Made by a program: the position numbers and the translations under genes. A stretch of 49,084 nucleotides of DNA. Origin: Frankiaceae bacterium (GTDB lineage Bacteria; Actinomycetota; Actinomycetes; BP-191). The notes under the pieces are model-generated. The model worked only from the letters and a program-made list of their open reading frames with translations, did not search any database and was not told where the DNA came from. Shown here piece after piece: positions 1-49,084 of this stretch (the stretch's first letter is position 1; every line of letters starts with the position of its first letter). The stretch is from positions 71,577 to 120,660 of the forward strand of contig DATMES010000022.1 of the NCBI GenBank assembly GCA_035556555.1, read 5' to 3'.

Positions 1-1157
1 TGACGTGGGCCTCCGGCACGCCTTCCGTCTCGGCGCTCTCGACCAGCGGCTGGGAGGAGCTCGAGAACGACCCGGTCGAGCTCGGCGGCCGGCCGGGCAC
101 CGAGCCGTACTGGCTCGACCGCGGGGCCCAGGCGCTGACCCTCCGCTTCCTCGGCAAGGCATCCGACGTCCGCGTGGACTTCGTCGGCGCCGACGCGCCC
201 GCCGCCTCGTCGTCGTCCGGCGACGACAAGCCGCCGACGTCGTGGCAGCTGCCGCACCTCGGCAAGGTCGTCACGCGGCCCGGCTGGGGGGCGAACGAGG
301 GCTGGCGTTCCGGCGGCGTGTCGTACATGACGCCGAAGGCGCTCGTCGTCCACCACACCGTGACCCGCAACGACTACACGGCCGCGGAGGCGCCCGGGCT
401 CATCCGGGCCGTGTACGCGTACCACACGAAGTCCCGGGGCTGGGACGACATCGGCTACAACATCCTCGTCGACCGGTTCGGCACCGTGTACGAGGGCCGG
501 TACGGCGGCTTCCAGCGCGGCGTCATCGGCACCCACACGGCCGGCTTCAACTCGCAGACCCTCGGCATCTCGCTGCTCGGCAACTACGACGAGGTCGACA
601 CGCCCGGGGCCGTCATCGCGGCCCTGGGCCGCGGCGCCAAGTGGATGCACGAGCGCTGGGGCGTCGACGCGCGGCAGCGCGTGACGCTGACCTCGGCCGG
701 CTCGCCCCGCTTCCCGCGCGGCGCGCGCGTCACCGTGTCGCGGATGCCGGGACACCGCGACCTGGGTACGACCGCGTGCCCCGGTGGCTTCGCGTACCGG
801 CGGCTCCCGTCGATCCGCAAGCTCCCGTGGCGGGTGCTGCCGCCGGTCTTCGGCAAGCCGCACGTGCAGGGTGCCCCCGTCCGCGCGCCCGAGCAGGTGA
901 CGGTGACGTCCGAGCTGTCCGTGCGGGCGGACTGGAAGGCGACCATCGCGACCGAGGACGGCTCCGACATCCTCGCCGTGGCCACCGGCCGCGGGACACA
1001 CGTACGGGTCAGGTGGAACGGCGTCCTGTCCAACGGCCTCCCCGCGCTGCCGGGGATGTCGTTCCGCTTCCGCCTCACGGCGTCCGACCGGGTCCACGGC
1101 GTGGCGGAGCCGGTGGCCGGGACGTTCGAAGGCGGCATGCCGAACGTCGTTCCCTAG
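1..1157 (+). CDS. N-acetylmuramoyl-L-alanine amidase, PGRP/Amidase_2 type (5' truncated by window edge)
   Basis: The reading frame is open from base 3 with sensible composition, so the gene begins upstream and only its C-terminal 384 residues are visible. The Amidase_2/PGRP domain runs from about residue 95 to 275. It shows the first zinc His in VVHHTVTRND, the fold motif YNILVDRFGTVYEGR, and the distal His and Cys ligands in MPGHRDLGTTACPG. Family members cleave the MurNAc-L-Ala bond of peptidoglycan, usually after secretion. The upstream part (ALSTSGWEELEND..) and the roughly 90-residue C-terminal tail are not assigned; the tail looks like a beta-sandwich. The gene is convergent with the RHS gene. 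A GTG at 174 is a possible internal start but is too late to be the real one. Confidence 0.85.
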   Translation, partial: TWASGTPSVSALSTSGWEELENDPVELGGRPGTEPYWLDRGAQALTLRFLGKASDVRVDFVGADAPAASSSSGDDKPPTSWQLPHLGKVVTRPGWGANEGWRSGGVSYMTPKALVVHHTVTRNDYTAAEAPGLIRAVYAYHTKSRGWDDIGYNILVDRFGTVYEGRYGGFQRGVIGTHTAGFNSQTLGISLLGNYDEVDTPGAVIAALGRGAKWMHERWGVDARQRVTLTSAGSPRFPRGARVTVSRMPGHRDLGTTACPGGFAYRRLPSIRKLPWRVLPPVFGKPHVQGAPVRAPEQVTVTSELSVRADWKATIATEDGSDILAVATGRGTHVRVRWNGVLSNGLPALPGMSFRFRLTASDRVHGVAEPVAGTFEGGMPNVVP

Positions 1158-1425
1158 CCCATCCTGACGCCATGAACGCGCGGGCGAGCAGCTCGTCGAG
1201 CGCGTCCTGTCGATCACGGGCCGCATCGACCCCGCTGAGCGAACGATGCAAGGACCCGGAGGGTCCGGCGCGACCGGCACGAGGACGTCGGTTCCGCCAG
1301 ATCGACCCCCAGGTGCTCGTCGCGGTCGGAGCGGCGGCTGGAGCACCGGTTGTCTGCGAGACGCCCGGAGGGGTCCAGAGGCAGGCGGCCGACACGTACT
1401 CCTCTGACCGCCTGCTCCGCGGACC
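1158..1425. other. Intergenic stretch between convergent amidase and RHS genes; possible immunity-gene position
   Basis: No convincing gene is seen here. A 106-codon minus-strand frame (1075-1395) lies immediately downstream of the RHS gene, where an immunity gene would be expected. It overlaps the amidase 3' end and has the Arg/Pro/Ser-rich composition of a non-coding frame. The base composition is slightly less GC-rich than the surroundings, like the adjoining RHS tip. Confidence 0.4.
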
Positions 1426-4400
1426 TCAGAAGAACCTGAACCGGCGCGGCGTCAGGAGCCGCCCAATGAACCGCCCGGTGTTGCCCGCGCTGCTGGCGAC
1501 GATGTTGCGCCCATCCTTGAGAAGGCTGATCGTCGCACCCCCGACATAGCCGACGCCGTACCCGATCGTGGCTCCGCCGCCGGCCTTCATCACGAGACCC
1601 CCGCCACACGCGAACAAGGTGGTGGGCGGGACACATGCCCTCGAACCCACGAGCGTCCCGATACCAGCGCCTATGGCTGCACCCTCGTCGGCCATTCTTC
1701 TGCCTCTCGCGTGAGCACGGCCGGCGGCGTTGAGCGGGTTTCGGCACCTCCCCTTCGTCCGCTTCCCCCACGCCCGCCCGAACAGACACCGGCGACCGTC
1801 GAGGTCGTACTGGGTCAACGGGTCGTGCGGATAGACGTATGCATTGGCGTTGCCGCCGTACACGGGGTCGACCTGCAGGAACTTTCCGATGGCCGGGTTG
1901 TAGAGGCGCACGCCCATGATCGACAGCCCGCTCGGCGTGTCCGCGGCGCGCTGCTTGCCGCCGAGCCAGGCGTAGCGGGTGCCGGTGGCGCCGCGCGGCG
2001 TGCCGTACTCCGTCGACTCCGCCGTCGACGCCAGCGCGGTCGACGACGTGGTCGCGGTCGCGACGACGTCACCGTGCAGGTTCGTCAGCTGCAGCACCGC
2101 CGCGGACGTCGCCGAGCTGTAGATCGCCGCCAGGTCGCCGGTGATGCCGCCGACGTTGCGGGTCCACGGCGAGACGCCTTCCTGCGTCCAGGCCGGGTTG
2201 TCCCCGTCGCCGTCGTAATGGTTGGTACGCGTCGTCGTGCCGTCGGTCCACGACCGTACGCGCTGCTGGTCCACGTCCAGCGTGTACGTCTGCGTCGCCC
2301 CGCCGGCGATGCCGATGGACCGCACCAGGTCGTTGACGTGGTACCCCACGGTCAGCGCACCGGAGTCGAGGGCGTCGGCGTCGGGCACCGTCGTCGTCCG
2401 GCCCAGCGCGTCGTACACCGTGCCGGTAGTCGTGATCCGGTCAGCGGCGTCGTACGTCGAGTTCACCGTCGAGGACGCGGTCGTCGTCTGGCACGCGCCC
2501 TCCGTCCCGGGAGCGAACGTCTCCAGCTTCGTGCGGTTGCCGTTGCCCGCGCCGCCGGCGTCGAACGTGTACCGCCGCGTCTCGCACGCGCCCGCCACCG
2601 AGTCGGCGGCGACGGTGAGACGACCAGCCGCGTCGTACGTGTAGGCCTGGTCCGAGAGCGTCGACGCCCGTGCCAGCCACTGGCCGTGGATCGACTCGTG
2701 CACGGTCTCCGAGAACACCGTGCACGCCGCGCCGGAGCAGCCGCTCGTCGCGGCGTAGGTCAGCGAGGTCGCCAACCCGGTCTCGTCCACGGTCGTCGTC
2801 GAACGCAGCCCGTTCGGCCAGTCGACGGTCGCGGTGCCCGCGGTGTCGTAGGTCGCGGTCCACGTCCCCGCGTGGGTGTCGACCAGTGAGGTCACGAGAC
2901 CGCGCCGCTCGGAGCCACCGTCATAGGTCCGCGTCTGCGTGCCCTTGCCGTCGTACGTCGCGACGGGCCGTCCGGCGACGTCGTACGTCGTCGTCGAGGT
3001 GGTCCCGTCGGTGTCGGTGTACGACGTGAGCTGACCGAGCTCGTTGAAGACCCGCGTGACCTCGTCGGTGACGGCACCGGTCCCGTCGAGGTTCCTGGTC
3101 TCCGTCGCCCGGCCGTTCGAGTCGTAGTACGTCTCCACCGTCGGCAACGTCGTGCCGGTCGACGCGGTGACGGACGTCTTCCACGGGCGGCCCGCGGTGT
3201 CGTACTCCGTGGTCGTCGTCCGCAGCGTCGAGCCGGACACCTTCTCCGTCACGACGAGCGGCTTGTGGAACACGTCGTCGTACGTCGTGTACACCGTCGG
3301 CAGCGCCACTCCGCTGGGCTGGCCACCGGGGCCGACCGAGCAGACGAGGTCCGCCCACTCCGCCTTGCTGTCACAGGCCGTGTCACCGGAGCCGGTGCCC
3401 GCGATGTAGTACCTGGTCACCCGCGTCGCCGCCGTGTTCGTCGTCGTGCCGCCGGCGGGCAGGGTCTGCGTGAGCACCCGCCCATCGGCGGAGTACGTCG
3501 TCCGCGTCGTGATGTTGAGGCCACCGGTCACGGCGTCGACGATCGACGCGGTGGGCTGGCCGAGCTCCCACTGCGCGGAGCTGGTGCCGTACTCCGTCTT
3601 CGTCGTACGGGACTCCATCGTACGGTCGGCCGACTCGCCCGCGACCCGTGCGCTCGTCACCGAGGTCGTCACGAGGTGGAACGGGCCGCCGGTCATGCCC
3701 TCGTCGTACGTGTTCACGACGTGCTCACGCGCGCGGACCAGCGTGCCGTCGGTCAGCGTGATCTGGTGCTCGGGACCGAACGTCTCCTTCTCCTCGAGCC
3801 CGTCGGTCGAGTACACGGTCACCGACGAGAGGGTCTGCGCCATGGCCGCTTCCGCGGCGGCGGTGTCGCTCGGGTTGCTGTCGAGCGCCGCCTTCCTGTT
3901 GGCCGCCGACAGGGTGCGCACGACGTTGCCGCGGCCGTCGTGCTCCGTCGTCGTGACCCCGCCGTTCGCGTCGGCCGTGTTGACCTCGCGCCCGGCAGGG
4001 TTGAGGTAGTGCACGCTCGCGCGGTCGTACGACGACGGCACCGGCAGCGACCCGCCGCCGAACGTCGCCGCCGTCGTCGGCGGGAACACCGCGGTCGCGG
4101 TCGTCGGCCGGTCCTGCTGGCCGGTGCGGTCGAGCTCGCCGGACGAGAGGTCGTACGGCGCGCCGGTGCCGCTGACCGGGACGCGGTACACGAAGGTCGT
4201 CGTCGCGGTTGTCGGCGACACCAGCAGCGTGTCCCGGGTCACGGACTTCAGCCGCCCGGTGCCGCTCGCCTCCGTCGAGAGCGGCGCGTACGCGAACGTG
4301 AACGCCCGCTCCGCGGGCGGCTTGATCGAGGCGATCTGACCGTCGCCGTTGTACGTGTACTCCGTCTTGAGCGCCGGGCTGATCCGCGGGTCCCATGCCC

Positions 4401-7400
4401 GCGCGAGCCGGCCGTTGGAGTCGTACTCGTACTGCGCGACGGCGATGAAGTCCATACCCGCGGTCGGGGTCTTGTCGCCGTTGTAGGCGACCACCTCGAC
4501 CTTCTGCACGCGGTGCGGGTAGTCGCCGAACAGCCCCGACGACGGCGGCGTCGTCGTGGACGCGGCGTACGTCAGCTTGAGGCTGCGGCACCCCGTCACC
4601 GTCTCCGGGGACGTCTCGCACGTCCCCCCGAGGCCGGCGACCTGCGGCGCGATGACCCGCGTGACGCGCGTCACGGACTCCGACCCGACGGTGACCGTCT
4701 CGTACGCGTACTTCGTCGCGTTCGACCCGGCACCGGTCCGCACGACCGCCGTCGGGACCCACTTCGTCGAGGTTCCCGGCTTCGTGAACGACGTGACGTT
4801 CCCCTCCAGGTCGGTCAGGTCGTAACGCTGCGGCGACGCCGACGTCGCGTCCACGAGCTCGAGGTCCTCGGCGCCGTACTCCGACGTGAACGCGGTCGCG
4901 GTCGTGGTCGGACGTACGAAACCGAGAGTGTCGCCGCTCACCAGGGACAACGTCGCGGTCGTGCCGTCGATCGCCAGCCCGGTGTAGTTCGAGCCTGCCG
5001 ACTCGACCGGTGCGCTCATGACCCAGCCGGGACCGAACGGACCGTTGGCTCCCGCGTTGTCGTCACGCGAGTTGAACGTGCGGCCGACCTGCAGGTCGGA
5101 TCCCGGCGCGCTCAATGTCGCGTCCGTCGCGGACGTCTGGAAGTTGCCGGTCACGAGGTTCACGACACCCGGCCCGGCGGACGACGTGGCGTTGACCATC
5201 GCGAAGTCGTTCCGGTCGTACGTGACCAAGATCGTGCGGGTCGCCACCGGCACCGTCGGCGCCGATGTCGTGCGGACGTCCGCGGTGAGGCGGATCGGCC
5301 CGTCCGGCTCGCTGCCGAGCTCCGTCTCGACGTCCCAGGTCAGCGTCGGGACGACACCACCGGTGATCGTGATGGGCTGCGTCACCGTGTTGCCGTTGGT
5401 GTCCTTCAACTGGGTCAGCGCCACGGTGCTGCCGGCCGCGTTGATCCGCTGCCAGGTCAGGGTCCCGACGCCCGGGTTGGCGCTAACCGCCAGCGTGAGG
5501 TGCTGTGACGTGCGCGCTCCGTCGGTCGGCGAGGTCACGCTGAGGTGGCCGTGCCCGAAGGTGAACGTCGTCACGGCCGAGCGGTTGCCTGCCAGGTCCG
5601 CGGTCTGCACCCGCAGCGTGTGCCAGCCCTCCGACACCGGCGCCGACGCGCTCGTGCTGGTCGTGAACGTCGACACGTTCGGGTCGTCGATCGAGTAGTA
5701 GTAGCCGGCGACGTCCGTCGAGGGCGACGCGGCGAACGTGAAGGGGTACGACGTCGTCGCCGGTGCGGTCGCGGTGACCCAGCTGCCTTGCGTGAACGTC
5801 GTGGACGCCACGCTCGGAGCCGGCGGAGCCGTCGTGTCGATGACGAGCGGGACCCAGCTCGACCAGCTCTTCGAGTAGTCCGTCCCGTCGTGCGCGCGGG
5901 TCCTCCAGTAGTACGTCGTCCCGTTCGTCAGCGCCGGAGAGACCGTCCACCGGCTCGCCGTGCACGAGGGCACCGGCGGGTCGGTTGTGGAGTTCGACGC
6001 GATGAGGACGTTCTTCGTCGAGTTCCAGACCTCGAAGTCGATCCGGGTGGAGCTTCCGTCCGGATCGCACGACATCGCGCCCAGGGTCGGAGTGGTCGAT
6101 GATGCGTACCGCGTGTTGTCCGGCGCGCCCATCTGCGACGGCGTGACGTAACGCCCCATCGGGGACGGCGGGTAGCTGTTGTACGTGACCTCGAGCGCCG
6201 GCGGGTTGCCGGACGTCGCGTCACCCGACGTGAGACGCCGCATCGAGATGGTGTTCGTCTCCGACGCGTGGAACCGCACGCCGTAGTTCGCCGTCGTGCC
6301 GTCCACCCAGCCCTGCACGAGGTCGCGGACGCCCGTCCCCGAGTACTCCAGCCAGTTCGCGGTGAGACAGCCCGTGTTGCCGTAGATCGACGACGTCGAC
6401 GCGACCGAGGGGCCCGGGGCGGTCGGCTGGTTGTTCCACGTGACGGTCGCCGGGTTCCACGCGCTCGTCACCGGCTCGATGTACGTGGCGTTCGTCGTGC
6501 ACGAGTTCGACTGCCAGTTCCACACCTTCACGTTGGCGGTGAGGATGTGCTTCCCGGCCAGACCCGTGGTGGGGAACGTGATGAACGTGCGCATGCCCAC
6601 GACGCCGGAGCCGGTGTTGCGCGCGCCGAACTTGAGGTCGGTGGCGCCGTTGAAGTTCGTGGCGGCGCTGCCGCCGGACTCGACGTACGTGTCGGACGCG
6701 CGAGCCAGCGTCGTCGCGGGGTCGAGCACCACCGGGTACCGCGTACCCGGGTCGGCCAGCCAAGCCGGGTCCGGTGCGACGACCATCTCGCGCCGCCCGG
6801 ACGTCGTGACCTTCACGCCGAGCGCCTTCTCGCGCGTCGGACGTCCGGCAGCGTCCATCGTCGCGTCGTGCATGGTCGGCGCGGGGCCGCGCATGACGAG
6901 GTCGCCGCCGCGGTTGCGCAGCCGGATCTCACCGGCGGGCCCGCGACCGAACGTCAGCCCGGTGAGCGAGACCGGAAGCCGGAACGCCACCGGGCGGGTC
7001 GGCCGTGCCTTGAGGACGAGGAACTGCTCGAAGCCGCCGCGCGTCGCGGTCACGACCAGGTCGGTGTCCGGCGCGACGTTCGCGTACGTCGCCGTAGGGC
7101 CGTCCAGTGCCGGCGCGGGCAGCGCGTCCGGCCACGACAGCGCGTACCTGTGCTTCCCGTCGCTCAACGACGCGAGCTCGCCCGAGCCACCCGCGGAGAA
7201 GCGGACCTCGAACGGCACGGCACGCGGCCGCACCGTCGCGCCGTCCCTGATCAAGGTCGCGTCGACGTCCTGCCACTCACCCGCCGCGTCCCTGACGCGG
7301 ATGGGCGCGGTGTGCGTCCGACGGGTCAACGTCCCGTCCGGGTTGGCCCACAGGGTGTCCGTCTCGCTGCGTTCGCCCGACACCTCGACGCGCTTGCCCG

Positions 7401-7569
7401 TCATCCGGGCGAGGACCTGCGCCGCCGGGACGTCCGGTCGTACCGAGTCGTGGGACTCGTCGACCGGCTCGGCCTGTTCGGCACGGGCGACCTGAGGCAC
7501 CGCCACGGCAAGCCCCGTGGACAGGACAGCGGCGCTGGTGACGGCACCGAGCACACGACGAACACGCAT
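1426..7569 (-). CDS. Secreted RHS/YD-repeat protein with DNRLRE domain and glycine-zipper C-terminal tip
   Basis: The product has 2,047 residues. It has a Sec signal (about residues 1-31, ending VARA), then an unassigned beta-rich segment. A DNRLRE-like domain follows at about 290-460 (SDTYVESGGSAATNF..TFITFPT). Fibronectin-like segments lie at about 470-760, then a DUF6531-type entry to the RHS barrel (NLVTGNFQTSATDATLS), many YD repeats (TYDAAGR, TEYDTAGRP) and the RHS core end YNPAIGKFLQVDP..QYDLDGR near base 1797. After that boundary comes a tip of about 120 residues, with a basic Cys-containing start and then glycine zippers (GAAIGAGIGTLVG, GGGATIGYGVGYVGG). In known RHS proteins the tip is a toxin released from the shell; here a membrane-active effector is inferred. 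An SD-like GGGGG lies 8 nt before the ATG. No transposase or secretion-system genes are adjacent. Confidence 0.9.
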   Translation of the reverse strand: MRVRRVLGAVTSAAVLSTGLAVAVPQVARAEQAEPVDESHDSVRPDVPAAQVLARMTGKRVEVSGERSETDTLWANPDGTLTRRTHTAPIRVRDAAGEWQDVDATLIRDGATVRPRAVPFEVRFSAGGSGELASLSDGKHRYALSWPDALPAPALDGPTATYANVAPDTDLVVTATRGGFEQFLVLKARPTRPVAFRLPVSLTGLTFGRGPAGEIRLRNRGGDLVMRGPAPTMHDATMDAAGRPTREKALGVKVTTSGRREMVVAPDPAWLADPGTRYPVVLDPATTLARASDTYVESGGSAATNFNGATDLKFGARNTGSGVVGMRTFITFPTTGLAGKHILTANVKVWNWQSNSCTTNATYIEPVTSAWNPATVTWNNQPTAPGPSVASTSSIYGNTGCLTANWLEYSGTGVRDLVQGWVDGTTANYGVRFHASETNTISMRRLTSGDATSGNPPALEVTYNSYPPSPMGRYVTPSQMGAPDNTRYASSTTPTLGAMSCDPDGSSTRIDFEVWNSTKNVLIASNSTTDPPVPSCTASRWTVSPALTNGTTYYWRTRAHDGTDYSKSWSSWVPLVIDTTAPPAPSVASTTFTQGSWVTATAPATTSYPFTFAASPSTDVAGYYYSIDDPNVSTFTTSTSASAPVSEGWHTLRVQTADLAGNRSAVTTFTFGHGHLSVTSPTDGARTSQHLTLAVSANPGVGTLTWQRINAAGSTVALTQLKDTNGNTVTQPITITGGVVPTLTWDVETELGSEPDGPIRLTADVRTTSAPTVPVATRTILVTYDRNDFAMVNATSSAGPGVVNLVTGNFQTSATDATLSAPGSDLQVGRTFNSRDDNAGANGPFGPGWVMSAPVESAGSNYTGLAIDGTTATLSLVSGDTLGFVRPTTTATAFTSEYGAEDLELVDATSASPQRYDLTDLEGNVTSFTKPGTSTKWVPTAVVRTGAGSNATKYAYETVTVGSESVTRVTRVIAPQVAGLGGTCETSPETVTGCRSLKLTYAASTTTPPSSGLFGDYPHRVQKVEVVAYNGDKTPTAGMDFIAVAQYEYDSNGRLARAWDPRISPALKTEYTYNGDGQIASIKPPAERAFTFAYAPLSTEASGTGRLKSVTRDTLLVSPTTATTTFVYRVPVSGTGAPYDLSSGELDRTGQQDRPTTATAVFPPTTAATFGGGSLPVPSSYDRASVHYLNPAGREVNTADANGGVTTTEHDGRGNVVRTLSAANRKAALDSNPSDTAAAEAAMAQTLSSVTVYSTDGLEEKETFGPEHQITLTDGTLVRAREHVVNTYDEGMTGGPFHLVTTSVTSARVAGESADRTMESRTTKTEYGTSSAQWELGQPTASIVDAVTGGLNITTRTTYSADGRVLTQTLPAGGTTTNTAATRVTRYYIAGTGSGDTACDSKAEWADLVCSVGPGGQPSGVALPTVYTTYDDVFHKPLVVTEKVSGSTLRTTTTEYDTAGRPWKTSVTASTGTTLPTVETYYDSNGRATETRNLDGTGAVTDEVTRVFNELGQLTSYTDTDGTTSTTTYDVAGRPVATYDGKGTQTRTYDGGSERRGLVTSLVDTHAGTWTATYDTAGTATVDWPNGLRSTTTVDETGLATSLTYAATSGCSGAACTVFSETVHESIHGQWLARASTLSDQAYTYDAAGRLTVAADSVAGACETRRYTFDAGGAGNGNRTKLETFAPGTEGACQTTTASSTVNSTYDAADRITTTGTVYDALGRTTTVPDADALDSGALTVGYHVNDLVRSIGIAGGATQTYTLDVDQQRVRSWTDGTTTRTNHYDGDGDNPAWTQEGVSPWTRNVGGITGDLAAIYSSATSAAVLQLTNLHGDVVATATTSSTALASTAESTEYGTPRGATGTRYAWLGGKQRAADTPSGLSIMGVRLYNPAIGKFLQVDPVYGGNANAYVYPHDPLTQYDLDGRRCLFGRAWGKRTKGRCRNPLNAAGRAHARGRRMADEGAAIGAGIGTLVGSRACVPPTTLFACGGGLVMKAGGGATIGYGVGYVGGATISLLKDGRNIVASSAGNTGRFIGRLLTPRRFRFF

Positions 7570-7717
7570 GGGCGAACCCCCGTTATGGGACTGATGGCGA
7601 CCGACAAGAACGCGGACGCTAATGCGTCATGCGGCGCGATTCAGCCGTTCGCGGAAAGAGGGCAGTTTTGGTGGATCAACTCGGTCCCAATGGGGTCATT
7701 CCTGCTGACCGTGCCGT

Positions 7718-8032
7718 CTACGGGACCGTGTCATCGGTGGGCCGCGGCTCGTGGAGCGTGGCCCACCTCCCCGAACGCGTCCACGCGTCCGTCTCGGCGT
7801 CCGACAACGTGCGCGCCGCCTCCAGGACGAGGTCGCGGACGTACTCCGCGCGCTCGACCGACCGCACCGGGATCGTCCACCGACCCCCGAGCTCCCGGTC
7901 CTCGACCGTCACGGTGACGCGGTCGTCCCCGACGTTGTTCGGGTACTCGCCCACGACCAGCCAGAGGAGGCCGAGGCCCCATCGCGCCCTGGGCTTCTCG
8001 GTGATCCGGACTCGGATCCGGTCAGCGGTCAA
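7718..8032 (-). CDS. Small hypothetical protein (104 aa), distal gene of a decaying operon
   Basis: The frame is open further upstream, but the upstream part is arginine-rich and out of phase with a neighbouring coding frame. The best start is a TTG at 8032 that overlaps the stop region of the preceding (broken) gene. The product begins TADRIRVRITEKP and contains WGLGLLWLVVGEYPNNVG and TVEDRELGGRWTIPVRS, then an acidic helical C-terminus. It is probably a compact beta-rich protein of the immunity or adaptor size class. I do not recognise the family. Codon third positions look coding. It is transcribed toward the RHS promoter and is the only one of the three small genes here that appears intact. 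Confidence 0.55.
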   Translation of the reverse strand: MTADRIRVRITEKPRARWGLGLLWLVVGEYPNNVGDDRVTVTVEDRELGGRWTIPVRSVERAEYVRDLVLEAARTLSDAETDAWTRSGRWATLHEPRPTDDTVP

Positions 8033-8295
8033 GGTGACCGCCGGCGAGGTGGGCGAGCCGGTGCTGCGCGGACCGTTCCCGATGCGTCGCCGAGGTGTCC
8101 GCGAGGATGCCGTGGACGAGCGCGAGGTGGCCGTAGAGCTGCTCGGGGGTGCGCGTGGAGCTCGTCCCCCGGACCGCACCGGCGTACGACCCACCGCGCG
8201 CCCGCGGCGACCATGCGCTGCACGGTCACCTCGCCGACGTTCCACTCGGCGAGGACGTAGCGCTCGCCGGACGGGTCAGTCGTCGCCGACGTCAT
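8022..8295 (-). pseudogene. Frameshifted small gene (about 90 aa ancestral product)
   Basis: The first half reads MTSATTDPSGERYVLAEW to about ARWVV in one frame. The second half, TPEQLYGHLALVHGILADT to HLAGGHLDR-stop, continues in the next frame. The switch falls near 8180-8190, around the run GGTCGTACGCCGG. The span is 274 nt, one base more than 91 codons, so a single inserted base explains it. The second frame has no start of its own after its upstream TGA. The product family is unknown. The start overlaps the end of the preceding gene remnant and the end overlaps the next gene, as in a tight operon. It could be a real pseudogene or a sequence error. Confidence 0.5.
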
Positions 8296-8487
8296 CCGCG
8301 ACGTCCTCGCGACTCCGTTGCACGCGTTCTGCGGGAAGGTGCCGGACGAGGAACACGGGGATCGGCACGAGACAGAGAACGACGCCGCCGAGCGCCCGCC
8401 ACGGGTGTCAGCCGTACTCGACCGTCACCCACCCGAACACGCCCACGACGACGAGCACCAGGCTGCGCCACGCGGCACGGTAGCCAT
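8276..8487 (-). pseudogene. Remnant of a small two-helix membrane protein gene
   Basis: From the ATG at 8487 the frame ends after 20 codons. A neighbouring frame reads a hydrophobic helix (WRSLVLVVVGVFGWVTVEYG), then a TGA, then a second helix (WRALGGVVLCLVPIPVFLV) and a polar tail ending VADDVGDD-stop. The span of 212 nt is one base short of 71 codons, so a one-base deletion plus one nonsense change would restore a protein of about 70 residues with two membrane segments. Its stop overlaps the start of the next frameshifted gene. Recognition rests on hydrophobicity only. Confidence 0.35.
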
Positions 8488-8511
8488 GCCACCAACCGTA
8501 ACGGGGATTCC

Positions 8512-8731
8512 GGAGCCTTTTCCATCCTGGCTCGCGCTGGGCCTGGATCGTGCTGGCAGGAGCCCCTTTGGCGCTGGACCACCACAAGAACGGCGGTCGA
8601 CCCCGGACGAGCGGCGCCCGCGCACCCGCGTCGGCCCAACCCTGCAGCCCAGCAGCCGGTCTCACGCGTAGTGATCTTCAAAGAACGACTGAGGCCGGCG
8701 CCAACCACGCCGTCAGGATGGAAAGGGCACC
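8512..8731. repeat. TIR-bounded element of about 220 bp (copy A of family 2)
   Basis: The left arm GGAGCCTTTTCCATCCTGG (8512-8530) is matched in inverted orientation by CAGGATGGAAAGGGCACC (8714-8731), 16 of 18 positions. The interior up to 8643 is almost identical to 48952-49084 at the right edge of the window. It also contains half of a 52-bp family 1 element. It fills most of the 322-nt gap before the glycosyltransferase gene. No reading frame inside looks coding. Confidence 0.75.
8636..8687 (-). repeat. 52-bp intergenic element, partial copy 1
   Basis: Read on the minus strand it begins CGTTCTTTGAAGATCACTAC and continues through GAGACCGGC like the other copies. The terminal GAACG is replaced by the boundary of the family 2 repeat. 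It lies inside copy A of that larger element. Confidence 0.7.
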
Positions 8732-8809
8732 CGGTGTCGTCCCATCTACGGGATTCCACCAGACCGCCGCCACGACGCCGCGCTGGGGATCGCCGCTATC
8801 GTCGCTTCC

Positions 8810-9502
8810 GTGAAGCTGTCCGTCCTGATGCCCGTCTACAACGAGGCGCGCACCGTCGAGCTGGCCGCCAAGCGGCTGCTCGACGTGGAGTTCCCGTGCG
8901 ACGTCGAGCTCGTCGTCGTCGACGACGGCAGCACCGACGGGACCGCCGAGAAGGTCGCCGCGCTCGCCGGCGCCGACCCGCGGATCACCATCGCGACGCA
9001 CCCGCGCAACCGCGGCAAGGGCGCCGCCGTCCGCACCGCCGCCGCGCACGCGACCGGCGACTACCTGCTCGTCTACGACGCCGACCTCGAGTACCCGCCG
9101 GAGCAGATCCCGAAGCTGCTCGAGCCGGTCCTCGGCGGCGAGACCGACGTCGTCTACGGCACCCGCGTGTTCGGTGGGACGAGCGCGTACACGTACTGGT
9201 ACGTCCTCGGGAATCGCGGCGTCACGACCGCCGCGAACATCCTCTTCAACGCCTACATCACCGACCTGTCGACGTGCTTCAAGCTGCTCCCGCTGCCGCT
9301 CTACCGCGAGCTCGGCATCAAGGAGAACGGCTTCGGCGCCGACCCCGAGCTGACCGCGAAGCTGCTCAAGCGCGGCATCCGGCCGTTCGAGATCCCGATC
9401 ACGTACCGGTCACGGACGCGCGCCGAGGGCAAGAAGATCACCTGGCGGCACGGCGTCGAGGCGCTGGTCGTGCTGTTCAAGGTGCGGGTCGGCCTGCTCT
9501 GA
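8810..9502 (+). CDS. GT2 family glycosyltransferase (dolichyl-phosphate mannose synthase-like)
   Basis: This 230-residue single-domain protein has a GTG start. It shows the GT-A fold signature: LMPVYNEARTV (residues 6-16), VVVDDGSTDGT, the GKGAAVRTA nucleotide-sugar loop, and the metal-binding YDADLEYPP (DXD equivalent), followed by the acceptor region KENGFGADPELTAKL. Proteins of this type transfer a sugar from a nucleotide donor to polyprenyl phosphate or another lipid acceptor on the cytoplasmic face. There is no membrane anchor, as in bacterial Ppm1 catalytic domains. Two membrane sugar transferases of the GT-C type lie just downstream on the other strand and could use a polyprenyl-sugar product; that link is inference. 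The gene is bracketed by TIR elements. Confidence 0.85.
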   Translation: MKLSVLMPVYNEARTVELAAKRLLDVEFPCDVELVVVDDGSTDGTAEKVAALAGADPRITIATHPRNRGKGAAVRTAAAHATGDYLLVYDADLEYPPEQIPKLLEPVLGGETDVVYGTRVFGGTSAYTYWYVLGNRGVTTAANILFNAYITDLSTCFKLLPLPLYRELGIKENGFGADPELTAKLLKRGIRPFEIPITYRSRTRAEGKKITWRHGVEALVVLFKVRVGLL

Positions 9503-9511
9503 CGGGGCGCC

Positions 9512-9541
9512 GCGCACTTCGGGGTGCGTTTTGCGCTTTTT
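9512..9541 (+). terminator. Hairpin terminator after the glycosyltransferase
   Basis: The stem GCGCAC/GTGCGT (9512-9517 with 9524-9529) closes a TTCGGG loop and is followed by T-rich sequence (TTT, then CTTTTT after a GCG), starting 10 nt past the stop codon. The right half of the stem belongs to the repeated segment shared with 48909 onward. Confidence 0.5.
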
Positions 9542-9561
9542 CGCCGCACGGCCCGCAACCC

Positions 9562-9773
9562 GGAGCCGTTGCCATCCTGGGTGAACGTCCGAGCCCGGAG
9601 AGTGCTGTGCCGCAGCTATGCCGGCGGCGGATTGCCACAGGGTTGCTCGTGTACCCGGGTCGCCGCACGAGCTTGCAGTGCGTGCCGGCCCTGCTCGTGC
9701 GGAGCGGCACTGGAAGTTGCGTGCGCGGAGCACGCCCGCCCGTGTCGCCCACCCCCAGGATGGATACGGCTCC
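9562..9773. repeat. TIR-bounded element of 212 bp (copy C of family 2)
   Basis: The arms GGAGCCGTTGCCATCCTGG (9562-9580) and CCAGGATGGATACGGCTCC (9755-9773) are inverted repeats matching at 17 of 19 positions, and they match the arms of copy A. The core differs from copy A and is rich in secondary structure, for example GCTCGTG/CACGAGC and GTGCCGC/GCGGCAC. The 40 bp to its left (9520-9560) are repeated at 48910-48950. It fills the 291-nt gap between the glycosyltransferase and the convergent PIG-V gene; no coding frame was recognised. Confidence 0.75.
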
Positions 9774-9793
9774 CGCTTGCGCAGGAGGCAGGG

Positions 9794-10957
9794 TCAGCCG
9801 ACCCAGCGGCCCTGGTTGAAGACGAGCACGAACACCACCATCAACGGCGCTGACGCCCCGACGACCGCGTAGTGCAGCCACTCGCGGCGGACTGTCACGT
9901 GCGCGAGCAGCAGGTACAGCGGGAACCACACCAGCGCGGCGCGCACCGACGAGGCGTAGTAGTTCTGCGCGGCGAGGAGGAACGCCGACGTGCCGACGTA
10001 CGTCGCCTCCCCCCAGCGCCGCAGCAGCAGCAGGATCAGGCAGACGAGCCCGCCGCCGAGGACAGCGAGCATCTCGGCGCGCCATGACCAGGCGTACTCG
10101 CCGGACTGGTTGCCGTTGTTGGCGGCGTCGAAGACGGTGCGGAAGCCCTCGGTGACCCACGCGGTGTGCCGGTGCCAGCCGTCCTCCTGCGCGTCCTGGT
10201 ACGCGTCCCACATGCCGGTCCGCGACCACAGGTAGACGACGAACAGCGCGACGGAGACGAACGGCGCGCCCAGCCACAGCACCGCGGGCCGGAAGATCCG
10301 GCGGAAGCCGCCGGTCTTGTACGACAGCACGACGTACTCGACGATCAGCCCGGCCGTGAGGCAGAGACCCAGGACACGGGTGAACGCCGCCCCCGCCGCA
10401 AGCAGCCCCGCCGCCATCCAGTTGTCCTTGCGCGCCATGACGAACGCCGTCGTCGCGAACGCCAGGAAGAGCCCCTCGGAGTACCCGGCGAAGAGGAAGA
10501 CGGCGTACGGGAAGCAGACGAGGTAGAGCACGGCGCGGCGCCCGGCGTCGGGCCCCCACTCGGACGCGGCGAGGTGGTAGAGCCCGCACGCCGCCACGCC
10601 CCCCGCGATGAGCGCGACGATGAGCCCCGCCGCGGTCCAGTTGCCCGTGAACAGGTGCACGAAGCGCAGCGCCAGCGGCATCATCGGGAAGTCGACCTCG
10701 GTGCGGTCGGCGTACGCCGTCGTCGGCGGGTAGCCGAACTCCGCGACCTTGACGAACAGGTCGGCGTCCCAGTGCTGCCAGATCTCCAGCCACGACGGCA
10801 CGTCCTGCGCCTTGCGCGCCTGCAGCACCCACGCGCCGGCGAGCCCGGCCATCGCGACGGCCAGCCGCGACGCCAGCCAGATCGGCAGCGCCTCGACCAT
10901 CGCGGTCGCCGCGCTGACGCGGACCCCGCGGTCCGAGCGGGTACGGCGTGCGGTCAT
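9794..10957 (-). CDS. PIG-V-like membrane mannosyltransferase family protein
   Basis: The 387-residue product has about ten hydrophobic segments. The first luminal loop carries WQHWDADLFVKVAEFGYP, matching the WD..(H/Y)F..IA..GY motif of GT-C mannosyltransferases of the PIG-V type, and GYSEGLFLAF fits the second conserved region. Family members use polyprenyl-phosphate mannose at the outer membrane face. The start ATG (10957) overlaps the stop of the upstream GT87 gene as ATGA, so the two are translationally coupled and probably act on the same glycoconjugate. The longer open frame upstream is a shadow of the GT87 gene. Confidence 0.8.
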   Translation of the reverse strand: MTARRTRSDRGVRVSAATAMVEALPIWLASRLAVAMAGLAGAWVLQARKAQDVPSWLEIWQHWDADLFVKVAEFGYPPTTAYADRTEVDFPMMPLALRFVHLFTGNWTAAGLIVALIAGGVAACGLYHLAASEWGPDAGRRAVLYLVCFPYAVFLFAGYSEGLFLAFATTAFVMARKDNWMAAGLLAAGAAFTRVLGLCLTAGLIVEYVVLSYKTGGFRRIFRPAVLWLGAPFVSVALFVVYLWSRTGMWDAYQDAQEDGWHRHTAWVTEGFRTVFDAANNGNQSGEYAWSWRAEMLAVLGGGLVCLILLLLRRWGEATYVGTSAFLLAAQNYYASSVRAALVWFPLYLLLAHVTVRREWLHYAVVGASAPLMVVFVLVFNQGRWVG

Positions 10958-12381
10958 GCCGGCGCGGGTGCCCGCGCGGCGGCCGCGCGTTCTCGCCGGT
11001 CGAGGGCGCCGTCGAGCACTCCGCCGGCGGGGTCGTCCTCGCCGTCGCGGCGTACGACGTCGTGGTACGGCCGCAGCACCTCCCGCACGACGAGGCCCAT
11101 GAGGATGACGAGAAGGGCGTTGCGCAGCAGCACCGCGCTGACGAACCAGTCGCCGGAGACGCCCTTGTTGGCGTCGGCGTTGTAGACGAAGTAGTAGAAG
11201 CGCGTGAACAGCACGAGGATCTCCGCGCACTGCCACGCGAGGAACGCGCCCCACCGCGGCCGCGCGAGCGCCGCGAGCGGGATGAGCCAGAGCGTGTACT
11301 GCGGCGAGTTGACCTTGTTGACGAGCAGGAAGCCCGCGACGAGGAGGAACAGCACCTGCGGCACCCGCGGCCGGCGCGGCGCGAACAGCGTCAGCGCGCC
11401 CACGAGCAGCACGACCGCGACCGCGAGGTACGCGGTGAGCCGGTTGAGGTCGGAGACGCTGATCGACTTGTCCTCGAAGACGTGCGTGAACGCGAACGCC
11501 ATCGAGTCCCAGTCGGCGCCGCGGCAGCGGTTCAGCGTGAAGAACCGCTGCCACGCGGGCTGCAGCGCGACGACCGACGCGTCGTCCTTGCACGAGTCGA
11601 CCTCGAACGTCCGCGCCGTGAGGATCACCGGCAGGTAGACGAGCGCGGTGGTGATGCCGGCGACGGCGGCCGCCTGGAACCAGTCGACGAGCCGCCGCGC
11701 GCGCAGGCAGAGGAAGAACAGCCCGACGAGGAACAGCCCCGGGTAGAACTTCGTCGCGATCGCCAGCCCGAACCAGATCCCCGACAACGCGGGCAGCCGT
11801 CTGCTCCACGCCCACATGCCGGCGGCGCCGAGGGCGACGGCGGCGAGGTCCCAGTTGGTGGTGCCGTGCAGCAGGATGCCCGGCGCGACGGCGACGAGCG
11901 CGGCGTCCCACGGCCGTCGTTTCCCGGCGGTCTTCGCGGTGAGCACGACGGTCGCGACGGCGCCGACGAGCAGCATGACGGCGGTGACGGCGTAGAAGTC
12001 GGACGCGTCGTCGGAGACCGTGCCGGCGGCCCACATGATGCCGCCGGTGAGAACGGGGTACTCGACGGGGTGGTCGACGTACGGGACGGCGCCCTCGTTG
12101 ATGCGTTCGCTGAAGTAGAGGGCGTACACGTCGGAGTAGCAGAGCCGCGTGTACTGGTAGTGGTCGGCCCAGGCGTGGCCGCTGCACGGCAGCTTCTGGA
12201 AGAAGCCGGCCGTGAACGTCAGCATCATGAGCACGATCAGGATGCGCACCGGCGTCCAGAACCGCGCCGCGCCGAACCGCGCGTGCTTCCCGACGGGGCC
12301 GCCGATGAGCGTGGCCGCGTCGCGGAGGAACGGGTCGGTCCGCGAGGGTGCGGTCACGCCGTCGCTGGCCATGTCCGGCAT
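10954..12381 (-). CDS. GT87 (DUF2029) integral membrane glycosyltransferase
   Basis: The product has 475 residues and 10-11 membrane segments. Conserved GT87 features are DHPVEYPVLTGGIMW in the first loop, TNWDLAAVALGAAG, ATKFYPGLFLVGL, and VNSPQYTLWLIPL near the C-terminus. Family members are arabinofuranosyl or mannosyl transferases that use polyprenyl-phosphate sugars. The gene corresponds in position to Rv0051 of M. tuberculosis, next to ponA1. It lies 197 nt downstream of ponA on the same strand and is coupled to the PIG-V gene. Met codons 1 and 4 are both possible starts. Confidence 0.8.
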   Translation of the reverse strand: MPDMASDGVTAPSRTDPFLRDAATLIGGPVGKHARFGAARFWTPVRILIVLMMLTFTAGFFQKLPCSGHAWADHYQYTRLCYSDVYALYFSERINEGAVPYVDHPVEYPVLTGGIMWAAGTVSDDASDFYAVTAVMLLVGAVATVVLTAKTAGKRRPWDAALVAVAPGILLHGTTNWDLAAVALGAAGMWAWSRRLPALSGIWFGLAIATKFYPGLFLVGLFFLCLRARRLVDWFQAAAVAGITTALVYLPVILTARTFEVDSCKDDASVVALQPAWQRFFTLNRCRGADWDSMAFAFTHVFEDKSISVSDLNRLTAYLAVAVVLLVGALTLFAPRRPRVPQVLFLLVAGFLLVNKVNSPQYTLWLIPLAALARPRWGAFLAWQCAEILVLFTRFYYFVYNADANKGVSGDWFVSAVLLRNALLVILMGLVVREVLRPYHDVVRRDGEDDPAGGVLDGALDRRERAAAARAPAPA

Positions 12382-12578
12382 CGTGCCGTACGGCGCGGCC
12401 CGGTGCCATGCGCGGAGGGCGTGTCTGGCAACCCGTGATCGCCGCGAACGGGGTCCGGGATGGTGCGTCGCAAGGCGGAGGAGTCTCCGATAGCAGCGCT
12501 AGCGGGGGCTCCGACAACGCGGCGAGGTGCCGTCCGGGGCGTCGCGCAGCAGATCGACGGGTTGTCAGCCACGCCCTG

Positions 12579-14774
12579 TTACGGCGGGTCGCCCGTCGCC
12601 GCCGGACTGGCGACCTGGCTCTGCGACGGGCTCGGCTCCGACGTCTGCGAGGGGCTCGGGTCCGGCTTGCCGGTGCCGGTCGTCTTGGTCGGCTCGAGCG
12701 TCGGGACGACGGTGGGCTCGACGGTGACCGTGACGCTCGGCGTCGGCGTCTCGCTCGGCGTCTCGCTGGGTGTCTCCGAGGGAGTGGCGGTCGCGCTGGG
12801 CGACGCGTTCTTGGCCTTGCCGCCGAACACCGGCGGCGGGAAGTCCTCGACAGGAACGCCTTCGAGCGCCGCGGTCATGAACGTCTGCCAGATCTTCGCC
12901 GGCAGCGTGCCACCGGTGATCTCGCCGTAGCCGTGGATGTTGCGCATCGGCGGGATGCCGCGCTTGCCGGTGCCGTCGTCGTCGGCGACCTCGTAGCCCA
13001 TCCAGACCGTCGTCGACAGCTGCGGGACGAAGCCGGAGAACCACGCGTTGGTGTTGTCCTGCGTCGTGCCGGTCTTGCCGGCGGCGGGGCGGCCGATCTG
13101 CGCGGACCGCGCCGTGCCCTGCTCGACGACGGCGCGCATCGCGTGGACGGCGTCGGCGGCCTCGCCCTCGGACAGCGCCTCGGTCTTCTCCACCTTGGCG
13201 CGGTAGAGGCGCTTGCCCTTGCCGTTGCGAACGCTCTCGACGAGGTGCCAGCCGGCCGACTCGCCCTTGGCCGCGAACGTCGAGAACGCCGCCGCCATGT
13301 CGGCGGGCTTCTGGTCGCAGGTGCCGAGGAACAGCGACGCGTCGCGGTTGTCCTGGCAGTCCACCGAGTCGGGGATGCCGAGGCGGTGCGTCGTGTCGAT
13401 GACCTCGTCGACGCCGACGTCGAGGCCCAGCGGGACGTAGACCGTGTTGACGGAGTTGGCCGTCGCCTCGACGAGGTCGATGCGGCCGAACGACTTGTTG
13501 TCGAAGTTGTCGACCTCGTAGTCGCCGAACTTCTGCGGCGACCTGCCGTCGAACGTGCTCTTCAGGCTCATGCCGTCGGCGAGCGCCGCGGCGAGCACGA
13601 ACGGCTTGTACGCCGACCCCGGCTGGCGCGGGTTGGTGGCGTAGTTGACGAACGACTTGTCGCCCTTGGCGCCGAAGTCGCGGCCGCCGTACATCGCGAC
13701 GACCTTGCCGGTGCCCGGCTCGACCGCGACGAGCGCCGCGCGCGGGTCCTTCGCGGGGTCGGTGAGGACGTTGTGCACGGCCTCGACCGCGGCGGCCTGG
13801 CGGCGGCGGTCGATCGTCGTACGGACCTTCAGCCCGCCCGTGTAGACCTCGGACTCGGTGAAGCCGTTGGCGATCAGCTCGCGGCGGACGGCGTCGACGA
13901 CGTACCCGATGGGGCCGTTGCCGCCCTTGCTGTCCTTGCCGGCGGCCTTGCGCTCGGCGATCTTCGGGTACTTCGCGGCGTCGGCCTCGGCGCGTTCGAG
14001 CTTCTTGGTCTCGACCATGCCGTCGAGGACGTTCTTCCAGCGGCGTTCGGCGACCTCGGGGTTGACCGCGGGGTCACCGCCCTCGGGCGAGCGGATCAGC
14101 GCGGCGAGCACCGCGCCCTGCTCCACGGACAGGCGGCGGGCGGGGATGCCGAAGTACGTGCGCGACGCCGCCTCGATGCCGGACGCGCCGCGGCCGAAGT
14201 AGATGGTGTTGAGGTACCACTCGAGGATCTCGTCCTTCGAGTGCTTGCGCTCGAGCTTGACCGCGATGATCGCCTCGCGGAACTTCCGCGCGAAGGTGCG
14301 CTCCTGCGACAGGTACGCGTTGCGGGCGTACTGCTGGGTGATCGTCGAGCCGCCCTGCCGCGCGCCGCCGCCGCGGACGTCCTGGTACGCCGCGCGGAGG
14401 ATGCCCGTGAACGAGATGCCGGAGTGCTCGTAGAAGCCCCGGTCCTCCGCCGCGAGGACGGCGTCGCGGACGTGCTGCGGGACGTCCTTGAGCGGGATGT
14501 CGACGCGGTTCTCCTTGGCCAGCTGGCCGAGCCGCGAACCGTCGGAGTACTCGATGACCGTCGCCTGGGCGTTGGCGGTGTCCTCGGGGAGGGGGATCTG
14601 CGCGGCGGCGTAGATCGCGCCGAGCAGCCCGATGAAGCCGAGGAAGAACAGCGCGACGATCACCGCGATGATGCGGCGCTTCCGCAGGCTCATCGCCTGC
14701 CAGCGCGTGCGGATCCGGCCCGGGCTCTTGGCTGGGCGCGCGCGACCGGCCGTCGTCGAAGAAGAGGCACTCAT
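12579..14774 (-). CDS. ponA: Class A penicillin-binding protein (bifunctional transglycosylase/transpeptidase)
   Basis: This 731-residue protein polymerises and cross-links peptidoglycan. A short basic cytoplasmic tail and one membrane anchor (about 34-56) precede the GT51 domain, with catalytic EDRGFYEHSG (Glu110), GGSTITQQYARN, KFREAIIAVKLE and LEWYLNTIYFG. The transpeptidase domain carries GSAYKPF (Ser of SXXK), SVN and KTGTT. The C-terminus is a Pro/Thr/Ser-rich tail of about 85 residues with repeated PSETPSETPSET, common in actinobacterial PonA. ATG 14774 was chosen because it precedes a normal tail length. GTG 14810 is the alternative start. The leader contains a hairpin over the SD (see separate entry). 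Confidence 0.93.
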   Translation of the reverse strand: MSASSSTTAGRARPAKSPGRIRTRWQAMSLRKRRIIAVIVALFFLGFIGLLGAIYAAAQIPLPEDTANAQATVIEYSDGSRLGQLAKENRVDIPLKDVPQHVRDAVLAAEDRGFYEHSGISFTGILRAAYQDVRGGGARQGGSTITQQYARNAYLSQERTFARKFREAIIAVKLERKHSKDEILEWYLNTIYFGRGASGIEAASRTYFGIPARRLSVEQGAVLAALIRSPEGGDPAVNPEVAERRWKNVLDGMVETKKLERAEADAAKYPKIAERKAAGKDSKGGNGPIGYVVDAVRRELIANGFTESEVYTGGLKVRTTIDRRRQAAAVEAVHNVLTDPAKDPRAALVAVEPGTGKVVAMYGGRDFGAKGDKSFVNYATNPRQPGSAYKPFVLAAALADGMSLKSTFDGRSPQKFGDYEVDNFDNKSFGRIDLVEATANSVNTVYVPLGLDVGVDEVIDTTHRLGIPDSVDCQDNRDASLFLGTCDQKPADMAAAFSTFAAKGESAGWHLVESVRNGKGKRLYRAKVEKTEALSEGEAADAVHAMRAVVEQGTARSAQIGRPAAGKTGTTQDNTNAWFSGFVPQLSTTVWMGYEVADDDGTGKRGIPPMRNIHGYGEITGGTLPAKIWQTFMTAALEGVPVEDFPPPVFGGKAKNASPSATATPSETPSETPSETPTPSVTVTVEPTVVPTLEPTKTTGTGKPDPSPSQTSEPSPSQSQVASPAATGDPP

Positions 14775-14779
14775 GGTGA

Positions 14780-14848
14780 GGGGATGGTCCCCTTCGACCA
14801 AGATCACCAATCGCGCGCCGCGCCGACGGTCACGCGTTCGTGATCTTG
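14780..14848 (-). promoter_or_regulatory. ponA leader with SD-occluding hairpin and flanking 9-bp inverted repeat
   Basis: On the minus strand the only purine-rich SD candidate (AAGGGG) lies inside GGGG-ACCAT-CCCC, which can fold on itself just before the ATG. Further upstream a perfect inverted repeat CAAGATCAC (14799-14807) / GTGATCTTG (14840-14848) encloses 32 nt. These could be an RNA switch or operator; nothing here proves function. Confidence 0.3.
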
Positions 14849-14896
14849 CTGTCCGGCTTGTCCGGTTTCGTCGCGCCCGGCCTGGCCCGGGCCGCT

Positions 14897-14948
14897 CGTT
14901 CCTTGAAGATCACCACGCTCGAGACCGGCTGGTGGACTGCAAGGAAGG
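14897..14948 (+). repeat. 52-bp intergenic element, copy 2
   Basis: It begins CGTTCCTTGAAGATCACC, carries GAGACCGGC in the middle, and ends CAAGGAAGG. The ends form an 8-of-9 inverted repeat. It lies between the ponA start and the DUF5318 gene end. Confidence 0.75.
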
Positions 14949-14974
14949 AGGGTGTGGCGCGCCGCTGCTGGGGG

Positions 14975-15376
14975 TCAGCCCCGCTGCGCCGACTTGCGGC
15001 GGGCGCGGAGACCGTCGGTGCCGAGGACGTACGACGTGACGAGGTGGTTCCAGCCGCACTCGCGGCAGACCTCGACGACGTACACGGTGAACTCGGTGTG
15101 CTCGCGTTCCAGCGCCGCCAGCTCGCTCGTCGCGCGGACGCGGCCGTTCGTCTCCTTGAAGACGTCGCCGTACGTGTAGGTGACGTGCGTCAGCGGCGCC
15201 TTCTTGCAGACCGGGCACGGCGTCTCGGTGGGCTCGCCGTGGTACCTGGCCGCGCGGAGCAGGTACGGGTGCGCGTCGCAGACGTCGAGGGTGGACGCGC
15301 GGCCGGCGAACAGGTCCATGAGCGTGGCGCGGCGCGCGAGGCCGTAGTCGATGACCGCCCGCTGCGTCCGCAACAC
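14975..15376 (-). CDS. DUF5318 family zinc-ribbon protein (Rv0049-like)
   Basis: The product has 133 residues from the GTG at 15376 (LRTQRAVIDYGLARRATL). An earlier GTG at 15412 would add 12 Arg/Gly-rich residues. CPVC at the centre and CREC near the C-terminus form a likely zinc ribbon. DAHPYLLRAARYHGEP and VVEVCRECGWNHL are typical of this small actinobacterial family, which sits beside ponA1 in mycobacteria. The biochemical role is unknown. It is read in the same direction as ponA but upstream of it, separated by 200 nt that contain a repeat element, so co-transcription is uncertain. Confidence 0.8.
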   Translation of the reverse strand: MLRTQRAVIDYGLARRATLMDLFAGRASTLDVCDAHPYLLRAARYHGEPTETPCPVCKKAPLTHVTYTYGDVFKETNGRVRATSELAALEREHTEFTVYVVEVCRECGWNHLVTSYVLGTDGLRARRKSAQRG

Positions 15377-15421
15377 GCCGTCCAGGCTACGACCGCCGCG
15401 TCGAGCGGTCACCTGGAGCGT

Positions 15422-16100
15422 TCAGAAGACCTGGAGGCCGAGGCGCTCGGCGACCGTCGCGAGCGGCTTCATCTCGCGTTCGACCGGCACCGCCTCGCGC
15501 AGCGTCAGCTCGACGCCGGGAAAGACCGCCCAGCAGGTCCACTCGGTGCTCAGCCGCGAGCAATACCGATGCCCGCGAACGTGCCGTAGCCGTCCTCGTT
15601 CTCCTGCTCGTACGCCCACTGCGCCAGCAGCCTCGTGACCCGCCGGTCGGGCCCGCGTACGACGCCGGTGTCGAGCTCGGCGTACCCGAGCGACGCGAGA
15701 CCCGGGGCGAGCTCGCGGGTGAGCACCTGGTGCGTGGCGAGGTCGTCCACGTCGAGGAACTCGTAGCCGCGGTGGATGCCCACGCGGACCGCCGTACGCC
15801 GGTGCCGCCAGCCGGCAGGGACGGCGCCGGGGCGGAGGACGTTCGCGGTTCCCCACTCCTCGGCCACGAGTGCCGCGAGCGACGCCTTGGGACGGAAGCG
15901 CGCCAGCGCTCCGCGAAGCAGCCCTCCAGCCGGGTCGCGAAGTAGAGGACCCCGACGCCGGGCATGTCGAAGCGGTTGCCCACCCGCTTGGCGCGAAGGT
16001 CATGGGTCTTCGGAGGCACGACGAGGAGAGGGTCGGGATTGCGACCCACGCGCCAGAGACCCCCGTTCGGCGCGCGCGTGACCGCGACCGCGTCAGCCAC
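15422..16100 (-). pseudogene. RES-domain NAD+ phosphorylase toxin gene with two frameshifts
   Basis: Three frames in series give a complete RES protein. The N-terminus (GLWRVGRNPDPLL..NRFDMPGVGVLYFATRLEGCFAE) runs to about 15910. The middle (LARFRPKASLAALVAEEWG..LLAQWAYEQENEDGYGTFAGI) runs to about 15565. The end (RYCSRLSTEWTCWAVF..LGLQVF) reaches the stop. Each junction needs one extra base; 679 + 2 = 681 nt is exactly 227 codons, a normal RES length. RES toxins (MbcT class) degrade NAD+. The GTG start overlaps the antitoxin end by 8 nt, the standard operon layout. The toxin is therefore probably dead, unless the indels are sequence errors. Confidence 0.8.
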
Positions 16101-16470
16101 CCGACAAGAAGGCCCTCGCTGCCGCCATGACGTCCCTGAACCGCGACTCGCGCAGGCAGTCGGCCGGCGCCTCGTCGTCGAGCTGAGGATTCATGCCGAT
16201 GAACCACGCCCGCGCCACGTACTCGTCCTCGGCTTCGAGGATCAGCTGGAAGACCTGGTACGTCGCGCGAAGCCGCTTCTCCCGCTCGGCGCCGGGCGTC
16301 GTGGTGCCTGCCGCCCACTTGACGACCATCTTCGGGTCCTTGACGCCCGCGATGTGCGCGGTGAGCGCGGAGCCGAGGGTGTCCTGCAGGAAGCGGGCGA
16401 TGTCCGCGGTGCTCAGCGTGACCGTACGGCGGTGCGCCTCGTCGGTGCGTACCCGAGCCTGCGTCGCCAC
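16093..16470 (-). CDS. MbcA/ParS/Xre-type antitoxin of a RES toxin pair
   Basis: From GTG 16470, preceded by GGAG/GAGGG, the product is 125 residues. An N-terminal Xre-like helical part (ADIARFLQDTLGSALTAHIAGV, then KMVVKWAAG) is followed by the C-terminal toxin-binding region (YQVFQLILEAEDEYVARAWFIGMNPQLDDEAPADCLRE), the hallmark of the COG5642 antitoxins. In studied pairs the C-terminus plugs the NAD-binding site of the RES toxin and the N-terminus represses the operon. The partner gene directly downstream is frameshifted, so this antitoxin may be an orphan kept for regulation. Confidence 0.85.
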   Translation of the reverse strand: MATQARVRTDEAHRRTVTLSTADIARFLQDTLGSALTAHIAGVKDPKMVVKWAAGTTTPGAEREKRLRATYQVFQLILEAEDEYVARAWFIGMNPQLDDEAPADCLRESRFRDVMAAARAFLSGG

Positions 16471-16582
16471 GACCCTCACTCCGCTCCCGTAGGAATCCGG
16501 CTGAACTCCGGTGTAAGTCCAGCATACAGCGTGCGGGCTCTCATCGGGGTCAAGACATCGCGGGGCGACACGCGCGTTCGAG

Positions 16583-16649
16583 TTGACACTCGCCGACGCC
16601 GCGACATACGGTCCGATATATCGAGCCGATACATCCACTCGATGTATCG
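16583..16649 (+). promoter_or_regulatory. padR promoter and PadR-type palindromic operators
   Basis: A -35 TTGACA (16583-16588) and a -10 TACGGT (16607-16612) are 18 nt apart. The palindrome CGATATATCG (16614-16623) covers the expected transcription start. Just downstream is a perfect 9-bp inverted repeat, CGATACATC-CACTC-GATGTATCG (16627-16649). ATGTAT/ATACAT half sites spaced like this are typical PadR operators, so autorepression of padR (and perhaps the downstream ino1) is likely. Confidence 0.7.
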
Positions 16650-16684
16650 GAACGTGAACGGACCGTGACGAGAAGGGACGCACC

Positions 16685-17215
16685 ATGGTGCTGGAGTTCG
16701 CCGTACTCGGCCTCCTGCACGAGTCCCCTCTGCACGGTTACGAGCTGCGCAAGCGGCTCAACCTCATGCTCGGCCACTTCCGCGCCTTCTCGTACGGCTC
16801 GCTCTACCCGTGCCTCAACCGCATGGAGACGAACGGCTGGATCACGAAGGACACCGCGGGCGTGGTCGGTCCGGGGCGCCGGGCCAAGGTCGTCTACAAG
16901 CTGACGGCCGAGGGCAAGGAGCACTTCCAGGAGCTGCTCGCCGAGGGCGGTCCTTCCCAGTGGGAGGACGAGACGTTCGGCGTGCATTTCGCGTTCTTCG
17001 CGCAGACCGATGCGGAGACGCGGATCCGGATCCTCGAGGGCCGGCGCAACCGGCTCGAGGAGCGTTCGGCCGGCTTCCGGGCGGGCCTCACGCGGACCAG
17101 GGAGAAGCTCGACGCGTACACGCTCGCGCTCCAGGAGCACGGGCTGGAGAGCGTCGAGCGCGAGGTTCGCTGGCTCAACGAGCTCATCGCCAGCGAACGC
17201 ACCAAGCAGGCCTGA
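16685..17215 (+). CDS. PadR family transcriptional regulator
   Basis: The product has 176 residues; the ATG is preceded by GAAGGGA. The N-terminal winged helix (LEFAVLGLLHESPLHGYELRKRL..FSYGSLYPCLNRMETNGWI..YKLTAEGKEHF) is a PadR domain. The C-terminal coiled dimerisation region (AETRIRILEGRRNRLEERSAGFR..VEREVRWLNELI) marks the long Vir_act_alpha_C subtype. The gene corresponds in position to Rv0047c, next to ino1. Only 34 nt separate it from ino1, so the regulator and inositol synthase are probably co-transcribed from the operator-controlled promoter upstream. Confidence 0.92.
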   Translation: MVLEFAVLGLLHESPLHGYELRKRLNLMLGHFRAFSYGSLYPCLNRMETNGWITKDTAGVVGPGRRAKVVYKLTAEGKEHFQELLAEGGPSQWEDETFGVHFAFFAQTDAETRIRILEGRRNRLEERSAGFRAGLTRTREKLDAYTLALQEHGLESVEREVRWLNELIASERTKQA

Positions 17216-17249
17216 CCCAGTTCACCACCGATAGCAAAAGGGAGCACTC

Positions 17250-18320
17250 ATGGGCTCGGTACGCGTCGCCATCGTCGGCGTCGGCAACTGCGCCTCGTCG
17301 CTCGTTCAGGGCGTCGAGTACTACCGGGACGCCGACCCGCAGTCGCGCGTCCCCGGGCTGATGAACGTCGAGCTGGGCGGCTACCACGTCCGGGACATCG
17401 AGTTCGTCGCGGCGTTCGACGTCGACGGCAAGAAGGTCGGCCGGGACCTCTCCGAGGCCATCAGCGCCAGCGAGAACAACACGATCCAGTTCGCGGACGT
17501 GCCGCCGCTCAACGTGGAGGTGCAGCGCGGCCACACCCTCGACGGCCTCGGCAAGTACTACATGTCGATGATCGAGGAGTCGGACGCGGAGCCGGTCGAC
17601 GTCGTCCAGGCGCTCAAGGACAGCAGGGCCGACGTCCTCGTCTGCTACCTGCCCGTCGGGTCCGAGGACGCCGCGCGCTTCTACGCGCAGTGCGCCATCG
17701 ACGCCGGCGTCGGCTTCGTCAACTGCCTCCCCGTCTTCATCGCCGGCACGCCGGAGTGGGCGGAGAAGTTCCGCGCCGCGGGCGTCCCGATCGTCGGCGA
17801 CGACATCAAGAGCCAGGTCGGCGCGACGATCACCCACCGCGTCCTGGCGAAGCTGTTCGAGGACCGCGGCGTCATCCTCGACCGCACGATGCAGCTCAAC
17901 GTCGGCGGCAACATGGACTTCATGAACATGCTGGAGCGCGAGCGCCTGGAGTCGAAGAAGATCTCCAAGACGCAGGCCGTCACCTCCCAGCTGCAGCACG
18001 ACATCGGCAAGAAGAACGTCCACATCGGCCCGTCCGACTACGTCGGCTGGCTCGACGACCGCAAGTGGGCGTACGTCCGCCTCGAGGGCCGGGCGTTCGG
18101 CGACGTGCCGCTGAACCTCGAGTACAAGCTCGAGGTCTGGGACAGCCCGAACTCCGCGGGTGTCGTCATCGACGCCGTCCGCTGCTGCAAGATCGCGAAG
18201 GACCGCGGCGTCGGCGGCCCGCTGCTCGGCCCGTCCTCGTACTTCATGAAGTCGCCGCCGGAGCAGTACCGCGACGACGAGTGCCGCACGCTGACCGAGG
18301 CGTTCGTCAACGGCGAGTAG
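17250..18320 (+). CDS. ino1: Inositol-3-phosphate synthase
   Basis: This 356-residue enzyme converts glucose 6-phosphate to 1L-myo-inositol 3-phosphate using bound NAD, the first step to phosphatidylinositol, mycothiol and PI-mannosides. A strong SD (AAAAGGGAG) precedes the ATG. The Rossmann motif [16 protein letters not shown] is at residues 6-21. Further signatures are [37 protein letters not shown] and [18 protein letters not shown]. The length is that of the short actinobacterial/archaeal class. It follows padR and ends before a strong hairpin. Confidence 0.95.
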
Positions 18321-18330
18321 CCCGCAACGT

Positions 18331-18371
18331 CACCGAGGCCCGGTTCCCCACGTGGGAGCCGGGCCTCGGTG
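18331..18371 (+). terminator. ino1 terminator hairpin
   Basis: A perfect 13-bp stem, CACCGAGGCCCGG (18331-18343) with CCGGGCCTCGGTG (18359-18371), closes a 15-nt loop 10 nt after the ino1 stop. There is no U tract, as is usual for high-GC actinomycete terminators. Confidence 0.8.
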
Positions 18372-18415
18372 CGTTCGCGCTTGATGCGTAGCGTGACAAG
18401 TGATAGATGCGACCA

Positions 18416-18444
18416 GTGACGTGAATCGCTAAACGCTCTACTCT
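18416..18444 (+). promoter_or_regulatory. Promoter of the wHTH gene, probably leaderless
   Basis: GTGACG (18416-18421) and TACTCT (18439-18444) are spaced 17 nt. The -10 directly abuts the annotated ATG, so transcription would start near the in-frame GTG at 18451. The region is unusually AT-rich for this genome. Confidence 0.5.
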
Positions 18445-18783
18445 ATGCCAGTGACCTCTTCCCCGGTCGGAGCCACGCCGTTGTCCGCGGCGATCTTCGG
18501 CAATCGCCACCTCGCCAACGTCCTGGCGACGGCAGCCGCGATCGAGGCAGAGCACGAGTTGGTGACGACCCGGCGCGTCGCCAGCCGGACGGGACTCGCG
18601 GACAGCGTCGTCCGCGCCGTACTGCTCCGACTGGTCGACGCAGGCGTGGTGGAACCGACGCTGCGCGAGGGCGGCGCGCGCGGGCAGCAGTTCTACGCGA
18701 TCAAGGCCACGGATCTGGCCAGGTCGATCGTCGCTGCCGCACAGGTCGTCGCCGGAAACGAGAGCAGGCAGCGGTCGTCCTGA
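18445..18783 (+). CDS. Small winged helix-turn-helix regulator
   Basis: This product has 112 residues (110 if translation begins at the leaderless GTG 18451). The core LVTTRRVASRTGLADSVVRAVLLRLVDAGVVEPTL is a compact wHTH resembling MarR/ArsR-like DNA-binding domains, followed by a wing (GARGQQFYAIKA) and a short helix. The target is unknown. The next gene encodes a small membrane protein 26 nt downstream and may be controlled with it. Confidence 0.7.
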   Translation: MPVTSSPVGATPLSAAIFGNRHLANVLATAAAIEAEHELVTTRRVASRTGLADSVVRAVLLRLVDAGVVEPTLREGGARGQQFYAIKATDLARSIVAAAQVVAGNESRQRSS

Positions 18784-18809
18784 CCGGACGGCCGCGGAAC
18801 GAGGTCACG

Positions 18810-19076
18810 ATGAGACGGAACGCAAGGCGTGTAGCTGTGGCGGCTGCCGGCGGCGGCGGCGGCCTGGGACTGTTGATCAAGTCTCCGAACTGGCCGCTGG
18901 TAGCGATCGTGCTGGCGATCCTCCTGTGGAGCGGGTTCGCCGTCCTCATCGGAACACGGGTCGAGTTCACCAAACACCGCACCGGCGCAAACGGCACGAC
19001 CACGACGACACGTAAGTCCGTCGCGTTCCGCCGCGATCCGCAGATTGCTCCGGGGACGGACGCCTTCCGCCCGTAG
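18810..19076 (+). CDS. Small single-pass membrane protein, unknown function
   Basis: The product is 88 residues long. A basic N-terminus and a Gly-rich stretch (AAAGGGGGLGLL) precede one hydrophobic helix (WPLVAIVLAILLWSGFAVLI, about 28-47), then a polar, Thr-rich, basic tail. GAGG lies 7 nt before the ATG. The family is not recognised. Its position after the wHTH gene suggests a two-gene unit. Confidence 0.6.
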   Translation: MRRNARRVAVAAAGGGGGLGLLIKSPNWPLVAIVLAILLWSGFAVLIGTRVEFTKHRTGANGTTTTTRKSVAFRRDPQIAPGTDAFRP

Positions 19077-19234
19077 ACGCGAGGCCGTCACTTCTCCGAA
19101 CTTGGGATGCCCGTGAGCACGCGCGGGAGGGCCACGCATCCCCAGTTGGGGCGATCCCCCTCACGGAACGGGCGTTACGGGCGTATCGTCCGGCGCTGGC
19201 GCCGGTCGTGTGCACCGGCAGGGGGTGCGCAGGC

Positions 19235-19750
19235 GTGATCGGGTACATCGTCATCGGGTCCATCGGCCTGGGGCTGCTCGTCATCTCGATGGCCGTCGGC
19301 GAGATCTTCGACTCGATCTTCGACGCGTTCGACCTCGACGGCGGCGGCATCCTGTCGACGCCGGTCATCGGCGCGTTCCTCGCGGCGTTCGGCTTCGGCG
19401 CGGCGCTCATCATCTACACCGCCGACCCCGGCCCCGGCGTCTCCGCGCTCGGCGGGCTGGCCAGCGGGCTGTCGGTCGGCGCGGTGGCGCTGTTCATGAC
19501 CCGCAGCCTCATGAACATGCCGACCGACGCGCCGGTGTCCTCCAGCGGCCTCGCCGGCCAGACCGGCACGGTCGTCACGCGCATCCCCGCCGAGGGCCTG
19601 GGCGAGATCAGCGTGACGTACGCCGGCCAGAACATGAAGGTCAGCGCCCGCGCCGCCGAGCCGATCCCGGCCGGCGTCCGCGTCGTCGTCACGGACGTGA
19701 CGTCGTCGTCCTCGGTCGTCGTACGACGCGCCGACACCCCGGCGTCCTGA
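19235..19750 (+). CDS. NfeD-like membrane protein
   Basis: GTG 19235 was chosen; a Cys/Gly-rich extension to 19208 is implausible, and AGGGGG lies 8-13 nt upstream. The 171-residue protein has an N-terminal helix (VIGYIVIGSIGLGLLVI), two more membrane segments (TPVIGAFLAAFGFGAALIIY; ALGGLASGLSVGAVALF), then an OB-fold NfeD domain (LAGQTGTVVTRIPAEGLGEISV..VVVTDVTSSSSVVVRR). NfeD proteins partner flotillins in membrane microdomains; the flotillin gene follows 26 nt downstream. Confidence 0.85.
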   Translation: MIGYIVIGSIGLGLLVISMAVGEIFDSIFDAFDLDGGGILSTPVIGAFLAAFGFGAALIIYTADPGPGVSALGGLASGLSVGAVALFMTRSLMNMPTDAPVSSSGLAGQTGTVVTRIPAEGLGEISVTYAGQNMKVSARAAEPIPAGVRVVVTDVTSSSSVVVRRADTPAS

Positions 19751-19776
19751 CGCCCACGTAGAGAGCCCGAGAAGGC

Positions 19777-21351
19777 ATGGTGAGTCTGTTGTTCGCCAAC
19801 CCAGTGACCAGCGCGATCATCGGCACGGTCGTCCTGCTGCTGCTCGTCGGCATGCTCCTGATCCGGCGGGTGAAGGTGGCGGGCCCGAACGAGGCGTTCA
19901 TCATCACGGGCCGCAAGGGCAAGGCCGTGAAGAACCCCGAGACCGGCCTGATCTCGACGGACATGAGCGGCCAGAAGGTCGTCATGGGCGCGAGCGTGTT
20001 CGTGCTGCCTTTCGTCCAGCGGCTGCACATCATGGATCTCTCGTCGCGGCGCATCCCCGTCGGCATCCGCGGCGCGCTGTCGGCGCAGGGCATCAAGTGC
20101 GACTGCGACGGCGTCGCGATCGTCAAGATCGGCGGCAACGAGGACGCCATCCGCGCGGGCGCGCAGCGCTTCCTGGACCAGCAGGAAGGCATCGAGTCGT
20201 TCACGCAGGAGGTCCTCGCGGGCGCGCTGCGCGCGATCGTCGGCCGCCTCACGATCCAGGAGATCATCCGCGACCGCGCTGCGTTCGCCTCGGCGGTCGC
20301 CGAGGAGGCCGAGACCTCGCTGACGAACCAGGGGCTGTCGCTGGACACGTTCCAGCTCCAGGACATCCAGGCGGAGGGCAACTACCTCGCCGACCTCGGC
20401 AGGCCCGAGGCGGCGCGCGTGCAGATGGAGGCGTCGATCGCGGAGGCGAAGGCGCGGCAGGCCGCCGAGGAGGAGCGGATCCGCGCCGAGGAGCAGATCG
20501 CGATCGCCAACCGGACGCTCGCGCTGAAGCAGGCGGAGATCCAGGCCGAGACCGACGCCGCGCAGGCCACGGCCGCCGCGTCGGGCCCCCTGGCGCAGGC
20601 CGCGCAGGACCAGAACGTCCTCGCCGAGCAGGAGAAGGTGGCGGTCCGCGCCGCGGCCCTCAAGGAGCGCGAGCTCGACACGCAGGTACGCAAGCCTGCC
20701 GACGCCGAGCGGTACCGCATCGAGCAGCAGGCCGAGGCCGCGAAGAACTCCACGATCGCGCACGCCGAGGCCGAGCGGCAGGCCACCATCGCCGCCGCGC
20801 AGGCCAACGCCGAGACGTCACGACTGACCGGTGAGGGCGAGCGGGCGCGGCGCGCGGCGCTGGCCGAGGCCGAGGCGATCGAGGGCGCCAAGCGCGGCGA
20901 GGCCGAACGCGCCCGCCGTGGCGCGATCGCCGACGCCGTCAAGCTCGAGGGCGACGCGGAGGCCGCGGCGATCCAGGCGCGCGGTGGCGCGGAGGCCGAG
21001 GCGCTGACGAAGAAGGCGGAGGCGTTCAGGAACTTCGACGAGGCCGCCGTTCTCGACCTGCTGGTCAAGGTGCTGCCTGACATCGTGCGCGCCGCGGCCG
21101 AGCCGATCGCCGGCATCGACAAGCTCACGGTCATCTCCACCGACGGCGCGTCGAGCCTGTCCAAGTCCGTCGCCAACAACGTCACCCAGGGCCTGCAGAT
21201 CGGCTCCGACGTCATGGGCGTCGACCTCAGCAAGCTCCTCGCGCGCTGGGGCCGCGAGGCGCAGGAGCCGGAGCCCGCCGGCGTCGCCGCGGCGGCCGCC
21301 CCGCCGAAGGCCCCCGCGAAGGCGGCCCCGCCGAAGGAGCCGAAGGGCTGA
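19777..21351 (+). CDS. Flotillin/SPFH domain protein
   Basis: The product has 524 residues. An N-terminal membrane hairpin (AIIGTVVLLLLVGMLLI) is followed by an SPFH domain (about 35-200; FVLPFVQRLHIMDLSSRRI, LAGALRAIVGRLTIQEI), then a long Ala/Glu-rich coiled coil with EAEA repeats (about 210-410). A flotillin C-terminal domain (LDLLVKVLPDIVRAAAEPI..LTVISTDG) and an Ala/Pro/Lys tail complete it. Flotillins oligomerise on the inner face of the membrane and organise fluid microdomains. It forms an operon with nfeD. Confidence 0.93.
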   Translation: MVSLLFANPVTSAIIGTVVLLLLVGMLLIRRVKVAGPNEAFIITGRKGKAVKNPETGLISTDMSGQKVVMGASVFVLPFVQRLHIMDLSSRRIPVGIRGALSAQGIKCDCDGVAIVKIGGNEDAIRAGAQRFLDQQEGIESFTQEVLAGALRAIVGRLTIQEIIRDRAAFASAVAEEAETSLTNQGLSLDTFQLQDIQAEGNYLADLGRPEAARVQMEASIAEAKARQAAEEERIRAEEQIAIANRTLALKQAEIQAETDAAQATAAASGPLAQAAQDQNVLAEQEKVAVRAAALKERELDTQVRKPADAERYRIEQQAEAAKNSTIAHAEAERQATIAAAQANAETSRLTGEGERARRAALAEAEAIEGAKRGEAERARRGAIADAVKLEGDAEAAAIQARGGAEAEALTKKAEAFRNFDEAAVLDLLVKVLPDIVRAAAEPIAGIDKLTVISTDGASSLSKSVANNVTQGLQIGSDVMGVDLSKLLARWGREAQEPEPAGVAAAAAPPKAPAKAAPPKEPKG

Positions 21352-21417
21352 AACCCGAGGGTGTACGCCGGGTGCAGCGAGGAGCAGAGTGCGAGGCATC
21401 CGGACCCGGGAGGAGCC

Positions 21418-21708
21418 ATGTACGGCACGGTGATGATCGCGACCCTGACGGGCAGCCTCGACGAGCTGCGTACGGCGTCGAAGGCGTGGGAGGCGGAGTC
21501 GGAGGCACCCGGCTACGTCGGCGAGGACATCCTCGTCGGCGACGACGGCAAGACCGTCGTGGTCGCCGTGCGCTTCGCGAGCAAGGAGCAGTACATGGCG
21601 CTCGCCGACGACCCGAAGCAGGACGAGTGGTGGCGTACGACGATGCAGCCGCTGCTCGCCGACGACGTGCGCTGGATCGACGGCGAGTGGGAGCTCGGGC
21701 CGCGGTAG
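21418..21708 (+). CDS. Small dimeric alpha/beta-barrel-like protein
   Basis: The product has 96 residues; the ATG follows GGAGGA by 3 nt. The pattern TVMIATLTGSLDELRTASKAWEAE..GYVGEDILVGDDGKTVVVAVRFASKEQYMALADDP resembles antibiotic-biosynthesis-monooxygenase-type ferredoxin-like domains (beta-alpha-beta-beta-alpha-beta), which are often heme or small-ligand binders. No catalytic residues can be assigned. It stands alone between flotillin and the dehydrogenase gene. Confidence 0.75.
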   Translation: MYGTVMIATLTGSLDELRTASKAWEAESEAPGYVGEDILVGDDGKTVVVAVRFASKEQYMALADDPKQDEWWRTTMQPLLADDVRWIDGEWELGPR

Positions 21709-21764
21709 CGCACTGCCTGTAGCCTGCGCGAGCGACAACGGCGTCGTTCGTGGAGGGTCTGACA

Positions 21765-22841
21765 GTGGAGAACGTCCTGCGGGACTGGGGCGGGGAGTTC
21801 GCGCTCACGGCGTACGACGAGCCGTCGGGCGCCTACATGTTCATCGCGATCCACTCGACCCGGCTCGGGCCGGGCGCGGGCGGCACGCGCATGAAGACGT
21901 ACGCCACCCCGGCCGACGGGCTGCTCGACGCCATGCGGCTGGCCGAGGCGATGACGTTGAAGATGGCCGTCGCCGGCCTGCCGATGGGGGGCGGCAAGTC
22001 GGTCATCGCGGTGCCCGGCGACCTCGACCCTGAGACGCGGCGGCGGCTGCTGCTGCGGCACGCGCACAACGTCCACATGCTCGGCGGCAACTACCGCACC
22101 GGCCCGGACATGAACACCAACTCCGCGGACATGGACACGCTCAACGAGGTGACGCCGTTCGCGTTCGGCCGCTCGGTCGACAACGGCGGCTCGGGCAGCA
22201 GCGCGCCGGACACCGCGGTCGGGTGCTTCCACGGCATCGTCGCGAGCGTGGCGCACGCGTACGGCGACCCCGACCTGACCGGCAAGCGGGTACTCGTCCA
22301 GGGCGCGGGCGCGGTCGGCGCGCCGCTCGCGGAGATGCTCGTCAAGGCGGGAGCGCACGTCATCGTCAGCGACGTCACGCTGGAGCGGGTCGAGGCGCTG
22401 TACGACACCCTCGGCGTCGAGGTCGTCGCTCCCGCCACGGACATCGAGACCGAGTGCGACGTGTTCGCCCCCTGCGCGACGGGCGGCGTGCTGACCCCGG
22501 AGACGATCCCGAGGCTGCGCTGCCGGGTCGTCGCCGGCGCGGCCAACAACGCGCTCTCCGACCCCTCCGACGCCGACCTGCTGCGCGAGGCGGGGATCCT
22601 CTACGCCCCTGACTTCGTCATCAACGGCGGCGGCGCGATCCACCTCATCGGCTACGAGGCGCTGGGCTGGTCGCAGGAGCAGGTCGAACGCGGCCTCACC
22701 GGCATCGGCGAGACGCTGACCGAGATCTACCAGGCCGCCGACGCGGCCGGGGTCAGCACGGAGACGGCGGCCGAGCGGCTGGCGTACGCCCGCCTGGAGG
22801 CCGCGCCCCCGAAGCCAGGGGCGCCGGCGCTACGGCACTGA
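21765..22841 (+). CDS. Leu/Phe/Val (Glu-type) dehydrogenase
   Basis: The product has 358 residues from the GTG at 21765, preceded by GGAGGG. An earlier GTG at 21750 has no SD. The N-terminal ELFV dehydrogenase domain carries RLGPGAGGTRM and the catalytic-site LKMAVAGLPMGGGKSVI (Lys66, Lys78). GPDMNTNSADMD and the NAD motif RVLVQGAGAVGAPLAEML follow. Members oxidatively deaminate branched-chain or aromatic amino acids to 2-oxo acids with NAD+, supplying branched-chain precursors. AGAANNALSDPSDADLL and the C-terminal lid agree with leucine/valine dehydrogenases; the exact substrate cannot be read from the sequence. Confidence 0.92.
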   Translation: MENVLRDWGGEFALTAYDEPSGAYMFIAIHSTRLGPGAGGTRMKTYATPADGLLDAMRLAEAMTLKMAVAGLPMGGGKSVIAVPGDLDPETRRRLLLRHAHNVHMLGGNYRTGPDMNTNSADMDTLNEVTPFAFGRSVDNGGSGSSAPDTAVGCFHGIVASVAHAYGDPDLTGKRVLVQGAGAVGAPLAEMLVKAGAHVIVSDVTLERVEALYDTLGVEVVAPATDIETECDVFAPCATGGVLTPETIPRLRCRVVAGAANNALSDPSDADLLREAGILYAPDFVINGGGAIHLIGYEALGWSQEQVERGLTGIGETLTEIYQAADAAGVSTETAAERLAYARLEAAPPKPGAPALRH

Positions 22842-22863
22842 GCGCATCGAGCGCGGGCTAGTC

Positions 22864-23397
22864 CTACGCCCCTCGCGTGGTGACGTAGACGAGCAGCTCC
22901 TCGAGCAGCGCGACGCGCTTCTCCGCGGCGACGAGGTCGATCTCGGCGCGCGCGGCCTGGTCGGCGGCCGCGGCAGCGCGGCGTTCGAGCTCGCGCTTGG
23001 CGGTGACGTCGGCGTACCGGCAGACGAGCGCGTCGTCGGTGGCGCCCGGGACGAGCTGGGCGGTGGCGTGAAACCAGCGGGCCGACCCGTCCTCGTACGA
23101 CACCCGCACCGTCAGACCCTGCCCCGCCGCGGCGCGGTCTCGCCACGCGTGGTAGTCGGTCGGGTCGAGCTCGTCGCCGCTCTCGTCGGCGATCGACGTG
23201 ATCGTCGACACGGACGCGTCGCCCTCGCGGCGGCCGCGGCGGATGCCGAGGAGTCGGGAGGCGGCGACGTTGCCGGCGAGCACGCGGCAGGTGTCGTCGA
23301 GCACGACGACGGCCACGTCGAGGGAGTCCAGCACGTCGTGCAGCAGCCGCGGCTGGTACGGCAGCAGCGCCGCGCGCAGCCTGCGGTCCTGTTCCAT
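22864..23397 (-). CDS. PAS domain protein with C-terminal coiled coil
   Basis: The product has 177 residues. A PAS domain (about 25-135: VLDSLDVAVVVLDDTCRVLAGNVAASRLLG..ARWFHATAQLVPGATDDALVCRYADVT) is followed by an Ala-rich coiled coil (KRELERRAAAAADQAARAEIDLVAAEKRVALLEELL). It has no kinase, cyclase or DNA-binding output, so it is a stand-alone sensor or adaptor that may dimerise. It is divergent from the MFS gene, with a very short shared promoter region. Confidence 0.8.
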   Translation of the reverse strand: MEQDRRLRAALLPYQPRLLHDVLDSLDVAVVVLDDTCRVLAGNVAASRLLGIRRGRREGDASVSTITSIADESGDELDPTDYHAWRDRAAAGQGLTVRVSYEDGSARWFHATAQLVPGATDDALVCRYADVTAKRELERRAAAAADQAARAEIDLVAAEKRVALLEELLVYVTTRGA

Positions 23398-23457
23398 GCC
23401 GACATCGTCCGTGGGTCTGGGATGCGCCGCTATGGCCCCTTGTGGTCATCTTGCGTG

Positions 23458-24744
23458 GTGCGCCTGCCCCCGGACCTCGTCGCGGTCCTGCGGCACAGCG
23501 ACTTCCTCGACCTCTGGGCGACCCGGTTGTCGGCCCAGGCGGCCGACGGCGTGTTCCAGGTGGCATTGGCGTCGTTCGTGCTGTTCTCGCCGGACAAGCA
23601 GGCGACGCCGGGCCGTACGGCGGCGGCGTTCGCGACGCTGCTGCTCCCCTACTCGGTGGTGGGGCCGTTCGCCGGGGTGTTCATCGACCGGTGGCGGCGC
23701 CGCACGATCCTCGTCCGCGCCAACCTGGTCCGCGCCGCGCTGATCCTCGTCGTCGCGGCGCTGGTCGCGGCCGGCATCGAGAGCCCCGTCTTCTACGTCA
23801 CCACGCTGGCCGTGCTCTCGGTCAACAGGTTCTTCCTGTCGTCGCTGTCGGCCGCACTGCCGCACGTCGTCGACGACGAGCGCCTCGTCATGGCGAACTC
23901 CGTCTCCACCACCTCCGGCACGGTCATGGCCGTGCTCGGCGGCGCCCTGGGCTACGGCGTCGGCTACGTCACCACGACGGCAGGGATCGTGCTGGCGGCG
24001 GGCGCGTTCTACCTGCTGTCGTCGTACCTCGCCTCCCGCATGCACCCCGACCTGCTCGGCCCCGACCCCGACCCCGACGCGGTCTCGACGCGGGCCGCCA
24101 TGCGCGCGGTGCTGTCTGGCATCGCGGCCGGGGCGCGGCACGTGTGGCAGCGCAAGCACCCGGCGTACGCGCTGCTGGCGATCGCCGCGCACCGCTTCTT
24201 CTACGGCCTCTCGACCGTCGCGACGCTGCTGCTGTACCGCAACTACTTCACCGACGACGGGTTCTTCCGCGCGGGTCTCGACGGGCTCGGGCAGGTGCTC
24301 GGCGCGTCGGCGATCGGCGTGCTGACGGCGGCGGTGCTGACGCCGTACGCCGTCCGCCGCATCGGCAAGGACGCCTGGATCGTCGGGCTGCTCGCCGCCG
24401 CGTGCGTCGTGGAGATCGCGCTCGGCTTCCCGTACACGCAGCCGGCGTTCCTCGCGGCGGCGCTGCTGCTCGGGCTCGTCGCGCAGGGCGCGAAGATCTG
24501 CGTCGACACGATCGTGCAGGAGTCGGTGGCGGACGCGTACCGCGGCCGGGTGTTCGCGTTCTACGACATCCTCTTCAACGTCACGTTCGTCTCCGCCGCG
24601 ACCGTCGCCGCGCTGATCCTGCCGGACAGCGGGAAGTCGTACGCCGTCCTCACCGTCATCGCCGTCGGCTACGGGCTGACGGCGCTCGCGTACGTCGCGG
24701 TCACAGCCCCAGGTCGGGCAGCAGCGGCGTCGGCAGCGCGCTGA
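23458..24744 (+). CDS. MFS transporter
   Basis: The product has about 428 residues and 12 hydrophobic segments. The A-like motif GVFIDRWRRRTILVRANL follows helix 2, and FLDLWATRLSAQAADG is typical of helix 1 in DHA3-type efflux pumps. The substrate is unknown. The start is uncertain: GTG at 23455 or 23458, or the in-frame ATG at 23422 (MRRYGPLW), which would leave only 24 nt to the divergent PAS gene. The 3' end overlaps the convergent lipoprotein gene by 44 nt. Confidence 0.85.
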   Translation: MRLPPDLVAVLRHSDFLDLWATRLSAQAADGVFQVALASFVLFSPDKQATPGRTAAAFATLLLPYSVVGPFAGVFIDRWRRRTILVRANLVRAALILVVAALVAAGIESPVFYVTTLAVLSVNRFFLSSLSAALPHVVDDERLVMANSVSTTSGTVMAVLGGALGYGVGYVTTTAGIVLAAGAFYLLSSYLASRMHPDLLGPDPDPDAVSTRAAMRAVLSGIAAGARHVWQRKHPAYALLAIAAHRFFYGLSTVATLLLYRNYFTDDGFFRAGLDGLGQVLGASAIGVLTAAVLTPYAVRRIGKDAWIVGLLAAACVVEIALGFPYTQPAFLAAALLLGLVAQGAKICVDTIVQESVADAYRGRVFAFYDILFNVTFVSAATVAALILPDSGKSYAVLTVIAVGYGLTALAYVAVTAPGRAAAASAAR

Positions 24745-25810
24745 ACAGCTGCTCCACGGCGTTCGGCGTCTCGGACGGGCTCGTGGGGCTGCCGGACGTC
24801 GGCGGGCGGCTCGTGGGCGGGCCGCTGGTCGGCGGGCGCGTGGGGCCGGGACGGCCCGGGGTCGGGCTCGGCGTCACGCCTGGCTGCGCGCTGGGACCGG
24901 CGACGGTGCCCGGGGTGCCGCCGGGGCCGGTGGTCGGGGACCCGTCGGTGGCGGGGACGCCGTTGAGCACCTGGGAGAGCGCGGTGCCGACGGCGTTGGC
25001 TGAGGTGTCGAGCAGGCGGGCCACGACGCCCCACGAGCCGCCGCTGCCGCGGAGCCTGCGGGCCTCGGCCGCGGCGCCGGCGTCCCCTGCCGCGCGGCCG
25101 ATGGCCTCGGCGAGCACGAGGTCGCTGGTCCTGGCGCCCTTTCCCGGCGTGAACGCCGCGGGCACGGCCGGCGCGCCGGGGCCGTCGAGGCCCTCGGCGA
25201 GGTCGTTGAGCCGCTCGTCGTCGGTGACGACGTCGGGGACGACGTCGCGTTCCCAGGCGTCGCGCTTGAGCTGCAGCGGCGGCGCGTCGGCGGGCAGCGC
25301 TCGGCCCGCCACGACGACCTGGTAGAGCGGCGCGAGCGTGAGGCGCGGGCCGGTGGCGGTACGGACGCGGGCCTGGGCCGACAGGGCGGCGACGAGGACG
25401 GAGAACGAACGTTCGACGCGCAGGGCGCCGGCGCCGACGTTGTCGACGGTGGTGTCGCCCGCGCGGAGCGTGAGGCCGGGTCCCTCGCGGCGGTCGACGA
25501 GGACCGCGCCGCGGGTGAGGTCGAGGGTGGCGCCGTCGGGTACGCGCACCGACGTGGCGCCGCCGAGCACGACGCGGCGGTCGCGGACGACGAGCGTGAC
25601 CGTGCCGCCTGCCTTCGTACGGACCTCGTCGCCCTTGGCGAGCGTGTCGCCGTCGCGGGCGGGGCGCTCGGTGCCGGCGGAGAGGACCACCGCGTCGCGG
25701 ACGCCCTGCAGCGCGACCTTCTCGTCCTTGACGGAGGTCAGGCTGCAGCCGGTCAGCGCGGTCGCGGCGAGCACCGCGGCGAGGAGGCCGGCGGTGCGGG
25801 CGGCGGACAT
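24701..25810 (-). CDS. FecR-like domain lipoprotein with Pro/Thr-rich C-terminus
   Basis: The product has 369 residues. A lipoprotein signal (LLAAVLAATALTGC, lipobox Cys at about 22) is followed by a FecR-like beta domain (ARDGDTLAKGDEVRTKAGGTVTLVVRDRRVVLGG..DLTRGAVLVDRR), a helical middle, and a tail with repeats of PTSGPPTS and PTPGRPGP. The tail probably spans the wall. FecR-like domains outside iron sensing are usually envelope ligand or protein binders. ATG 25810 gives a standard signal peptide; GTG 25828 is an alternative. It is convergent with the MFS gene. Confidence 0.8.
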   Translation of the reverse strand: MSAARTAGLLAAVLAATALTGCSLTSVKDEKVALQGVRDAVVLSAGTERPARDGDTLAKGDEVRTKAGGTVTLVVRDRRVVLGGATSVRVPDGATLDLTRGAVLVDRREGPGLTLRAGDTTVDNVGAGALRVERSFSVLVAALSAQARVRTATGPRLTLAPLYQVVVAGRALPADAPPLQLKRDAWERDVVPDVVTDDERLNDLAEGLDGPGAPAVPAAFTPGKGARTSDLVLAEAIGRAAGDAGAAAEARRLRGSGGSWGVVARLLDTSANAVGTALSQVLNGVPATDGSPTTGPGGTPGTVAGPSAQPGVTPSPTPGRPGPTRPPTSGPPTSRPPTSGSPTSPSETPNAVEQLFSALPTPLLPDLGL

Positions 25811-25926
25811 TTCTGCCACATCGCCCACTATCGGTCCGTTAGGCCCTGCGCTGCATGATCAACGCGGGTGGCTTTGCCTGGTCACAAATGACTAGGCGCC
25901 CGTCCACGCGCCACCGCTCGCGGGCC

Positions 25927-25978
25927 CGTTCTTTGAAGATCAGCATGCACGAGACCGGCGGCTGAGCTCCAGGGAACG
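25927..25978 (+). repeat. 52-bp intergenic element, copy 3
   Basis: It begins CGTTCTTTGAAGATCAGC and ends CAGGGAACG, with GAGACCGGC in the centre. It lies in the 182-nt gap between the lipoprotein start and the pcnA stop; the rest of the gap shows nothing definite. Confidence 0.75.
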
Positions 25979-25992
25979 AGGGGAGCCGGCGG

Positions 25993-27408
25993 TCAGCCGG
26001 GCAGGTGGCCGGCCGCCCACTCCCTGAGCAGGGCGACGGCCTCGTCGTGCGGGATCGGGCCGCGCTCCATGCGCTCGTTGAGCAGGTACTGGTACGCCTT
26101 GCCGACCAGTGGCCCCGGCGGGATCCCGAGGATCTCCATGATCTCGCGGCCGTCGAGGTCGGGCCGGATGCCGGCCAGCTCCTCCGCCTTGGCGAGCTCC
26201 GTGATGCGGTCCTCGAGGGAGTCGTACGACGCCGCGAGCCGCTCCGCCTTGCGGACGTTGCGGGTCGTGCAGTCGGAGCGGACGAGCTTGTGCAGCCGGT
26301 CGAGCAGCGGGCCTGCGTCGGTGACGTAGCGGCGTACGGCGGCGTCGGTCCACCCCATCCGGTACGTGTGGAAGCGCAGGTGGAGCTCGATGAGCCGGCA
26401 GACGTCGTCGGTGAACTGCTTCGGGTACTTCAGCGCGCGCAGCCGCTTGCGCGCCAGCTTGGCGCCGACGACCTCGTGGTGGTGGAACGACACCCCGTCG
26501 GGCCCGATCTCGCGGGTCGCCGGCTTGCCGATGTCGTGCAGCAGCGCCGCCATGCGCAGCGTGAGGTCGGGGCCTTCGGTCTCGCGCGCGATGGCGTTCT
26601 CCAGCACGGCGAGGGAGTGCAGGTAGACGTCCTTGTGCTGGTGCACGGCGTCGATCGCGAGGCGCATGCCGGGCAGCTCGGGGAGGACGTGCTCCGCGAG
26701 GCCCGTGTCGACGAGCAGCATGAGCCCGCGTACGGGCTCCCGGCCGAGGAGGAGCTTGGACAGCTCGACCTGGACGCGTTCGGCGGACACGATCGCGATG
26801 CGCTCGGCCATGCCGGCCATCGCCGCGACGACGCCCGGGTCGGGCGCGAAACCGAGCTGCGCGGCGAATCGCGCCGCCCGCATCATCCGCAGCGGGTCGT
26901 CGCCGAACGAGTCCTCCGGCGTACCCGGCGTCCGCAGCACGCCCTGGGCGAGGTCCGCCAGGCCGCCGAACGGGTCCACGAACTCGTGGTCCGGCAGCGC
27001 GACGGCCATGGCGTTGACCGTGAAGTCGCGGCGCAGCAGGTCGCCGTCGAGCGAGTCGCCGTAGCGGACCTCGGGCTTGCGGGAGCCGGGGTCGTAGGAC
27101 TCCGCGCGGAACGTCGTGATCTCGCAGCGGACCGGCCCGCGCGCCACGCCGATGGTGCCGAACGCGCGCCCCGTCTCCCACGTCGTACCCCAGTCCTTGA
27201 CCAGGCCGAGGACCTCCTCCGGCAGCGCGTCGGTCGCGAAGTCGAGGTCGTCGCCGAGCCGGCCGAGGAGAGCGTCGCGAACGGAGCCGCCGACGAGGTA
27301 CAGGCGGCGGTGCGCGGCGGCGAAGCGGCGGCCGAGGTCGTCGGCGACCGGCGCGATGCGCAGCAGCTCGGCGACGGCGGACCGCTGGGCCTCGGTGAGT
27401 CTGGACAC
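25993..27408 (-). CDS. pcnA: CCA tRNA nucleotidyltransferase
   Basis: The product has 471 residues. The class II nucleotidyltransferase head has YLVGGSVRDALLG (about 37-49) and the metal site DDLDFATDA (Asp54, Asp56), followed by RRDFTVNAMA and the RNA-binding region DPLRMMRAARFAAQLGF. A C-terminal HD domain (LLHDIGKP..HHHEVVGAKLARKRL) gives the phosphohydrolase-type version found in actinobacteria (Rv3907c type). It adds or repairs the 3' CCA of tRNAs. It is divergent from the YbaK-like gene. Confidence 0.95.
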   Translation of the reverse strand: MSRLTEAQRSAVAELLRIAPVADDLGRRFAAAHRRLYLVGGSVRDALLGRLGDDLDFATDALPEEVLGLVKDWGTTWETGRAFGTIGVARGPVRCEITTFRAESYDPGSRKPEVRYGDSLDGDLLRRDFTVNAMAVALPDHEFVDPFGGLADLAQGVLRTPGTPEDSFGDDPLRMMRAARFAAQLGFAPDPGVVAAMAGMAERIAIVSAERVQVELSKLLLGREPVRGLMLLVDTGLAEHVLPELPGMRLAIDAVHQHKDVYLHSLAVLENAIARETEGPDLTLRMAALLHDIGKPATREIGPDGVSFHHHEVVGAKLARKRLRALKYPKQFTDDVCRLIELHLRFHTYRMGWTDAAVRRYVTDAGPLLDRLHKLVRSDCTTRNVRKAERLAASYDSLEDRITELAKAEELAGIRPDLDGREIMEILGIPPGPLVGKAYQYLLNERMERGPIPHDEAVALLREWAAGHLPG

Positions 27409-27541
27409 GGGGAGTCAGCGTACGGCGTCCGGCGAGTGGTTTGGACCGCCGCCGGACCGGGTAGCGGACGCTGTCCGCCTTCCGGGGGTTCCGGAGGGCA
27501 CGGACCCGCCGTAGGTTGGCGGAGAGAACCGGGGAGAGACG

Positions 27542-28075
27542 GTGCGCGGACCGGTCGACCTGACCAGGGAGCTGCTCGGCGCCGAGGTGCTGCACGAGAT
27601 CGTGCACCTGCGGCGGCGGATCGACGACGCCGTCGAGCTGCCAGAGGCGCTCGGCGTGCCGCTGTCGTCGTGCGTGGCCGTGCGGCTGTACGCCGCGGGG
27701 CCCGGCGTGGTCGCCGCCTTCGTGCCGCCCGGCGCGGTGCCCGCCACGACGGCGCTGGCGCGGGCTGCCGGTGCTCGTGGCGTACGGCTGCTCGACCCGG
27801 CGCGGGTGTCCGAGGTGACCGACTGCCACCCGTCCCTCGTGCCGCCGGTGGGCCTGCCGTCGTCGGTGCGTGTGGTGGCGGACGCGGCGCTGCGGGAGTC
27901 GGAGGTCGTGTTCACGGCGACCGGCGACGGGAGCACCGCGCTGAAGATCCGTACGGACGACCTGCTGGCCATGACCGGCGCGGTCGTGGCGCCGCTGGTC
28001 GAGCCGGGCGCGATCGACGTACGGCGGCTGGCCGAGAGCGCCTGGCGCGACGACCCGCTCGCCGCCCGCCTCTGA
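27542..28075 (+). CDS. YbaK/ProX-like aminoacyl-tRNA editing domain protein
   Basis: The product has 177 residues, with a GTG start 8 nt after GGGGAG. Features of the YbaK fold are SSCVAVRLYAAGPGVVAAFVPPGA (strands with the usual Lys position changed), GVRLLDPARVSEVTDCHPSLVPPVGLP, and VRVVADAALRESEVVFTATGDGSTALKIRTDDLLAMTG. Such proteins hydrolyse mischarged tRNA in trans. It stands next to pcnA but on the other strand, a suggestive but unproven tRNA quality-control pairing. The catalytic Lys cannot be placed with confidence. Confidence 0.7.
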   Translation: MRGPVDLTRELLGAEVLHEIVHLRRRIDDAVELPEALGVPLSSCVAVRLYAAGPGVVAAFVPPGAVPATTALARAAGARGVRLLDPARVSEVTDCHPSLVPPVGLPSSVRVVADAALRESEVVFTATGDGSTALKIRTDDLLAMTGAVVAPLVEPGAIDVRRLAESAWRDDPLAARL

Positions 28076-28134
28076 TTTCTGTCACACCCCCCTTCTAGCG
28101 TCCTCCCCAGTCGATCGAGACGGGGGAACGGCTC

Positions 28135-29010
28135 TTGGACACCGCCCTGCACCGCACGTACGCCGGGGTCCGCGCCATGCGCGGCAGCCTCGGCGCCGTC
28201 GCCGACCTGCTCGCCGTGGCGTCGTTCCTCGGCGCGGCGACCGCCCTGGCCGCCGGCACCGACGTGCCGCGCGCGCTCCTCGCGCTCTGGGTCTGCGCCC
28301 TGGCGACCGGCCTGCTGCTCTGGAACGTCCGCCTCGGCGCCCGCTACGCCCGCCTCGCGGCGCGGTGCGCGCGGAGAGCCCGAAGATCCGACGCCCTGCC
28401 CCGCCTCGCCGACGCCGTCGACGCGGTGTCGCACGCCACCCGCGCGCTGCTCGCGGGCGGCGGCGACGCGGCGTTCGTGCTCGGCGTGAAGGACGCGCTC
28501 GGGCACCTGGCCGAGATGTACGGCATCGCCACCGGTACCCCGTGCCGCGTGACGGTGAAGACTGTGCACGCGCCCCCGGGACACCCCGACTTCGCCGTCG
28601 AGACGGTCTGCCGCAGCAGCGGCTCGCCGGGCGGCCGTAGCCACACGAGCATCGACTGGGTCAACGACAACACCGACTTCCGCCTCGTCCTCAAGGAGGG
28701 GCACGAGCACTTCTTCTGCAACGACCTCCCCGGTGCGCTCGGCCGCGGCTACCGCAACTCGCACCTCACCGACGAGGTCATCGCAGCGGACGAGCTTCCC
28801 TACCACGCCACCATCGTGTGGCCGGTGCGCGGGCGCATCCCCGATGACCCCGACATCTGGGACATCGTCGGCTTCGTCTGCGTGGACACGCGGCGCGAGA
28901 ACGCCTTCGACCCGCATGTCGACGTCGCACCGGGCGTGGCGCTCTGCCATACCCTCTACTCGGGACTGCTGAGACTGCGCGAGGCTCGGAAGGAGCGGGG
29001 GACACCATGA
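28135..29010 (+). CDS. Membrane protein with C-terminal GAF-like domain
   Basis: The product has 291 residues, starting at a TTG preceded by GGGGGAAC. Two membrane helices (LGAVADLLAVASFLGAATALAAG; ALLALWVCALATGLLLW) and a basic linker lead to a GAF-like sensor fold (about 110-280), with YHATIVWPVRG and WDIVGFVCVDTRRENAFDPHVD as the closing strand and loop. There is a His/Cys-containing surface (EGHEHFFCNDLPG). It has no output domain. The downstream 57-codon gene overlaps its stop, so the two proteins are likely partners. Function is unknown. Confidence 0.65.
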   Translation: MDTALHRTYAGVRAMRGSLGAVADLLAVASFLGAATALAAGTDVPRALLALWVCALATGLLLWNVRLGARYARLAARCARRARRSDALPRLADAVDAVSHATRALLAGGGDAAFVLGVKDALGHLAEMYGIATGTPCRVTVKTVHAPPGHPDFAVETVCRSSGSPGGRSHTSIDWVNDNTDFRLVLKEGHEHFFCNDLPGALGRGYRNSHLTDEVIAADELPYHATIVWPVRGRIPDDPDIWDIVGFVCVDTRRENAFDPHVDVAPGVALCHTLYSGLLRLREARKERGTP

Positions 29011-29180
29011 CGATCATCGCGGGGACCGCGGACACCGCGGGCGACGAGCTCTGGTACGACGAGATCCTCGAGCGCGGCGACGGTTGGGCCACCGTGCTCG
29101 TGACCACGACGGACGGCCGCAAGATCAAGTACCGGCTTTCCACTCGGCTCCCCGACATCTTCGTCGACCAGGACGGGTAG
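29007..29180 (+). CDS. 57-aa protein coupled to the GAF-like membrane protein
   Basis: The ATG at 29007 overlaps the upstream stop as ATGA. The product starts [20 protein letters not shown] and continues [20 protein letters not shown] to [10 protein letters not shown]. It is a small acidic beta-rich polypeptide with no membrane segment. Codon usage is strongly G/C at third positions. The tight coupling argues for 1:1 synthesis with the membrane GAF-like protein, but no family is recognised. Confidence 0.6.
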
Positions 29181-29232
29181 GCACGCGGGCGGGGCCCTGG
29201 GAACAGGACGACACGCGCATAGGATCGGGGGC

Positions 29233-29712
29233 GTGCCAGCGTCCTCGTCGAGCAGGCCGGCGCCCCGGCGGCGCCGGATGCAGCGCGTCGAGGAGACCTC
29301 GGCCGGCGGCATCGTGCTCGACCGGCGCGGCGACGACGCGTCCGTTGCGCTGATCGGCCGGATCGACCGGCGCGGCCGCCTGCTCTGGTCGCTGCCGAAG
29401 GGTCACCTCGAGGAGGGCGAGTCGCCCGAGGCGGCCGCGGTGCGCGAGGTCGCCGAGGAGACCGGCATCACCGGCGAGGTCGTGGCGCCGCTGGGCTCGA
29501 TCGACTTCTGGTTCGTCGCCGACGGGCACCGCGTGCACAAGACCGTCCACCACTACCTCCTCGTCCGCGTCGCCGGCGAGCTCTCGGACGAGGACATCGA
29601 GGTCGCCGAGGTCGCCTGGGTGCCGCTCGCCGAGGCGACTGAGCGGCTCGCGTACGCCGACGAGCGCGCGCTCGTGGAGAAGGTCCCCGCTCTGATCGCG
29701 GACTCGGCTTGA
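29233..29712 (+). CDS. Nudix hydrolase (MutT4-type)
   Basis: The product has 159 residues with a GTG start. After a basic N-terminus comes a Nudix domain with the full box [23 protein letters not shown] (GX5EX7REUXEEXGU). In mycobacteria the corresponding gene (mutT4, Rv3908) sits in the same place, between pcnA and the DUF6049/murJ genes. The substrate is a nucleoside diphosphate derivative, not determined here. Its stop overlaps the TTG start of the next gene, so it belongs to the envelope operon. Confidence 0.9.
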
Positions 29713-31793
29713 GGCGCGCCCGGCTGCTGGCCGCGCTCGCGGTCGTCGCCGCGACGCTGAGCCCCGCGACCGCGCTGGCCGGACACGCCGCGCAGCAGCC
29801 GCCGGAACGCACCGACGTCCGCGTCGACGTCGCGAGCATGACCGGCATGCTGACGCCGGAGTCGGCGAAGCTCGTGATCCGCGCCCGCGCCGTCAGCACG
29901 ACGAGCGAGCCGATCCTCAACCTCCAGGCCGGCCTGCGCTTCGGGTCGCAGCTGCGCGGCCGCTCGTCGATCGCGGCAGGCGGCACCCCCGCGCGCTTCG
30001 GCACCCGCGTCGCCGACAAGGAGGTCCCCGCCGGGGAGCTCGCGCCGAAGGGCACCGCGGAGCTGGAGTTCGACGTGCCGCTGGCGCAGCTGCCGTTCGA
30101 CCACACCACCACGAACGGCGTCTACCCGATGCGCATCGAGGTCCGGTCGCGCTTCGAGGTGGTCGGCGCGATGGACACGTACGTCGTCTGGTGGCCGCAG
30201 GCCGCCCCCAAGCTCAACGTGGCGATGGTCTGGCCGCTGGTCGAGCCGACCCATCGCGCGCTGGGCAGCGACTTCTACGACGACGACCTCGCCGCGTCCG
30301 TCCGCGACGGCAGGCTCAACACGCTGCTCCGCCTCGGCGACGCGAGCCCGATGCCGCTGACGTGGGCGGTGGACCCCGAGCTGCTCGACTCCGTACGCCG
30401 GATGGCCGGCGGCTACACCGTCCGCGGCGCCGAGGGCAGCGGCAACGACGCCGCCCGCGCCTGGCTCGACAAAGCCCGCACGGCGCTCCGCGACGCCACG
30501 GTCATCCCGCTGCCGTACGCCGACCCGGACCTCGCGACGACGTCGGCGGGCGCGCTCGCGGTGGAGGGCGAGGCGGCGAGCGCGGCGTTCCGGCTCGGCC
30601 GCGAGGTGCTGCAACGCGACCTCGGCATCACCGGCGCGACGACGCTCGCCTGGCCGCCCGGGCCGACGCTCTCCCCCGCCGTCGAGTCGGTGCTCGCCGC
30701 GCAGGGCGTCAAGGGGGTGGTCGTGCCGGAGACGGCGCTGCCGCTGTCCGAGGTCCTCAACTTCACGCCGACCGCCTCGACCCCGCTGGTCCCCGGCGCG
30801 CTCGGGTCGATGACCGCGCTGGTCGCCGACGCGCAGCTCAACCGCTGGGTCGGCGAGAAGACGGGCGAGGAGGGCGCGCGGGTCGCGGTGCAGCGGTTCC
30901 TCGCCGACAGCGCGATCGCCGCCATGGAACGCCCCGGCGAGGTCCGCGACGTCGTGCTCGCGCCGCCGCGGGAGTGGAAGCTGTTCCGCCCGTTCGCCGC
31001 GGAGCTGCTGCGTCAGATGCGCAACGTCCCCTGGCTCACGCCGGTCGGCCTCGGCGCGGTGCTCGACGGCGAGCCGAGCGGCGCCGCGCGCACCCGCGCG
31101 CCCGCCGACGGCGGCCTCCTGGAGCCACGCCAGGTCAGCCGCGTCATCTCCCTGCGGCGCAGCCTGCAGCGCGTCCGCGGCATCCTCACCGAGCCGAACA
31201 GCGCGCCCGAGGAGCTGGCGCAGTACGACGACGCGCTGCTCCGTGCCGTCTCCTCGGCCTGGGCGGAGAACGCCGCCGGCGGGTACCGCCTCACCGGCTC
31301 TGTCGAGAGCGGCCTGAAACGCCAGCTCGGCGCGCTCCGCGTCGTCGCGGGCGGCCCGATCACGATGACGGGGCGCAGCGGCGGCATCCCGCTGACGTTC
31401 GAGAACGACCTCGGCCAGATGGTGCGCGTCCGCGTCCGGCTCGACTCCAACGAGCGCCTCGAGATCGAGGACGACGCGCGGTACGAGTCGCGCATGGGTG
31501 CCGAGGTGGCGATCCCGCCGGGCCGGACGACGGTCACCATCACCGGCCGCGCGACGACGGGCGGCCTGTTCCCGATCAAGGTGGAGCTGCTCGCGCAGGA
31601 CGGCGCGCGGCTCGGGGTCGGCACGACGCTGCGGGTGCGCTCGACGGCGTACGGCGCCGTCGCGCTCACGGTGACCGGCGTGGCGTTCGGGCTGCTCGTC
31701 CTCGCGTCGGCGACCAGGCTGGTGCAGCGGCGCCGCCGAGCCAAGCGCGGCGGCAGGCACGCCGAGCCGGAGCGCGAGCCCCAGCCCGCATGA
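29709..31793 (+). CDS. DUF6049 family secreted/membrane protein (Rv3909-like)
   Basis: The product has 694 residues, with a TTG start overlapping the Nudix stop (TTGA). A signal peptide ([20 protein letters not shown]), a large extracytoplasmic region of beta and mixed domains ([38 protein letters not shown]-like segment) and one C-terminal membrane helix ([22 protein letters not shown]) with a basic tail make up the protein. It always precedes murJ in actinobacteria and is presumed to assist lipid II translocation or its regulation. No enzymatic motif is seen. It overlaps murJ by ATGA. Confidence 0.85.
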
Positions 31794-33397
31794 GCCGGGC
31801 CGACGGCAGCACGGACCTCCCACGCTCCTCGGGTGTCATGGCGCTCGGGACCATTGCCTCGCGCGGCACCGGCTTCCTCCGCCTCGCCGCCGTCACCGGC
31901 GCGCTCGGCCTCTCGACTGTCGCCGACCCGTACAACGTCGCCAACACCCTCCCCAACGTCGTCTACGAGCTGCTCCTCGGCGGCGTCCTCACGAGCGTCG
32001 TCGTACGCCCCCTCGTCCAGGCCGCGAAGGAGGACGCGGACGACGGGGAGTCGTTCGCCCAGGGGCTGCTGACGTTCGTGCTGGTGGCGCTGTTCACGTG
32101 CGTGCTGCTCGGCCAGTTGCTGGCGCCGTGGATCGTGCGGGCGTACGGGGGCGGCCTCGACGGCGACCAGGCCGCGCTCGCCACCGCGCTCTTCAGGCTG
32201 TTCCTCCCGCAGATCCTGTTCTACGGCGCCGGCGCCACGATGGGCGCGATCCTCAACGCCCGCGGCCGCTTCGGCGCGCCGATGGCGGTGCCCGTCCTCA
32301 ACAACGTCGTCGTCGTCGCGACGCTGCTCGTGTTCGTGCTGCTGCCAGGGCCGCGCCCGCCGACGGCGGAGGGGCTGACGCGCGTGCAGTTCCTCGTGCT
32401 CGGCATCGGGACGACGCTCGGCATCGTGGCGCAGACGCTGGCGCTGGTGCCGTTCCTGCGGAAGGCGGGGTTCCGCTTCCGGTTCCGCCGCCTCGACCCA
32501 GCGCGCGTACGCAGCCTCGCGAAGCTCGGCGGCTGGGTGCTCGCGTACGTCGTCGCCAACCAGCTCGGCTACCTCGTCATCGTCCGCGTCGCCACGGGCG
32601 CGCTGGAGGGCGGCTACTCGGCGTACACGTACGCGTTCCAGCTCTTCTCGCTCCCCCACGCGATCGTCGCGGTGTCGGTCATCACGGCGCTCGCGCCGGC
32701 GATCAGCGGCCATGCGGTCTCCGGCGACGTCGCCCGCGTCCGCGCCGACCTGTCGCACGGCCTCCGCCTCATCGCGGTCGTCCTCGTGCCCGGCGCGCTC
32801 GGGCTCGTGGCGCTCGCGCGGCCGGTGGCGGTGGCGGCGTTCGCGCACGGCGCGTTCACCGTGGAGAACGCCGAGCTGACAGGGCGGGTCCTGGTGGCGT
32901 TCGCCTGCGGGCTGCTGCCGTTCAGCGCGTTCCAGCTGCTGGCCCGCGTCTTCTACTGGCTCGAGGACTCGCGGACGCCCGCGCTCGTCAACTACGCCGT
33001 CAACGGCGTCAACGTCCTCGCCGTCGTCGTCCTCGCCACCCGCCTCGACGGCTCCGCGCTGGTGGTCGGGATGGCGGCCGGCTACGCGGTGTCGTACGTC
33101 GTCGGCGCCCTGCTGCTCGCGCACCTGCTCCGCCGCAGGCTCGGCGGGCTCGACGGCCGGCGCGTCGTCCGCACGCTGGTCCGCACACTCGTCGCGGGCG
33201 GGATCGGGGCGGTGGCGGCGTACGGCGTCGAGGCGATCGTCCGTACGGCGCTCGGCGGCGCGCTCACCGGCGCCGTCGTCGGGCTGCTCGCCGCCGTGGC
33301 GGTGGGCGGGGTGCTCTACGTCGTCTCCGCGCGCCAGATGCGCATCGCCGAGGTCGACGCGATGGTCGCGCTGGTCCGGCGGCGGGCGGGTCGCTAG
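31790..33397 (+). CDS. murJ: Lipid II flippase MurJ (MviN)
   Basis: The product has 535 residues with about 14 membrane helices. Family marks are SRGTGFLRLAAVTGALGLSTVADPYNVANTLPN, GGVLTSVVVRPLVQ, FLPQILFYGAGATMGAILNARG and GWVLAYVVANQLGYLVIVRVA. MurJ flips undecaprenyl-linked lipid II across the membrane. Unlike the M. tuberculosis homologue Rv3910, the chain stops after the flippase core, without the fused pseudokinase; that domain is encoded separately at 36276. It is coupled to the DUF6049 gene. Confidence 0.95.
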   Translation: MSRADGSTDLPRSSGVMALGTIASRGTGFLRLAAVTGALGLSTVADPYNVANTLPNVVYELLLGGVLTSVVVRPLVQAAKEDADDGESFAQGLLTFVLVALFTCVLLGQLLAPWIVRAYGGGLDGDQAALATALFRLFLPQILFYGAGATMGAILNARGRFGAPMAVPVLNNVVVVATLLVFVLLPGPRPPTAEGLTRVQFLVLGIGTTLGIVAQTLALVPFLRKAGFRFRFRRLDPARVRSLAKLGGWVLAYVVANQLGYLVIVRVATGALEGGYSAYTYAFQLFSLPHAIVAVSVITALAPAISGHAVSGDVARVRADLSHGLRLIAVVLVPGALGLVALARPVAVAAFAHGAFTVENAELTGRVLVAFACGLLPFSAFQLLARVFYWLEDSRTPALVNYAVNGVNVLAVVVLATRLDGSALVVGMAAGYAVSYVVGALLLAHLLRRRLGGLDGRRVVRTLVRTLVAGGIGAVAAYGVEAIVRTALGGALTGAVVGLLAAVAVGGVLYVVSARQMRIAEVDAMVALVRRRAGR

Positions 33398-33408
33398 AGG
33401 GCTCGGGC

Positions 33409-33490
33409 GAACGGCGCCGCCGTCGCGCGGCGGATCGTGACCCGATCGCGCCGTCCTGCTAGCCCGGTCGGCTCAAGGCGGGCGCCGTTC
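33409..33490 (+). other. Structured intergenic segment with a 10-bp closing stem and internal hairpins
   Basis: GAACGGCGCC (33409-33418) pairs perfectly with GGCGCCGTTC (33481-33490). Inside are GCCG-TCGCG-CGGC, GATCG-TGACC-CGATC and GCCCG/CGGGC hairpins, giving a possible multi-branched 82-nt RNA after murJ. It may be a processing site, an attenuator or simply a terminator. It has no tRNA T-loop, so it is not a tRNA. Confidence 0.35.
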
Positions 33491-33507
33491 CGTCCGATTC
33501 TTCGTCC

Positions 33508-33888
33508 ATGCGCAACGACCGCGGCGGCGTCATCGTCGGCTACTTCACCAAGATCACGATGGTGCTGCTCGTCTTCTCGGTGCTCTGCTTCGACGCGGTC
33601 TCCGTCGGTGCCGCGCGCATCGGCGTCGAGGACACCGCCCGCGCCGCCGCGTCCGAGGGCGCCGAGGCGTACGCGCAGACCAAGAGCGTCGCCGCCGCGT
33701 ACAAGGCCGCCGTCGAGACCGCCGAGGAGCACGGCGCGACCGTCGTGAAGAAGACGTTCAAGGTCGACGCCGAGGGCGTCGTCAGCCTGCGCGTGGAGAA
33801 GGAAGCCACGACGCTGCTGCTGTACCGCACCAAGAAGACCAGCACGTGGGCCCAGGTCGGCGCCTCCTCGCGCGGGCGGGCCGTGTGA
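33508..33888 (+). CDS. Small TadE-like single-pass envelope protein
   Basis: The product has 126 residues. The N-terminus RNDRGGVIVGYFTKITMVLLVFSVLCFDAVSVGAA resembles TadE/pilin-like proteins: a short basic start, one membrane helix, then an Ala-rich amphipathic helix (ARAAASEGAEAYAQ). A small beta C-terminus rich in Lys and Thr follows. No other Tad genes are nearby, so assembly into a pilus is doubtful. The stop overlaps the GTG of the NlpC/P60 gene (GTGA), which suggests a shared role in the envelope. Confidence 0.65.
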   Translation: MRNDRGGVIVGYFTKITMVLLVFSVLCFDAVSVGAARIGVEDTARAAASEGAEAYAQTKSVAAAYKAAVETAEEHGATVVKKTFKVDAEGVVSLRVEKEATTLLLYRTKKTSTWAQVGASSRGRAV

Positions 33889-35027
33889 CCGTACGGACCC
33901 GGGTCGTCGCGGTCCTCGCGGCGACGGCTCTGCTCGTCGTGGGCGGCGCGGCCACCGCGCACGCCGACCCCGACCTCGGCACGGCGCGCGCCCGCGCTGC
34001 CGCGCTGCGCAAGTCGGTCGACGAGCTGGAGCTCAAGGCCGCGATCGCGGTCGAGGACTACAACGCCGCCACCGACGAGCTCGCGACCGCCGTCGCGGAG
34101 CGCTTCCAGGCCGAGGCCGCGCTCGACCGCGCCCGCGAGGCGTCGGACGCCGACAGCGAGGCGCTCGCCACGCGGGTCCGCGCGCTGTACATGACCGGCG
34201 GCACGATGACGCTCTACGCCTCCGTCATGGAGGCGCCGACGCTGCACGACGCGTTCGGCCGCATCGCCAACGTCAACGCCGTGCTCCGCCGCGACGGCAT
34301 CGAGGCCGACTCGTCGAGCCAGGTCCTCGCCGACGCGAAGTCCGCCGCAGGCAAGCTGCGCGAGATCGCGGTGCGGCAGGTCAGGCTCGAACGCCAGGTC
34401 GCCGCCGCCGCCAAGCGCGTCACCACGGCGCTCGAGACGCAGAAGAAGCTGCTCGCCGCCGCCACCGACGAGGTCAAGCGCCTCGCCGAGGAGGCGCGGA
34501 TCGCCGCCGAGCTGCGCGCGCAGCGGGCGTTCGCGGCGGCCCAGGCCGCGGCCGAACGCGCGCAGGCCGCGGCGGGCGGCGGCGTCACCGACGGCCGTAC
34601 GCGCGTCGACGGCGCCGCGATCGGCGCGCTCGCCGGCGACGACACCACGCCGCCGAACGACACCGTCGCGCGCGCCATCGCCGCCGCCAAGACCAAGCTC
34701 GGCTCGCCGTACCTCTGGGGCGCGGTGGGGCCGGACCGGTTCGACTGCTCCGGGCTGACCGGGTGGGCGTATCGCCAGGCGGGCCTCAACCTGCCGCGGA
34801 CGTCACGCCAGCAGTGGTTCGCGGGCTCGCACCCCGGCATCGCCGACCTGCTCCCCGGCGACCTGCTGTTCTGGGGCCCCGACCGGTCCAACCCGCAGTC
34901 GATCCACCACGTGGCCATGTACATCGGCGCCGGCATGATGATCGCCGCGCCGCGCGCGGGCACCGTCGTGCGCATCCAGCCCGTCTACCAGGGCGACTTC
35001 TTCGGGGTGACAAGAGTCGCACCCTAG
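33885..35027 (+). CDS. NlpC/P60 peptidoglycan endopeptidase with N-terminal coiled coil (RipA-like)
   Basis: The product has 380 residues from GTG 33885. A signal peptide (VVAVLAATALLVVGGAATAHA), a long coiled coil (about 30-235; VDELELKAAIAVEDYNAA.., QAAAERAQAAAGGG) and a C-terminal NlpC/P60 domain are visible. The domain has catalytic Cys in PDRFDCSGLTGWAY, His in HHVAMYIG and the third-residue region MIAAPRAG. Such enzymes cut the D-Glu-mDAP bond; in the RipA class the coiled coil controls access to the active site. A strong hairpin follows directly after the stop. Confidence 0.92.
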   Translation: MTVRTRVVAVLAATALLVVGGAATAHADPDLGTARARAAALRKSVDELELKAAIAVEDYNAATDELATAVAERFQAEAALDRAREASDADSEALATRVRALYMTGGTMTLYASVMEAPTLHDAFGRIANVNAVLRRDGIEADSSSQVLADAKSAAGKLREIAVRQVRLERQVAAAAKRVTTALETQKKLLAAATDEVKRLAEEARIAAELRAQRAFAAAQAAAERAQAAAGGGVTDGRTRVDGAAIGALAGDDTTPPNDTVARAIAAAKTKLGSPYLWGAVGPDRFDCSGLTGWAYRQAGLNLPRTSRQQWFAGSHPGIADLLPGDLLFWGPDRSNPQSIHHVAMYIGAGMMIAAPRAGTVVRIQPVYQGDFFGVTRVAP

Positions 35028-35055
35028 CGGCGCCGGCTGGACATGCCGGTGCCGC
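35027..35055 (+). terminator. Terminator hairpin after the first NlpC/P60 gene
   Basis: The stem GCGGCGCCGG (35027-35036) with CCGGTGCCGC (35046-35055) has one G-U pair and a 9-nt loop, starting at the last base of the stop codon. It has no long U tract. Confidence 0.65.
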
Positions 35056-35112
35056 TTCCGTAACGTCCCCCGGGTTGCCCCGAGGGGCAGCACAACTGAA
35101 ATGACGCCCGGC

Positions 35113-35312
35113 CGTAACGCCTAATCCTGCCCCGCGGCCGCAGGCGCCCGTCGATATCCACCTCGATGGGGCAGGAGCGGGGGACCCACAGGTCCGTCGG
35201 CTCGCACGTACGAAGCGAGCCTTGGGGTGAAGCCGGGACGCACGTCCCCGGCCGGGCAGCCTTCCAGCCCGAACCCGACAGCTGACCTCGCCGGCGTGTG
35301 GGAAGGGATCTG
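35113..35312 (+). promoter_or_regulatory. c-di-AMP riboswitch (ydaO/yuaA class) in the leader of the second NlpC/P60 gene
   Basis: The 5' leader shows the conserved pieces of this class in order: GGGGCAGGAGCGGGGGACCCA, GGGGTGAAGCCGGGACGCAC, CGGCCGGGCAGCCTTCCAG, GAACCCGACAGCTGACC and a terminal GGCGT...GGAAGGGA region near the SD. In actinomycetes this riboswitch controls cell-wall hydrolase genes and shuts expression off when c-di-AMP is high. The boundaries are approximate, as the P1 partners were not folded by computer. Confidence 0.85.
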
Positions 35313-35319
35313 TCTCCGC

Positions 35320-36096
35320 ATGCCCCTGAACTTCCCCCGGCACCGCCGTGCCCGCGTCCGGACGGGTGCGGCCGTCGCCGCCGCCGGCCTGGCGTTCTCC
35401 GGGCTCGTCATCGCGGCCCCCAAGGCCGTCGCCGCCGAGCCCACCCCGACCAGGATCACGGTGTCGCCCGCGCGCGCCAGCAAGGCCGTCGGCACGGGCG
35501 TGACGTTCACGTTCACGCTCTCCACCAGCACCCGCACCGTCGGCGGGCACACCGTCGCGATCTACACCCGGCCCGCCGGCGTCATGCAGTGGACCAAGCG
35601 CTGGACGCACACGCTGAACAGCAACGGCCAGACCCGGGCCGCGTTCACGGTGCAGCGCTCGACGTACATCCAGGCGCGCTTCGCCGGCACCTCGCGGTAC
35701 GCCCCGTCGGTCAGCTCGTCCGGCTTCGTCCAGGCGCTCGACTCGCTGGGCCAGCGCGTGATCCAGGAGGCCGCGACGCACCGCGGCAAGCCGTACCAGT
35801 GGGGCGCCACCGGGCCGAGCCGCTTCGACTGCTCGGGCTTCACGCTCTACGTCTACAAGCAGTTCGGGAAGACGCTGCCGCGCACGTCGCGCGACCAGTA
35901 CCGCGCGCTGCGCCACGTCTCGAAGTCGGAGAAGCGGGTCGGCGACCTGATCTTCACCTACAACTCGAGCGGCACGATCTACCACGTCGCGATCTACGCC
36001 GGCAACGGCGAGATCTGGCACTCGCCGCGCTCGGGCGACGTCGTCAAGCGTTCGCCGATCTGGTCGAACAGCTACTACGTGGGCCGCGTGGCGTAG
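35320..36096 (+). CDS. Secreted NlpC/P60 endopeptidase under riboswitch control
   Basis: The product has 258 residues. ATG 35320 follows GGAAGGGA; the open frame upstream is riboswitch RNA. A signal peptide with RR (FPRHRRARVRTGAAVAAAGLAFSGLVIAAPKAVAA) precedes an Ig-like beta domain (about 45-135; TRITVSPARASKAVGTGVTFTFTL). The NlpC/P60 domain has Cys in SRFDCSGFTLYVY, His in YHVAIYAG and the WHSPRSGDVV segment. Substrates are peptidoglycan stem peptides. Being riboswitch-controlled, it links wall loosening to c-di-AMP and osmotic state. Confidence 0.92.
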   Translation: MPLNFPRHRRARVRTGAAVAAAGLAFSGLVIAAPKAVAAEPTPTRITVSPARASKAVGTGVTFTFTLSTSTRTVGGHTVAIYTRPAGVMQWTKRWTHTLNSNGQTRAAFTVQRSTYIQARFAGTSRYAPSVSSSGFVQALDSLGQRVIQEAATHRGKPYQWGATGPSRFDCSGFTLYVYKQFGKTLPRTSRDQYRALRHVSKSEKRVGDLIFTYNSSGTIYHVAIYAGNGEIWHSPRSGDVVKRSPIWSNSYYVGRVA

Positions 36097-36119
36097 GGAC
36101 ACACACGGCTCGCTCCCGG

Positions 36120-36153
36120 AAGGGCGCGCTCCCCATGCGGGGGGTGCGCCCTT
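36120..36153 (+). terminator. Strong terminator hairpin after the second NlpC/P60 gene
   Basis: A 15-bp stem with two G-U pairs forms from AAGGGCGCGCTCCCC (36120-36134) and GGGGGGTGCGCCCTT (36139-36153), with an ATGC tetraloop. Confidence 0.85.
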
Positions 36154-36187
36154 CTGCCGTACGGCCACTCGCCGACGGCGCCGGACC

Positions 36188-36239
36188 CGTTCTGTGAAGA
36201 TCATCACGCGTGAGACCGGCATACCGGCCGCAAGGAACG
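36188..36239 (+). repeat. 52-bp intergenic element, copy 4
   Basis: It begins CGTTCTGTGAAGATCATC and ends CAAGGAACG, with GAGACCGGC in the centre and an internal CCGG-CATA-CCGG hairpin. It sits between the terminator and the pseudokinase start, so it may lie in the pseudokinase leader or promoter. Confidence 0.75.
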
Positions 36240-36275
36240 CGGCCACCGGCGAGCGGTCGCCCTACCATTGCCCGT

Positions 36276-37733
36276 GTGACCGAGCAGCTGACGGCTGCGC
36301 CCGACACGCTGCTCGCCGGGCGGTACCGCCTGCAGAGCGTGGTGGCGCAGCGGACCGCCACGACGACGTGGCGCGGCCTCGACGAGGTGCTCGCCCGCCC
36401 GGTCGCCGTCAAGGTCCTCGACGACCCCGGCGCGATCCCCGGGGGCACGGCGGCGTTCCTCGACGCCGCCGTCGCGGCAGGCCGGCTCACGCACCCCCGC
36501 ATCGCCAGCGTCTTCGACGCCGCCGAGGAGGGCGGGCTGACGTACGTCGTCGGCGAGTGGGTCGACGGCCGTGCGCTGGCCGAGCTGCTCGCCGCGGACG
36601 GCCCGCTCTCCGCGCCGCGTGCCACGACGATCGCGATCCAGGTCGCCGAGACCGTGGTCTACGCGCACTCGCGCGGCGTGTTCCACCTCGCGCTCGACGC
36701 GCACAACGTCCTCGTCTGCACCGACGGCTCCGTCAAGGTCACGGACTTCGAGACCGGGGCCGCGAGCCGTACGGACGACGGTCCCGACCCCGACCTCCCG
36801 AACGAGCTCCGCGACACCCGCGCGGTCGCCGGGCTGCTCTACGCCTGCCTCACCGGCCGCTCCGTCACCGGCACGGAGCCCGAGCTGCACAAGGCGCCCG
36901 TACGCGAGGGGCGGCTCTGCGCGCCGCGGCAGGTCAGGGCGGGCGTGCCGCGCGAGGTCGACAGCGTGGTCGTACGCACGCTCACGCCGGAGCTCGCACG
37001 CAAGGCGGCGCCGATCACGACGCCGGCCGAGCTGGTCGCGGCGCTGGCGCCGCTGCCCGGCGAGGGCGGCGGGCCGACCCGGACGACGCTGCCGCCGGAG
37101 GACCCGCGCCCGCCGCGCGTCTCGCGGAAGTGGCTGCGCCTCGGCGTCCCCGCGGTCGTCGTGGGGGCGGTCGGCGTCGCGGGCGTGCTGGCGGGCCTCG
37201 CGATCGGCACCGTGCCGCCGCCGGTCACGAAGCTGCCCGGCCTCGGCCAGCAGCAGTCCGCGCAGCCCGAGGAGAGCGCCAAGCCGGGCACGCCGATCGC
37301 GCCGAAGGTCGTCAAGGCGTACGACCCCCTCGGCGACGGCGAGGAGAACGACAACGAGGTCTCGCTCGCCTACAACGGCGACACCACCGACGCCTGGCAC
37401 ACGACGATCTACTACAACTCGCCGTCGTTCGGGAACCTCAAGCCCGGCGTCGGCCTGCTCGTCGACTTCGGCAAGCCGACGTCGTTCGACAGGGTGGTCG
37501 TGGCGTTCGCCGAGCCGGGCGAGTCGGTGGAGCTCCGCGCGGCCGACACCGCCGGCGAGGACCCCGCCGCGCTGCCCGTCGTCGCGAGCGCGCAGGACGT
37601 CAAGGTGCCCGTCACGCTCCGCCCCGCGCGCGGCACCAGCGCGCGCTACTGGCTCATCTGGATCACCAAGCTGGTGGAGACCAGCGAGGGCAAGTACGCC
37701 GCCGCCATCGCCGAGCTGGGGTTCTTCCAGTAG
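36276..37733 (+). CDS. MurJ-associated membrane pseudokinase with extracytoplasmic sugar-binding-like domain
   Basis: The product has 485 residues from GTG 36276. The cytoplasmic protein-kinase fold keeps the Lys (RPVAVKV, Lys46) but lacks the Gly-rich loop. HRD has become HLA (FHLALDAHNVL) and DFG has become DFE, so it should not phosphorylate. After one membrane helix (about 290-310) and a Pro/Gln linker comes a beta-sandwich (YDPLGDGEENDNEVSLAYNG to AELGFFQ), like the discoidin-type domain of Rv3910. In M. tuberculosis the equivalent domain is fused to MurJ and recruits FhaA when phosphorylated by PknB. Here it is an independent gene just before sigM. Confidence 0.88.
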   Translation: MTEQLTAAPDTLLAGRYRLQSVVAQRTATTTWRGLDEVLARPVAVKVLDDPGAIPGGTAAFLDAAVAAGRLTHPRIASVFDAAEEGGLTYVVGEWVDGRALAELLAADGPLSAPRATTIAIQVAETVVYAHSRGVFHLALDAHNVLVCTDGSVKVTDFETGAASRTDDGPDPDLPNELRDTRAVAGLLYACLTGRSVTGTEPELHKAPVREGRLCAPRQVRAGVPREVDSVVVRTLTPELARKAAPITTPAELVAALAPLPGEGGGPTRTTLPPEDPRPPRVSRKWLRLGVPAVVVGAVGVAGVLAGLAIGTVPPPVTKLPGLGQQQSAQPEESAKPGTPIAPKVVKAYDPLGDGEENDNEVSLAYNGDTTDAWHTTIYYNSPSFGNLKPGVGLLVDFGKPTSFDRVVVAFAEPGESVELRAADTAGEDPAALPVVASAQDVKVPVTLRPARGTSARYWLIWITKLVETSEGKYAAAIAELGFFQ

Positions 37734-37757
37734 CCGCTGCCGATACGCTCGGCGGCG

Positions 37758-38372
37758 ATGCTCGAGGACCTCGCGGACGAGGAGCTGATCGCCCGGCACG
37801 CCGACGGCGACCGGACGGCGTTCGGCGTCCTCGTGGCGCGGCACCGCGACCGCGCGTGGGCCGTGGCCCTGCGCACGCTCGGCGACCCGAACGACGCGGC
37901 GGACGCCGTGCAGGACGCGTTCGTCAAGGCGTACCGGACGGTGGGGTCGTTCCGCGGGGACGCGCTGTTCACGACGTGGCTGCACCGCATCGTCGTCAAC
38001 GCCTGCCTGGACCAGCTGCGGCGTACCCGCGCCCGCCCGACCTCGCCGCTCGACGAGAGCGCCGCGGCCGTCGCCGACCCGGCCGACCCGATGGGCCGCG
38101 CCGACCTCGGGCGCGACGTCGTGGCGGCGCTGCGCGGCATCACGCCCGACCAGCGCGCGGCGATCGTGCTCGTGGACGTCGAGGGGTACTCCGTCGACGA
38201 GGCGGCCGAGCTGCTGGGCGTGCCCGCGGGCACCGTGAAGAGCCGCTGCCACCGCGGCCGCGTGCAGCTCGCCGAGCTGCTGGGGTATCTCCGCCCTGGG
38301 CGGGGAACCGCAACGTCGTCCCCGCCGTCCGATGAACGACCCCCTCCCGACCCCTTGCAGAGCGAGCGATGA
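37758..38372 (+). CDS. sigM: ECF RNA polymerase sigma factor SigM
   Basis: The product has 204 residues. Sigma-70 region 2 (ELIARHADGDRTAFGVLVARHRDRAWAVALRTLGDPNDAADAVQDAFVKAYRTVGSF.. with TTWLHRIVVNACLD) and region 4 (LRGITPDQRAAIVLVDVEGYSVDEAAELLGVPAGTVKSRCHRGR) are clear. It lies in the conserved SigM position before trxB and is followed by its anti-sigma gene with an ATGA overlap. In other actinomycetes SigM responds to envelope, osmotic or late-growth cues. The C-terminal Pro-rich tail is unusual but short. Confidence 0.92.
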   Translation: MLEDLADEELIARHADGDRTAFGVLVARHRDRAWAVALRTLGDPNDAADAVQDAFVKAYRTVGSFRGDALFTTWLHRIVVNACLDQLRRTRARPTSPLDESAAAVADPADPMGRADLGRDVVAALRGITPDQRAAIVLVDVEGYSVDEAAELLGVPAGTVKSRCHRGRVQLAELLGYLRPGRGTATSSPPSDERPPPDPLQSER

Positions 38373-39286
38373 CCGAAGACCACGTCCCGATCGAGCGCCT
38401 GGCCGCGTACGCCGCCGGCGACCTCGACGCGACCGCGGGCGTCGAGGTCGAGGCGCACGTGCTCCTCTGCGCGGACTGCCGCGCCGACGTCGAGGCGCTG
38501 AACCGCGTCTCTCGCGACCTCGCCGAGGTCGAGCCCGTGACCATGCCGGCCGACGTGGCGGCGCGGCTCGACGCGGCGATCGCGGCGGCCGACGCGCCTA
38601 CGGGCCCCGTCGGGGACGTGCTGCCGATGGTCCCCCAGCGGCGGCGGCCGTCGTTCGCCGGGATCGCGGCGGTCGCTGCCGGCGTCGCGCTCGTCGCGGC
38701 GATCTCCGTGCCGGTCATCACCGGCGGCGGCGACACCCCTGAGGACGCGGGTACCGCCACGGTCCAGGTCCTCCGCGAGCCGAAGGACACCAAGCGGATC
38801 AAGTCCGACCTGAACTACACCGCCGACAACCTCTCGCCCACGCTCGCGACCGCGCTCACCCGGCCGGCGTACGCCCTCGACACGACGGCGGACTCCGGCG
38901 GGGTCGCCGGGCCGAGCCAACTGCCGGTCGCGCCGACATCGCCGAAGGCAGCGGGCCCGAAGTCGGAGTCCGGCGCGCCGCGGGCGGTGACGGAGGGCAC
39001 CGAACTCGCGTCGCTCCGGCTGGCGACCGACGCCGGACGCCTCGCGGCATGCGTCAACGGCCTCGCGGCGTCGCAGACCCTGGCCGAGGCGAAGAAGCCG
39101 CTGCTCGTGGACTTCGCGCGGTTCGAGGGGAAGCCGGCGGTCGTCATCGTGTTCCCGACCGAGCAGCGCGGCCGGATCCGCGCCGACCGGGTCGACGTCT
39201 GGGTCGTGGGCGCGCGCTGCGGCGTGACGGCGGGCGACGAGGACGTGCTGACGTTCGCCCGCATCGAGCCGCCGCCCGGCCTCTGA
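38369..39286 (+). CDS. Anti-sigma factor (RsmA-like) with zinc-finger ZAS domain
   Basis: The product has 305 residues. The N-terminal zinc-binding anti-sigma motif is H-X3-C-X2-C (EAHVLLCADCRAD). One membrane helix follows (GIAAVAAGVALVAAISVPVI, about 92-112), then an extracytoplasmic region of about 190 residues with a Cys pair (AACVNGL; VGARCGV) that could form a disulfide. The coupled start with sigM supports it as the cognate membrane anti-sigma factor. The thioredoxin genes lie farther downstream, separated here by an inserted two-component and permease block. Confidence 0.88.
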   Translation: MTEDHVPIERLAAYAAGDLDATAGVEVEAHVLLCADCRADVEALNRVSRDLAEVEPVTMPADVAARLDAAIAAADAPTGPVGDVLPMVPQRRRPSFAGIAAVAAGVALVAAISVPVITGGGDTPEDAGTATVQVLREPKDTKRIKSDLNYTADNLSPTLATALTRPAYALDTTADSGGVAGPSQLPVAPTSPKAAGPKSESGAPRAVTEGTELASLRLATDAGRLAACVNGLAASQTLAEAKKPLLVDFARFEGKPAVVIVFPTEQRGRIRADRVDVWVVGARCGVTAGDEDVLTFARIEPPPGL

Positions 39287-39303
39287 GGCTCTGGGCGCTC
39301 GCT

Positions 39304-39355
39304 CGTTCTGTACAGCCGGTACGCCGGTCTCGAGCGTGTCGATCTTCACAGAACG
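39304..39355 (-). repeat. 52-bp intergenic element, copy 5
   Basis: On the minus strand it begins CGTTCTGTGAAGATCGAC and ends TGTACAGAACG. CGTTCTGT and ACAGAACG form a perfect 8-bp terminal inverted repeat. It occupies the gap between two convergent genes, where it may also act as a bidirectional terminator. Confidence 0.8.
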
Positions 39356-39373
39356 GGCACTGCGCGACCCTTC

Positions 39374-40081
39374 CTAGCGGTCCGGGTCGAGCGCCTCGAC
39401 GCCGACCAGGCGGTAGCCGGCGCCGACCTCCGTGAGGAGGTGGACGGGGTTGGCGGGCTCGGCCTCGATGATCCGGCGCAGGTGGCTCACGTACAGCCGC
39501 AACGAGCTCGCCTCGCTGCCGTGCGACGACCCCCACACCGCGTTGATGAGGTGGTGCCGGGTGAGCAGCTTGCCCGGGTTGGCGAGGAACGCGTCGAGCA
39601 GCGCCCACTCGGTCGCGGTGAGCCGGACGCGGTCGCCGTCGCGCGTGACGGTGCGCGTGGCGAGGTCCACGACGGCGCGGCCCGCCCGCACGAGCGGCGG
39701 TGACGGCGCGGCAGCGGTCTCGGCGCGGCGCAGCAGCGCCCGCAGCCGCGCGAGCAGCTCGTCGAGGCTGAACGGCTTGGTGACGTAGTCGTCCGCGCCG
39801 ACGTCGAGGGCGGCGACCTTGTCGGCGTCCCTGTCGAGCGCGGAGAGGATGAGCACGGGCGCGGCCGAGAACGCGCGCAGGCGCCGTACGACCTCAGGCC
39901 CCTGGATGCCGGGCAGGCCCATGTCGAGGACGACGAGGTCCGGCGCCGCGGTCGCCGCGACCTCCAGAGCGGTCTCCCCGTCGGCCGCGCCGAGGACGGC
40001 GTACCCCTCGCTGGTCAGCCTCGACGTCAGCGCGGAGAGGATGTGCCGTTCGTCGTCTACGACGAGGATCGTCGGGCTCAT
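39374..40081 (-). CDS. kdpE: KdpE-like OmpR-family response regulator
   Basis: The product has 235 residues. The receiver domain (acidic pocket VVDDE, phospho-acceptor Asp53 in VVLDMGLPG, Lys102 in VTKPFS) is joined to an OmpR-type winged helix (VRLTATEWALLDAFLANPGKLLTRHHLINAVWG..LRLYVSHLRRIIE..GAGYRL). It overlaps the kinase gene stop by 4 nt. KdpE proteins activate high-affinity K+ uptake; no kdpFABC is in the window, so the divergent K+ permease is the likely target. Confidence 0.88.
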   Translation of the reverse strand: MSPTILVVDDERHILSALTSRLTSEGYAVLGAADGETALEVAATAAPDLVVLDMGLPGIQGPEVVRRLRAFSAAPVLILSALDRDADKVAALDVGADDYVTKPFSLDELLARLRALLRRAETAAAPSPPLVRAGRAVVDLATRTVTRDGDRVRLTATEWALLDAFLANPGKLLTRHHLINAVWGSSHGSEASSLRLYVSHLRRIIEAEPANPVHLLTEVGAGYRLVGVEALDPDR

Positions 40082-41508
40082 CCCGCCTCCACGGCCGGCA
40101 GGCGCAGGTCGAACGCCGTCCCCGACGGCACGGGCACGAGGTCCAGCTCGGCGGAGTTGGCGTTGGCGTACGCCCGCGCGATGGCGAGCCCGAGCCCGGA
40201 CCCGCTGGCCGACGTGCCGCCGCGGAAGAACCGCTCGAAGACGGCGTCCGCGTCGGCCGGCGCGATGCCCGGCCCTTCGTCGGCGACCCGGACGGTGACG
40301 TACGCCCCGTCGGCGCGCGCGGTCACGGCGAGACCGGCGCCGGGCGGGGTGTGGACGAGGGTGTTCTCGACGAGGTTCCCGAGGACCTGGTCGATCTGCG
40401 TGGGGTCCACGAGTACGGCGGGCAGGTCGTCGGGCACGCTGACGTCGAGCCTGCGCTCGCCGAGACGCGGGCGGATGCGCGTGAGGACCACGCCGACGAG
40501 CTCGTCCACGGGCACGACCTCGCGGTCGGCGGCGAGGACACCGCCCTCGATGCGGCCGAGGTCGAGCAGGTTGCGGACCATGCGGTCGAGACGGTCTCCC
40601 TCGACCACGATCGAGCGGGCGAGCGCGCCTCGTGCGGCGGCGGGGAGCAACGCGTCGTCCAGCGCGCCCGCGGCGGTCGTCATCGCGGCGAGCGGCGTAC
40701 GCAGGTCGTGCGACACCGCCGCGAGCAGCGCCGAGCGCTGCTTGTCGGTCTCCTGGAGCACCTCGACGTGCCGGCGCTGCCGCTGCTGCTCGACCCGGTC
40801 GGCGGCCGCGACGCTCAGCGCCGCGATCGCGTCGAGCAGCGCGCGCTGGCGGCCGTCCACGTCGTGCCCCGGCGCCGCGAACGCCACCAGCACCAGCTCG
40901 CCGCCCGCCGCGAGCGGGCGCGCGGCCAGCGCCGTGCCTCTGCCCGGGGCATCGATCCCCGTACGCAGCGCCGCCTCGTCGCGCGCCCGAAGCACCTCCA
41001 GCGCGCCGTCGCGGCGTACGGCGACGGCGACGTGCGCGAGCCCGAGCCGTTCCTCGGCGCCCGCGGCGAGCGCCGGGAGGTCACCGCCGCTCGGCTCGGC
41101 GATCGTCACGCTGAGGTCGTAGAGCAGGCGGGTGTCGGCGGCCTCTCGTTCGGCGTCGGCGCGGCGGCGCTCGACCGACGCGAGCATCGCGGACACGACG
41201 AGCGCGGTGACGAGGAACCCGCCGAGCACGCCGGCGTCGGCGCGCGCGCTCACCGTCAGGGACCCGAGCGGCTCGATGAACCAGAAGTTGAACAGCAGGA
41301 ACGCCGCGAGGCTCGCGATCGCGCCGGGCCCGACGCCGCCGACCGCCGCGGCTGCGAGCACGACGAGCAGGTAGGCGAACGCCACGTTCGTCGCGTGCGC
41401 GGGGCCGGCGACCCGCAGCAGGGCGGCCGTGAGCAGCGGCGGGCCGAGGACCGCGACGACCCACCCGGCGGCGCGACGGCGCGCGAGTCTCACGTCCCCA
41501 TAGTCCAT
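40078..41508 (-). CDS. KdpD-like sensor histidine kinase lacking the N-terminal KdpD/USP domains
   Basis: The product has 476 residues from ATG 41508. Four closely spaced helices (VAVLGPPLLTAALLRVAG.., NVAFAYLLVVLAAAAVGGVGPG, FLLFNFWFIEPLGSLTVS, VLGGFLVTALVVSAML) form the DUF4118 module of KdpD. A GAF-like region (about 130-250) precedes HisKA (AAVSHDLRTPLAAM) and HATPase_c (NLVENTLVHTPPGAG, VADEGPGI, GSGLGLAIARAYA). The canonical N-terminal sensor of about 400 residues, including the USP domain, is absent. Longer upstream frames run into the promoter region and lack coding character. Confidence 0.9.
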   Translation of the reverse strand: MDYGDVRLARRRAAGWVVAVLGPPLLTAALLRVAGPAHATNVAFAYLLVVLAAAAVGGVGPGAIASLAAFLLFNFWFIEPLGSLTVSARADAGVLGGFLVTALVVSAMLASVERRRADAEREAADTRLLYDLSVTIAEPSGGDLPALAAGAEERLGLAHVAVAVRRDGALEVLRARDEAALRTGIDAPGRGTALAARPLAAGGELVLVAFAAPGHDVDGRQRALLDAIAALSVAAADRVEQQRQRRHVEVLQETDKQRSALLAAVSHDLRTPLAAMTTAAGALDDALLPAAARGALARSIVVEGDRLDRMVRNLLDLGRIEGGVLAADREVVPVDELVGVVLTRIRPRLGERRLDVSVPDDLPAVLVDPTQIDQVLGNLVENTLVHTPPGAGLAVTARADGAYVTVRVADEGPGIAPADADAVFERFFRGGTSASGSGLGLAIARAYANANSAELDLVPVPSGTAFDLRLPAVEAG

Positions 41509-41551
41509 CGTCGGCGCAGCGTGGCGCACGGCGGCCCCGGTACCCTCGACG

Positions 41552-41600
41552 TTTGCGGACTCTTTGCGCGGCCCCCCGCGATCTTTGCGGGGGCTCTGCG
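41552..41600. promoter_or_regulatory. Helically phased TTTGCG direct repeats between kdpD-like gene and permease
   Basis: TTTGCG occurs at 41552, 41563 and 41584, with a variant TCTGCG at 41595. The spacings of 11, 21 and 11 bp are one or two helix turns; the missing phase is occupied by CCCGCG at 41575. OmpR-family regulators bind such direct repeats, so this is the best KdpE operator candidate in the divergent promoter. Confidence 0.55.
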
Positions 41601-41622
41601 CGGGGCGGCGCAGCATCGGGAA

Positions 41623-43602
41623 GTGACCGACCTGCTGACGCCGAGGCCGCGGACTAGCCTCGCGAAGCGCCTGCTCGTGGGGCGCCCGATCCACACCGAG
41701 GACGCCGGGCACACGCTGCTGCCCAAGCGCCTGGCGCTACCGGTGTTCTCGAGCGACCCGCTGTCGTCGGTGGCGTACGCCACCCAGGAGATCCTGCTCG
41801 TGCTCGGCCTCGCGGGGCTGGCGTACCTGCACCTGACGCCGTACCTCGCGGCCGGCGTCGTGCTGCTCCTGACCGTGGTGACGATCTCGTACCGCCAGAC
41901 CGTCCGCGAGTACCCGAGCGGCGGCGGGGCTTACATCGTCGCCCACGAGAACCTCGGGGCGCCCGCCGGGCTGGTCGCCGCCAGCGCGCTGCTCATCGAC
42001 TACGTCCTCACGGTCGCGGTCTCCGTCGCGGCCGGCGTCGATGCCATCTCGTCGGCGTACGAGCCCGCCGCGGAGCACAAGGTCGCGCTCGCCATCGGCT
42101 TCGTCGTGTTCATCACGCTGATGAACCTGCGCGGGGTGAAGGAGTCGGGGACGCTGTTCGCGATCCCGACGTACGGCTTCGTCGTCGGCATCTACGCCCT
42201 CATCGGCTGGGCGCTCGTCCGGCTCGCCGGCGGCGCGACCCTCGTGGCAGAAAGCGCGACATGGGAGGTCCACTCCGAGCACACCTTCGCGGGCGCCGCG
42301 GTCGTGCTCCTGCTGCTGCGCGCATTCTCCTCGGGCTGCACGGCACTCACCGGGGTCGAGGCGATCTCCAACGGCGTACCTGCCTTCCGCCCGCCCAAGT
42401 CGAGGAACGCGGCGACGACGCTGATGGTGATGGCGTTCTTCTCGATCTCGATGTTCATCGGGATCACCGTGCTCGCGCTGGTCGCCGACGTGCACGTCGC
42501 CGAGCACGCGCGCGACGTGATCCTGCCGAACGGCCTGCCGCTGGCCGAGACGGCGACGTACGCGCCGCAGAAGACCGTTGTGGCGCAGATCGCGGCCGCG
42601 GTTTTCGGCGGGGGGTCGTTCGGCTTCTACTACGTGCAGGCGTTCACCGCCGGCATCCTCATCCTCGCCGCGAACACGGCGTACCAGGACTTCCCGCGGC
42701 TCACGTCGATCCTGTCGCACGACAACTACCTGCCGCGCCAGCTCGCCAACCGCGGCGACCGGCTCGTCTTCAGCAACGGCGTCTTCCTGCTGGCCGGCTT
42801 CTCGTGCCTGCTGATCTGGGTCTTCGACGCCGAGGTCACGCGGCTGATCCAGCTCTACATCGTGGGTGTCTTCGTGTCGTTCACCCTCAGCCAGGCGGGC
42901 ATGGTCGTCCACTGGCGGCGCAAGGAGCCTGACGCCCTCCCGAGCGAACGCGGCACCATCGCGCGCGGCAAGGCGATCAACGCGTTCGGCGCGTGCTTCA
43001 CGTTCGCCGTGCTGTGCATCGTGCTGTACAGCAAGTTCTCGCACGGCGCGTACCTCGTGGTACTCGCGATGCCGGTGATCTACCTGCTCATGCGGACGAT
43101 TCACGGCCACTACCGCACCGTCGCCGACGAGATCCGCGTCGAGACCGTGCGGGCGGTGCTGCCCTCGCGCAACCACGCGGTCGTTCTCGTGTCGTCGCTG
43201 TCCGTCCCCACCGTGCGGGCGCTCGACTACGCGCGCTCCATCCGGCCGCACACGCTCCAGGCCGTGTCGGTCGCCGTGGACCCCGACGCCGCAGAACGGC
43301 TCGTCGAGGTCTGGGCGCGAAACCGCATCGACATCCCGCTCGTCAGCGTCGCCTCGCCGTACCGCTCCCTGCACCAGCCGCTGCTCGAGTACGTCCGGCG
43401 GCTGCGCGGCGGCAACGAGAACGACGTCGTCACCGTCGTCATTCCGGAGTTCGTCGTGACGCGGTGGTGGGAGCAGCTGCTCCACGGCCAGAGCGCCCTG
43501 CTGCTCAAGCTCGCGCTGCTCCGCGAGCCCGGGGTCGTCGTCACGAACGTCCCCTGGCACCTCCGCGGCCGCCGCGCTAGGCGGGGTCGGGCTTCTTCTT
43601 GA
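41623..43602 (+). CDS. KimA-like APC superfamily permease (probable K+ importer)
   Basis: The product has 659 residues from GTG 41623; the open frame upstream is the shadow of kdpD. It has twelve hydrophobic segments. Marks of this APC branch are [84 protein letters not shown], and a cytosolic C-terminal domain of about 180 residues. KimA of B. subtilis, a c-di-AMP-inhibited K+/H+ symporter, has the same design, and many actinobacterial homologues sit beside KdpDE. K+ as substrate is inference from family and context; annotation pipelines often say amino acid permease. Confidence 0.85.
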
Positions 43603-44110
43603 CGCGGGGCGGGACGGTCCACAGCCACGACGCGGCTGCCGCGACGGCGTACGGCCCGAGCACCTGCCAGCGCAGGGAGAACGGCGTCTCCGCGGCGTAC
43701 GGCGACTGGAAGCCGACCGCCACCCCGAGCACCGAGTAGAACGCCGCCAGGTAGCGCAGCGCGCGCCCCCGCCGCTTGCCGGCGGCGAACTCCGCGGCCA
43801 TCGACACGACGATCCCGACGAACCCGGGCACGACCCAGCCGACGAAGCCCGCGCCGACGTACTCCGACGCCACGAGACCCGTGAAGATCGCGACGACGTC
43901 GGCGAGCGCCGCCGCCGCGACGAGCGAGCGCAGGTCGAGCGGCGGTGGCCCCTTCTTGCCGCGCGCGCCCTGGCAGGCGAGGCAGCCGCCGCCCGGCGCG
44001 GCGTCCGCGTCGGCGGCGCAGCGGGCCCGGTCGCAGACGGGGCAGCGGTCGTACGCGGGCAGCGACGGGTGGACGGCGCAGCGCAGCGCGGCGTCGTCGG
44101 GGGTGCCCAC
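43577..44110 (-). CDS. Small membrane protein with N-terminal zinc-binding B-box-like motif
   Basis: The product has 177 residues. The N-terminal Cys/His cluster ([30 protein letters not shown]) suits a small zinc ribbon. Three or four hydrophobic segments follow ([68 protein letters not shown]). The function is unknown; the zinc motif resembles those of rhomboid-type and DUF membrane proteins in actinomycetes. It overlaps the permease 3' end by 26 nt (convergent). Confidence 0.75.
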
Positions 44111-44191
44111 GCGGGCATCCTGCCACGGGGAATCGCGCCGCTACGATGTGCGTTCCACCCCCTGCCGTACCGCCGTCGAAAGGCTGAGCCC

Positions 44192-45133
44192 GTGAGTGCC
44201 ATCCGCGAAGTCGTGATCATCGGCTCCGGACCCGCCGGGCTGACCGCGGCGCTGTACACCGCGCGCGCCGACCTCAAGCCGCTCGTCATCGAGGGCATCG
44301 GCGCCGGCGGCCAGCTCATGCTGACGACCGAGGTCGAGAACTTCCCCGGCTTCCCCACCGGGATCATGGGCCCCGAGCTCATGGACAACATGCGCAAGCA
44401 GGCCGAGCGCTTCGGCGCCGAGTTCGTCACCGACGACGTCACCCGCGTCGACCTCACCGGCGACGTCAAGAAGGCGTGGGTGGGCGACACCGAGTACGCA
44501 GCGCACACCGCGATCATCTCCACGGGCGCCCGCGCCAACTGGCTCGGCCTGCCCAACGAGCAGCGCCTCATCGGCCGCGGCGCGTCGTCGTGCGCGACGT
44601 GCGACGGGTTCTTCTTCCGCGACCAGGACATCGTGGTCGTCGGCGGCGGCGACTCGGCGATGGAGGAGGCGACGTTCCTCACGAAGTTCGCGAAGTCGGT
44701 CACCGTCGTGCACCGCCGCGACACGCTGCGCGCGAGCAAGATCATGCAGGAGCGGGCGTTCGCCAACGACAAGATCCGCTTCGCCTGGAACTCCGCCGTC
44801 ACCGACGTCCTCGGCGACTCGACCGTGGAGGGCGTCGAGCTGACGTCGACCGCCGACGGCAGCAAGACGACGCTGCCGGTGACGGGGCTGTTCGTCGCGA
44901 TCGGGCACACGCCCAACACCGACCTGTTCACCGGGCAGGTCGAGCTCGACGCCGAGGGCTACATCACGGTCGACTCGCCCTCGACGCGCACCAACCTCGC
45001 CGGCGTCTTCGCGTGCGGCGACGTCGTGGACCACACGTACCGCCAGGCCATCACCGCGGCGGGGACGGGCTGCGCGGCCGCGCTCGACGCGGAGAAGTAC
45101 CTCGCGATGCGCGAGGCGACCGTCGTCGCCTGA
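44192..45133 (+). CDS. trxB: Thioredoxin-disulfide reductase
   Basis: The product has 313 residues from GTG 44192. The FAD motif [14 protein letters not shown] (residues 7-20), the redox-active pair CATC (Cys134, Cys137), the NADPH motif [13 protein letters not shown] with [10 protein letters not shown], and [23 protein letters not shown] near the end are all present. It reduces thioredoxin with NADPH. trxA lies 845 nt downstream, separated by the DUF1905 gene and a convergent membrane-protein gene. Confidence 0.96.
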
Positions 45134-45420
45134 TGGACCTGGAGTTCTCGGGCGAGGTGTGGTTCTGGCGGGGACCGTCGCCGTACCACTTCGTCACCGT
45201 GCCCGACGAGCAGTGCGGGCCGCTGGAGGCCGCCGCGCCGGTCGTGTCGTACGGCTGGGGCATGATCCCCGTCGCGGCGCGGGTGGGCGAGACCTCGTGG
45301 ACGACGGCGCTGTTCCCGAAGGACGGGGCGTACGTCGTGCCGTTGAAGGACCTCGTACGCCGGGCCGAGGGGATCGACGTCGGCGACGTCGTGACCGTAC
45401 GGCTCGCGGTGGATGTCTAG
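45133..45420 (+). CDS. DUF1905 domain protein
   Basis: The product has 95 residues; the ATG overlaps the trxB stop (TGATG), so it is translationally coupled. [24 protein letters not shown] and the C-terminal [13 protein letters not shown] are the standard DUF1905 beta-barrel strands, as in YdeI/OmpD-associated proteins. The role is unknown; coupling to trxB hints at a redox link, unproven. Confidence 0.85.
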
Positions 45421-45869
45421 TCTCGGAGCAGGGGCGCGACGGGGAACCCGTCCGCGGGCGCGACGGCGGCGCCACGACCGGCGGGGACGCCGAGCGGGTG
45501 CGCGGTGATCGTGGCGGGCGCCTGGGGGACGGGCTGCGGAGCCGGGGCCGGCGGGGCGGCGACCTCGGGACGTACCTCCTCGGGCTCCTCGGGCGGCTCG
45601 GGGGCCGCGGCCTCGACGGGGGCGGCCTTGGCGGCGCGCTGCTGCTCGCGGCTCGGGAAGCCGTCGCGCGCCCAGTCGTTGAACCACAGCGCCACCAGCG
45701 TCGGCACGAGCGGGCCGACGACCGTGAGCAGCGCCGAAACGCCCGGCGAGACCTCGCGCGGGCGGTCGCCGGTCAGCGCCGCGACGACGAGGCCGATGAC
45801 GCTGGACCAGCCGGCGTACGCCGCGACCCAGGCCATGACGGAGAGCGTGTAGCGCCCGGCGCGTCCCAT
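45417..45869 (-). CDS. Two-helix membrane protein with Pro/Ala-rich tail
   Basis: The product has 150 residues from ATG 45869. Two hydrophobic helices ([46 protein letters not shown]) are followed by a charged segment and a disordered Pro/Ala/Glu tail ([29 protein letters not shown]). No family is recognised. It is convergent with the DUF1905 gene, sharing 4 nt (CTAG), and divergent from trxA, so its promoter region is shared with trxA. Confidence 0.7.
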
Positions 45870-45977
45870 GTAGTCCAGTCTACGGACCTCGGGTACAGTC
45901 GCCCCCGGCGACGGAATGCCGCTCGGGTTCCTGGCGTTGCAGCCGTCGTCAGCGTGATCTCGACCAAGGAGTACACC

Positions 45978-46304
45978 GTGGGTGCGGCGACCAAGACCTC
46001 GACCGACGCGACGTTCGCGACGGACGTCCTGCAGAGCGACAAGCCGGTGCTCGTGGACTTCTGGGCCGAGTGGTGCGGGCCGTGCAAGATGATCGCGCCC
46101 GTGCTCGAGGAGATCGCCGCGGAGAACGCCGACAAGCTCACCGTCGTCAAGGTGAACATCGACGAGAACCCTCAGATCGCCCGCGACTACAAGATCCTCT
46201 CGATCCCGACGCTCTCGGTCTTCCAGGGCGGTCAGGTCGTCAAGTCCATCACCGGCGCGCGGCCCAAGACGGCCATCCTGCGCGACCTCGAGGGCGTCAT
46301 CTAG
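45978..46304 (+). CDS. trxA: Thioredoxin
   Basis: The product has 108 residues. GTG 45978 is chosen because AAGGAG lies 6 nt upstream and the length is standard. [24 protein letters not shown] carries the active site (Cys33, Cys36), and the cis-Pro is in [12 protein letters not shown]. It is a general cytoplasmic disulfide reductase fed by TrxB. A GTG at 45954 is a weaker alternative start. It is followed by an 18-bp hairpin. Confidence 0.95.
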
Positions 46305-46321
46305 ACCGCCCTCCCACCGAC

Positions 46322-46367
46322 CACGCGGCCGGTCTCGTCTCTCCCCCGTGACGAGGCCGGCCGTGTG
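46322..46367 (+). terminator. trxA terminator hairpin
   Basis: An 18-bp stem with two G-U pairs, CACGCGGCCGGTCTCGTC (46322-46339) with GACGAGGCCGGCCGTGTG (46350-46367), has a 10-nt C-rich loop and starts 18 nt after the stop. Confidence 0.85.
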
Positions 46368-46418
46368 CCGTCTACGATCGCGTTTCCGCTCCCGACCGGC
46401 GAAGGCTTCCCCAGACGC

Positions 46419-47549
46419 ATGCAGCTGATCCGACGCGGCGACCGCGGTCCCGCCGTAGCCGAGGTGCGCGCCATGCTGCACTCGCTCGGGCTCCTCGGCG
46501 ACGTCGCGCGCGACTCGTTCGCCGACGTCGAGTACGACGAGGCGACCGAGCGCGCCGTCCGGGCCTTCCAGCAGCAGCGCGGCCTCGCGGCCGACGGCAT
46601 CGTGGGCGTGGAGTCGTACCGCGCGCTCGAGGAGGCGCGCTGGCAGCTCGGCGACCGGATGCTGTACCGGGTCGTGGGGCACCCGTTCGTCGGGGACGAC
46701 GTGCTGGCGTTGCAGACCTGGCTGCTCGAACGCGGCTTCGACACCGGCCGCCGTGACGGGATCTTCGGAGTGCGTACGGAGGCGGCGCTCGCGGAGTTCC
46801 AGCGCAACGTCGGCCTCACGCCCGACGGTGTCTTCGGTCCGCGGACGCACCGCGCGATCGGCCAGCTGCGCCGCGCCGTCGGCGGCGGGCGGCACGACCA
46901 CATGCGCGAGGTCGAGGCGCTGTTCCGGTCGGGGCCCGCGCTCGCCGGCAAGACCGTCATCGTCGACCCAGGGCACGGCGGCGGCGACCCAGGATGCGCT
47001 GGGTACGGGCTCGTCGAGTCCGAGGTCACGTACGACGTCGCGGCGCGCCTCGAGGGGCGGCTCGCGGCGGCCGGCGCCATCCCGTTCCTCACGCGTTCGG
47101 CCGACGGCGAGGTGTCGATCGCCGACCGCGCCGAGTTCGCGAACGCCGCCGAGGCCGACCTCTACGTCGCCATCCACTGCGACAGCGCGCCGTCCGCGGC
47201 GCCGCAGGGCGTGGCGACGTACTACTTCGGCAACGCCCGCATCGGCGCGTCGGCGACCGGCGAGCGGCTCGCGGACCTCGTGCAGCGCGAGGTGGTGGCG
47301 CGGACGGACCTGCTGGACTGCCGTACGCACCCGCAGTCGTGGGACCTGCTGCGCCTGACGCGCATGCCGGCCGTCGAGGTGGTTCCCGGGTACCTGACCA
47401 ACCCGCACGACGCGGCCCGGCTCGGGGACCCGGAGTTCCGCGACACGGTCGCCGAGGCGCTGCTGGCGGCGGTGTCGCGCCTGTACCTTCCTGCCGCGGA
47501 CGACCCCGGGACTGGGCAGCTCCGCATCGGTGATCTGACCCGCGCTTGA
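46419..47549 (+). CDS. cwlM: CwlM-like N-acetylmuramoyl-L-alanine amidase homologue, probably regulatory
   Basis: The product has 376 residues from ATG 46419. Two PG_binding_1 domains (about 5-70 and 88-152; DGIVGVESYRAL, DGVFGPRTHRAI) are followed by Amidase_3. The metal ligands appear retained: His186 in VDPGHGG, Glu200/202 in LVESEV, His253 in VAIHCDS. The usual catalytic Glu of the P-A-V-L-V-E-x-G-F motif aligns with Val322 (MPAVEVVPGYLTN). There is no signal peptide. In mycobacteria CwlM is a cytoplasmic PknB substrate that stimulates MurA and binds MurJ rather than cutting peptidoglycan; the same is inferred here. Confidence 0.9.
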   Translation: MQLIRRGDRGPAVAEVRAMLHSLGLLGDVARDSFADVEYDEATERAVRAFQQQRGLAADGIVGVESYRALEEARWQLGDRMLYRVVGHPFVGDDVLALQTWLLERGFDTGRRDGIFGVRTEAALAEFQRNVGLTPDGVFGPRTHRAIGQLRRAVGGGRHDHMREVEALFRSGPALAGKTVIVDPGHGGGDPGCAGYGLVESEVTYDVAARLEGRLAAAGAIPFLTRSADGEVSIADRAEFANAAEADLYVAIHCDSAPSAAPQGVATYYFGNARIGASATGERLADLVQREVVARTDLLDCRTHPQSWDLLRLTRMPAVEVVPGYLTNPHDAARLGDPEFRDTVAEALLAAVSRLYLPAADDPGTGQLRIGDLTRA

Positions 47550-47573
47550 GGGGTTGGGGGGCCTTCCCCGGTC

Positions 47574-48191
47574 CTACACCGGTCGGAGGGCGCCTTCCGG
47601 GGTCATCGACTGCAGGAGGCGTTCGAGGGCGACCTCGACGTCCTCGCGCCACGACACCGCGGTCTTGAGCTCCAGGCGCAGGCGCGGGAAGCGCTGGTGG
47701 GGGCGGACGGTCTTGAAGCCCACGGACAGCAGGTAGTCGGCGGGCAGCACGCAGGCGGGCGTCTCCCACTTCTTGTCGCCAAACGCCTCCACCGCCTTCA
47801 CCCCGCGGCGGATCAGGTCCTTCGCCACGCCCTGGACGAGCATCCGGCCGAGGCCCATGCCCGTGAACTCCGGCAGCACGTGGCCGGTCATGAGCAGCAC
47901 CGCGTCGGCGCTGACCGGGCTCGTGGGGAACGCGACGGAGCGGGGGACGTACGCCGGGGGGGCGAAGAGGACGTAGCCGGCGGGGACGCCGTCGACGTAC
48001 ACGAGCTTGCCGCAGGAGCCCCACTCGAGCAGCGTGGCGCTGACCCACGCCTCCTTCTCGAACTCCGTGTCCCCCGCCTCTTCGGCGCGCGAGCGGGCGA
48101 CGGGGTCGAGCTCCCAGAACACGCAGCGGCGGCACCGCCTCGGCAGGTCGTCGAGGTTGTCGAGCGTGACGCTCGCGAGGCGGCGGGACAT
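47574..48191 (-). CDS. GNAT-fold protein, Rv3916c-like
   Basis: The product has 205 residues. A Cys pair (RRCRRCVFWELDP) opens the protein. The GNAT core follows: GKLVYVDGVPAGYVLFAPPAYVPR, VLLMTGHVLPEFTGMGLGRMLVQGVAKDLIRRGVKAVEAFGD (acetyl-CoA loop GMGLGRML), VLPADYLLSVGFKTVRPHQRFPRLRLEL. It is conserved between trxA/cwlM and parB in actinobacteria and its substrate is unknown. It lies 2 nt downstream of the 48194-48793 gene, forming a two-gene unit, and is convergent with cwlM. Confidence 0.88.
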   Translation of the reverse strand: MSRRLASVTLDNLDDLPRRCRRCVFWELDPVARSRAEEAGDTEFEKEAWVSATLLEWGSCGKLVYVDGVPAGYVLFAPPAYVPRSVAFPTSPVSADAVLLMTGHVLPEFTGMGLGRMLVQGVAKDLIRRGVKAVEAFGDKKWETPACVLPADYLLSVGFKTVRPHQRFPRLRLELKTAVSWREDVEVALERLLQSMTPEGALRPV

Positions 48192-48193
48192 GG

Positions 48194-48793
48194 CTACGTT
48201 CCCGTGGCCGGGCGGCGCCGGCGGCGGGCCGGGGCGTTGGGGTCGGGGGGCGGGGTGGCGACGGCCTCGGCGTCGGCGAGGCGTTCGGTGGCGGCGGCGT
48301 GGCCCTCGCGGAGCGCGGCGGCGGCGTCCACGTGCGGGTCGGCGACCGCCTTCTTGGCCCGGCTGCGGCGCGGCTTGACCTGCTCCTCGCCGGCCTCGGG
48401 CGCGGTCGCGGGCTCGGAGGCGCCGTCGTGGCCCTCGGCGGCGGCCGCGCGGGTCTTGCGGGAGCCGGGCGGGCGCTTGACGGTCGGCGGGGTGGCCTTG
48501 CGAGGCGGCGGCGTCTCGTGCTCGTCCGGTGCCGGGGTCTCGTACGCCGCGGGAGGCGCGGTCGGCTCCTGCGCGATCTCCTCGGCGCCCTCGACGGCCT
48601 GCTCGTCGTCGGCGCGCTCCTCGCCCGCCGGCGAGCCGAACTCCTCCTGCGGCAGGTGCAGCGCCTCGTCAGCGCTCGACCCCTCGGGCGCCGACGTGGG
48701 CCGGCGCAGCAGGCCGCCGGCCCAGCCCGCGGCGGCACCCACGGCGAAGCCCAGCAGGACACGGCGGAGGGGGAAGCGCATGCGGCGGCTCAC
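48194..48793 (-). CDS. Membrane-anchored low-complexity protein
   Basis: The product has 199 residues. A basic start (MSRRMRFPLRRVLLGFAVGAAAGWAGGLL) gives one short membrane segment, followed by an acidic then basic disordered region rich in Ala, Pro and Glu, ending ARRRRRPATGT. No domain is recognised. It is almost certainly co-transcribed with the GNAT gene. The long Ala/Pro frames on the opposite strand are shadows. Confidence 0.65.
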   Translation of the reverse strand: MSRRMRFPLRRVLLGFAVGAAAGWAGGLLRRPTSAPEGSSADEALHLPQEEFGSPAGEERADDEQAVEGAEEIAQEPTAPPAAYETPAPDEHETPPPRKATPPTVKRPPGSRKTRAAAAEGHDGASEPATAPEAGEEQVKPRRSRAKKAVADPHVDAAAALREGHAAATERLADAEAVATPPPDPNAPARRRRRPATGT

Positions 48794-48908
48794 GGGTCGG
48801 CGGAACGCACGGATGCCCTGATCCTAGCCAGACGTTCCGCGGGGCTCTATGGCCTGGGCGTGTCCCGCATGTCACGCCGGCGCCACATGGTGCCCGGTCT
48901 GCCGCCAA

Positions 48909-49084
48909 TCGGGGTGCGTTCTGCGCTTTTTCGCCGCACGGGCCGCAACCCGGAGCCTTTTCCATCCTGGCTCGCGCTGGGCCTGGATCGTGCTGGGGAG
49001 GAGCCCCTTTGGCGCTGGACCACCACAAGAACGGCGGTCAACCCCGGACGAGCGGCGCCCGCGCACCCGCGTCGGCCCAACCCT
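48909..49084. repeat. Chimeric copy B of the family 2 element (runs off the window)
   Basis: 48910-48950 nearly matches 9520-9560 (GGGTGCGTT.TGCGCTTTTT...). From the arm GGAGCCTTTTCCATCCTGG (48952) to the last base it nearly matches 8512-8643, with one indel. It thus joins the left flank of copy C to the core of copy A. It occupies the 291-nt region upstream of the 48194-48793 gene; bases 48794-48908 show nothing definite. Confidence 0.8.

Follow-up and report, generated by a model that had tools for sequence, protein, structure and literature searches.

Genes and promoter elements at the locus

In the 49,084-nucleotide stretch of DNA analysed in this study (the window), a KdpE-type response regulator and a short KdpD-type histidine kinase are encoded divergently from a permease of the KimA family (Table 1). 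The regulator reading frame and the kinase stop overlap by ATGA, and a set of hexameric repeats lies in the intergenic region. This region is common to the kinase gene, and the repeats may serve the kinase side too.

Table 1. Features of the kimA locus (positions in the window; distances are from the kimA start codon)
Feature	Position	Strand	Basis or remark
KdpE-type response regulator, 235 aa	39374..40081	-	Response_reg and Trans_reg_C; top NCBIfam model KdpE, NF007820
Short KdpD-type histidine kinase, 476 aa, ATG at 41508	40078..41508	-	Pfam DUF4118, HisKA, HATPase_c
Putative operator half-site 1, TTTGCG	41552..41557	+	-71
Putative operator half-site 2, TTTGCG	41563..41568	+	-60
Putative operator half-site 3, TTTGCG	41584..41589	+	-39
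Putative operator half-site 4, TCTGCG, one mismatch	41595..41600	+	-28
Probable -10 element CAGCAT	41611..41616	+	From alignment; counterpart in congener G002, TAGCGT
kimA homologue, K+/H+ symporter family, 659 aa, GTG start, probably leaderless	41623..43602	+	phmmer against 6s3k; K+-site residues

Among the NCBIfam models, KdpE scores highest for the regulator with 213 bits, which is below the model cut-off of 325; the KdpE proteins linked to kdpFABC in two other actinomycetes (252 and 265 bits) likewise stay under it. The DNA-contact residues of E. coli KdpE (R193, R200 and T215) are all kept. The kinase contains no Pfam domain beyond the three listed in Table 1. It starts just ahead of DUF4118, with no Pfam domain N-terminal to it and no match to Usp, and its alignment with E. 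coli KdpD spans residues 450-880. The N-terminal KdpD domain PF02702 is absent from the kinase and from the whole genome (99.91% complete), and the protein is therefore named KdpD-type and not KdpD. KdpA is also absent from the whole genome, and the regulator thus has kdpFABC neither as neighbour nor as target. The interval between the membrane region and HisKA gave no Pfam GAF match and aligns with KdpD; among 21 related kinases, including kdpFABC-linked ones, GAF_3 matched in one. A longer kinase starting at an upstream GTG of the open frame was considered and rejected, since it would cross the operator and no KdpD or Usp domain was found. In the named genomes searched for the kinase, one true orthologue was detected (Frankiaceae BP_191).

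The permease matches KimA of B. subtilis (6s3k) with E=4e-121 over 635 residues (residues 14-648) in a phmmer search, and this is its sole match of solved structure. All ten residues examined along the K+/H+ path (D36, Y43, D117, Y118, T121, S125, T230, E233, N237 and Y377) are identical, residue roles being taken from work on KimA (PMC6994465; PMC10284832). The c-di-AMP contacts R337, V457, V506, H579, Q581 and S582 are identical as well, while L461, P479 and N580 are changed. Control of kimA by a c-di-AMP riboswitch was rejected, as the sole Rfam match of the window (35149-35311) lies upstream of a different gene. The gene content given in a preliminary description of this DNA is thus borne out: a reduced KdpD without its KdpD/Usp N-terminus, a partner of the OmpR type for which KdpE is the best model, no kdpFABC (KdpA and PF02702 are missing genome-wide) and a KimA-like divergent permease. 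The same description had listed four TTTGCG units in phase with the helix. Three of them are exact (41552, 41563 and 41584) and the fourth (41595) reads TCTGCG; the phasing holds for all four, with half-sites at 0, 11, 32 and 43 bp, i.e., at about one, three and four helical turns from the first.

Layout shared with kdp promoters

Counted from half-site 1, a -10-like hexamer follows at 59 and the kimA start codon at 71. CAGCAT is weak as a -10 element. The arrangement is that of kdp promoters: TTxRCR direct repeats with an 11-bp period, in two pairs 32 bp apart, upstream of the -10. TTTGCG occurs five times on both strands of the 49 kb, and three of these copies fall within 38 bp on one strand. 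In the 3.98-Mb genome, TTTGCG-N5-TTTGCG with at most one mismatch was found twice, both times in the kimA promoter, whereas the reversed control gave four matches, all elsewhere; no further targets of this pattern were found across the genome. A looser TTKRCR repeat matched six times genome-wide against two for its reversed control. One of the TTKRCR matches is a TTGACG triple on contig C2, between genes without evident link to K+.

The E. coli kdpFABC promoter carries TTTATA, TTTACA, TTTGCG and TTTGCA at 0, 11, 32 and 43 and TACCCT at 59, and E. coli KdpE binds the first pair, from -72 to -50 (PMC3264566). Scored against the pattern, this promoter reaches 23/24 (runner-up in 9.5 kb, 18) and the window promoter 23/24 (runner-up position in 49 kb, 16). 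Upstream of 25 actinomycete kdpA genes, the repeat TT[TGA][AG]CG-N5-[CT]T[TGA][AG]CG was found 16 times in 37.5 kb, versus once in the 73.7 kb that these loci comprise from kdpA on. In several cases two pairs are spaced by 32 bp, and none of the upstream repeats is on the kdpA strand. The footprinted KdpE site of M. smegmatis is a repeat of this type (PMC5401905). The half-site family is therefore shared with actinomycete kdp, and the window kimA has it in the E. coli orientation. The idea of an operator particular to this locus and different from other KdpE sites was rejected, because the geometry is common to E. coli and actinomycete kdp promoters. By comparison of sequences, the spacing equal to that of E. 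coli kdpFABC and the related repeats upstream of actinomycete kdpFABC argue for a KdpE-type operator, as had been proposed.

Distribution and history of the KimA-kinase pairing

The pairing of KimA with such a kinase is not special to this genome. A DUF4118 kinase lies within 1 kb of a KimA gene in 24 of 148 actinomycete genomes (about one sixth), divergently in 14 and in tandem in 10. In the 20 paired loci that were fetched, the N-terminal part of KdpD was not found by tblastn with E. coli KdpD as query, and a KdpE-like regulator stands beside the kinase in 16, the remaining four reaching a contig end. The promoters of the window, E. coli and kdpFABC served to fix the half-site definition ahead of scoring the survey loci. 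A direct repeat of at least 11/12 was present within 250 bp upstream of 19 of 22 paired KimA genes and of one of 26 unpaired ones; about 3% of shuffled sequences contain such a repeat. For the divergent loci, half-site scores are highest at offsets 0, 11, 32 and 43. Furthermore, TANNNT-N6/7-[AG]TG starts exactly 70 bp past half-site 1 in nine of the ten other divergent loci scored, one helical turn beyond the -10 distance of this genus and E. coli. This arrangement of -10 and start codon suggests that kimA transcripts are leaderless. Among genomes with strong DUF4118 matches, KdpA is present in 7 of 24 with the pairing and in 63 of 69 without it (Fisher p=1e-8, with relatedness ignored and weak DUF4118 matches excluded; p=0.05 for all 148 genomes).

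These data bear on other explanations of the locus. The repeats could be an autoregulatory site of the kinase-regulator operon, with KimA a mere divergent neighbour. Divergent promoters are frequently autoregulated, and the repeats, read towards the kinase gene, are CGCAAA, which matches their orientation relative to kdpFABC in the examined actinomycetes. However, in ten tandem loci the repeat is found upstream of KimA and in none between KimA and kinase. Moreover, -10 and start codon keep a fixed distance on the KimA side (59 and 71 in this genus; 70 for nine of the ten other divergent loci) and the kinase side is without a clear -10, and we consider autoregulation alone unlikely. It is less likely still that the permease carries another substrate of the APC superfamily and that the module is unrelated to K+. 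Pfam assigns AA_permease_2 alone and no NCBIfam model fits the permease, but KimA is its only relative of solved structure and matches over nearly its whole length, the tested K+/H+ residues are all identical, and the permease is paired with a KdpD/KdpE-type system. It is scarcely credible that the repeats arose by chance or from base composition and are not bound by any protein: one of the four has a mismatch and the surroundings are very GC-rich, but the pattern is unique to the kimA promoter genome-wide, its spacing is fixed in congeners and common to the E. coli kdp promoter, and such repeats are enriched upstream of the paired KimA genes of the survey.

Within the genus, three genomes were compared (this one, G001 and G002). 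A search of 394 actinomycete genomes recovered the exact 38-bp pattern in this genome and G001 only, and a version with at most two mismatches in G002. Half-site spacing and start position are common to the two congeners while the spacers diverge, as in G001, where the half-sites are preserved. In G002, a gap-free alignment places the half-sites at the same offsets (one is degenerate, GCTGCG), TAGCGT at 59 and an ATG triplet at 71; this ATG is the start of a short frame and precedes that of the permease by about 110 bases. The repeat arrays sought in relatives are thus present in both congeners. The regulators of the three congeners form one clade, as do their kinases; the G002 kinase is split across two contig ends, and the G002 layout is inferred. 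The KimA tree shows, with 100% support, that the window gene and its orthologue in G001 arose by duplication of the other KimA within the genus; the permease at the G002 promoter, with only 43% identity, sits in a separate KimA clade. The same promoter in front of so different a KimA fits a switched target. Most simply, promoter and two-component system would have been retained and the adjoining permease swapped. Together with the missing kdpFABC and a pairing that tracks the absence of KdpA, the orthologous kinase and regulator of G002 facing another KimA clade favour the switch of target suggested earlier.

On the kinase tree, well-supported branches require the KimA-paired state to have changed at least four times, and on the regulator tree at least twice; the changes on the kinase tree imply that the pairing was gained or lost several times. 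In this genus only, the recognition helix of the regulator reads SSLRLYVSHLRR or SALRLYVSHLRR, most others having (N/H)YLRVYxAQLRR, and in this genus only the half-site is TTTGCG instead of TTGACG. G001 also encodes kdpFABC with a full-length KdpD, and the repeats at its kdpF and at its second KimA are of the TTGACG/TTTACG type, distinct from the TTTGCG type.

A proposed potassium-starvation module and its relation to known systems

KdpDE is a textbook two-component system with one main target, the KdpFABC pump. At the locus described here, we infer from gene content, conservation and promoter layout that a KdpE-type regulator most likely activates kimA, and not KdpFABC, at low K+. The conserved K+- and H+-coupling residues of KimA are consistent with the K+-uptake module of the preliminary description. 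The membrane kinase retains the part of KdpD that is thought to sense K+, namely the membrane and linker region with the histidine-kinase core, and at low K+ it would phosphorylate the regulator. Two regulator dimers would then occupy the direct repeats with 11-bp phasing at -71/-60 and -39/-28, and the pair closer to the gene would take the position of the -35 element. Transcription from the activated promoter would probably start at or near the GTG, and KimA would import K+ together with protons. Potentially, c-di-AMP control acts on KimA itself.

The KdpD domain that the window kinase lacks acts as a serine kinase, with the pump subunit KdpB as known substrate (PMC11018627). Because of this substrate, a joint loss of pump and domain is coherent, and our data suggest that loss of the KdpB substrate was accompanied by loss of the serine-kinase half of KdpD. 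We further lean towards the view that actinomycetes repeatedly built a Kdp substitute, in which KdpD-type kinases without serine-kinase and Usp domains, KdpE-type regulators and an E. coli-like four-half-site layout captured different KimA paralogues, and that a joint drift of regulator and operator in this genus led to a TTTGCG code of their own. No report of KdpE controlling an actinomycete KimA was found in the open literature. If true, recurrent wiring of KdpDE to KimA would explain the presence of such kinases in pump-free genomes, provide a regulator for actinomycete KimA and turn the annotation 'DUF4118' kinase into a testable function in the K+ response. It would also mean that a promoter layout can outlive the gene it serves, E. 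coli kdpFABC and the window kimA sharing their half-site spacing. The paired changes in helix and half-site offer a chance to study the co-evolution of a regulator and its DNA.

In comparison with E. coli KdpD/KdpE (PMC3264566), the regulator and the kinase core are homologous and the promoter has the same half-site offsets (0/11/32/43), -10 position (59) and orientation; the E. coli kdpFABC promoter itself contains TTTGCG-N5-TTTGCA. In contrast to E. coli, the window kinase is without serine-kinase and Usp domains, the proposed target is kimA, every half-site is TTTGCG-like and the transcript is probably leaderless. With KdpDE of M. smegmatis, the locus shares an actinomycete KdpE-type direct repeat of 11-bp period; there, however, the 22-bp site is reversed (CGTAAA-N5-CATCAA) and lies upstream of kdpFABC, and KdpD is full-length (PMC5401905). 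B. subtilis KimA resembles the permease over 635 residues, in all tested K+/H+ residues and in most c-di-AMP contacts, but c-di-AMP controls both its expression and its activity, and no paired two-component system is described for it in PMC6994465 and PMC10284832. In split KdpD variants, the histidine-kinase half is also a separate protein, with a TM/GAF/DHpCA kinase on its own chain (PMC11018627). These variants occur in species that have the Kdp pump and a separate KdpD/Usp protein, whereas the window genome is without both. The survey of split KdpD sampled only species with an annotated pump (PMC11018627), and pump-free genomes such as the one described here therefore fall outside its sample.

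Surroundings of kimA in the window

The window carries a c-di-AMP riboswitch, and directly downstream of it lies a frame for a secreted NlpC/P60-like hydrolase, which ends at 36096. The presence of this riboswitch is evidence that the source organism uses c-di-AMP. The ORF convergent with kimA encodes a cysteine-rich N-terminus followed by hydrophobic stretches, and none of the Pfam and NCBIfam models scored over cut-off on it.

Features at the window and related loci
Feature	Location	Strand	Remarks
c-di-AMP riboswitch RF00379	window 35149-35311	+	64 bits
Convergent ORF	window 43577-44110	-	shares 26 bp with kimA 3' end
Second KimA, own genome	L031 6225-8108, contig C46		63% identity to window KimA
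Three TTGACG half-sites, own genome	L190 2034-2061, contig C2		11-bp period
KdpE-type repeat TTAACGCAATCCTTGCG	L014 (G039:C19)		~132 bp upstream of KimA

Second KimA and similar sites

The divergent neighbour of the second KimA in the same genome is a TrkA-like NAD-binding gene, and KdpE-type repeats were not found upstream of this KimA. Elsewhere in the genome, a TTGACG triple adjoins a LuxR-type regulator and precedes a gene with a TAGCGT -10 element and a near-leaderless ATG; the same kind of site may be used by another regulator. In two other actinomycete genomes (G193 and G365), numerous TTTGCG(A/C)CGGGTCGGC units are spaced 32 bp apart, with 33 matches to the operator pattern in G365. 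These units look like an intergenic repeat family that has no relation to KdpE.

KimA genes near kdpA

Only one unpaired KimA, that of L014, is preceded by a KdpE-type repeat. A DUF4118 kinase is located ~5 kb away and kdpA 9.5 kb away, and therefore this KimA may be a member of an ordinary KdpE regulon. In another locus (L178, G108:C103:1-7000), KimA, a short kinase with its regulator and kdpA are all found together. This arrangement may represent an intermediate form, in between those linked to kdpFABC and those linked to KimA.
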